From Candidatus Poribacteria bacterium (GTDB taxonomy: Bacteria > Poribacteria > WGA-4E > PCPOR2b), in contig JAJEAL010000129.1 of NCBI GenBank assembly GCA_022822785.1, positions 1 through 40,818 on the forward strand: a DNA stretch of 40,818 bases, read 5' to 3'. The translations under genes and the position numbers were made by a program. Position 1 is the first letter of the stretch. Each line of letters starts with the position of its first letter. Below, in pieces: positions 1 through 40,818 of this stretch. Under the pieces are notes generated by a model. It was not told the DNA's origin. It did no database searches and was given only the letters and a program-made list of their open reading frames with translations.

Positions 1-71
1 GCTCAAAAAAAGAACCGTCTACACCGACTTATTGTGCCTTTTTACTGCAATTATCATCTGGAGCATGTATA

Positions 72-2348
72 ATGCCTAAATCATTGGTTGTTGTTGAGTC
101 TCCGGCGAAGGCGAAGACAATCAACAAGTTTCTTGGTCGCAATTATATTGTACGTTCGTCAGTCGGGCATATCCGCGATTTGCCCGCAAAGAAGCTCGCT
201 GTGGACGTCGAAAACGGATTTACCCCGGAATATATCACGATTCGAGGCAAAGCAAAAGTTATCAAAGAAATCCAAGCAGAGGCAAAGAAGACGGACGCAA
301 TTTACCTCGCTGCCGACCCGGACCGAGAAGGGGAGGCAATCTGTTGGCACATCGCGGAAACACTCAAAAACGTGAAAAAGCCAATCTACCGGGTGACCTA
401 TAACGAAATTACCGAAAGTGCAATCCGGGCGGCGATGGAGGAACCCAGTCAGATTGACCAACGACTTGTCGATTCTCAGCAGGCGCGGCGCGTTCTAGAC
501 CGGTTGGTTGGCTATCAAATCAGCCCAATCTTATGGCGTAGTGTGAAACCGGGGTTGAGTGCAGGACGGGTCCAATCCGTTGCAGTGCGACTTATCTGTG
601 AGCGTGAAGCGGAGATTGAAGCCTTTGTGCCCCAAGAATATTGGACCATTACCGCCAATCTGTTAGGAAAAAATCCACCGGCGTTTGACGCAAAGCTGCT
701 TCAAATCGGATCGGAGAAGGGAAGCATCAGCACCTACGGTTTCCCAATTGATGAAGCACGTGCAAAAACAATCATCGAAGATGCAAAGACGAAACCGTTC
801 ATCGTCAAAGACATCAGGAAGCGAGAGCGTAAGCGGCGACCTGTTCCCCCATTCATAACAAGCACGCTACAACAGGAAGCTGCACGCAAGCTCCGGTTCA
901 CTGCCAAGCGCACCATGTCCGTTGCTCAACAACTCTATGAAGGATTATCCGTCGGGGCAGCGGGTGCCGTCGGTTTAATTACTTACATGCGAACGGACTC
1001 AACGCGAATTGCAGATGAGGCGCTTACAGAGGCACGGGGATACATAAAGAAGACTTTCGGAACGGACTACCTACCGAGAAATGCCATACGTTATCGGAGC
1101 AAGGGCGGCGCACAGGACGCGCATGAAGCAATACGTCCAACCTCAGTCGAAAGAACGCCCCAGGCACTGGAAGCCTATCTTTCTCCTGAACAGCACCGGC
1201 TGTACGATCTGATTTGGAAACGATTTGTCGCTAGCCAGATGAATCCCGCCGTTCTCGATGTAACGACGATTGATATTTCTGCAGAGCAATATCTCTTCCG
1301 TGCCACTGGGTCAATCCTTAAGTTCGATGGGTTCATACGACTCTATCTGGAAGGGCGTGATGATAGCTACATAGCAGCCAATAGCGATAATGAAACCGAT
1401 GTCATCCTGCCTGCAGTGGAAATTGGCGAAAGACTGGATTTACGCAAATTAACACCAAAACAACATCACACTCAGCCACCACCCCGATATACCGAAGCAA
1501 CGCTCGTTAAAGCGCTTGAGGAGAAAGGAATTGGCCGTCCAAGCACCTATGCCGCAATTATCTCGACTATTCAGGGCCGGGAGTACGTCGTCAAAGAAGA
1601 GCGACGTTTTCAACCAACCGATATAGGCAAACTGGTCAACCAACTGTTGATTAAGGGCTTTCCCGATATCCTCGATACGCAGTTTACGGCAAAAATGGAG
1701 GATCAGCTGGATGACATTGCCGAGGGTAAATCAGATTGGGTCGGCGTCTTAAGCGCGTTTTACGAACCGTTTACCCACACTTTAGCAGCCGCACCGGATG
1801 TAATGTATAAAGCGCGTAAAGAGATGGAAGAAGAGTCTGATGAAGTGTGCGAAAAGTGCAACGGCAAAATGATTATCAAGTGGGGCAGATATGGTCGATT
1901 TCTCGGTTGCTCAAACTATCCGGAGTGTCGCAACATCAAAAGTTTAACCGAGGATGACGCCCCTTCCCCCGTAGAGGAACCTACCGATGAGACCTGCGAT
2001 AAATGTGGCAGTCCGATGGTAATCAAAACCAGTCGGGCCGGTGGAAAATTCCTCGCGTGTACAGGATATCCCAAGTGCAAAAATGCAAAGCCTATTAACA
2101 TCGGCGTTGACTGCCCCGAAACTGGCTGCGGCGGATATATCGGCGAGCGCCGTAGCAAACGTGGAAGAGTCTTTTACGGTTGCAGCAACTATCCAAAATG
2201 CAATTTTGTTTCATGGGATAAACCGGTGAACAAGGACTGTCCAGAGTGTCAGGCACCCTTCCTTATCGAAAAGACCACGAAAAAGAAGGGGCATTACCTC
2301 GCCTGCAACAATAGCGCTTGTGACTACACGGAGCCCTCCGCTGATTGA
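72..2348 (+). CDS. topA: DNA topoisomerase I (type IA)
   Basis: Relaxes negatively supercoiled DNA through a transient 5'-phosphotyrosine link. The 758-residue protein has the full bacterial layout. The N-terminal TOPRIM domain carries E9 and the acidic D82-x-D84-x-E86 triad. The catalytic tyrosine is Y305 in GLITYMRTDST. Four C-terminal C4 zinc ribbons run from about residue 593 to 752, each with paired CxxC-like cysteines. The ATG at 72 is preceded by TGGAG at suitable spacing. ftsE follows 63 bases downstream on the same strand, so the two may be co-transcribed. The length and motifs are complete and nothing looks damaged. Identification is from conserved motifs and is essentially certain. 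Confidence 0.98.
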   Translation: MPKSLVVVESPAKAKTINKFLGRNYIVRSSVGHIRDLPAKKLAVDVENGFTPEYITIRGKAKVIKEIQAEAKKTDAIYLAADPDREGEAICWHIAETLKNVKKPIYRVTYNEITESAIRAAMEEPSQIDQRLVDSQQARRVLDRLVGYQISPILWRSVKPGLSAGRVQSVAVRLICEREAEIEAFVPQEYWTITANLLGKNPPAFDAKLLQIGSEKGSISTYGFPIDEARAKTIIEDAKTKPFIVKDIRKRERKRRPVPPFITSTLQQEAARKLRFTAKRTMSVAQQLYEGLSVGAAGAVGLITYMRTDSTRIADEALTEARGYIKKTFGTDYLPRNAIRYRSKGGAQDAHEAIRPTSVERTPQALEAYLSPEQHRLYDLIWKRFVASQMNPAVLDVTTIDISAEQYLFRATGSILKFDGFIRLYLEGRDDSYIAANSDNETDVILPAVEIGERLDLRKLTPKQHHTQPPPRYTEATLVKALEEKGIGRPSTYAAIISTIQGREYVVKEERRFQPTDIGKLVNQLLIKGFPDILDTQFTAKMEDQLDDIAEGKSDWVGVLSAFYEPFTHTLAAAPDVMYKARKEMEEESDEVCEKCNGKMIIKWGRYGRFLGCSNYPECRNIKSLTEDDAPSPVEEPTDETCDKCGSPMVIKTSRAGGKFLACTGYPKCKNAKPINIGVDCPETGCGGYIGERRSKRGRVFYGCSNYPKCNFVSWDKPVNKDCPECQAPFLIEKTTKKKGHYLACNNSACDYTEPSAD

Positions 2349-2372
2349 GGTATCGGAAACCAGATAACCTCA
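2346..2372 (+). terminator. Weak hairpin after topA
   Basis: TGAGGT-ATC pairs with GAT-A-ACCTCA, giving a small bulged hairpin that overlaps the topA stop codon. No T-run follows, so it is not a convincing intrinsic terminator. It could instead be an mRNA 3' structure, or chance. Confidence 0.2.
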
Positions 2373-2411
2373 GTCAATCCTAATCAACAACTTAAAGAGA
2401 TTTAGATTGAA

Positions 2412-3068
2412 ATGATCCAAGTTTACAACGTCTCAATGAGTTATAAGAAGGATATCGAAGTCCTTCATGATATCAATTTCCACGTCAAAAAGGGCGAGTT
2501 TGTTTTTCTCGTCGGCACCAGCGGCGCAGGAAAAACGACAATTCTCCGACTCCTGTATCGGGAACTTATCCCTACCTCAGGGCAAATTATCCTTGCGGGG
2601 AAAAATCTGTCCCAAATTTCACGATCTCAAATACCCTATCTACGGCGAAGAATGGGAGTAATCTTTCAGGATTTTAAGCTGCTGCCGAATAAAACCGTAC
2701 AAGAAAATATTGCACTGGCTATGAAAGTGACAGGTGCCAAGCGCAATAATATTCGTCAGCAGGTCGATCAGCTGCTTCATCAGATGAGCTTGGTCCATCG
2801 AAAAGATGCACTACCAGAGGATATTTCGGGCGGCGAGCAACAACGTGTTGCTATCGCGAGAGCGATGGCAAACGACCCCGTAGTTCTCCTCGCTGACGAG
2901 CCGACAGGGAATTTGGACCCTAAACTATCGCTTGAAATTATGCATCTCTTTGAAAGTTTCAACTTCCGCGGGACAACAGTAATGGTTGCAACTCACGATC
3001 TCTCACTTGTCCAGCAACTCGGAAAGCGTGTGATACGCATTGAAGACGGCAAAAACGTTGAAGCTTGA
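2412..3068 (+). CDS. ftsE: Cell-division ABC ATPase FtsE
   Basis: FtsE is the cytoplasmic ATPase of the FtsEX complex, which controls septal peptidoglycan hydrolases during division. All ABC motifs are intact in 218 residues: Walker A GTSGAGKT at 35-42, Q-loop Q86, signature SGGEQQ at 139-144, Walker B VVLLADE at 157-163 and H-loop H195. The length and the QDFKLLPNKTVQENIA segment fit FtsE better than the related LolD or MacB ATPases. The partner membrane gene ftsX, normally immediately downstream, is not here. The next gene belongs to a flavin oxidoreductase. FtsX may be encoded elsewhere, or the family call may need refinement to another small ABC ATPase. Confidence 0.88.
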   Translation: MIQVYNVSMSYKKDIEVLHDINFHVKKGEFVFLVGTSGAGKTTILRLLYRELIPTSGQIILAGKNLSQISRSQIPYLRRRMGVIFQDFKLLPNKTVQENIALAMKVTGAKRNNIRQQVDQLLHQMSLVHRKDALPEDISGGEQQRVAIARAMANDPVVLLADEPTGNLDPKLSLEIMHLFESFNFRGTTVMVATHDLSLVQQLGKRVIRIEDGKNVEA

Positions 3069-3201
3069 TGGCGGTCGAAGATAAAATACTTCCCGGATTT
3101 GACAGGTAGCTCTCGTGAACTGTTACCCAAGGTATCGCTGCTAGCGGCCCTAAAAACAGCTGTACCACACGCCAAGAGTACGTCCGCAGAAACCAAATTA
3201 C

Positions 3202-3648
3202 ATGGCGTTGAAGTTCTTCAATCCGATAGAAATAAAGATTCTGAATGTTCTAACCGAACGTGTAGTGGGATCGGATATTTATGATAGGTGGAAACGATCG
3301 TATGCCTATAAAGCGTCTACACCGGACTACTCCCCGACACTCACAACTATTGATCGCTTTGTTGCCGGTCTACCACTAAACCTGCAAGTACAACTGCGCC
3401 AAGGGCTTCGCCTATTTCAATGGTGTCCAATTCTATTCATTGGGAAGCTGGGACCATTCACCCATCTGTCGTCACGTGATGCAGACACGTATATTCGATC
3501 TTGGGCGCAAAGCCGTTTCAGGCTACGACGACGACTGTTTCGAGGCTTACGGGATATCATCCTTCTCGGTTATTATAGTCAGGTAGATGCTAACATCGAC
3601 CACGCCGCTGCGGCCCCCCGGAGGAAAGATGACCATCCAGGGACATGA
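3202..3648 (+). CDS. Small accessory subunit of GMC oxidoreductase (putative)
   Basis: A 148-residue basic protein without cofactor motifs. Its start, with F-x-P near residues 6-8 and a leucine-rich first helix, and its centre with a run of R-L-F-x-x-x-P hydrophobic helices resemble the small subunit or N-terminal domain that accompanies membrane-associated GMC oxidoreductases (gluconate 2-dehydrogenase subunit 3-like). The assignment rests on that resemblance and on context. Its last 20 bases overlap the start of the GMC gene in another frame, which suggests translational coupling. No clear ribosome-binding site is visible before the ATG. Its role, perhaps electron transfer, folding or export of the partner, is inferred. 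Confidence 0.55.
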   Translation: MALKFFNPIEIKILNVLTERVVGSDIYDRWKRSYAYKASTPDYSPTLTTIDRFVAGLPLNLQVQLRQGLRLFQWCPILFIGKLGPFTHLSSRDADTYIRSWAQSRFRLRRRLFRGLRDIILLGYYSQVDANIDHAAAAPRRKDDHPGT

Positions 3649-5206
3649 TGTAAGGCAGAATCTCCACGAAACGGTTGATGTCTGTGTGGTTGGGACGGGA
3701 GCCGGCGGCGCTGTGGCTGCTAAAGAACTTGCTCAGGTTGGATTATCGGTAGTCATGCTGGAGGCAGGAGCCGCTCACGATCCAAAGACATTCAGTCGGC
3801 ATATGCCTGACATGTTGCTGCGTCTGTTTTGGGACGCTGGCATGCGAACTACCCACGATGGCTCGGTGCTAATTTCTCAAGGACTGGGCGTAGGCGGTTC
3901 TACTGTCCATAACCTGTGCTATGCGGTGCGTCCCCCTAACCCGATTTTGGAGAACTGGGGAGCCGAGTTTGGGATTCAAGATCTGTCACCGAGGGATTTC
4001 AGTTGGTCCCTCAACAGGGTGGAGGCGACCTTAGGCGTAAAACCGATTCAGGAAAACCAAGTGAACGGGTTGAACCGAATTATTCGGCAAGGTTGTCGCG
4101 CCATGGGCTGGCGTGGGACTGTCCAAAAACATAATCGAGGTCCCTGCCCAGATTGTTCAGCCGACTGTCTGCTTGGCTGCCCCGCTTCTGAACCGGGGCT
4201 TGGGAAACAGAGCATGGCAGTCACCTATATTCCCCAAGCACTAGAAGCGGGAGCCCGCCTTTACACCAATTGTCTTGTCGAAGCTATCAACACAGAACAT
4301 GGCCGGATAGTGGGAGCCACAGCGCGATTTCTGTCTGAGAATATGCAGCAGCCTAGGCACACTGATACGAAGACAAAGGAAAGTCGCGAAGTTTACCAAC
4401 TCACCGTCCACAGCAAGGCGGTGATTCTAGCAGCGGGCGCAGTCAACTCGCCTCAACTCTGGTTGAAAAGTCGCCTGCCCGATCCGGGGAAGCACGCAGG
4501 ACGTAACTTGCATCTCCACCCCGCTATCTTTGTGGGCGGTATTTTCGATCAGGAAATTGATGCCTACCAAGGCATTCCTCAAAGCTTTTACGTCGATCAC
4601 TTTCTGAATATAGCGCGTAATTCCGACAGTGGCTACCTGCTTCTGCCGGCTTTCGGACCTATGGCACTTGTTGCACTCAATATGCCCTCCTTCGGTCAAG
4701 AGCATAGGGATTTAATGCGCTGTTATCGCAGCATCGCTGCACTGCTTGTGCTGCTCCACGACCGCTCTTCAGGACGCGTCGCGTTAGATCGACAAGGACG
4801 ACCTGTAATCCGTTACCGTCTTAGTCGTGCTGATCGAGCGTCATTAGTCGAAGGACTGATACACGGCGCTCAACTTCTTTTTGCTGCCGGCGCGAGGGAA
4901 ATTATACTCCCCTACACGCAACGAACCGCGATCACCCGAGAAAGGGACCTCGACGTGATTCGCCGACGTGGTATCGTCGAGAACGATATTCTAATTGCCT
5001 CCAGCCATCCGCAAGGAACATTGCGGATGGGCAGCGATCCGCGCAAAACTGTTGTGGATTCGTTTGGGGAGGCACACGCTGTCAAGGGACTGTTCGTGGT
5101 CGATGCAAGCCTGTTTCCGACCTCGATTGGGGTGCCGCCAATGTTGACAGTTGCTGCTATGGCAGACCGTATTGCCCGACGACTTGCCGCAAACTGGCCT
5201 CCTTAA
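3629..5206 (+). CDS. GMC-family FAD oxidoreductase
   Basis: Probably oxidises an alcohol or sugar using FAD; the substrate is unknown. In 525 residues it shows the Rossmann FAD motif VVGTGAGG (20-27), the GxGVGGST segment near 86-92, ILAAGAVNSPQ, and the C-terminal SSHPQGT box with the expected catalytic H460. Four cysteines at 173, 176, 180 and 184 form a Cys-rich insert seen in membrane GMC dehydrogenases, some of which hold an Fe-S cluster. The position usually occupied by the second catalytic residue (Asn of GxNP) is proline here (about P503). The ATG at 3629 is chosen over an in-frame ATG at 3587 because GGAGG lies directly upstream. The gene overlaps its small partner by 20 bases. Confidence 0.9.
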   Translation: MTIQGHDVRQNLHETVDVCVVGTGAGGAVAAKELAQVGLSVVMLEAGAAHDPKTFSRHMPDMLLRLFWDAGMRTTHDGSVLISQGLGVGGSTVHNLCYAVRPPNPILENWGAEFGIQDLSPRDFSWSLNRVEATLGVKPIQENQVNGLNRIIRQGCRAMGWRGTVQKHNRGPCPDCSADCLLGCPASEPGLGKQSMAVTYIPQALEAGARLYTNCLVEAINTEHGRIVGATARFLSENMQQPRHTDTKTKESREVYQLTVHSKAVILAAGAVNSPQLWLKSRLPDPGKHAGRNLHLHPAIFVGGIFDQEIDAYQGIPQSFYVDHFLNIARNSDSGYLLLPAFGPMALVALNMPSFGQEHRDLMRCYRSIAALLVLLHDRSSGRVALDRQGRPVIRYRLSRADRASLVEGLIHGAQLLFAAGAREIILPYTQRTAITRERDLDVIRRRGIVENDILIASSHPQGTLRMGSDPRKTVVDSFGEAHAVKGLFVVDASLFPTSIGVPPMLTVAAMADRIARRLAANWPP

Positions 5207-5419
5207 TTATGGTTCAATCAAGCGCCCCACCAATCATATCTCAGAAATGTCCGGACCACAGCAAAGACGAGCCCCTATTGCCGCCCGAAATCACCTATAC
5301 TGGAAAGGCATTGGCTGGATTCATTGATTACAATCAAGCGCATCGGTGTAAAAACTAACCGATTCGGTTTTGGCATACGTGTGGACAAGCGTAACTTTAT
5401 TTCTAGGAACGAGGAGGTT

Positions 5420-6475
5420 ATGATGGAAAAGTTAAAAGTTGGAATTATTGGGTTGGGTGGAATCGCCCGGTCCCATTGTGATGCGATTGCGACATTGGAT
5501 AATGTAGAGGTTGTAGCGGTCGCTGACCTCTTTGAGGAAAAGCGTCGTGAATACATGGACAAATATAATATCCCAAAGGGCTATGAGACTCACACGGAAC
5601 TGCTACAGGACGACGAAGTTGATGCGGTAGCGGTTGTGCTAGGACATCAACTCCATCATCGACTCACTGTGGACTCCTGCAACGCTGGCAAACATGTGTT
5701 GGTGGAGAAGCCGATGGCAATCAGTCTGCAGCAATGTGACGATATGATAGCGGCAGCGGCGGCTAACAATGTTAAGCTGATGGTCGGCTATAGCCAGCAC
5801 TATTACGGCACAAGTGTAAAGGCGAAAGAGATTCTCGATTCAGGTAATCTTGGACCACTCATAACCGCAGTGTGCTACATGTCCAAGAACTGGGGGTATT
5901 CAGGGCGGCGCCCGCAATACCGCAGCCGCTATCACGGCGGTGGTATGTGGTTGACCAATGGTGTTCATGTCGTAGACCGACTCACATGGGTGATGGCATC
6001 GCAAGCCGTGTCGGTCTCTGCGTCTATCGGGGCGCGTGCACACTACCAGGCGAGCGATGATTCTGCCACCGCTTTCATTCGATACAAGAATGGACTGGCT
6101 GGGGTTGCCGTAGCGGTTGGATTTGCTGATGGGGCGCCAGATTTCAGTTGTCAAGTGATTTGCGCCAATGGTACGTTGCGGTTCAGCCAACACGGTGAAA
6201 AGTATGTCAGAGTCGGAAAGGGAGACAAGTGGGAAGATGTGCCATTCGATGATCCGCCGGTTGAAATGCACAACGAGTGGAAATCGTTTGCTGAAGCGAT
6301 CGAAAAGGATATTGAACCACCGACGCATGGAGAATGGGGGCGGCATATTATGGAAATCCTGTTTGCCGCCGAGCAGTCTGCAATCACCGGTCGAGAGGTG
6401 GTGTTAGATAGCGGTCCCGGTTGGACGAACCAGACATCGGGCTCTCCCATCACGATTGATCACGGCTGGGTTTAA
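5420..6475 (+). CDS. Gfo/Idh/MocA-family dehydrogenase
   Basis: NAD(P)-dependent oxidoreductase acting on a sugar, inositol or related polyol; the substrate cannot be read from sequence. The 351-residue protein has the dinucleotide motif GIIGLGGIA (8-16), the EKP signature at 96-98 that marks this family, and a C-terminal domain with the conserved H183 and D186 pair in NGVHVVDR. The start is set at the first of two adjacent ATGs because GGAGG ends four bases upstream. An in-frame ATG at 5324 lacks such a site. It leads the catabolic cluster, with the BNR-repeat gene next on the same strand. Confidence 0.93.
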   Translation: MMEKLKVGIIGLGGIARSHCDAIATLDNVEVVAVADLFEEKRREYMDKYNIPKGYETHTELLQDDEVDAVAVVLGHQLHHRLTVDSCNAGKHVLVEKPMAISLQQCDDMIAAAAANNVKLMVGYSQHYYGTSVKAKEILDSGNLGPLITAVCYMSKNWGYSGRRPQYRSRYHGGGMWLTNGVHVVDRLTWVMASQAVSVSASIGARAHYQASDDSATAFIRYKNGLAGVAVAVGFADGAPDFSCQVICANGTLRFSQHGEKYVRVGKGDKWEDVPFDDPPVEMHNEWKSFAEAIEKDIEPPTHGEWGRHIMEILFAAEQSAITGREVVLDSGPGWTNQTSGSPITIDHGWV

Positions 6476-6550
6476 TAGTAACATGGTAGAAATATCGGAA
6501 TGGACAGATAGGGGCATTCAAATTGCTGCTGAAAGAAATGGAGGCAAGAA

Positions 6551-7822
6551 ATGTCCAATTCAGTACTGCAGCAAACATGGGCACACAGCAATGTGGGTAA
6601 AAGGCTCGTTCTTCTATCGGAGAATGGTTGTGGTCGTGCCACGGCATACGGCGATTGCAACAAAATAATCACGGTTCAGGACAAAACGCACGTCGCATGG
6701 CTCGATACAATTACCGAAGGATTTCGTGTGCGTTCCCGAACACTAGATCGAAAAACGAACCAATGGTCCCCGACATATACCGTCGGTGAGGCGTACGATA
6801 ATCATGGTGGCCCTGCGTTGACGGTGGACAGTTTGGGATACCTTCACATCGTTTACTATCCGCACCATCACCCCTTCCGATATCGTCGCTCGGTTCGTCC
6901 AAATGATGTATCCGAATGGGGAAACGAAATTGAGTTGGGTGAGCGATGTACTTACCCTACAATGGTCTGCGGCGCGGATGACACCCTCTACCTAACAGGC
7001 AGAGAGAATCGAGGATCCGAACCGTGGTATGTGAACCTATACACCAAACCACCCAATGCACCTTGGGGTGAACCTATCACCATTTTCCGAGACGATGAGG
7101 GTGGATATGTTCGCTATCAGGGAGCGTTGGTATGGGGACGAGACCATCGGACGCTGCATATAACCCTCTTGATTTTTGATGAGAATCGGTCATATACCGT
7201 CGGTTATCTCCGTAGCCCTGATAGTGGTAGGACATGGGAACGTGCAGATGGCACACCGGTTTCACTTCCTGCCACCCGCGAAACTGTCACGCTCATTGAC
7301 ACCAAACATAGAGCTTTGCGTTTCGGGTCCATTGCGGTTGACAACGAGAGCACCCCTCATATCTTGTATAGTACCTGTCCTTCCTTTGCTATACCGTCCC
7401 AAGGGTGGGTTGCGTGGCCAGATGGGGCTGGCAGATGGTGCCGCCGCTCACTCTCCGACGAACTTCCCAAGGAATGGGAAGGTTGGAGCCTCGCCATGGA
7501 TGGTGCCCTCCACATCGCGCCGGACGGTCGAATCTTCATCGTGATGGCATTGATGAAGCCAGAAACCGTCAGTGAGGGAAATTGGGCACATAACAGTGCC
7601 GAGATTATTGGGCTGCAAGCTCCGGATATCAATGGCAAGTTTAGCGTTGAGTTACTCTCCAAGCCCAACATGACAATTCCGCATTGGCTTCCAACCTTGG
7701 AACGCCCCACAGGACACAACCGCGTTGACGTCCCTAGTATGATGTATACTGACGGTGTAGCCGGTGAGGGTTGTCACGATATTCTTTCCAACGCGGTTTA
7801 TTGGGTGGATATGAAACCGTAG
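6551..7822 (+). CDS. BNR-repeat protein (BNR_4-like beta-propeller)
   Basis: A 423-residue protein with several segments of the form D-x-x-G-x-x-H-I-x-Y and an SPDSGRTW Asp-box, typical of sialidase-like beta-propellers. The section around residues 84-115 (HGGPALTVDSLGYLHIVYY) closely resembles the BNR_4 family, often found near polysaccharide lyases and sulfatases in marine bacteria. No signal peptide is seen, so it is probably cytoplasmic. Catalytic residues cannot be assigned. It may bind or hydrolyse an oligosaccharide handled by this cluster. The ATG has a good GGAGG upstream. Confidence 0.75.
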   Translation: MSNSVLQQTWAHSNVGKRLVLLSENGCGRATAYGDCNKIITVQDKTHVAWLDTITEGFRVRSRTLDRKTNQWSPTYTVGEAYDNHGGPALTVDSLGYLHIVYYPHHHPFRYRRSVRPNDVSEWGNEIELGERCTYPTMVCGADDTLYLTGRENRGSEPWYVNLYTKPPNAPWGEPITIFRDDEGGYVRYQGALVWGRDHRTLHITLLIFDENRSYTVGYLRSPDSGRTWERADGTPVSLPATRETVTLIDTKHRALRFGSIAVDNESTPHILYSTCPSFAIPSQGWVAWPDGAGRWCRRSLSDELPKEWEGWSLAMDGALHIAPDGRIFIVMALMKPETVSEGNWAHNSAEIIGLQAPDINGKFSVELLSKPNMTIPHWLPTLERPTGHNRVDVPSMMYTDGVAGEGCHDILSNAVYWVDMKP

Positions 7823-7910
7823 TTAGGAGTTACGCAATTCAGCAGGGAACAACGATCGTTGTCCTTACGGGATCCTTGATGGGATACCTGCTGTAGTTGC
7901 CCGTTTCTTA

Positions 7911-7930
7911 ATCCCAATTTATCGGGGAGG
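7911..7930. repeat. Short palindromic repeat, CCCGATTTATCGGG family, copy 1
   Basis: A 20-base palindrome-like element (core ATCCCAATTTATCGGGGA) that abuts the larger palindromic repeat at 7930. Related copies lie at 32351-32368 and 34955-34973, and an inverted variant at 39343-39361. All four are intergenic. Confidence 0.6.
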
Positions 7931-8019
7931 CTCATGTAAAAAGAAAGTGCAAAGCACAACGAGAAACCGAGTTTTTTCTTCAAAACTCGGTTTCTGTTGC
8001 ACGATTTCTTAACATGAGC
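7930..8019. repeat. Palindromic MITE-like repeat, copy A
   Basis: A 90-base imperfect inverted repeat with perfect 8-base ends (GCTCATGT / ACATGAGC). Its centre has a perfect 14-base stem, AGAAACCGAGTTTT at 7962-7975 and its complement at 7982-7995, around a six-base loop. Related elements lie at 11118-11184 (ends only), 26875-26966 and 40793-40818 (centre only, cut by the window). It ends 40 bases before the MFS start codon. Confidence 0.8.
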
Positions 8020-8059
8020 GATTGACTAAATCAAGGAAGGTGATAGTAGGAAATTTACG

Positions 8060-9253
8060 GTGCACAAAAGCGGTCAAAAAAGTATCTATCGAATATTAAC
8101 CCCTATTCTGTTTCTTGCGGGGATTCTCTTTTTCACGTTTCTTTCGCGTGTTGTGTTTTCACCGCTGCTAGTGCTAATTGAGGAAGAGCTTCACCTGTCC
8201 CATGTGGAATCGGGGGGGCTGTTTCTGCTAATCTCTATCGGATTCGCCCCGGTGATGTTGGGGTCAGGTTTCGTCTCCCAACGACTTACACATCGTGGGA
8301 CAATCCTGCTTTCTTCAATAACATGTGGAGTAGCAGTGCTGATTATTGCTTTCAGCCGCTCGCTGATTGGCGTTCAAATCGGCATGGTAGTGCTCGGCAT
8401 GGGATCGGGTCTCTATTTTCCATCGGCGATGGCGACGATGACTCGTTTGGTGGATCCAGAACACTGGGGGAAAGCAATTTCGCTACATGAGGCAGGACCT
8501 ACGTTGGGATATGTCTTGGCGCCCATTGTTGCCGAATTGGGTTTAACTTTTACATCGTGGCGGGGTGTCCTCATAATCGTCGGTATTGCAGGCTTAGTGA
8601 TGGCAGCGACATTCGCGCTATTTGGGCAGGGAGGTAGATTTGCGGGTGAACCGCCACGCTTGGACAACGTCGGACGAATCTTTCACCAACCGTCATTTTG
8701 GATCATCGCTATCCTAATGAGTTTGGCGTGCGGAGCGAGTGTAGGCGTATACTCAATTCTGCCGGTCTATCTTATCAGCGAACAGGGACTAGACCAAGGG
8801 TTTGTGAATACCCTCGTAGGACTCTCGCGGGTATCTGGGCTTGTGGCTGTTTTTCTTGCTGGTTGGTTGGCGGATCGCTTTGGCGCAAAGCAGGTGATGG
8901 GAGGCATTTATACTGCAACTGCTATTCTGACCGGCTTGATGGGCTTCGGTCAAAAGATTATTCTAGTAACTGTGGTATTTCTCCAACCGGCGGTCGTTGC
9001 TGCTTTTTTTCCGGTGGGGTTGTTGGGGTTGGCAAATGTGGGACCGCCCCGCACTCGAAACGTCGCCGTCTCCTTAATGATACCCTTCGTTTACCTATTT
9101 GGTGCCGGGCTCGTCCCCGCTGGCATGGGGTTGATGGGAGAATACTACGGATTTGCGCTTGGCTTTCTTTTGATGGGCGGGCTGCTATTAGCAAGCTTAT
9201 GTCTCCTACTGTTTTTGCGCGACCAACCGGAGCCGGTGCCTAATCTTAGATGA
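8060..9253 (+). CDS. MFS transporter
   Basis: An integral membrane permease of 397 residues with about 12 hydrophobic helices and the basic loops (SQRLTHRG, ADRFGAK) typical of the major facilitator superfamily. The duplicated six-helix layout with a central loop near residues 195-210 is visible. Translation most likely starts at a GTG with TAGG about nine bases upstream. The substrate is not determinable. The neighbouring Gfo/Idh, enolase-superfamily and ROK genes suggest a sugar, sugar acid or carboxylate. The palindromic repeat immediately upstream may lie in its leader. Confidence 0.88.
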   Translation: MHKSGQKSIYRILTPILFLAGILFFTFLSRVVFSPLLVLIEEELHLSHVESGGLFLLISIGFAPVMLGSGFVSQRLTHRGTILLSSITCGVAVLIIAFSRSLIGVQIGMVVLGMGSGLYFPSAMATMTRLVDPEHWGKAISLHEAGPTLGYVLAPIVAELGLTFTSWRGVLIIVGIAGLVMAATFALFGQGGRFAGEPPRLDNVGRIFHQPSFWIIAILMSLACGASVGVYSILPVYLISEQGLDQGFVNTLVGLSRVSGLVAVFLAGWLADRFGAKQVMGGIYTATAILTGLMGFGQKIILVTVVFLQPAVVAAFFPVGLLGLANVGPPRTRNVAVSLMIPFVYLFGAGLVPAGMGLMGEYYGFALGFLLMGGLLLASLCLLLFLRDQPEPVPNLR

Positions 9254-9264
9254 GGTCAAAAGCG

Positions 9265-9482
9265 ATGAAAATTCAAAAAATTCAAGCCTTTCCGCCTTAC
9301 ACCTGCTCGCCGGTTCAACGCACGGTGTAGCTATGGATTTCAAACCACATGAGTCGCCGATGCAACACGAGTTGGTCAGCGGTCCATGGGTTCACGAGGA
9401 TGGTTATCTCGCCGTGCGGGAAACCCCTGGCTTGGGGGTTCAGGTACGCGAAGATACTGTACAGAAGTATCTATTTGGCTGA
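9265..9482 (+). pseudogene. Enolase-superfamily (mandelate racemase-like) gene remnant
   Basis: Two broken pieces of one ancestral gene. The first encodes MKIQKIQAFP and ends at a stop at 9328. The second, from 9333 in another frame, encodes PMQHELVSGPWVHEDGY followed by a TPGLGVQV tail. That is the characteristic C-terminal strand of mandelate racemase/muconate-lactonizing enzymes, where PGLGVEVDE is typical. The whole catalytic barrel, about 300 residues, is missing, so an internal deletion with frame loss is inferred. A complete family member lies at 13084, and that relative has its own PGLGVDLD tail. The remnant fills the gap between the MFS and ROK genes. Confidence 0.7.
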
Positions 9483-9494
9483 GAGTATTTGCAG

Positions 9495-10454
9495 ATGAAT
9501 TCATACGTCATAGGTATTGACATCGGTGGGACAAAACTTGCTACTGTTGTCGCCGATAAAGATGGAAATATCCTTCAAAAGGTCCGGAAGCCAACTGAGT
9601 CCGAAAAGGGACCTAATCATGCTGTACAGCTGCTCTTAGGGATGGTCAATGAGGTTCTCGATTTGGGGGGATTGCGCCGAGAAGACATCTCAGGGATTGG
9701 TGTGAGCTGTGGTGGCCCCCTCGACACGAAAACCGGAATTATCTATTCTCCACCAAATCTGCCAGGGTGGGATGCGCTGCCGTTAAAGGAGATGATCGAA
9801 TCGGAGTTCCATATTCCGACAATCATCGAGAATGATGCAAACGCTAGTGCACTCGCGGAAGCACGATTTGGGGGGGGACGTGGCTACGATTATGTTCTCT
9901 ATATGACGATGAGTACAGGCATCGGCGGCGGCATCGTTGCCAACGGCGAGATTTATCACGGTGCAAACGACTGTGCTGGAGAAGTTGGACATCAGATCTT
10001 ACTTCCTGACGGGCCCCTCTGTGGGTGTGGTCAACATGGCTGTCTAGAAGCTTTGTGCTCAGGCCCTTCGATTGCACGTCGTGCACAGGAGGCGACTGCA
10101 AATCAACCGGAGACCAGAATCTTAGCACTCGCGGACGGGCAGATAGATCGTGTCAGATCGGAGCATGTGCTTCAAGCGGCACGAGATGGCGATGCCTTGG
10201 CAATCGCTCTGGTGGAGAAAACCGCTTACTACATGGGCTGGGGAATTGCGAACCTGGTCAATATCTTGAACCCTCAAATCGTTCTGCTTGTCACGATTGC
10301 AGTCGCTGCCGGCGATCTGCTACTAGATCCAATCCGCCGAACCGTAACAGAAATGGCGATGCAGCGTCCCCGAGAAGCTGTCAAAATTATGCCAGCGGAA
10401 TTGGGCGATTCCATCGGTGACCTTGCCGCAATTTCGTTGGTAATTGGGAATTAG
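9495..10454 (+). CDS. ROK-family sugar kinase (glucokinase-like)
   Basis: Phosphorylates a hexose or N-acyl hexosamine with ATP in the cytoplasm. The 319-residue protein shows the ATP phosphate loop D9-x-GGTK, the catalytic D114 in ENDANASA, and the ROK zinc site H166 with C176, C178 and C183 in CGCGQHGC. An in-frame TTG at 9489 is possible, but the ATG at 9495 sits better behind GAGAG. The SIS isomerase gene follows after 60 bases, so a kinase-isomerase pair for an amino or seven-carbon sugar is plausible. The exact substrate is unknown. Confidence 0.92.
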   Translation: MNSYVIGIDIGGTKLATVVADKDGNILQKVRKPTESEKGPNHAVQLLLGMVNEVLDLGGLRREDISGIGVSCGGPLDTKTGIIYSPPNLPGWDALPLKEMIESEFHIPTIIENDANASALAEARFGGGRGYDYVLYMTMSTGIGGGIVANGEIYHGANDCAGEVGHQILLPDGPLCGCGQHGCLEALCSGPSIARRAQEATANQPETRILALADGQIDRVRSEHVLQAARDGDALAIALVEKTAYYMGWGIANLVNILNPQIVLLVTIAVAAGDLLLDPIRRTVTEMAMQRPREAVKIMPAELGDSIGDLAAISLVIGN

Positions 10455-10514
10455 CCAACGGTTATCGACAAAACCTAATATCTTGGAATTACAGGCACAA
10501 TCTGGAGATGATTC

Positions 10515-11075
10515 ATGGAACACATCCAAGAGTATATTTCGCATCTACAGGGCGTTCTGGAACGCCTTTCTTTATCCGACATCCGCCGATCCATTGATCT
10601 CGTGATGGAGGCATATCAGGCAGATCGGCAAATTTTTATCATCGGCAACGGCGGTAGCGCATCGACCGCAGCGCACGTTGCCAACGACTTGAGCAAAGGC
10701 ACAAGCCTCCCCGGAGTGCGTCGTTTCCGGGCAATCAGCCTGACTGACAACGTTGCAACAATGACAGCGTGGTCGAATGATGTGTCGTACGACGATGTAT
10801 TTGTTGAACAACTCAGAAATTTAATCAATCCCGGCGATCTGGTGATTGGCATCAGTGCAAGCGGCAACTCTGAGAACGTTCTTCGGGCGATTCGTCATGC
10901 CAATGCTATGGGGTGTAAAACCATCGGTTGGATAGGGTTCGGCGGCGGAAAACTCAAACAAATCGCAGACATCAGTGTTGTTGTAGACAGCGACGATTAT
11001 GGACCTGTTGAAGATGTACATCTTATCCTGAACCATATTCATCATGCGTGGATTCGGAAGGAGCTGGCAGGTTAA
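10515..11075 (+). CDS. SIS-domain isomerase (GmhA/DiaA-like)
   Basis: A 186-residue single SIS domain. The phosphosugar-binding segments are FIIGNGGSAS (41-50) and ISASGNSENVLRA (113-125), and EDVHLILNHIHH near 166-177 matches the conserved helix of phosphoheptose isomerases. It likely isomerises a sedoheptulose-7-phosphate-like ketose phosphate. A regulatory role like DiaA cannot be excluded. The ATG follows GGAGATGATTC. The gene is downstream of the ROK kinase and probably in the same transcript. Confidence 0.85.
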   Translation: MEHIQEYISHLQGVLERLSLSDIRRSIDLVMEAYQADRQIFIIGNGGSASTAAHVANDLSKGTSLPGVRRFRAISLTDNVATMTAWSNDVSYDDVFVEQLRNLINPGDLVIGISASGNSENVLRAIRHANAMGCKTIGWIGFGGGKLKQIADISVVVDSDDYGPVEDVHLILNHIHHAWIRKELAG

Positions 11076-11117
11076 GGATTCAACCATTATCTTTTTCTAT
11101 TCGTACGAACAACAAAG

Positions 11118-11184
11118 GTTCATGTTAAGAAGTGTTACAACGGGCTGCTTCTCTCTGCGGTTTGCACTTTCTTCTTACATGAGC
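11118..11184. repeat. Palindromic MITE-like repeat, copy B (outer arms only)
   Basis: A 67-base element with ends GTTCATGT and ACATGAGC. Its arms CATGTTAAGAA and TTTGCACTTTCTTCTTACATGAGC match the outer arms of copy A, but the central AAACCGAG palindrome is replaced by unrelated sequence. It ends 22 bases before the aldo/keto reductase start. Confidence 0.65.
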
Positions 11185-11206
11185 TAAAATAAAAAGGAGA
11201 AAGACC

Positions 11207-12106
11207 ATGCAGTATCGGAGACTTGGACGCACAGAACTAGAGGTATCCGAACTCGGTTTTGGCGCATGGCACATCGGCTGGACACCGCCGGAAGAAGGAG
11301 ATGATATCGGCCGTCTCCTGAACCGCGCGCTGGACGCTGGAGTCAATTTTATCGATTCTTCAGCAGCATACCGATGGAGCGAGGAATTGATTGCCAAGTA
11401 CATCGGGCATCGGCAAGATGAGTTCTATTTCGCCACTAAGTGTGGCTCGTGGCGGGTGCAGCAGCCGGATGGCGAATGGGTACAAACGTTGGATTATTCC
11501 GCCAAAGCGATTGAGCCACAGATAGACCGAAGTTTACAACGACTGAAGACAGACTGTATTGACATTATGCAGCTGCACAGTCCCAAGTATGATGATGTCG
11601 CTTTCGGGGACGGATTGGAAGGGCTTAAAAAAGCGCAGGCTGCAGGAAAAATCCGTTTTATCAGTCTATCGGCAGATGGGGAAACTGCACTCAAAGCAAT
11701 TGAGATTGGTGAATACGATACGCTGCAGCTCACCTACAACGTGTTTGATCAAGCACCGGCAGAAGTCATTGCTGCCGCCCACGAACAAGATATGGGAATC
11801 ATCATCAAAGGCCCTATCGCGAATGCCATTTACGAAACACCACAACCTAATGAAAGCAACGCTACGATGTGGCATAACGCACGAAAGATTCTTGCCCCGG
11901 AGGTGATAGGCGATATGTCCCGCGTTGAGGCGTCGTTGCGGTGGCTGCTGTGCGACTCAGATGTTCACACCGCTATCGTCGGCACCACCAACATTAGTCA
12001 TTTTGAGGACAACCTTGCCGGTGTGGAACGCGGTCGGTTGTCAGACGAAACGTTATCGGAAATCCGCCGTCGATATGAGCGGGTTACAGCCGAAAACACC
12101 GAATAA
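11207..12106 (+). CDS. Aldo/keto reductase
   Basis: NAD(P)H-dependent carbonyl reductase with a (beta/alpha)8 barrel, 299 residues. The complete catalytic tetrad is visible: D50 and Y55 in FIDSSAAYRWSEE, K78 in FATKCG and H124 in MQLHS. The C-terminal IVGTTNISHFEDNL segment is the expected cofactor-binding end. AAAAAGGAGAAAGACC provides a strong ribosome-binding site. In this cluster it could reduce a sugar-derived aldehyde or ketone. The selenoprotein gene starts 43 bases downstream. Confidence 0.93.
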   Translation: MQYRRLGRTELEVSELGFGAWHIGWTPPEEGDDIGRLLNRALDAGVNFIDSSAAYRWSEELIAKYIGHRQDEFYFATKCGSWRVQQPDGEWVQTLDYSAKAIEPQIDRSLQRLKTDCIDIMQLHSPKYDDVAFGDGLEGLKKAQAAGKIRFISLSADGETALKAIEIGEYDTLQLTYNVFDQAPAEVIAAAHEQDMGIIIKGPIANAIYETPQPNESNATMWHNARKILAPEVIGDMSRVEASLRWLLCDSDVHTAIVGTTNISHFEDNLAGVERGRLSDETLSEIRRRYERVTAENTE

Positions 12107-12149
12107 AAACTGTCATACATATAAGAAAGGGACACAGGGACGCTACAAA

Positions 12150-13067
12150 GTGGTAACAGAAAGAAAAGAGAAATACTTTGCGTCTCAGCGTTTAAATAGA
12201 AATATGCGAAGCTTCATGGTTGCTGTGATGTTTTTGGTATTTACAGTGTCGATTTCGCAAGGCTTGGAAGTGGGCAATAGTGCTTTAGAAAAGACCTTCA
12301 CTGCCGGTGACAAGCAGATTGAATTCGCTGATTTTCATGGAAAATCTAATCTCATCGTTGCGGGCGATGCAGCCAAGCACCCAGAATTTATCTCCCAGCT
12401 GGAGCGGAAAACCGAAGAATTCAAAACTACGTATGATGCAACAGTCGTGCGTGTACAGGAGGAGATTGGACTCTTTGTCATTGATAAGTCGGGGTATGTG
12501 CGTTGGGAGTTTCTCACCGATGCCGGCCTCGCACAGTCTGCGATTGGAGAACTCGAAGCTGAGCTGGCAAAGCTCAAACGCGAAAAGTTATTGCCGATTG
12601 GTTCACCGGCACCAGATTTCCGACTGATAGATGCGGAGCATGGTATTCCCTTCCGTCTTTCCAATTACAAAGAAAAAAAGCATGTATTAGTCACGCTGCT
12701 GCTGCAAACCTACTGACCGTACTGTGCCAATTTCACGTCGCAGTTTGCGACAAATCGTCAGCTGTTTGATGAAAAGTATGAAACCGTTGTTGTTGCTATC
12801 AAACCTGAACCGAAACCGGTTGCCTTTCGCTTCAAAGATCCCCTGACAATGGACATACCACTTCTAGCGGATCCCGGCTCATCCGTTCATGAAGCGTACG
12901 GAATCGTGAAACCGTATCGTTTTCACAACCGGGATATGTATCTACCAGCAACCTTCCTGATTGACAAGCAGGGCGTTTTGAGATGGAGGTATATCAGTAA
13001 GAAGAACTCTGATCGCCCCAGCTTGGATTCGATTGTCGAACAACTTGAAAAATTAAATGCTGAATGA
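12150..13067 (+). CDS. Putative selenoprotein: AhpC/TSA-TlpA-like redox protein with U-P-Y-C centre
   Basis: A 305-residue thioredoxin-fold protein if the single in-frame TGA at 12714-12716 is read as selenocysteine (residue 189). Upstream of the TGA lie a hydrophobic signal or anchor segment (MRSFMVAVMFLVF...), a degenerate thioredoxin-like domain without active cysteines, and the GSPAPDFRLID entry of an AhpC/TSA domain. The strand then runs into T-Y-U-P-Y-C. This is the WCPYC position of family members, so U replaces the peroxidatic Cys and C192 resolves it. After the TGA the same frame continues coherently through IPLLADPGSSVHEAYGI to ATFLIDKQGVLRWRY. A SECIS-like hairpin follows. The GTG start at 12150 has AGGGA upstream; the ATG at 12204 would give 287 residues. 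The alternative is a nonsense mutation. Confidence 0.82.
12730..12755 (+). promoter_or_regulatory. Candidate bacterial SECIS hairpin
   Basis: Inner stem GTCGCA (12737-12742) pairs perfectly with TGCGAC (12746-12751) around the loop GTT. An outer helix ATTT/AAAT closes it across a three-base 5' bulge. The loop begins with G and starts 26 bases after the TGA. Both features fit the published bacterial SECIS model (guanine among the first two loop bases, about 16-37 bases from the UGA). It would recruit SelB. Folding was judged by eye. Confidence 0.7.
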
Positions 13068-13083
13068 ATTGTAGGAGCATATT

Positions 13084-14331
13084 ATGACCTCAAAAGATTT
13101 TATCGTCAAAGACATTGAGCGGATTGTGCTAAATGTCCCTTTCCATCCACGTTGTGCACATGTAAAGGAAGTTCGAGTCTCCGACTGGTCCGTTGTGGAG
13201 TTGTGCAAGGTAACTACCGCTTCGGGCGTCGTTGGTGTTGGAGAGACGCTTCCGCACTATACCTGGGGACGGTCAGGAGACGAACAGTTTAACCGAGTAC
13301 GCAACCGAAACCTTTTTGATTTTCTCATGGACGACAGCCTAGGAGCCGGATTACAGATGGCACTGTTCGATGCCGCCGGCAAATCGCTAGAGGTGCCGTG
13401 CCATCGCCTGATGGGATCGCAGTATCGCGAAACCTGTCCAGTGTCTTGGTGGGCGCAAGATATGAAACCCGAAGAATGGGCAGCGGAGGCAAAAACGGCG
13501 GAGGCACACGGTTTCACAAATATCAAGGTGAAAGCGCGTCCCTGGTTCGATATTGACCAGCAACTAGCAGCCGTCTGCGAAGCCGTATCGCCGCACTTTA
13601 AGCTGGATGCAGACTTCAATGCATTGCTTTTGGGTGTAGATTTGGCAGCGCCGTTAATCAGTCGTCTAGAACAGAAATACAGCAATTTGGCGATTGTGGA
13701 ATCCCCTATTCCGCAAGAGGATGTGGAGGGAAATGCGCTGCTACGACAGAAAATCCACACTCCGATTGCTATGCACATGGGGAGTCCGCCGGTGATGACC
13801 GCGATTCGGGAGGGTGTATGTGACGGATTTGTCATCGGGGGAGGCGTCAATCGTACATTGAAGGATGGCATCCTGGCAGAACGAGCGCAGATGCCATTCT
13901 GGTTGCAGATGGTCGGGACAGGCTTGACCACTATATTCTCTGTCCATTTGGGCGCGGTGCTACAGAGTGCCCGTTGGCCCGCCATTCCGTGTATCAATAT
14001 TTTCTCGCACAACCTGCTCAAGGAGTTTAAAGTAGAGGGTGGGCATGTCAAAGTTCCGGAAGCACCCGGGCTGGGTGTTGACCTCGACTGGGATGCCATC
14101 GAGCAGTTTCGTGTTGACCCTGACTTCAAGAAGCCGATTGCACGTCAGATTCACACTATTTTATGGCCCGATGGTCGACAAACGCACTATCCGGACGGCG
14201 GCTATCGATCGGTTTTCCTCGCCGGTAAACTTCCGCCCTTTCTACCGGGCGTTTCCTTAGAGCGACGGTTGGACGACGGTTCGGAAGCATTTGATAGGGA
14301 ATATCGTCAACTTTTCCCCGAAATGAGTTGA
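13084..14331 (+). CDS. Enolase-superfamily protein (mandelate racemase/muconate lactonizing type)
   Basis: A 415-residue two-domain protein. The K148-x-K150 motif in NIKVKARP supplies the usual general base, D175 or D177 in LDADFNA is the first metal ligand, and E206 in IVESP is the second. The third metal site, normally D-E in an IALDE-type strand, reads IAMHMG (H231), so metal binding may be altered. PGLGVDLDWD closes the family C-terminus. An extra tail of about 70 residues follows. It probably dehydrates, racemises or cycloisomerises a sugar acid, but the substrate is unknown. GTAGGAGC precedes the ATG. It starts 16 bases after the selenoprotein gene, so the two are likely in one operon. 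Confidence 0.85.
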   Translation: MTSKDFIVKDIERIVLNVPFHPRCAHVKEVRVSDWSVVELCKVTTASGVVGVGETLPHYTWGRSGDEQFNRVRNRNLFDFLMDDSLGAGLQMALFDAAGKSLEVPCHRLMGSQYRETCPVSWWAQDMKPEEWAAEAKTAEAHGFTNIKVKARPWFDIDQQLAAVCEAVSPHFKLDADFNALLLGVDLAAPLISRLEQKYSNLAIVESPIPQEDVEGNALLRQKIHTPIAMHMGSPPVMTAIREGVCDGFVIGGGVNRTLKDGILAERAQMPFWLQMVGTGLTTIFSVHLGAVLQSARWPAIPCINIFSHNLLKEFKVEGGHVKVPEAPGLGVDLDWDAIEQFRVDPDFKKPIARQIHTILWPDGRQTHYPDGGYRSVFLAGKLPPFLPGVSLERRLDDGSEAFDREYRQLFPEMS

Positions 14332-14371
14332 CGATATCCGAGTCACTATCTTTATCCAAAGGAGCAGCGCG

Positions 14372-15556
14372 ATGAACTTCCCAAATTCGGGGGTATCTTC
14401 CTTCACAATTCCACCAACTGTAATCACCGGTATCGGCGCAGCGGAGCAGGTCGGAGAGCAGGCGAAGCGATTGGGCGGAGAGAAGACGTTAGTTGTTACC
14501 GATCCGGGAATTTCCAAACTCGGTTACGCCGACGCGACTGTAAAACAGCTTAACGCCGCTGGGATTGAAACATCCATTTTTGAGGACGTGACGCCGGATC
14601 CAACGCTACAAAACGTCAACGATGGTTTGGAACAGTACCGTAGCGATGGCTGCAACCTGATTGTCAGCATTGGCGGTGGTAGCGCGATTGACTGTGGGAA
14701 GGGTATCGCTGTAAAACTTACCAACGATGCCCCGCTCGCAGAATACATGGGCGTGAATAAGATTCCCAACCCGGGTATACCCCTCATCGCTATACCAACG
14801 ACGGCGGGAACGGGCAGTGAGTGCACAAAAGTTACAGTGCTTACCGACACCGAGCGAAACGTGAAGATGATGCTCAGCAGCCCGTGTTTGCTAGCCCAGG
14901 TCGCACTTATCGATCCGTTGTTGTCGTTGACAACACCGCCACATCTGACTGCAGCCGTTGGCATTGACGCTCTAACACACGCTATTGAAGCCTATATATC
15001 CCAGCGTGGCCAACCGATTACCGATGCGCTGTCGTTGAAAGCGATTCGTCTGATCTCCGGTTCGATGCGTCAAGCGTGGGCAAATGGTGAGAACATTGAA
15101 GCGCGAACGGATATGATGATCGGGGCATCCATTGCGGGAATGGCGTTTAGCAACTCGTCCGTTGCATTGGTGCACGGAATGTCCCGCCCAATCGGGGCAT
15201 ATTTCCACATCCATCACGGATTATCAAATTCTGTTCTGCTATTAGACGTCATGGAGTTCAGCGTTGTTGGAACCCCTGAACGCTTCGCCGCCATTGCCCG
15301 TGCAATGGGTGAACCGACCGAGGGTTTGTCGCTGATGGGACAGGCAGATCGTGCAATCGCAGCGGTGGAACGGTTGATTAACGATATTCAGATGCCACGC
15401 TTGGGGGAAATTGGGATTGATTTGGACAAGTTCGAGGCGGTCGTGGATCAAATGGCATCGGACGCCATTGCAAGCGGTAGTCCCGCCAACAACCCACGCC
15501 AACCAACACACGAAGAGATTGTTGCCCTGTACCGGAGATGCTTTGCAGAACGGTAG
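14372..15556 (+). CDS. Iron-type (group III) alcohol dehydrogenase
   Basis: NAD-dependent dehydrogenase of 394 residues. The nucleotide site is GGGSAIDCGK (101-110). The divalent metal ligands are all present: D199 and H203 in GIDALTHAIE, H268 in VALVHGM and H282 in HIHHG. PTTAGTGSE near 142-150 is also typical. The substrate could be lactaldehyde, 1,3-propanediol or another short alcohol. Here it may process an aldehyde made by the preceding enolase-superfamily enzyme. The start has AAAGGAGC. It is the last gene of the + strand cluster and converges on the oxygenase operon with only nine bases between. Confidence 0.93.
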   Translation: MNFPNSGVSSFTIPPTVITGIGAAEQVGEQAKRLGGEKTLVVTDPGISKLGYADATVKQLNAAGIETSIFEDVTPDPTLQNVNDGLEQYRSDGCNLIVSIGGGSAIDCGKGIAVKLTNDAPLAEYMGVNKIPNPGIPLIAIPTTAGTGSECTKVTVLTDTERNVKMMLSSPCLLAQVALIDPLLSLTTPPHLTAAVGIDALTHAIEAYISQRGQPITDALSLKAIRLISGSMRQAWANGENIEARTDMMIGASIAGMAFSNSSVALVHGMSRPIGAYFHIHHGLSNSVLLLDVMEFSVVGTPERFAAIARAMGEPTEGLSLMGQADRAIAAVERLINDIQMPRLGEIGIDLDKFEAVVDQMASDAIASGSPANNPRQPTHEEIVALYRRCFAER

Positions 15557-15565
15557 TAATGGGGT

Positions 15566-16324
15566 TTAAACTGCTAAGATGAATCTTTGTGCCTCGCTCA
15601 AGCGAGCGTATGTTTCTGGATCGATAAATTTGCGCTGGTCAGTGAGTTGTTTGTGATCACGACGACAGTAATAGGCAAGCATCCCGTGGCGCGGAGAGTT
15701 AGTTTGATTCAATCCGCCTGCGTGCCAAAGATGCGAGTTGAAAATAATGACCGTTCCCGATGGAGCTATTAACTGAATCTCCTCCGGATGCTTTTGTGTC
15801 GCATCTTCTAGCGCGTCCTTGGGGTGTTTACCACTACGATGGGAACCCGGCACAACCCGCGTTGCACCGTTCTCTATCGTAAAATCGTCCAGCAACCACA
15901 TGGAGTTGCAAACGTAGTAATCACCCGGCTCCACCCCCGAACGCCAGTCCGCGTGAAACGCTTGGTGTCCCTGGCCGGGCAGCGCCATACGGCAATCCAG
16001 CGAAGACAACTTGAACCTAGGACCTATGACATGCCGTATAGCAGCAAGGACACGCGGGTGCGAAAAACCTATCTCAAACATCGGACCTTTATTGACAAGG
16101 TTGCTCACCCGGATTGTCCCTCCCTCCTGATGGAGCTCCTTGCCAGCATCCTCTCCTTCCAATTCCGCCAATTCATCCAAACGACTAATCATGTTCTCAA
16201 TCTGTCTTTGGATGAGAATATTCTCAAGTGGGAGATAGCCGTTCACGTCCAAGAAGTGCTTTTCTTCCGACGATAGTGTGCCGTCCCGGACACCGACCTT
16301 GTGCAAGGCTTGGTCCATGTTCAT
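15566..16324 (-). CDS. Phytanoyl-CoA dioxygenase-like Fe(II)/2-oxoglutarate oxygenase, copy 1
   Basis: A 252-residue double-stranded beta-helix oxygenase. The iron triad is H124-x-D126 in FHADWR and H201 in LWHAGG, with R212 after it as the likely 2-oxoglutarate anchor. The ATG at 16324 is preceded by AGGAGA; upstream extension of the frame looks non-coding. It is the last gene of the - strand run, 16 bases after the next oxygenase. PhyH-family enzymes hydroxylate or halogenate many small molecules, and no substrate can be named. Confidence 0.9.
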   Translation of the reverse strand: MNMDQALHKVGVRDGTLSSEEKHFLDVNGYLPLENILIQRQIENMISRLDELAELEGEDAGKELHQEGGTIRVSNLVNKGPMFEIGFSHPRVLAAIRHVIGPRFKLSSLDCRMALPGQGHQAFHADWRSGVEPGDYYVCNSMWLLDDFTIENGATRVVPGSHRSGKHPKDALEDATQKHPEEIQLIAPSGTVIIFNSHLWHAGGLNQTNSPRHGMLAYYCRRDHKQLTDQRKFIDPETYARLSEAQRFILAV

Positions 16325-16340
16325 AGTCAGTCTCTCCTGT

Positions 16341-17219
16341 TTAGATTGGATCCGGCGGGGTTCTCTTTGCCTCCCACATTTCCCACGATTCGACCGTTTC
16401 GGGCTGTTCGCTGTGTGCGATAAAACCGGGCCACTTCTGAAGCAACCATTCCAACGGACTACCGGTTGGGCTGTAACGCAGGTCAATACTCCAGCGAATA
16501 TCTTCACTAGTATTCTCTAGGGAGCGGTGAAAGGTCAGATTGCCGAACACGAGAATATCGCCAACTTTCATGCACACGTTCTGTACCTCACCCCAGCTCT
16601 CAACATCCTCTATAGGAACAAGTCGCCCATTTTCGTCACGCCGTGGCGGTCGAAGCCCCTGTTTGTGGCTTCCGGGAATTATTTGCAAGCAGCCGTTGTG
16701 TTCATCAACATCTACCATAGGAATCCATACCGTCAGAATCTCGCTCTCCTCCGAAAAAATGACCTGCTGATCTGGATCGGCATTACCATTATAATAGATG
16801 CTGTCTTGGTGCCACGGGAAGACAGACTCACCTCCGGTCGGCATCTTGAAGCGAATCCAGTAATCCCCATTGACGGTAATCTCCGGACCAATCAGCGACG
16901 CAACGATATCCAAAATCTTCGGATGGGTCAATAGCTCGTAAACCTCGCGACTGAAGACCTCTTTATTCCAATTCCAACCCAAGAGCGGTCCCTTCTGAGA
17001 CTCACGCTGAATCCGTGTCAATCGATGGTAAAAGGACAAATCTTTATACAGACCCGAGATTTTGCCTTGGTCGTAGAGTTTTTTTGCGTAATGGTCGATG
17101 GCAGCTGAAATGACCCGACGCAGTGGAGCAAAGTCCTCCTCATCAAGCACACCCTGAACCAGCAAATACCCCCGCTCATCAAATGATTGGCGTTGCGCTG
17201 TAGTTGGCAAATTATCCAT
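16341..17219 (-). CDS. Phytanoyl-CoA dioxygenase-like oxygenase, copy 2
   Basis: A 292-residue member of the same superfamily with triad H137-x-D139 in WHQDSIYY and H231, then R242 in IRWSIDLRY. The DYWIRFKMP and GCLQIIPGSHKQG strands are characteristic. The start at 17219 is chosen because GCAGG lies upstream and the protein begins with the usual Q-x-x-F-D-E-R-G-Y-L helix. It is clearly divergent from copies 1 and 3, so this is not a recent duplication. The genes are closely spaced and probably act in the same pathway. Confidence 0.92.
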   Translation of the reverse strand: MDNLPTTAQRQSFDERGYLLVQGVLDEEDFAPLRRVISAAIDHYAKKLYDQGKISGLYKDLSFYHRLTRIQRESQKGPLLGWNWNKEVFSREVYELLTHPKILDIVASLIGPEITVNGDYWIRFKMPTGGESVFPWHQDSIYYNGNADPDQQVIFSEESEILTVWIPMVDVDEHNGCLQIIPGSHKQGLRPPRRDENGRLVPIEDVESWGEVQNVCMKVGDILVFGNLTFHRSLENTSEDIRWSIDLRYSPTGSPLEWLLQKWPGFIAHSEQPETVESWEMWEAKRTPPDPI

Positions 17220-17271
17220 GGAAAAACCTGCTGCTGTGATAAGATTAGGATTTAAGTAAAGAGAAATCCTA

Positions 17272-18108
17272 TTAGCCCCAACGCTGTTCCGGTGGATCAA
17301 ATAGGAAACCGTGAAAGAGCTTACGTTGTTCTGGGGAGAGACGGCTGTTGTAGAACCCTTTGGAATAGCCCCAGTGCTCTTGGGAGGCAATCATCCACGG
17401 GTGCTCATACGCATAGTAGAGCATGAATCGAAAACCACCCGTTTGGGTAAATGGCCCCGCCGAGTGCCAAAGCGCGTTGTGGAATAAAATTGCTGTTCCA
17501 GCAGGCGCGCAAATCTGCACTGCGCCGGGAAACAGGTCGGGTCGCTGTAAATCATCTTGCGGCGGCTCGTGTGTCGCCTTGTGGCTCGCGGGCACGACAC
17601 AGAGATTGCCCTGGCCGGGCGATGTCATATCGTTCAGGTAGTAGCCAATCTTCAATTGAAGAAAGGGAATCGGCGCACCAAGCCCGCGGTATCCCTGATC
17701 GTGACCATCAATGTGCCAGCCCAGCCCCCGCTCCGTGAGATCGGTTTCATATTCAACGATAGCATCGGAAGCGTGATGATGAGGCATTTCATTGAGTAAT
17801 CCCTTGACATAAGCCATCATCGGACCCCAATCCAGCAACTCAAGGAACAAAGGGTCATCGTCTAGAATATAGAATATCCGGGTGCTTTTCTCACCCTTGA
17901 TATCTGTCATACCCGTATGTGGGATTTCTTTCTCCTGTTTTTCACGCCGTCGGGCTATCGTACGAAACAGCGACTGTCGGAGTTCATCAACGTGAGATCC
18001 CGTCAAAAAATTCTCCAGCACCAGATACCCATTATTGTCGAAAAAAAAGCGTTCCGACTGAGTTGGTCGTGCCTCTTCAGTTGCAGGCGGTACAACCTTG
18101 TCTGACAT
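17272..18108 (-). CDS. Phytanoyl-CoA dioxygenase-like oxygenase, copy 3
   Basis: A 278-residue Fe(II)/2-oxoglutarate oxygenase with H132-x-D134 in WHIDGHDQ, H215 in LWHSAG and R227 in GFRFMLYY. AGAGGTG precedes the ATG at good spacing. The C-terminus (YEHPWMIASQEHWGYS) resembles that of marine PhyH proteins. It starts 62 bases after the metallo-hydrolase gene and 52 bases before copy 2, consistent with an operon. The substrate is unknown. Confidence 0.92.
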   Translation of the reverse strand: MSDKVVPPATEEARPTQSERFFFDNNGYLVLENFLTGSHVDELRQSLFRTIARRREKQEKEIPHTGMTDIKGEKSTRIFYILDDDPLFLELLDWGPMMAYVKGLLNEMPHHHASDAIVEYETDLTERGLGWHIDGHDQGYRGLGAPIPFLQLKIGYYLNDMTSPGQGNLCVVPASHKATHEPPQDDLQRPDLFPGAVQICAPAGTAILFHNALWHSAGPFTQTGGFRFMLYYAYEHPWMIASQEHWGYSKGFYNSRLSPEQRKLFHGFLFDPPEQRWG

Positions 18109-18170
18109 AGTATATGCACCTCTAAGATCAGGGTTATGGGAACGATAAATTTACTCAAGAAATGATTCCT

Positions 18171-18992
18171 TCAGATTAGCAGCTGAATGCGTGAGAGATC
18201 TTCCGGTGAAAGCGCACTCCGGATCTGTGTTCGAATCGTTTCCGGGGAGTAACGCCGTGAAAAATGAGTTAAAATGATGTGTTCGCTCTCAAACACCTCT
18301 AACAGTGTGGGCAACGTATCTAGATGCAGATGCATCGTCTGTGCGGCCCGATCCCGATGCTCAGGAAGTAGGAAGGTACACTCGCAAATCAATACCTGAC
18401 ACCCCTTAAGCAGTGGATGGAAATCAACCGGGACAGTATGGGTATCCCCTAGATAAGCGATAAGTGGTAATTCAACTCGGTTTGTAACCGTTATGCCGCT
18501 GCGTCTCAACCGAGCAATCTCAGCGCCGGGCAGGCCAAAAAACTCGGATTTGAGTTTGTCTCGTATCTCGCATACGAGGTAACCTACCGATGGTACGCGA
18601 TGATCGAGCGGCAGAACATGCGCCACGAGATTCTCACGAAATGGGATGTCATCCCCCGGTTGCACAGGTGTCAGGCGATAATCCCACACTTTTCCACAAT
18701 CCAACAACGAAATCTGTTCGACGAGGTCCCGCAGTTGGTCCGCCCCCTCTTGGGGGACGTAGATGTTCCCCGGTGGTATGCCATTGAGCCATCGCTGACT
18801 GACATAGATTGGAATCCCAAAATAGTGGTCTAAATGGAAGTGGGAGATGAAAACATGACCTATGCCGATAAAACTCATCGGGCATCTGCCGAGGTCAAAG
18901 ATGAGATCGAGTTCTTTCACCCGGAGGTAGGTCGCCACAGCAGAACTTGACTCACCTTCAATCTCTAAATTCCCACAACGTAATGATACCAT
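18171..18992 (-). CDS. RNase Z-like metallo-beta-lactamase-fold hydrolase
   Basis: A 273-residue zinc hydrolase. The H51-x-H53-x-D55-H56 motif (SHFHLDH) is complete, and further ligands appear as H in LPLDHRVPSVGY, D in YLGDTH and H in ILTHFSRRY. The LDHRVPSVGY and LTHFSRRY segments match the RNase Z branch rather than lactamases or glyoxalase II. RNase Z matures tRNA 3' ends, but family members beside biosynthetic genes may act on small molecules. The gene starts 16 bases after the radical SAM gene stop, so it is probably co-transcribed with it. Confidence 0.85.
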   Translation of the reverse strand: MVSLRCGNLEIEGESSSAVATYLRVKELDLIFDLGRCPMSFIGIGHVFISHFHLDHYFGIPIYVSQRWLNGIPPGNIYVPQEGADQLRDLVEQISLLDCGKVWDYRLTPVQPGDDIPFRENLVAHVLPLDHRVPSVGYLVCEIRDKLKSEFFGLPGAEIARLRRSGITVTNRVELPLIAYLGDTHTVPVDFHPLLKGCQVLICECTFLLPEHRDRAAQTMHLHLDTLPTLLEVFESEHIILTHFSRRYSPETIRTQIRSALSPEDLSRIQLLI

Positions 18993-19008
18993 TTAATCCA
19001 ACTTCCCC

Positions 19009-19962
19009 CTATACCAGGGCGCCAGTGCAGGAGGATCCACTCCCCGCCGTGCAACCGAAACAGTAATTCCCGGTCATGATTCGCCGACGGGCGAACAGCG
19101 CCGGATCGAAGTCTTTTATATATTGCGGCAGCCCTTCCGCAACGGGCAGCTTGAGCGCTAAGTTAAAATCGCAGTCGTACAGGCGTCCATCCCACCCAAT
19201 GTTGACCTGGTGACGACACATCAATCCATCCAAGGTCGCCGAATTAAAGGAATCGCGGAGAAGCTGATTATACGGCTCAAGCCGATGCTCTCGCTTCAGA
19301 TCGCTACGAAATCGACCAATAGGCATATTGGCAATTGTTAGGAGATGGGTAAATTCTATCCCGTATTTTGACCGTAACTCCTGCCGGTAGTCTCTCTCAA
19401 GCTCAGACTGATCGCCGGGCAGTACAGCACCGATGGGGTTGTATATGAGGTTCAACGGGAGTTCAGAAACAATCCCATATCCACGGTTGTTGAGGCGTTT
19501 TAACGCTTCGATACTTTCCTCAAACACGCCTGTACCACGTTGCATATCAACGTTCTCCTCAAGATAGCAGGGCAAGGAGGCGCAAAGTTGGACCGATTGA
19601 TCTCGAAAGAAATCGGGGAACGTCTCAAATCCCGGCTGAAGTAAAATGGTGAGGTTGGTTCTCACCATAACCGGGAACCCTTTCTCCCGCACTGTTTTCA
19701 CAAACCGCCGAAACAGGGGATGCATCTCCGGCGCGCCCCCTGTAATATCAATTAGCTTAGCGTTTGCCTTTTCCGCAGCCGCTATCACATACTCCATCGT
19801 CTCCCAATCCATCATCTCCTTGCGCCGCGGCGAAGATACGACATGGCAATGGGCACACTCTAAATTGCACTTGAGCCCGATATTCACTTGGATTGTTTCT
19901 ATATCCAAGCTGTGTAGCCCTTTTCCATTCTGTTTTGCAATCGCTTTTTCAAACCCATTCAT
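19009..19962 (-). CDS. Radical SAM/Cys-rich protein (ArsS-like)
   Basis: A 317-residue radical SAM enzyme. The [4Fe-4S] motif C32-x3-C36-x2-C39 is at the N-terminus, and DITGGAPEMHP is the SAM-binding GGE-like strand. The Cys-rich C-terminal domain (YDCDFN and CFGCTAGSGSSC) places it in the radical SAM/Cys-rich family that includes the arsenosugar enzyme ArsS. Its usual partner ArsM is not in the window. In some relatives a C-terminal Cys is selenocysteine, but here it is Cys. The gene heads the five-gene - strand run. AAGGAG lies about 11 bases before the ATG. Confidence 0.85.
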   Translation of the reverse strand: MNGFEKAIAKQNGKGLHSLDIETIQVNIGLKCNLECAHCHVVSSPRRKEMMDWETMEYVIAAAEKANAKLIDITGGAPEMHPLFRRFVKTVREKGFPVMVRTNLTILLQPGFETFPDFFRDQSVQLCASLPCYLEENVDMQRGTGVFEESIEALKRLNNRGYGIVSELPLNLIYNPIGAVLPGDQSELERDYRQELRSKYGIEFTHLLTIANMPIGRFRSDLKREHRLEPYNQLLRDSFNSATLDGLMCRHQVNIGWDGRLYDCDFNLALKLPVAEGLPQYIKDFDPALFARRRIMTGNYCFGCTAGSGSSCTGALV

Positions 19963-20066
19963 GACCTAAATCTCCTTATCTGCTGAAAATCGGTTGAAAG
20001 CAGCGAGCTAAGCTGATAAAATAACCAAGCATTTTTTGCTCTCTTTATTGAGACATGCCTCCGGGT

Positions 20067-20095
20067 TTGTTAACGACAATGATAGGACGTATACT
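20067..20095 (+). promoter_or_regulatory. Predicted sigma-70-type promoter for mtnP
   Basis: TTGTTA (20067-20072) and TATACT (20090-20095) are separated by exactly 17 bases, in the 201-base divergent gap between the radical SAM gene and mtnP. It lies about 70 bases upstream of the mtnP ATG. Confidence 0.45.
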
Positions 20096-20163
20096 GACTT
20101 AAATGGAATGGGGACGTGATATAGTTTACACCTCCCCAATTTATTGAATAGAATGGAGAACTC

Positions 20164-21027
20164 ATGGGCGTTAGAATTGGCGTGATCGGCGGTTCAGGAT
20201 TTTATCAGATGGAGGGACTAACCGATGTTGAAGAAATCGATGTTGAAACCCCTTTTGGCAATCCGAGCGATTCATTAGTTTTAGGTACACTTGAAGGAAC
20301 GCGCGTAGTGTTTTTACCGCGTCACGGCGTAGGGCATCGACTTCTCCCATCGGAGATTAATGTGCGCGCTAACATCTACGCCTTGAAAAGCTTAGGAGTC
20401 GAGTGGATTATCTCTGCAAGCGCAGTCGGTAGCCTCAGAGAAGAGATCGAACCGCGCCACTTCGTTGTTCCCGATCAACTTTATGACCACACCAAGCACC
20501 GGGTAAGTACCTTCTTTGGCGAAGGACTCGCTGCCCATGTCAGCCTTGCCCATCCGTTTTGTCCTGTCCTGAGCCAACTGATATATGACGGCGCCCGCGA
20601 TGTTGGTGCAACGGTTCATAAAGGTGGTACATATATCTGTATGGAAGGACCCGCCTTCTCTACGGAGGCTGAATCCAATGTTTACAGGCATCTCGGATTC
20701 GACGTCATTGGTATGACCGCTGCGCCGGAAGCGAAACTTGCCCGCGAGGCAGAAATCTGTTACGGCGTTCTCGCTTGTTCAACCGACTATGACTGCTGGC
20801 ATCCCGATCACGATGCGGTCACAGCGGAGATGATTCTTGAAAATTTGTCGGCAAATGTGGAAATCGCCAAACGTATCGTCAGGGCTGTGATTGCTAGCCT
20901 TTCTGCAAAACGCGCCGACTGTTCTTACTCTCATGCACTTGAGAAATCAATTGTCACGGATCCGACGCGAATGTCCGCAGCAACGAGGCAGAAACTTGAC
21001 CTGCTGGTTGGTAAGTATCTAAAATAA
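20164..21027 (+). CDS. mtnP: S-methyl-5'-thioadenosine phosphorylase
   Basis: Cleaves methylthioadenosine with phosphate to adenine and 5-methylthioribose-1-phosphate in methionine salvage. The 287-residue protein shows GGSGFY near the N-terminus, the phosphate-binding PRHG.GH, the substrate motif MEGPAFSTEAES and GMTAAPEAKLAREAEICY, all characteristic of MTAP. The length is normal. ATGGAGAACTC gives a good ribosome site. Radical SAM enzymes that release 5'-deoxyadenosine sit divergently next to it, and MTAP-type enzymes can recycle that too, but the link is inferential. It converges on the next gene with 11 bases between. Confidence 0.95.
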   Translation: MGVRIGVIGGSGFYQMEGLTDVEEIDVETPFGNPSDSLVLGTLEGTRVVFLPRHGVGHRLLPSEINVRANIYALKSLGVEWIISASAVGSLREEIEPRHFVVPDQLYDHTKHRVSTFFGEGLAAHVSLAHPFCPVLSQLIYDGARDVGATVHKGGTYICMEGPAFSTEAESNVYRHLGFDVIGMTAAPEAKLAREAEICYGVLACSTDYDCWHPDHDAVTAEMILENLSANVEIAKRIVRAVIASLSAKRADCSYSHALEKSIVTDPTRMSAATRQKLDLLVGKYLK

Positions 21028-21038
21028 CTTCCCAACCT

Positions 21039-22046
21039 TTATTGCGCTTCAAGCCTTTCAAGTAAATCCGCTGCCCGTGCCCGTTTCGCCGGATCGGTGT
21101 CGCGGGCGACGACCCGTTGGAGCACCGAAATTGCGCGTTTGTCCCCTTTTTCCGCCATATCGAATCCCATCTGATCCCGTTTTTCGTGGTAGCTATTATC
21201 GTATGCCTTGACCTCCATATTCCACTTCTGCCAGTAATATTGCAGGTCGCTGGAGACCCAATCAGCGTAAATCTCCTCCCACGTGTGCGGTTGGCTATGC
21301 GGTAGGAGACTGCCCGGTGCAATCGGATCGCTAATCTTCTGGTATCTCGCGTCGATCGACATGCGGAGCCGGTCGCTAGAATTAGATACCCCTTTGTGCA
21401 CGACCATACTGTGAAAAATTAGGACATCTCCCTGCTTAAACGGGGTGTTTACCCACGTCCCCTCAAGCGGATCAGTAACTGCAATACCACCCGCGCCCAT
21501 GGCAGGTCGAAAGTCGTAGACGCCGCGCCGATGGGAGCCGGACGCAATCTGGAGGCCACCTAACGCCGGGGGTATATCGCCTAACGGTATCCACGCGGTG
21601 TAGGTGTCCGCGGTGCCTTGGATAGGGATGAAATCTTGATGCGGCGGCGTGGTGAACACATCTCGCTGCGGGAAAATCGTGCGCCCAATAATGCGTGCGT
21701 GGGGCATCACCGGCTCTTCCAGTATTCCTTCAATCACCCCAATGAGACTTGGGTGATGCTGTAAGGCGTGGAACTCTTGAAGTTCGTACATATGACGATA
21801 TACTCCCATGTACTCCGGTTCCGGCTCAACGCAAAAACCGTCCAGATTTGCGACGGCATCCTCCAACGGCGCATCCCTTCTCACCCAACCTGCATCACAC
21901 GCAATTTTGAGAAACTGGAGGCGCAAGCTTTCTAGCACGTCAGGCGATAGGAGCCCACGGATGAACAGATATCCGTCTCGCTGTGCACGGCTACGCAGCT
22001 CAAGTTCGTCATTCACAACGTCCGTCGAATCGAGAAAAGGTTGCAT
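21039..22046 (-). CDS. Phytanoyl-CoA dioxygenase-like oxygenase, copy 4
   Basis: A 335-residue Fe(II)/2-oxoglutarate oxygenase with H136-x-D138 in PPHQDFIPI, H217 in VVHKGVSN and R226/R228 following. It is longer than the other three copies. After the core, about 90 extra residues end in a charged helical segment (DPAKRARAADLLERLE). The upstream AGGAGGGAG is a strong ribosome-binding site. It stands alone between mtnP and the dam gene rather than in the oxygenase run. The substrate is unknown. Confidence 0.92.
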   Translation of the reverse strand: MQPFLDSTDVVNDELELRSRAQRDGYLFIRGLLSPDVLESLRLQFLKIACDAGWVRRDAPLEDAVANLDGFCVEPEPEYMGVYRHMYELQEFHALQHHPSLIGVIEGILEEPVMPHARIIGRTIFPQRDVFTTPPHQDFIPIQGTADTYTAWIPLGDIPPALGGLQIASGSHRRGVYDFRPAMGAGGIAVTDPLEGTWVNTPFKQGDVLIFHSMVVHKGVSNSSDRLRMSIDARYQKISDPIAPGSLLPHSQPHTWEEIYADWVSSDLQYYWQKWNMEVKAYDNSYHEKRDQMGFDMAEKGDKRAISVLQRVVARDTDPAKRARAADLLERLEAQ

Positions 22047-22154
22047 CTAGCTCCCTCCTTAAAGGTTTTTCATAGAAAAGATTATCACGAATCCTGAGAA
22101 GTGTCAACTTCCTTTTTAACGCAGAAGATGTATAAATGGTAGGCTATTTTCGGT

Positions 22155-23093
22155 CTAATAATCTCTGTCAACTACATCCCTGAAAGTCTGATATTCTGCT
22201 ATTTTTTTCAGAAGCACTAGCTGTTCAGGCCGCTCGATTGGATCTTCATGTAAGCCTTTAGGCACAAAGTTTGTTACCAATGCCTCAAGCATCGGTTTTC
22301 TATTGGCTTCCTTTGCACCGACATGATAAAAGTGTTCCTTAGTCAGGATATTGAATTCTGACCACAGCGTGCCGAGGAAGGCATTTTCACGATGCTGGTT
22401 ACTATGCCAAGTAGATAAGATGAACTTACACGGACACTGATTCAGAATTGCAAACAGTTGTCGCTCATTTTCCTCGTTCCAGCTATCGAAGTAATCAACA
22501 TGCCTTCCAACGTAAGGCGGATCGCAATATACAAAATCACCTTCAGAAATTCCCGTCAGTGTTTCTCTAAAGTCTTGGCACGCAAATGACCAGTTGAAGT
22601 TCCGCGAAAGGGTGTGAACAAAGTCAACTTGATTCACAATTTTGGTAATATATGCCTTGGCAAATCGCTGCGGCTTGTGACCGAAGGGCACGTTGAAACC
22701 ACCTTTTCTGTTAAACCGAATTAAGCCGTTGAAGCAGGATCGGTTAAGAAAAAGGAAATCTAAAGGATCATGATACCTATTGAATCGCGTCCGCACCTCA
22801 TAATAGTAGTCTTTGCCACGCTGAGACAAAATTTCGCCTTCACGTTCAAGAAAACTCCTAACCTTTGAACCATTGATTTTCCCGTTAGCAATTGTCTCAT
22901 AGAAGTTGATTAAGTGAGGGTTGCTATCTGCAAACAGTGCATTGCGCGGCATTACGTTGAAACCGACGACCCCCGATCCCATAAAAGGTTCGATCCACGT
23001 CCCATCGAAAGACCAGTCCACGGTTCGCTTAATCAAAGGTATAAGTTTGCTCTTTATCCCCTGACACTTAATCGGTGGAACCATCACTTTCAT
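22155..23093 (-). CDS. Dam-type DNA adenine methyltransferase
   Basis: Transfers a methyl group to adenine N6 in DNA, usually in GATC-like sites. The 312-residue protein (MethyltransfD12 family) carries the N-terminal P-x-K-x-x-G-x-K-x-K-L segment, the SAM motif EPFMGSG at 35-41 and the catalytic DPPY at 191-194. That order is the alpha class. No cognate endonuclease gene is adjacent, so it is probably a solitary or regulatory methylase. The sequence is noticeably more AT-rich than the flanking oxygenase and hydrolase genes, which hints at transfer. An in-frame TTG at 23105 is possible. The ATG at 23093 has GGA upstream and is preferred. Confidence 0.9.
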
Positions 23094-23117
23094 TAGATAT
23101 TCCAAATCAAGGGTAAG

Positions 23118-23222
23118 TTAAGGCTGCACTTGTTTCAAAGCATCTATTAGGCTTTTTTCGATGAGGTCACACAGCTCATCTATATCCGCCCGATTCACAA
23201 TGAGACGGGCGTTAAGATTCAC
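23118..23222 (-). CDS. Small open frame of 34 codons overlapping the def stop
   Basis: GTG overlaps the def stop in a GTGA arrangement and the frame runs to TAA. The peptide ends in an acidic amphipathic helix (ADIDELCDLIEKSL). It weakly resembles the C-terminal helix of class III aminotransferases, so it may be a gene remnant rather than a real small protein. No domain can be assigned. Confidence 0.25.
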   Translation of the reverse strand: MNLNARLIVNRADIDELCDLIEKSLIDALKQVQP

Positions 23223-23737
23223 TCGGTTTTCCTTTCCCGCTCCAAGAATTGTCGCTGACTTCTGAGTGCAAAAGATCTGCCGTCAATTGCGTGGTGCACC
23301 GCCAATACCCCGTTGAGATGATCGACCTCGTGCTGTAGGAGTTCTGAGAGATCTCCTTCTAGTGTCATCCTCTGCTCTTCCCAGTTCTCATCCCGATATG
23401 TAATCCGACACCGTTGATGGCGATGCACCTTGACCAAGAGTTCGGGAAAACTCATGCAATCATCCCACAACTCCATCATCTGTGTGCTTTTGAGATCGAG
23501 GACCGGGTTGATCAACACCACCGGCTTATCGATGTGCATGTACACCAACCGTTTCATCGCGCCAATCTGCGGTGCAGCAATCGCTCGACCGGCGTTGTAT
23601 TTCTGTCTGAAATCCATCAATGTATCGTGTAGATCCTGGATGATAGGTTTAATCTGTTCCAGCTGCGTCTCTTGTATCGGTTCACATATCTCAAAAAGCT
23701 TGGGGTTGCCTAACAACAGAATCTCTCTGATCGCCAT
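23219..23737 (-). CDS. def: Peptide deformylase (divergent)
   Basis: Removes the formyl group from nascent N-terminal methionine, using a metal held by Cys and two His. The 172-residue protein shows three degenerate family boxes: RAIAAPQIG (51-59) for GxGLAAPQ, DDCMS (92-96) for EGCLS with the metal ligand C94, and HEVDH (136-140) with both His and the catalytic E137. The EGCLS to DDCMS change puts it outside the standard housekeeping types. It is probably active but may be a second, specialised deformylase. GAGGCGAG lies upstream of the ATG. Confidence 0.85.
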   Translation of the reverse strand: MAIREILLLGNPKLFEICEPIQETQLEQIKPIIQDLHDTLMDFRQKYNAGRAIAAPQIGAMKRLVYMHIDKPVVLINPVLDLKSTQMMELWDDCMSFPELLVKVHRHQRCRITYRDENWEEQRMTLEGDLSELLQHEVDHLNGVLAVHHAIDGRSFALRSQRQFLERERKTE

Positions 23738-23749
23738 TTTTTTCTCGCC

Positions 23750-23775
23750 TCAGAGGTAGGAAGAATTGAACTTCC
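23750..23775 (-). other. tRNA T-arm/acceptor-like fragment or hairpin
   Basis: On the - strand GGAAG-TTCAATT-CTTCC forms a 5-base stem with a 7-base loop like a tRNA T-arm, followed by TACCTCTGA like a 3' acceptor strand. The matching 5' acceptor strand is not found at tRNA distance, so this is at most a 3' remnant. It could equally be a hairpin between the hydrolase and def genes. Confidence 0.25.
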
Positions 23776-23875
23776 AGGGTTATCCAGAAATACAAAAGAA
23801 ATATCGCTTGTCGAATCTTGCCCGCTACTTCGCACTTGAAGCAACCAAGTGGAAATCACTCGCACCTCAGCTAAA

Positions 23876-25591
23876 TCAAGATCTGGGTATAACCGGCAGG
23901 ATAAGCCGCGACGGATACTCCGCGCTATGGAGCACCGTCTGGTGTGCGATCTGCAGCGCCGCGTCCGACCAGAAATCTGCACCGGTGTTATGATTGCGAT
24001 CAAAGTTCGGGAAATCGGAGCTAGACACATCAAGGCGAATCCGATGTCCTCGTCGGAACAAGATACCGGTAGGGTTCAGGCGGATAGTGTATTCATACGG
24101 CTGCCCCGGCTCGATGAGACTCGGATTGTCGTAACCGTCTCGATATCGTGCTCGCACAATGCCGTATGTCAGATTCACTGCCAAGCCGTTGGGATGCACA
24201 TCAATCAGCTTAGCGGTAAAATCGGTGTCAGGAGCACTTGAGGCAGCCCATAGCTTTAGCACCACCGGTCCAGTTACCTCAAGGTCTTCTTGAAGCAGCG
24301 GCGTTTGGTAAACCAAAACATCCCGTCGTCCGTCCAACGGCGATTGATCTCTCGGTGCAGCCTGCGCGTCAATCCCCATGAGACTCATCACCGGGTCTTT
24401 GGGGTCGTAGTCGTACCCGTCGGGCGGCTCAGCCCCCGGCTCAGAAACGGAGAGTAAACCGTCACCTCGGACAGTATTAGCGGAGCCACGACTGTGTAGA
24501 AAAAAATCGGTATACTGTGTACGCGCTAGGGGCCATTCGTCCTCAAAGCGCCACCGATTTTCGCCCATTATAAACAGCTTCACCGGCGGTTCGGAGGCGA
24601 TACCGTTATCAATTCCCTTGAAGCGGTAGTCGTACCATCGCGTAACCTCTTGAGGATAGGTAGTATCCGCATCGGATCCGAAATCCAACGGCCCTTGGGA
24701 GCGGGTTAGGTTATTGCTATTGTGACCCCACGGACCAACGATTAACCGATGCAGGTTTCGCAGCGATTCAGGGCCCGCTTTTACCATACCTGTAAAGTTG
24801 TCAATTGTACCAACAAGTCGGTCATACCAGCCTGTCAACTGGCAAGTGGGAACATTGACCTTGTGGTGTATCTCTGGGAACGCCCAGAACTCCTTATTCT
24901 GTTCCTTGAGATACGTTTTGAGAAGCGGGGTCAAGGTGGAAAACAGATAGTCGGGTAGACCGTTTAATGGCAGATACCAGATCCATTTGCCGCGTTCCAC
25001 TTCGTACCACTGAGCATCGGCTTCCTCTTCGGATTTGGGTCCGAACTCGTCCCTCGTCCGGCGACGGGCGTTGACCGCCATCTTGTAGGTCCACTGGAGA
25101 CGACGCCCGGTTTCAAATATGCCAAAGTTCAGGTCAAGCAGCCGCGCTGACATACCGCTCGCGAATAACGCCTTCAGGTGCGGCGGCTGCGTTCCGGCGA
25201 GACGCCAGATACACCACGACGGATAGGAATGTCCCCACGTCCCGACCTGTCCGTCGCTGCCGGGAATACCCACCGCCCACTCCACGGTATCGTAGCCGTC
25301 CTGGGCGTCGAAGGTTTCGGCGTTGTTTTGGAATTGCCAGAAATACTCCCCGTCGGAAATACCACGCCCCCGAATATCTTGGACGATAGCGATGTAACCG
25401 TTGGCTGCCAACGCTTGTGCAATTTGGATGTAGGAGGCTTGCCCCTTGTCATACGGTGTGCGACACAATAACACCGGGCAGGCTGTCACTCCGACAGGTC
25501 GGTATATGTCTGACCGAAGCAGCACCCCATCCCGCATTTCGGCGGCGACATCCCGCTCAACGGTTACGGAAAGTTCTGCGCTTTTAGTCAT
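23876..25591 (-). CDS. CocE/NonD-type serine hydrolase (peptidase S15 family)
   Basis: A 571-residue alpha/beta hydrolase related to cocaine esterase and X-Pro dipeptidyl peptidase. The catalytic serine is S122 in TWGHSY. The acid is D257 in TGWYDRL and the histidine H290 in VGPWGHN. The C-terminal jelly-roll domain (VTGPVVLKLWA and GHRIRLDVSSSDFPNF) is complete. It probably hydrolyses an ester or acyl-amide; the substrate is unknown. The ATG at 25591 is preferred. An in-frame GTG at 25630 directly abuts the trpB stop and would add 13 residues. No signal peptide is visible. It is probably in an operon with trpB. Confidence 0.9.
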   Translation of the reverse strand: MTKSAELSVTVERDVAAEMRDGVLLRSDIYRPVGVTACPVLLCRTPYDKGQASYIQIAQALAANGYIAIVQDIRGRGISDGEYFWQFQNNAETFDAQDGYDTVEWAVGIPGSDGQVGTWGHSYPSWCIWRLAGTQPPHLKALFASGMSARLLDLNFGIFETGRRLQWTYKMAVNARRRTRDEFGPKSEEEADAQWYEVERGKWIWYLPLNGLPDYLFSTLTPLLKTYLKEQNKEFWAFPEIHHKVNVPTCQLTGWYDRLVGTIDNFTGMVKAGPESLRNLHRLIVGPWGHNSNNLTRSQGPLDFGSDADTTYPQEVTRWYDYRFKGIDNGIASEPPVKLFIMGENRWRFEDEWPLARTQYTDFFLHSRGSANTVRGDGLLSVSEPGAEPPDGYDYDPKDPVMSLMGIDAQAAPRDQSPLDGRRDVLVYQTPLLQEDLEVTGPVVLKLWAASSAPDTDFTAKLIDVHPNGLAVNLTYGIVRARYRDGYDNPSLIEPGQPYEYTIRLNPTGILFRRGHRIRLDVSSSDFPNFDRNHNTGADFWSDAALQIAHQTVLHSAEYPSRLILPVIPRS

Positions 25592-25630
25592 AGGCTGTTC
25601 CGTCCTTACTGTTCCAAACTCAAAGATCAC

Positions 25631-26827
25631 CTACAATTCTACACCAAGCACTTTGGCGATGGTATACACATCTTTATCCCCGCGCCCGGATAGGCAAAGA
25701 ACGATAATCTGATCTCGATCAAGTGTCGGTGCGAGTTTGCGGATATGAGCCATCGCGTGAGCGGCTTCTAGCGCAGGGATGATTCCCTCCGCCTCCGACA
25801 GCAGCTTGAACCCTTCAACCGATTCCTCATCAGTAACCGAGACATATTCCGCACGTCCCGTTGCCTTGTAGAAGCTATGTTCAGGACCGACACCGGGGTA
25901 ATCCAATCCCGCAGAGATGGAGTGTGCCGGCGTAATCTGCCCATCATCTTCCTGCAGCAGGTAGCACTTGGCACCGTGAAACACGCCAACACTGCCGGCA
26001 CTGATGGTCGCTGCGTGCTTGCCGCTGAGTATGCTCTCACCCGCGGCTTCAACGCCGACTAGCTTTACACCGCTATCCCCGTAAAACGGGTGGAACATGC
26101 CTATCGAATTGCTGCCACCACCGACACAGGCGACCACATAATCCGGCAACCGTCCCGTTTGCTCAAGCGTCTGTGCTCTAGCTTCCTGACCGATAACGGC
26201 TTGAAAATCTCGGACGATCATCGGATACGGGTGCGGTCCCACGACGGACCCAATCAGATAGTAGGTCGTCCGAACATTCGTCACCCAATCACGGAAGGCG
26301 GCGTTAATTGCATCCTTGAGAGTGCACGAGCCAGAGTCCACAGGTGTCACCGTTGTACCCAATAATTTCATGCGAAAAACATTTAGGGCTTGCCGTTCTA
26401 CATCTTCTTCGCCCATATAGACTTCGCATTCCATGTCGAACTTTGATGCTACGGTTGCAGTCGCAACGCCGTGTTGACCGGCACCGGTCTCAGCAATAAT
26501 CCGATTCTTGCCCATCCGTCGGGCAAGCAAAATTTGTCCGATGGTATTGTTGATTTTGTGGGCACCCGTGTGATTGAGATCTTCCCGCTTGAGATAGATT
26601 TTGGCTCCACCGAGCATGTGCGTCAGACGCTCAGCATAATACAACGGGTTGGGACGCCCGACATATTCACGGAGATAGTACCGGAATTCCTCCTGAAAAT
26701 CGGCATCCTCTCTCAGGGACATATAGGCGTCTTCTAGTTCAAGTAGTGGGGACATGAGCGTCTCCGGGGCATATCTGCCGCCGAATTCTCCGAAATGCCC
26801 CGTTGCGTCAGGTAGATTCTGATTCAA
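25631..26827 (-). CDS. trpB: Tryptophan synthase beta chain
   Basis: PLP enzyme that joins indole with serine to make tryptophan. The 398-residue protein has the TrpB1 N-terminus [16 protein letters not shown], the PLP lysine K91 in HTGAHKINN, and GGGSN at 236-240 for the phosphate of PLP. The start codon is TTG, with AAGGAGCG upstream. trpA and the rest of the trp operon are absent here, so the alpha partner must lie elsewhere. A palindromic repeat sits 47 bases upstream. The next gene is the CocE-like hydrolase, an unusual neighbour. Confidence 0.97.
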
Positions 26828-26874
26828 CGTAGTCGCTCCTTCTATTTTTAATGTGGTACTGCAATTCTATTTTG

Positions 26875-26966
26875 ACCGATGTTAAGAAACAGCACAACAG
26901 AAACCGAGTTTTTGAAAAAAACTTGGTTTCTCTAAGCTGCGCTGTACTTTCCTCTGACATGTGCCT
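26875..26966. repeat. Palindromic MITE-like repeat, copy C
   Basis: About 90 bases matching copy A: GATGTTAAGAAAC at one end, GACATGTGC at the other, and the central stem AGAAACCGAGTTTTT at 26899-26913 facing AAAAACTTGGTTTCT at 26917-26931 with one G-T mismatch. It lies in the gap between trpB and the VWA gene. Confidence 0.75.
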
Positions 26967-26974
26967 GAATTTTA

Positions 26975-29311
26975 TTATGCCAAACCGCGTCGTTTACGTA
27001 AAAACCACTCTAACCCTAAGAGCAGGATAACGCAGGCAAAAATAAGTGGCATGTCCCAAACCTCCTCATCGACGAGACGTGACGTTGCGCTCTCGACCAA
27101 GGAGATATGGTTCACCATCTGTGACGCATCTTCGAGGGTATAATATCTACCACCACTGGTACTAGCGAGCGTCTGTAACAGTTCCGCGTTGAGTTCCGCA
27201 TTAGTGAATTCAGCATAGGATTCAGCGACCTCAAAGAGACCGCTCTGCTCACCTAGACTTTCGCCGCCTAATGTGCCGACCAGCGTAACCCGATACTCGC
27301 CGTGCCGAGGCGGGATGAATCGTGCTGTATAGCGTCCATCCTGCCCCAGTACCTGTTCAAGCGGAAGTTCGCGCTTTCTGCCATTTTCGTCCGTGATGAT
27401 AACCCGGACCTTCGCTTGATTGGTCAACTCAAACTCCTGATTGTAAGCCGTTGCGTTAATAACCACCGCTTCCTTCAGGGCATAAGCGGTTTTTGGGATA
27501 TCCAGCTTCAGCCGATCCTTCTGAACAGTCGTCAACCACTTCGCTATCTGACGCCAGAAACGCTCATGGCTGTCATCGTCGTGCGGCATCTGCATCTGCC
27601 AATGCCATGAAATCGGCGATGTAAAAACCATCACCCGACCCGCGTTGTAGTTGTGGGTTGCGATGATGATACGATTGCCAAATTCGTTGCGGTCTATCGG
27701 ATGGACAGCGAGGACCGTCGCACCGGCTTTCGCCCGGCGCACTTGGCTGTAGCTCGTTAAGGTCAACTGTTCCCAACGCTTAAGGTTCTCGCGCGGCTCG
27801 TCCGCCAAAGCCATCAATGGATCTGCTTTCCCTTCAGCGGTCAACTGTAACGCATATTTCGGCAGTGAGGGATTCCGAGCTCGTTGGCGTGGAGTAGAAA
27901 ACCGACCCCTGGGTGGGGCAGGATCGGGTGGGCTACCCAACTGAAGTTCGACCGGAAGCACCTGGGCAATCGGCGTATTAATGTAGGAATCCTCCAAGCT
28001 GTGATTGCCCAACGAATTCGATCCGCCAAGCATCAAAAACCCCCCGCCGCGCGTGCGGATAAATTCAACTGTGTTTTCGAGTTGTTGCTTCGAAAACTTC
28101 GATGACGCTATATTTCCAAAGATAACCGCATCATAGTCGAAAAGCACCTCTTTTGAGGTCGGATAGAGGTCGAATTGATGGTCGCTACCCGTGCGGCTCG
28201 CGCCGCCGATACTCGTCTCGGAAGTGAAGTATCGAAGGGTCAAGTCAATGTGCGGATCGTTTTCCAGAGCACCGCGGATTGCTCCAATTTCCTTACGTGG
28301 CAACCCATCGACGTACAGAATCTTGACCCGCTTGCTAGGGGCGACCTTCAATAGGAACTTCTTACTATTATTCTGTGGAACAGCCTCATCCGTTTCGGGC
28401 GGAACCTCCACGATATACTTCTGCGTCCCCGGATTTCGGGGGATAAACTTAATCTGTACACGGCGGACGGAACGCTCTTCCTTGAGATTGATGTTGAACG
28501 TTCTGACAACCCGATTTTCATCCCTGAGTCTTACCGTCACCTCCCGCGGACCGTAGCCTTTGCGACGAATCGTCGCCCAGATTTCAACAGGAAAATCCTC
28601 CTCGGCCCTCCGTGGCGCATCAACTTTCACCACCTCAATATCTTTAATCCCGTCCGGCGAACCGATTCCGACCGTATGTACGGGCACTTTGCGATCACGC
28701 ATCCGATACGCAAGCTTCGTGATGTCTTCGCCACTCACATCCGCGCCATCGGACAATATCACCACGCTCGACAGTGGTACCCCTTGCAGACTGTCCAATG
28801 TTTCATTCAGCGCAGCGGGGATATCCGTGGTCTCACCGTTCGCTTCTGCCAACGCAGCGGGAGCCATCCGCTTGGGCGCATCAGAAAAGGAGAAAAGCCG
28901 TGTCTTGAACTTCTCGTTGAGCCCATCAAGGATCCCACCCTCCGGCGCGAAGAGTAGACTGTTCATGCTGCTCAGACGGGATTCCTTATTCACAGAGTCA
29001 GTCACCTGCATACTTTTCGATTCATCCAATAGAACAGCGAGATAGGAGTCGTCCGGGCTGGTTTGGTAGACCGTCACGAAAGGCTTGAGCAGACAGAATG
29101 CCAACCCGCAGAGCGCAAGGGCCCGGAGGACGATAAGAAAACCACGGAATCCCCGATGCGTCCGCCCCTGCGTCGTCCGATATGCCCAGATTGACGCTGC
29201 AATCAGACCGGCGAAAATCAGAAAGAGAATGAGACCCGGCAGACGAATCCCGAAATAAAAATCCCCCTGACGGAAGATGTCGATTGGGTATTTTAATAGT
29301 TGTTCAAACAT
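26975..29311 (-). CDS. Membrane-anchored von Willebrand A-domain protein
   Basis: A 778-residue protein with two N-terminal membrane helices (about 24-44 and 58-76), a vWA domain whose MIDAS motif is D96-x-S98-x-S100, a large central part with beta-sandwich and glutamine-amidotransferase-like segments (YDAVIFGN and FLMLGG), and one C-terminal helix ending in RKRR. Proteins of this layout accompany MoxR/DUF58 genes in marine bacteria, but those are absent here. Its ATG directly follows the res stop (TAA-ATG), so it is probably translated by coupling with the defence operon. Function unknown, likely metal-dependent protein binding at the membrane. Confidence 0.8.
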   Translation of the reverse strand: MFEQLLKYPIDIFRQGDFYFGIRLPGLILFLIFAGLIAASIWAYRTTQGRTHRGFRGFLIVLRALALCGLAFCLLKPFVTVYQTSPDDSYLAVLLDESKSMQVTDSVNKESRLSSMNSLLFAPEGGILDGLNEKFKTRLFSFSDAPKRMAPAALAEANGETTDIPAALNETLDSLQGVPLSSVVILSDGADVSGEDITKLAYRMRDRKVPVHTVGIGSPDGIKDIEVVKVDAPRRAEEDFPVEIWATIRRKGYGPREVTVRLRDENRVVRTFNINLKEERSVRRVQIKFIPRNPGTQKYIVEVPPETDEAVPQNNSKKFLLKVAPSKRVKILYVDGLPRKEIGAIRGALENDPHIDLTLRYFTSETSIGGASRTGSDHQFDLYPTSKEVLFDYDAVIFGNIASSKFSKQQLENTVEFIRTRGGGFLMLGGSNSLGNHSLEDSYINTPIAQVLPVELQLGSPPDPAPPRGRFSTPRQRARNPSLPKYALQLTAEGKADPLMALADEPRENLKRWEQLTLTSYSQVRRAKAGATVLAVHPIDRNEFGNRIIIATHNYNAGRVMVFTSPISWHWQMQMPHDDDSHERFWRQIAKWLTTVQKDRLKLDIPKTAYALKEAVVINATAYNQEFELTNQAKVRVIITDENGRKRELPLEQVLGQDGRYTARFIPPRHGEYRVTLVGTLGGESLGEQSGLFEVAESYAEFTNAELNAELLQTLASTSGGRYYTLEDASQMVNHISLVESATSRLVDEEVWDMPLIFACVILLLGLEWFLRKRRGLA

Positions 29312-32311
29312 TTAGGAGTCCTTGTCACGCGCTAAAAACGCCAATTCATGCCGCAGCTGTTGCGGGTCTTTACAAACGTGGAAATCCCATTTTCCAAGTC
29401 GTCCCCAGTTATTGACTGCGGAGGTCCACCGTCTAGCAGCGGTGTGTTTGGCACGGTCTTGCTCGGTTTCAAAACCTTTAATTTCCAGAATCAAGTGAAC
29501 GTCGTTCTTGAGGCGCACGATAAAATCAGATTCATAGTTGTGAGAAACGCCGGTATACTCATACGGAATGTCAAACCCCAGATGATCGTTCCGTACATAG
29601 CACGCCACAACCTCGGATTGTTCCAGTCCAAAGCAAGCAGCGCGTTCCCATGTATGGGTATCTAGGGCAACTTGATTAATATGACTTCGTTGTGTTCCTT
29701 GACACGGGTGCGTCGTCATAAAATCCACATCTGATGATGTACCAATTGGCTTGTACCGGTTCAGGATAGGCATTAGTGGGATTTCACCCTGCATATCATT
29801 GGGCTCAATTGCAGCAATAAGCCGTTCGACAATACGCATTACATATTTCTCTTGCCCGACTTCACACGGATGACAGTAACGAAAGTCCACCTTCCTTTTG
29901 ATATAGGCATCTACCAGCTTGAATACTTGAGGAAATAACCTGTGTCGAGATTGCAGCCGAAGTTTGGGATTGCTATTTGGATCTGGCTGGTGTTCACGAT
30001 CGCCGACTAATGCAGTAATGATTCGACGAGAAATTTCAAACTTGATGGCCTGAATATGTGTTGCCTTGTAATATGCCTCTCGGTCCTGTAGGGTGGCCTC
30101 GCCGGGGCCTAGAGTGGTGGGTGTGCCTATTTCGTAGCCAGCTGCCGGTTTAACAAAAACGGCAGTCGGTGCCTGTTCCGGCTGCAGGTTGAGCGGTTCA
30201 ATAGTCTTGATATCTGCTGTGATCTCATCTTTTTGTAGGGCGAAAACGTATCCTTCAACAACGGGAAATCTTATCTCAAAGTCCTTTGCCCGCTCTGGCA
30301 TCGCCCGGACGTGGTTTTTTGGCTTGTCAATGGGCTCCCGTTTGTTCTTAGGGCGTCCCTTGAACGGAATCACAGAAAATGGGATGCCGTACACATCAAC
30401 ATATTCTTCAGTCAATAATCCGGTTTCTGGATTTGGCGTGTAATTCATGCGCCGCAATCCGCGCCCGACCACCTGCTCACAGAGCAACTGACTGCTGAAG
30501 GCGCGTAGTCCCAAAATATGGGTGACGTTATTCGCGTCCCATCCTTCGTTCAGCATCGCCACAGAAACGACACATCGGATCTGTGCTCCGGGCTGCCCCG
30601 GCTTTCCGATTGTCGCCACGACCTGACGCAAATCCTCTGCGGCTTGCGTCTTGTTCTTTCGCGGATCTTCGCTCTCCGCTGCTGCTAACATTTTGCTGTC
30701 AATTCGCAGCGTACGTGAATTACTTTCCGTGTTCGATAGCATATCGGGAAACACGGCGCCTTGTTCGTAGACGGTTTGGGTCTGTTTTTTCCGCCGCCCT
30801 CCACCCCTGCTGCCATTATTGTCCACCACTTCACGGGTCACCTCACCGGAGATTTTCTCAAAGAAATGCGCCGCGACATCGGTATTGTCACAAACGATAA
30901 TCATCACAGGGGGCGTTTTATCTTGGTCATCCGATGCCTCCTCAATGTATTCAAAGCGTTCTTTCCACTGGCTGGCGAGGGTGTTAAGCGCGTCTTCTGC
31001 CTCACGATAGACCGCTTCCGGCTTTGGCTTTCGCGCCCTACCCGGCAGTCGGTCCGCTGGCAAGATTTCATCCTGAATCGCTTCCCAGAGTCGGAAGAAC
31101 TTCGGTTCGGGCCTGCCCGTCGTGTCGCTCACCGGCAATCGGGGAATCTTCGTGATGCCGCTCTCAATTGCGTCCACCAACCCAAAATCGCTGACCAGCC
31201 ATGGGAAGGGCGATCCTTCCGGGTGACCACTCCCCTGAATGTAAAATGGCGTGGCGGACAGATCAACGCAAAAACGAATACCACACGCTTGATTAATCGT
31301 GTCCAAGCCCTCGATCCAGACGGTGGCTTCCTCGCGTTCCTTTTTTTCGGCGGCAGAGAGCTTCTCATCCGCAGGCGCAGGACGATAGGCGTGATGCCCT
31401 TCATCGTTCAGCACCATAATCGGGGCGCGCTCGTGCAATTCACCCAACACACGCTTGGCAAAGGCGTCCGGTGTCTCCTCCCCTTTGTTCACCACCGCGT
31501 AGCTTTGACCGCCTTCGCTATGCTCGGACTCCGGCGCGAATTGATGCCAGTTGGTCACAAGCACTTTTCCTTTGTTGAGCAATGGACGGAGTTTTGTCGG
31601 GATGAGTTCAAACGCGTCGTAATAGTTATCAGGGGATTCGGGGCGCAAAACCTGAAGCCGCTCTTTGATTGTCAGGTTCGGACAGACAACTAGTGCTGCT
31701 GCAGGGAAACGTTCATCGGAAGGCACTTTCCCACGATTGCAGAACGCCCACGCAATCAGCATCGCCATCACCACTGTCTTACCGCTGCCGGTCGCCATTT
31801 TGCAGCCGTAACGGATGAGATCTGGGAGGTCAGGGGTGTTAGGGGAATCAATCAGTTCAGCGAGATTCGCATCTGTAAATTGTGGTCTAGGACGAGCCTC
31901 CTTACACGCTCGACGGATCTCGGCGATGTATATGATCGTTTCAACCGCTTCACGCTGGCAGAAAAAGAGGCGGCGCTCTTTATCCTCTCGAATCCAGTGG
32001 CGCAGCAGTTCCCGCGTCACCCTGGTTGCGTTTCGGTAATTCGACGCCCGCCATCGGCTGACATCATTTCGTAGTGCATTCACCAACGGCAGATCATCCC
32101 GCTGTTCCTCCTGAATAAAGCGCATCTGAAGTTGTTCTGTACCCGTGCGCTGTGTTTTGTACCAGTACCCTGCCTCACGTCTTCCCGTACGCTTGGTTGC
32201 TTCGCCGGTCTCGGTATCGTAAACCCAATGCGCGTCCGGTTCTTCATAGGGATTGCACAGGATAGGCTGTTCAACGGGTTGGATTGGGATTTCGAGTTGG
32301 TCTTGATTCAT
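29312..32311 (-). CDS. res: Type III-like restriction enzyme Res subunit (helicase-nuclease)
   Basis: A 999-residue SF2 DNA translocase and nuclease. Walker A is MATGSGKT at 172-179, preceded by a Q-motif near FFCQREAVE. The Walker B/DEAD-like box is DEGH at 303-306, and a QVVGRGLRR helicase motif VI lies near the middle. The C-terminal PD-(D/E)xK nuclease shows D929, E943 and K945 in LILEIKG. The N-terminal NPYEEPDAHWVYD signature matches the large stand-alone Res family paired with long Mod proteins. AAGGA lies before the ATG. The subunit would cut or translocate DNA when the Mod site is unmethylated. It is separated from mod by an inserted cassette. Confidence 0.92.
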   Translation of the reverse strand: MNQDQLEIPIQPVEQPILCNPYEEPDAHWVYDTETGEATKRTGRREAGYWYKTQRTGTEQLQMRFIQEEQRDDLPLVNALRNDVSRWRASNYRNATRVTRELLRHWIREDKERRLFFCQREAVETIIYIAEIRRACKEARPRPQFTDANLAELIDSPNTPDLPDLIRYGCKMATGSGKTVVMAMLIAWAFCNRGKVPSDERFPAAALVVCPNLTIKERLQVLRPESPDNYYDAFELIPTKLRPLLNKGKVLVTNWHQFAPESEHSEGGQSYAVVNKGEETPDAFAKRVLGELHERAPIMVLNDEGHHAYRPAPADEKLSAAEKKEREEATVWIEGLDTINQACGIRFCVDLSATPFYIQGSGHPEGSPFPWLVSDFGLVDAIESGITKIPRLPVSDTTGRPEPKFFRLWEAIQDEILPADRLPGRARKPKPEAVYREAEDALNTLASQWKERFEYIEEASDDQDKTPPVMIIVCDNTDVAAHFFEKISGEVTREVVDNNGSRGGGRRKKQTQTVYEQGAVFPDMLSNTESNSRTLRIDSKMLAAAESEDPRKNKTQAAEDLRQVVATIGKPGQPGAQIRCVVSVAMLNEGWDANNVTHILGLRAFSSQLLCEQVVGRGLRRMNYTPNPETGLLTEEYVDVYGIPFSVIPFKGRPKNKREPIDKPKNHVRAMPERAKDFEIRFPVVEGYVFALQKDEITADIKTIEPLNLQPEQAPTAVFVKPAAGYEIGTPTTLGPGEATLQDREAYYKATHIQAIKFEISRRIITALVGDREHQPDPNSNPKLRLQSRHRLFPQVFKLVDAYIKRKVDFRYCHPCEVGQEKYVMRIVERLIAAIEPNDMQGEIPLMPILNRYKPIGTSSDVDFMTTHPCQGTQRSHINQVALDTHTWERAACFGLEQSEVVACYVRNDHLGFDIPYEYTGVSHNYESDFIVRLKNDVHLILEIKGFETEQDRAKHTAARRWTSAVNNWGRLGKWDFHVCKDPQQLRHELAFLARDKDS

Positions 32312-32350
32312 GAGAGATCCTTATTCGCGGGTTGCTTTGAGTCCTGCCTG

Positions 32351-32368
32351 TCCCGATTTATCGGGGAT
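32351..32368. repeat. Short palindromic repeat, CCCGATTTATCGGG family, copy 2
   Basis: TCCCGATTTATCGGGGAT, an almost perfect palindrome. The same core is found at 34955-34973. It lies just upstream of the res start and may be a REP-like element. Confidence 0.6.
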
Positions 32369-32499
32369 CTTATCGGGTTGATTGTATATTTTAACGCAAG
32401 TTGTTTGATAAGACAAATAGAACGCGAGGACGCAAAGAAGAACAGAAGAACGCGCAATAAATTGTGCTACTACGAACCGTGCTACGCAAAGCGTGTCTG

Positions 32500-32543
32500 A
32501 ATCGCGGATTTTTTAGCCAAGTGTTCAATTGATGCTTAATCCC
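32500..32543. repeat. Direct repeat, left copy (res side)
   Basis: About 44 bases with core CGCGGATTTTTT then GTTCAATTGATGCTTAATC. The second copy is at 34427-34470 in the same orientation (GTTCAATCGGTGCTTAATC). Together they bracket the DUF6602-like gene and hicBA. Confidence 0.6.
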
Positions 32544-32699
32544 TGTCAAATACCCGGAAACCCACCAAATGGAGCGGTATCCCCTTACGAGTGTGCTCCT
32601 ACCTAGCGCATATTTTTTCGTATAAAGGCATTTGTGGTGCAGGGTTACTGTCTCTGTGCTATTTAATTCCTACGCTGCTGCAAGGGTGCCGCGCTGTTA

Positions 32700-33674
32700 C
32701 TAGAAACCCATATTCCACTCATTCCAAATTGCGTCGGGACCAGTTCTTAAATTGCCCGCTTCAATGCGCTGGCGAACCTTTTCACTGTATATCGAACTAG
32801 GCCATTTACGAGTGGATCCCTTTCCCGAACCAGAAAGGGCTGCAAGCCGGTAATAGTCAGCAAGGTCACGTAATGATGAATCCTCCCGTGCAAGCCGGTT
32901 CGTTAAACCGGAAATGAGAACACCAATCGGCGTGAAATGCTCAACTTGGTGATCATAAGAAGGTGTGTGCCCTATATACGAGCTTGCCACTGCTTCATCT
33001 GGTCCACCATATTTTAAAAATGGTGGTGATCCATCTTCTGGTCTAAACACTTGTGGGCCAAGAAGTGTCAACTTAGACAACATCCACGTAGCAAGATCAG
33101 CAATACAGAGCAAATCAAGACTTTGACGAGGATGTGATACGTGCAATATATCGGATAACTGTAAGTTTAGGCTAATATTATCCTCAGGGGTTGATTTTTT
33201 ACCTTTCCAAGAGTGAGAATGTGCCAACAATCCGTAGACAATGGGTGCGTACAATTCCTTGTAGGGTGTTCCTTCCCGATTCGGATACAGGTTTTTGATC
33301 TCTGTACAGGTTTTCATGGCTTGTCCAATATGTGCTGCTTTCAGTGTAGTTTTACATTCAAACGCGGCGGCGACACCGGCAGCAAGATACAGTTTCTTGG
33401 TAAGCAATTTCTCAGGGTAAATACTTTTTAGAACTAAGACATCAATCTGTGGGCTTGTGCGCCCATCTTCGCTGATGATTCTTCCTTTTGTAACAACCTT
33501 ATAGGTGCGGGGGAGCCAGCCACGCAACAGTTCAGCCCAATTTTCTTCTCCTTGGTCTCCGGCAGTTCCTGGATCTTCGGTTGCCCGCATTTGAATGCGA
33601 TCGTATTCCGCAGCCATTTCAGTACTTAGCTGCCGCATGAATTGATATAAATCGTGGGTTTTCTCTTCAGACAT
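32700..33674 (-). CDS. DUF6602-like predicted PD-(D/E)xK nuclease
   Basis: A 324-residue protein. Its first half has a nuclease-like core: E43/E44 in GEENWAELL, D78 in SPQIDVLVL and E106-x-K108 in AAFECKTTL. This is the D...ExK arrangement of restriction-like nucleases, and the fold matches DUF6602 proteins found in defence islands. Nuclease activity is predicted only. The second half is helical and ends in WNEWNMGF. The start lies just three bases beyond the hicB stop, so it is likely co-transcribed with hicAB. It is AT-richer than res and mod. Confidence 0.75.
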   Translation of the reverse strand: MSEEKTHDLYQFMRQLSTEMAAEYDRIQMRATEDPGTAGDQGEENWAELLRGWLPRTYKVVTKGRIISEDGRTSPQIDVLVLKSIYPEKLLTKKLYLAAGVAAAFECKTTLKAAHIGQAMKTCTEIKNLYPNREGTPYKELYAPIVYGLLAHSHSWKGKKSTPEDNISLNLQLSDILHVSHPRQSLDLLCIADLATWMLSKLTLLGPQVFRPEDGSPPFLKYGGPDEAVASSYIGHTPSYDHQVEHFTPIGVLISGLTNRLAREDSSLRDLADYYRLAALSGSGKGSTRKWPSSIYSEKVRQRIEAGNLRTGPDAIWNEWNMGF

Positions 33675-33678
33675 TATG

Positions 33679-34038
33679 TTACTCCCGTGCTATTTCTGTT
33701 GGAGCTATCGTCTTTCCTAACTTTTGCGCTACAAGTGCGTAAAGGCTTATCCCTGCTTTTGCTGCTTCATCTATTAGGACGTGATAAAGTTCCTTGTCAA
33801 CAGGGACGTTGACCGGCGGCTCGTATGCTTCCCGCGAAGGTGCTTGCGGTATAGGTTCATGATGTTTTCTATAACTTTCCTTAACGCCTTCCCAAGCTAC
33901 GGCAAGTTCTTTCAAGGCATCCTCCGGGGTATCTGAAAATGCCGACACATTGGGCATCTCGACAAAATGGGCCAAATAATCGCCGTCTTCATCAAGAAAT
34001 AGATTGATGGCAAATCCATCAAACATATTTTTATTCAT
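33679..34038 (-). CDS. hicB: HicB-family antitoxin
   Basis: A 119-residue antitoxin. The N-terminus (FAINLFLDEDGDYLAHFVEMPNV) is the degenerate RNase-H-like HicB fold, and the C-terminal segment with VPVDKELYHVLIDEAAKAG is a ribbon-helix-helix-like DNA-binding part. It would neutralise HicA and repress the operon. The ATG at 34038 has GAGGAGGA upstream. Eight bases overlap the end of hicA, so translation is coupled. Confidence 0.85.
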   Translation of the reverse strand: MNKNMFDGFAINLFLDEDGDYLAHFVEMPNVSAFSDTPEDALKELAVAWEGVKESYRKHHEPIPQAPSREAYEPPVNVPVDKELYHVLIDEAAKAGISLYALVAQKLGKTIAPTEIARE

Positions 34039-34273
34039 TAATCGTTTCCTCCTCATACTGTCTGAGAAATTCTCTCACCTGATATCCTTTTGCCTGTGAT
34101 CGTTTGGATTGAATTGGTAGACGATAGCCCCGTGGAGAATACCAGATGCGATGACTACCAGTCTGATGGTCAAAGGTCCAACCACATTGGGAAAGCAGAG
34201 TTTCAAACTCACGGAAGCGCAAACTGTTCGGATTATTTTTTGCTTTTGCTAAAAGCCTATCTTTTCGCCGCAT
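34031..34273 (-). CDS. hicA: HicA-family mRNA interferase toxin
   Basis: An 80-residue dsRBD-like toxin that cleaves mRNA. The family helix NPNSLRFREFETLLSQCGW is followed by the catalytic histidine H41 in TGSHRIWY. The start is uncertain: ATG at 34273 gives the usual length, but no clear ribosome-binding site is visible, and an in-frame ATG at 34327 would add 18 residues. It is the upstream partner of hicB. Confidence 0.85.
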   Translation of the reverse strand: MRRKDRLLAKAKNNPNSLRFREFETLLSQCGWTFDHQTGSHRIWYSPRGYRLPIQSKRSQAKGYQVREFLRQYEEETINE

Positions 34274-34426
34274 AGAAAAACCAGAGATGTAGGTTGAGTT
34301 GAACGACTCAAAGCGAAACCTTATCAATGGCGATAGTCTGAATCTGCCAATAACACTGTTTTATAAATAGATACAGTGAAACCCAGCACCCATATCGGAA
34401 TCGCGGATTCGCGCGAATTATTGGAT

Positions 34427-34470
34427 TTCGCGGATTTTTTATCAGAATGTTCAATCGGTGCTTAATCTGC
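34427..34470. repeat. Direct repeat, right copy (mod side)
   Basis: Partner of 32500-32543, with CGCGGATTTTTT and GTTCAATCGGTGCTTAATC in the same orientation. It lies outside hicA on the mod side. Confidence 0.6.
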
Positions 34471-34513
34471 ATCGTCCGTGTGATCTGCTTAATCAGCACT
34501 TCAGACGAATGCC

Positions 34514-34534
34514 ACATGTCGCCCCGCTGGGGCT
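34514..34534. repeat. Palindromic repeat GCCCCGCTGGGGC, copy 1
   Basis: ACATGTC followed by the GCCCC-GCT-GGGGC hairpin. An identical copy starts 50 bases later (34564-34584) and a variant with GCTCC/GGAGC arms is at 35062-35082. The paired changes in the variant keep the stem. Confidence 0.6.
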
Positions 34535-34563
34535 TGGAGGAAGGACCTATCGCCCGGCTATAA

Positions 34564-34584
34564 ACATGTCGCCCCGCTGGGGCT
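34564..34584. repeat. Palindromic repeat GCCCCGCTGGGGC, copy 2
   Basis: Identical over 21 bases to the copy at 34514, start-to-start spacing 50 bases. Confidence 0.6.
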
Positions 34585-34688
34585 AAATGCACCTATGAAC
34601 GCCTGATTGCTTACGCGTGACGCTGCATCTGACAATAATCCGTGATTCAGACAGGCAAGGCGGCACACGCTCCCCTTCCTCTACGGCA

Positions 34689-34904
34689 CTATTTAGAGGC
34701 AACTTGCGAGTGAGAGCCTGCTTCTGGGGGCGGCGGTGGCGGTTCATCAAAGGGAATATTCTTCACAGCTGCCTCAAGGCGGCGGTTATTCCAGGCCGCC
34801 CACAACAGGTAATTCTGAGCTCTGCCTTCAGCTCTTGCCTCAATTTTGATTTGCTCAATCGTTTCTTCCATTTGTCGTGCTTTATACAAACACCAGAGTA
34901 TCAT
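34689..34904 (-). CDS. Small unknown protein between mod and hicA
   Basis: A 71-residue protein. It starts with a short hydrophobic segment (MILWCLYKA), continues as a charged helix (EETIEQIKIEARAEG) and has WAAWNNRRLEAAVKNIPFDEPPPPPP near the end. I do not recognise a domain. AGGAGA lies about ten bases before the ATG at 34904, which supports real translation. It sits in the defence operon, 193 bases after the mod stop. It might be a coiled-coil or specificity accessory, but no function can be given. Confidence 0.5.
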   Translation of the reverse strand: MILWCLYKARQMEETIEQIKIEARAEGRAQNYLLWAAWNNRRLEAAVKNIPFDEPPPPPPEAGSHSQVASK

Positions 34905-34954
34905 GATTAGAAAATCTCCTATTTCAAAGATATGGGTCGGGCAAGTCGCTTTGG

Positions 34955-34973
34955 ATCCCGATTTATCGGGGAT
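34955..34973. repeat. Short palindromic repeat, CCCGATTTATCGGG family, copy 3
   Basis: ATCCCGATTTATCGGGGAT between the small unknown gene and mod, matching the core of copy 2 exactly. Confidence 0.6.
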
Positions 34974-35061
34974 GCCCGATCTACGGGTGTGATAATTCAC
35001 TCTTGCTGCACACATTGCACTCCTCTGGAGTGTGGGGATTAGACGCTTCGGTATACTATAG

Positions 35062-35082
35062 ACATATCGCTCCGCTGGAGCG
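35062..35082. repeat. Palindromic repeat GCTCCGCTGGAGC, variant copy 3
   Basis: ACATATC then GCTCC-GCT-GGAGC, just downstream of the mod stop. It differs from copies 1 and 2 by compensating arm changes, so the hairpin is kept. Confidence 0.5.
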
Positions 35083-35097
35083 AAAGCGCCATACGGA

Positions 35098-38064
35098 TTA
35101 AGCGTACCGTGTCTCCCGAAGATCGTGCACGCACATTACCTCATTCCCCCGTGGGTCAATCACCTTCACCGCGACGCGCTGGTGTTCACCCGCAGGGAAC
35201 GGCAGCGATTCGGTCCCGCTGAACTTCTCAAAACGGTCTGCGTCAATAACCCCTTTGAGTGCCCGCGCTATCTTGTCCCACGCCTTTTTGTCGGGGAAAA
35301 ATGCTTGGGTGATGCAGAAGGTTCGGCCGTCGTAGTCGCTGTCAACGAACCACGCTGCCACCTTGTCACCGCCTGCGGAGCTCACTGTGTTCTCTACCGG
35401 GTTATAGATGTCTACCCCCTCCATCTTGACGATATATTCCCCGTCCCCTGTCGTTTCGATTTCGGTGCGCGGTGATCCGAATACAGTGAATAGTTGACTG
35501 GAAGGCGTTTCCTTGAGCAGATCGCCCATCGCTACGTCGGGGTTGATGTGCGCTATATGGATGCGGACCCTCGGATTCGGATCGGCTTGAATAGCCGCTT
35601 GCGCTGCGCCATCGAAACTGAAACCTGCAAAGACTAGTTGATTATACCCGCGTTGAGAAGCAATAGGTAAGCACTCCTCAACCTGCATCGCTGTTACAGG
35701 TCCGTGCTGCGGACCAAATACCACCGCCACATTTCGATCCTCATTATCACCTTCCCAACTCCCTTCGGCGTGGAGAATACCATCCTCAAGCGGATCGAGT
35801 GTTGCAAAATTCATCTGCTGGTCATCGGGGAAACGCACACCGTCATTTTTGAGCAAACGAATCATCTGATCGAGATATGCTTCGGCGTTGGTGGGTTCGC
35901 CTTCAACATCGCCAGACTCGAATGTGTTTAGTGCTTCCTCCGGTTCACCGCCGATGGGTGAATCGAAGTCAAGCGATGCTTCGGCGGGTTGCACCGCCTC
36001 CACCGTAAAGGGACCGCTCACCCGCAGCTTCTTTTTGTCCATCTCCGGTTGATCGACTAACTCCTCTCCATCGGAAGATGCGGCGATGCAGCCGTTCACC
36101 TCTTCCATCTTTGCCCGCCACGCCGCGCGATAATTGGTTAAGGCTTCGCGCAACGCTGGGGGCCAATCAGGATCGGTGTCAAACGGCACCTCCCACTCCT
36201 GCCACGCTGTTGTTGGAAGCTGCCAACGTCGTCGATCTGCATCCGTGACTGCCTTTTTTCCCTCACGCCGCTCCTTCTCCGCAAGTTTGGAAAGCAGCCC
36301 CGTCCGAATTTCCTGTGTGACTTCTGTCAGGGCGTTGTTGAGAGTCTCCAGTTTTTCTTTCAGAATCGGCTCATATCTTGCAAAAATGGGGTCAAGCGCG
36401 GTGTTCTGAGCGATACTTCTGAGTGTGATGTGTGGAACCGTTTTGTTGATGAAGCCTCCCGAAATCCCTTCCGCTTCATTTCTAAGTTTGTAGTATTCAA
36501 AGTTACCCGTCAAGAGACGTTGCCGCGCTAGCGCGACTGCGACGCGGCTGGTATCAATTGTTATCCACCGTCTGCCCCAATTCTCGGCGACATAGGCGGT
36601 GGTGCCACTGCCACAGGTAGGATCGAGGACGAGATCACCGGGGTCTGTGGTCATCAGGAGGCAGCGTTCGATAATTTTAGGATTGGTCTCAACTACATAT
36701 CGTTTTGATTCACTAAATCCAGCAGCGGTATCTGTCCAACTGTTTTCCATCTGAATTAGTGAAAAATCATTGTGATATTGTCGAAAGTAAAGATTTCTCC
36801 CTAGAATCAATAACCTTTTAGCCATTGACAAGCGGCTCATTCCTTCTAGGGTTGTCCGCCAACTTTTTCGACTCAATGGGCTAAAAACTCGTCCCTCATA
36901 CTCAAAATTGTAAGTACAAGAAGGTGTATAACCAGACGAAGTGAGCGTAGATCTCTTGAAAATCCTTAGTAAATCTTCAGAAGTTAATGCTTGGATTTCG
37001 GATCCCTGTAGTTTTTCATAAGTTCCATCGTATCTATCAAGGTAAGAAAATTCTGATTCCTCTGACAAATCTCGATGAAAGAAAATCGGTCTAAATTTTA
37101 CTTGATTTATATCTTTCGTATACCACATGATGTAGTCATAAACCCGGGCAATTCCCTTTTGTCCTAATGGGCTCATGCTTCGGAAATTAATCATGGCCTG
37201 AAAATTTTCACTTCCAAATATCTCATCTAACAAACACCGCACCCGATGGATATTCTCATCACCAATCTGCACAAAGATGCTCCCGCTATCCGTCAACAGC
37301 TCTCTGGCGACAATCAGCCGGTCACGGAGATAGGCGAGGTAGGAGTGGACGCCGAGGGTCCATGTATCACGGTACGCTTTAATCTGCTCCCGTTCACGGG
37401 TCAGGTCCCCTTCCCTATCCTTCACATCGCGCTGGAAGACGGTGGGTTGGAAGTTTGAGGCGAACTTGATGCCGTAGGGTGGATCAACGTAAATCATCTG
37501 CACCTTGCCAGCGAGATCTTCGCGCTGTGCTAGTGAACTCATAACAGTGAGGCTATCGCCCAAGATGAGGCGGTTCCGCCAGTCCACATCGTGTTGGTAA
37601 AATTGCACCGCATCGCGGTATTCCTGTTGCGGATCGGCAAAGAGCTCGCGCTGGACATTTTCTCGTTCTGCTATTTTCACAATGGCTTTTGCACTCACGT
37701 GCTCGTGGATATGCAGCGCAACCGGATCAACGGCGAACGATTCCGCCTCCTGTTTGCCCGCCCATTCGAGCCATGGTCCGTGGTGCCTCACCGCTGCTGC
37801 GAGGGTTTGCACCTCGTCGGCGGAGAGTGCTTGCTGCTGTGCCTTTGCGAGCAGTTCGGGCAGTTGGTCCGCGTCGCCGTTTTCGTCGAATCGTAGGCTC
37901 GGCGGCAGGTGGGGGTTGTAGGCGTATTCCTGCTTCGGTTGTTCGTGGACTCTCCCATGTGAGGCGATGCCCGCGGGTGGGTTATTCTTTCGGGAGGCGT
38001 CGTCATGCCGGTAATCTTGGACTTCGGTTTCCTGCTTTTTAGCCGAGCGTTTCTTTCGCGCCAT
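35098..38064 (-). CDS. mod: Type III-like Mod DNA methyltransferase
   Basis: A 988-residue N6-adenine (or N4-cytosine) methyltransferase that recognises the site for the Res partner. The catalytic DPPY is at 194-197 and the SAM motif DPTCGSGTT at 481-489, so the order is beta class as in Type III Mod proteins. The target-recognition region lies between, about residues 290-450 (bases 36717-37197), and is markedly more AT-rich than its flanks. The long N-terminus is basic. About 450 residues after the SAM motif hold a helical stretch and a C-terminal domain of unclear role. It starts 32 bases after the ImmA/IrrE gene stop. Confidence 0.93.
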   Translation of the reverse strand: MARKKRSAKKQETEVQDYRHDDASRKNNPPAGIASHGRVHEQPKQEYAYNPHLPPSLRFDENGDADQLPELLAKAQQQALSADEVQTLAAAVRHHGPWLEWAGKQEAESFAVDPVALHIHEHVSAKAIVKIAERENVQRELFADPQQEYRDAVQFYQHDVDWRNRLILGDSLTVMSSLAQREDLAGKVQMIYVDPPYGIKFASNFQPTVFQRDVKDREGDLTREREQIKAYRDTWTLGVHSYLAYLRDRLIVARELLTDSGSIFVQIGDENIHRVRCLLDEIFGSENFQAMINFRSMSPLGQKGIARVYDYIMWYTKDINQVKFRPIFFHRDLSEESEFSYLDRYDGTYEKLQGSEIQALTSEDLLRIFKRSTLTSSGYTPSCTYNFEYEGRVFSPLSRKSWRTTLEGMSRLSMAKRLLILGRNLYFRQYHNDFSLIQMENSWTDTAAGFSESKRYVVETNPKIIERCLLMTTDPGDLVLDPTCGSGTTAYVAENWGRRWITIDTSRVAVALARQRLLTGNFEYYKLRNEAEGISGGFINKTVPHITLRSIAQNTALDPIFARYEPILKEKLETLNNALTEVTQEIRTGLLSKLAEKERREGKKAVTDADRRRWQLPTTAWQEWEVPFDTDPDWPPALREALTNYRAAWRAKMEEVNGCIAASSDGEELVDQPEMDKKKLRVSGPFTVEAVQPAEASLDFDSPIGGEPEEALNTFESGDVEGEPTNAEAYLDQMIRLLKNDGVRFPDDQQMNFATLDPLEDGILHAEGSWEGDNEDRNVAVVFGPQHGPVTAMQVEECLPIASQRGYNQLVFAGFSFDGAAQAAIQADPNPRVRIHIAHINPDVAMGDLLKETPSSQLFTVFGSPRTEIETTGDGEYIVKMEGVDIYNPVENTVSSAGGDKVAAWFVDSDYDGRTFCITQAFFPDKKAWDKIARALKGVIDADRFEKFSGTESLPFPAGEHQRVAVKVIDPRGNEVMCVHDLRETRYA

Positions 38065-38096
38065 ATCTATCTTTCCTTTGCTTCAAATTTCTGGGG

Positions 38097-39305
38097 TTAA
38101 GGATTTGTTGCTTTTCGATATTGTGTGGGGTTAGAACAATCTATCCTCTCTAGTGGGTTATTTCTCAATAGGCAATCTTCCAACCCAGGCAAGCTTTTGA
38201 CCTTAATATTCAGATGGTTTGCAAGTTCTTCCATTGAACATTGCCCCTGATGGTATTTGCTGAACGCGAGTTCCATAAATCTGTAGCCGAGGTACACTGC
38301 GTGGGTGTTATAATAGTTTCCACCGCCTGGGGATTCGCCTCCTGCGCTTCCTTCTAGGCGAGATTCATACTCCTCAGTCCATTGCTCTGTCTTCTGCCAA
38401 TAATCGTCAAATGTAAAGACACCTCGATTAACCAGTTTCAGCAAAATGACTGGACGACTCACTTTATAGTAACCTGCCAACTCCTCAATCGCAGTATCAT
38501 CGTAAAGTGAATCGTTGAAGCGAGTTTCCAAATCGCCAGATGGCACTAGAAATTCAGCGGCGAATTGGTTGCAAAAGACCTCAATTTGCTCACCTATAGG
38601 GTTGATGCCTCGTGTAATACCATTCTCGCCGAGTAATAGGTGAGCCAACTCATGAAAGAGTGAGAAAATCTGCCTGACAGACGATCTACTATTATTGAGG
38701 TAGATTACTGGAAACTGCTCGTGGATGAGACAAAAGCCATCAACGGAGTCGTCTCGGAATGCATCCTTAAAAACGAAGATGCCTTTTTCCTCAACCTGTT
38801 CTCGCCAATTTTCGAGTGCTGCTCTTGCATTTTGCCAATTTGCCTGTGTTTCAACGCTGATGTCCAAGTATGCTCTAGTTTGTTGTGCCAACTCTGTCGG
38901 TGAGTTATCAAGTTGGGAGTGAAGATCGTGGAAGATTTTCGCTTCGGCAGGATTCACACCCATGTTTAGCTCCATCAATGAAAGCTGCCTCGCGTGTGCC
39001 TGACGTAACAGAATACGAATACCTGGGCCTAATTGCTCAATTTCAGAACTTCGCAGTGCAAGCTGGTTCACAAAATCAGGTTCTTGGGGAGGTTCTGGGA
39101 AGAAGAACATAGCGACAGGACGTTTGTATTTGTCAGCCAACTTTTCAAGTTGAATATAAGTCGGTGCAGCTGCCCCGGACTCCCAGTCAGCTATGGTAGC
39201 GACACCCCTATTGAAGGATTTGGCGACCTCTTGCAGGGTATATCCTGAGCGTTCTCTCGCCCATTTGACTATGGTGGGATTAATTCCTTGAATGTATTCA
39301 GCCAT
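38097..39305 (-). CDS. XRE helix-turn-helix plus ImmA/IrrE metallopeptidase
   Basis: A 402-residue two-domain protein. Residues 8-68 form an XRE-type DNA-binding domain (LQEVAKSFNRGVATIADWESG). The centre holds the zinc-peptidase motif H218-E-x-x-H222 in SLFHELAHLLLG, with EVFCNQFAAEFLVP supplying the third ligand region. Such proteins cleave partner repressors and often control mobile elements or defence genes. Here it lies between the ATPase and mod and may sense infection and regulate the island. The ribosome site is weak. Confidence 0.9.
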   Translation of the reverse strand: MAEYIQGINPTIVKWARERSGYTLQEVAKSFNRGVATIADWESGAAAPTYIQLEKLADKYKRPVAMFFFPEPPQEPDFVNQLALRSSEIEQLGPGIRILLRQAHARQLSLMELNMGVNPAEAKIFHDLHSQLDNSPTELAQQTRAYLDISVETQANWQNARAALENWREQVEEKGIFVFKDAFRDDSVDGFCLIHEQFPVIYLNNSRSSVRQIFSLFHELAHLLLGENGITRGINPIGEQIEVFCNQFAAEFLVPSGDLETRFNDSLYDDTAIEELAGYYKVSRPVILLKLVNRGVFTFDDYWQKTEQWTEEYESRLEGSAGGESPGGGNYYNTHAVYLGYRFMELAFSKYHQGQCSMEELANHLNIKVKSLPGLEDCLLRNNPLERIDCSNPTQYRKATNP

Positions 39306-39342
39306 GAGATAATCTCAGATCGGGATCCTTCAATCTTGAGTT

Positions 39343-39361
39343 TCCCCGATCAGATTGGGAT
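39343..39361. repeat. Short palindromic repeat, CCCGATTTATCGGG family, inverted variant
   Basis: TCCCCGATCAGATTGGGAT resembles the complement of copies 2 and 3. It lies in the 93-base gap between the ATPase and ImmA/IrrE genes. Confidence 0.4.
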
Positions 39362-39398
39362 GCAAGCCCCTGATTCAGACAATGATTATGAACATCCC

Positions 39399-40751
39399 TC
39401 ATTTATTCCCTTTCCGCTGCTCCATTTCGGCTTTGCTTTTTGCCCCCCAATCACGCATCTCATCCCCGAAGAAATCTTGAGGCCAATTCGTGATGTTACC
39501 GTACTCGTCCATGGTAAGTCGCTCTATTTCGGATTTACCATCGCTGACTTGACAGAAATAGAGTGCCGTATCAGTAGCGGGAATCTTCTCCTCAGCGATA
39601 CGTCGCTGCAACCGACTCAGCAGATATTCACTGTGGGTCTCAAGGATAATTTGTATATTCCGATTTTTCACAACGTCGATGAAGACATCCGCTAAATCCG
39701 CCTGCGCTTTCGGATGCAGATGTGCCTCCGGCTGTTCGAGGATAAGGATCGAGCCTTCCGGGACGTAATAGCAGAGTGCCAAAATCGGTAGAATCTGGAA
39801 TACCCCCAAACCGATGTCTGTGAGCCGGACGTCGGGACCGTCCTTGTGCTGTTTAAGCCGAAATTCATAATGGTTCTCCCTATCCGGATCAACGTGGAGA
39901 CGGTAGGAATCAATCATCTCTAACCGCTGCAACCATTTCAGTATCTGCTCATCGATCGAGAGGAGTTGAATCCGTCCAGAGAGAAGCGCCGCAACCGCCT
40001 GCTCTCCATGCTGTCCCACACCTTTCGGATGTTCGCCGCCGTATGCGTACTGATCGCGCGGCGGTTCACGGAGCGGACTGAGATGGTGGATTCGGGAAAA
40101 CAGATCCTTGAAAGCCCGCTCAAACGACAGAAAGGGAGTATCCGGCACCCTTGCCGATCCGTCACGAATCCCGTAACACCGAAATGGGATTGAAGAAAAC
40201 GCCCCTTGAAGCCTCAAGTTGGGTGGAAATATCAGCTTGTATTGACTATCAGTATCCCGCACTATCCCGAAGAATTCGTATCCATCGGACATGTAGCCGA
40301 ACCCATCGACAAAGACCGAATCAGCACCTGCCCTAACGATGGTCGTTGAAAAGGAGAGCGCGCTAATTTCAAGTCCAAGGCTCTCGGAACGGAGACGATT
40401 GGGGGTTCGAGGAGCCCGGGGGAGTGACTGTTCCGCTGCACCACGTCCGCCGATAATCAGCTTTTCAGGCAAATTCCACGCTACGGAGATGTCGAGACTT
40501 AAACCCGATTTGTGCCGGTGAATAACCTCATCAAAGCCGGATAAATTGACCACCGATCCCTCATCCCCGAAATCGATTGTTCCATCCCATTCCGGCGGCC
40601 GTTCCGCAGTCTGTTTTAGCATCAGCAGTGCTTGAAAAAGACTAGTCTTTCCGGAGCCATTTGCGCCGAAGAATCCAGTTAATGGAGCTACCTCCAATTT
40701 GCCCGTGTTCTCCCACGACTTGAAGTTCTGGGCACTGAGTTCGGTAATCAT
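39399..40751 (-). CDS. OLD-like AAA ATPase (DUF3696 type)
   Basis: A 450-residue ABC/SMC-like ATPase. Walker A is GANGSGKT at 29-36, the signature-like segment is LTDIGLGVFQILP, Walker B is ILILEQPEAHLHP from 335, and ETHSEYLL holds the H-loop. The C-terminus ITNWPQDFFGDEMRDW is the DUF3696 hallmark. No TOPRIM domain is present, so it is not a full OLD nuclease. Related ATPases act in anti-phage systems. Here it is the first gene of the island, and its own effector may be the adjacent ImmA/IrrE or another protein. The start lacks a strong ribosome site. Confidence 0.9.
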   Translation of the reverse strand: MITELSAQNFKSWENTGKLEVAPLTGFFGANGSGKTSLFQALLMLKQTAERPPEWDGTIDFGDEGSVVNLSGFDEVIHRHKSGLSLDISVAWNLPEKLIIGGRGAAEQSLPRAPRTPNRLRSESLGLEISALSFSTTIVRAGADSVFVDGFGYMSDGYEFFGIVRDTDSQYKLIFPPNLRLQGAFSSIPFRCYGIRDGSARVPDTPFLSFERAFKDLFSRIHHLSPLREPPRDQYAYGGEHPKGVGQHGEQAVAALLSGRIQLLSIDEQILKWLQRLEMIDSYRLHVDPDRENHYEFRLKQHKDGPDVRLTDIGLGVFQILPILALCYYVPEGSILILEQPEAHLHPKAQADLADVFIDVVKNRNIQIILETHSEYLLSRLQRRIAEEKIPATDTALYFCQVSDGKSEIERLTMDEYGNITNWPQDFFGDEMRDWGAKSKAEMEQRKGNK

Positions 40752-40792
40752 AACTTACACTTCACTTTCTATTTTCGCTTGTCTCAGTCCAA

Positions 40793-40818
40793 AGAAACCG
40801 AGTTTTTTCGGAAAAACT
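40793..40818. repeat. Palindromic MITE-like repeat, copy D (cut by window end)
   Basis: AGAAACCGAGTTTTTTCGG then AAAAACT, the first arm and the start of the second arm of the central palindrome seen in copies A and C. The outer arm beside it does not match. It begins 41 bases upstream of the ATPase start codon. Confidence 0.65.

Follow-up and report, generated by a model that had tools for sequence, protein, structure and literature searches.

Peroxiredoxin (Prx)-like thiol:disulfide oxidoreductases of the PF00578 family that carry a UxxC motif are an established class of selenoproteins (PMC9312934, PMC13188914, PMC2398784). The gene described here lies on a 40,818-nt stretch of Poribacterial DNA (hereafter the window, contig C120 of a 5.6 Mb genome). 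Its product resembles this class ('Prx-like 1' of the GOS survey), which is common in marine bacteria, in the PF00578 domain, the UxxC motif (UPYC and variants in the window protein and its orthologues) and the apparent bacterial mode of selenocysteine (Sec) insertion. The window protein differs, however, by an additional tandem Prx domain devoid of an active site and by an invariant LLQTYUxxC block; this two-domain form has so far been found only in Poribacteria. The best NCBIfam match is to SelL and SelL-related proteins (NF040769), with which the protein shares the Prx-like fold and Sec at the CxxC position, but the score of 38 bits falls short of the cut-off of 120, and the second position of the motif is occupied by Cys, in contrast to the UxxU motif of SelL. 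ResA and TlpA likewise are exported thioredoxin (Trx)-fold proteins with a CxxC motif and detectable sequence similarity to the window protein, which, unlike them, has Sec, two domains and a closer match to the Prx-type fold; the corresponding curated family models scored below their cut-offs (35.5 of 170 and 16 of 230 bits). Thus, of the earlier designation of this gene as a two-domain 'AhpC/TSA-TlpA-like' protein, the AhpC/TSA part stands, whereas 'TlpA-like' is better replaced by a Prx fold with a Trx-type UxxC motif. In structure comparisons with the predicted model, the best matches are the peroxiredoxins of the Bcp/PrxQ (Bcp4, 3hjp: Z 21.6, rmsd 2.0 over 155 residues) and AhpE (Z about 20) types, from which the window protein is distinguished by Sec at the position of Thr in TxxC and by the lack of Pro in PxxxTxxC. 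We regard it as a new two-domain subfamily of the known UxxC Prx-like class, limited so far to Poribacteria, with a chemistry and a substrate that we infer. The features of the gene are as follows.

12204-13067, + strand: selenoprotein coding sequence, 287 codons plus stop, with Sec as residue 171 (start chosen from orthologues)
12204-12263, + strand: signal-peptide-like N-terminus MRSFMVAVMFLVFTVSISQG, with probable cleavage before LEVG (direct reading and alignment)
12264-12578, + strand: degenerate N-terminal Prx-fold domain without active-site Cys or Sec, duplicate of the C-terminal domain (HHalign)
12585-13064, + strand: catalytic AhpC/TSA (PF00578) domain (profile and structure matches)
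12714-12716, + strand: in-frame TGA read as Sec, the U of UPYC (codon common to orthologues)
12723-12725, + strand: TGT, encoding the Cys that is the partner thiol in UPYC; the residue aligns with the peroxidatic Cys of peroxiredoxins
12737-12751, + strand: putative bacterial SECIS hairpin inside the coding sequence, GTCGCA-GTT-TGCGAC (synonymous-site conservation, shuffle test)
12945-12947, + strand: codon of the invariant Pro248 in LPATFLID, a probable cis-Pro-like loop (alignment)

With TGA read as U, the frame 12150-13067 contains a single internal U, at codon 189, directly followed by PYC and then by an open frame up to the terminal TGA (13065-13067), just as the earlier note described: one TGA, at the first position of the redox motif, in an otherwise open frame. 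The GTG at 12150 proposed there as the start of a 305-codon frame is, however, 54 nt too far upstream. It is ruled out by one orthologue (G022), in which a stop codon lies just upstream of the equivalent, conserved ATG, and hence ATG 12204 is most likely the start, yielding a protein of 287 residues with Sec171. The N-terminus that results has the appearance of a signal peptide, in agreement with the suggestion that the protein is secreted or membrane-anchored, and the product is probably exported.

The catalytic domain matches PF00578 with an E-value of 5e-20 (72 bits against a cut-off of 26) and is predicted to adopt the Prx fold; the AlphaFold model has a mean pLDDT of 77.7, with low values near the active site (blocks averaging 49-70). 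The N-terminal domain had been described as a degenerate Trx-fold domain, and this is borne out by HHalign, which aligns it with the C-terminal domain with a probability of 98. The G017 orthologue has the least shortened N-terminal domain, and there the identity between the halves reaches 34% (E 7e-20). The motif position of the N-terminal domain reads FLQTQQID. Judging from these alignments, the Prx domain was duplicated in tandem, and the N-terminal copy no longer has an active site.

Taken as a whole, the locus very probably encodes an exported selenoprotein, a Prx-like thiol:disulfide oxidoreductase produced by SECIS-aided UGA decoding. In the mechanism that we propose, in which the direction of electron flow, the substrate and the role of the inactive N-terminal domain are presumptive, the UGA at 12714 would be decoded by tRNA-Sec and SelB with the aid of the hairpin at 12737-12751. 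The N-terminal Prx copy lacks an active site and in most lineages is also shorter by about 40 core residues; the C-terminal copy, with Sec171-Pro-x-Cys174, would be the catalytic one. The selenolate of Sec171 would attack disulfides (or peroxides), and Cys174 would resolve the intermediate, forming a selenenylsulfide that is later re-reduced, such that the product would work as a periplasmic Prx-like thiol:disulfide oxidoreductase. Sequence by itself does not separate a thiol oxidoreductase from a peroxidase, and the selenoprotein could instead be a periplasmic GPx- or Prx-like peroxidase that detoxifies peroxides. Such a role would fit the Prx fold of the catalytic domain and the alignment with 2ywn, in which Cys174 falls on the peroxidatic Cys, and Sec often raises peroxidase activity. 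However, in the same alignment, Sec171 takes the place of Thr in the TxxC of peroxiredoxins, and the Pro of PxxxTxxC is absent, so that the classical peroxiredoxin site is not found in the window protein; furthermore, as read from the sequence, LPATFLID has a cis-Pro-like residue where peroxiredoxins usually carry the catalytic Arg. We consider a peroxidase possible but rather unlikely.

The TGA codon is strictly conserved. Across 85 Poribacteria genomes, an orthologue is present in at least 19, counting the window's own copy, and TGA occurs at the same codon, with Cys at +3, in all 19. The other 18 orthologues are 48-74% identical to the window protein (BLASTP), and the set spans five genera (g1, g2, g4, g10 and g11) from two families; no close orthologue with Cys at the TGA position was seen among the 19. 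As all orthologues found share this codon, the TGA is not there by chance. More distant Poribacterial relatives include both Sec variants (UPFC, UPNS, TGGU and others) and Cys variants (WCPVC, FCPYC, WCPNS), and a redox Cys occupies the TGA position in the distant homologues L091 and L092. A comparison of homologues had been suggested as a check, and its outcome is Sec in 19/19 orthologues and Cys further afield. A scan across genome contigs found only Poribacteria. Among members of genus g1, the part downstream of the TGA has a dN/dS of 0.05-0.11, indicative of purifying selection, and is therefore translated and selected.

The stem formed by 12737-12742 (GTCGCA) and 12746-12751 (TGCGAC) encloses a GTT loop, the G of which comes first and lies 26 nt after the UGA. 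Bacterial SECIS elements are hairpins with G at the loop start, 16-37 nt after the UGA, and the hairpin in the window has both properties, although it is weak in part of the g11 clade. When the codons of this peptide are shuffled synonymously, only 1.5% of the shuffles reach the energy of the local hairpin (-6.6 kcal/mol); the hairpin with a G-first loop reported in the earlier note is thus present and beats 98.5% of the shuffles. Codon identity, computed only over orthologue pairs with the same amino acid at the site, is 0.72 in codons +4 to +14 versus a mean of 0.50 elsewhere, a value equalled by none of 189 other windows. The stem has a G-A mismatch in the g11 clade (6 of the 16 distinct sequences of the whole set) and, in two of these sequences, an A-C mismatch as well, so that the predicted element is weak there; a two-sided stem change was found in one sequence pair only. 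The minimum free energy of the whole region is nothing special (z 0.03), the signal being limited to the local hairpin. For 17 of the 22 Poribacterial Sec codons tested, the local hairpin passes the synonymous shuffle at 5%, and the stem sequences of the passing hairpins often differ. We take the hairpin at 12737-12751 to be a coding-embedded bacterial SECIS. An alternative hairpin, pairing alignment columns 9-14 with 25-30, has 88.5% of cells paired but shows no two-sided change, and its loop departs from the SECIS rule. A comparison of hairpins between Sec and Cys genes was abandoned in favour of the synonymous shuffle, as the Cys set held chance motif matches. As a separate observation, the Cys version (FFRGTWCPNS) of a widespread FFRGTWUPNS selenoprotein at L097 (G027:C2) keeps the hairpin of a Sec copy, possibly a fossil SECIS.

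The genes that the earlier note proposed to look for, selA, selB, selD and that of tRNA-Sec, are all present in the same genome. The tRNA-Sec (74.6 bits, UCA anticodon) is encoded on contig C141, where selB (366.6 bits) and selA (589.4 bits) adjoin it in one cluster, whereas selD, which itself has Sec in its motif KTCGUAAK, is on contig C25. Across the phylum, tRNA-Sec was found in 73 of the 85 genomes searched, including all 19 with an orthologue of the Sec-Prx gene; none was seen in G001, G003 and G004. Together with the 19/19 conservation of TGA and the SECIS signature, this machinery supports the proposed selenoprotein with a UPYC site, with Sec inserted, as we read it, at residue 171. Were the UGA instead translated as Cys or Trp, through a different suppressor tRNA or an altered genetic code, an ordinary CPYC protein would result. 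This would be in line with the Cys at this position in more distant homologues, but TGA is the ordinary stop in 6 of the 17 genes of the window, the Sec gene also ends in TGA, tRNA-Sec is the only tRNA with a UCA anticodon seen among the candidate loci, and the full SelABD set accompanies the SECIS signature, all of which makes such decoding very improbable. On another reading, the gene is decaying and the TGA is a nonsense mutation or a sequencing error; one might point to G084, where only N- and C-terminal remnants of an orthologue persist at the syntenic site beside tsaB (L082:7900-8160), the active-site middle being gone. This reading is already refuted because the TGA is conserved: fixation in 19 genomes excludes an error, no further lesion follows the TGA and strong purifying selection acts downstream of it, so that its probability is close to nil.

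The Sec gene has the following neighbours in the window.

11207-12106, + strand: aldo/keto reductase gene, upstream, genus-level neighbour
13084-14331, + strand: MR_MLE (enolase superfamily) gene, downstream, genus-level neighbour
14372-15556, + strand: Fe-alcohol dehydrogenase (Fe-ADH) gene, genus-level neighbour

The position between the aldo/keto reductase gene and the MR_MLE/Fe-ADH pair is shared by all six genomes of genus g1. In family f4 and in G017, the Sec gene is instead located between tsaB and a polysaccharide flippase gene, with one extra gene after tsaB in G017, and in G015 the Sec gene comes after tsaB and a transposase gene and before a distant MR_MLE gene (31% to that of the window). 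The link with the enolase-superfamily and Fe-ADH genes, which had been taken as co-transcription, thus holds in one genus but not beyond. Given that the neighbours change between genera, they do not fix the function of the Sec gene, and reading the function from the operon is ruled out beyond the genus.

The gene provides a phylum of largely uncultivated sponge symbionts with concrete selenoenzymes. Annotation will probably split it into two fragments, so that its function is easily missed; our open-access literature search found no paper naming both 'Poribacteria' and 'selenoprotein'. In a metagenome study, selA and selB co-occur in sponge symbionts of various phyla and are missing in most close relatives (PMC5649159). 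Tentatively, Poribacteria might rely on an expanded repertoire of Prx-like Sec proteins, the two-domain exported type being specific to the phylum, as a principal means of redox defence or signalling in sponge tissue, with the dead N-terminal domain docking a partner or substrate. If true, such a Sec-Prx redox system would explain the enrichment of SelA and SelB in sponge symbionts.

AhpC/TSA genes are numerous across the 85 Poribacteria genomes (as many as 32 matches in a single genome), and one in-frame TGA is present in many of those listed. Paralogous Sec-Prx genes are thus plentiful in the phylum. A crude scan of ~1.1 Mb of the window's own genome for bridging TGA codons yielded, beyond Prx-like genes, the neighbour of selD and L202, mostly gene junctions and noise. 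At L202:10033 (G000:C63), an AhpC/TSA gene has TGA in UPKD, without a partner Cys, and its hairpin passes the synonymous shuffle. On the same contig (L086:5421 and 5874, minus strand), a 348-codon frame encodes a pair of Prx domains, both of which contain Sec in a TGGU motif of the TxxU type, and is a candidate double selenoperoxiredoxin. Methionine synthase is not named in the 2026 review searched. Beside selD (L088:4854, G000:C25, minus strand), a MetE-like gene (PF01717, 56.9 bits) contains an in-frame TGA: its motif reads FHLURGN against HVCRGN in relatives, which places Sec at a presumed zinc-ligand Cys. TGA is also the codon at this site in each of the six orthologues from g1 and g2 (77-87% identity).
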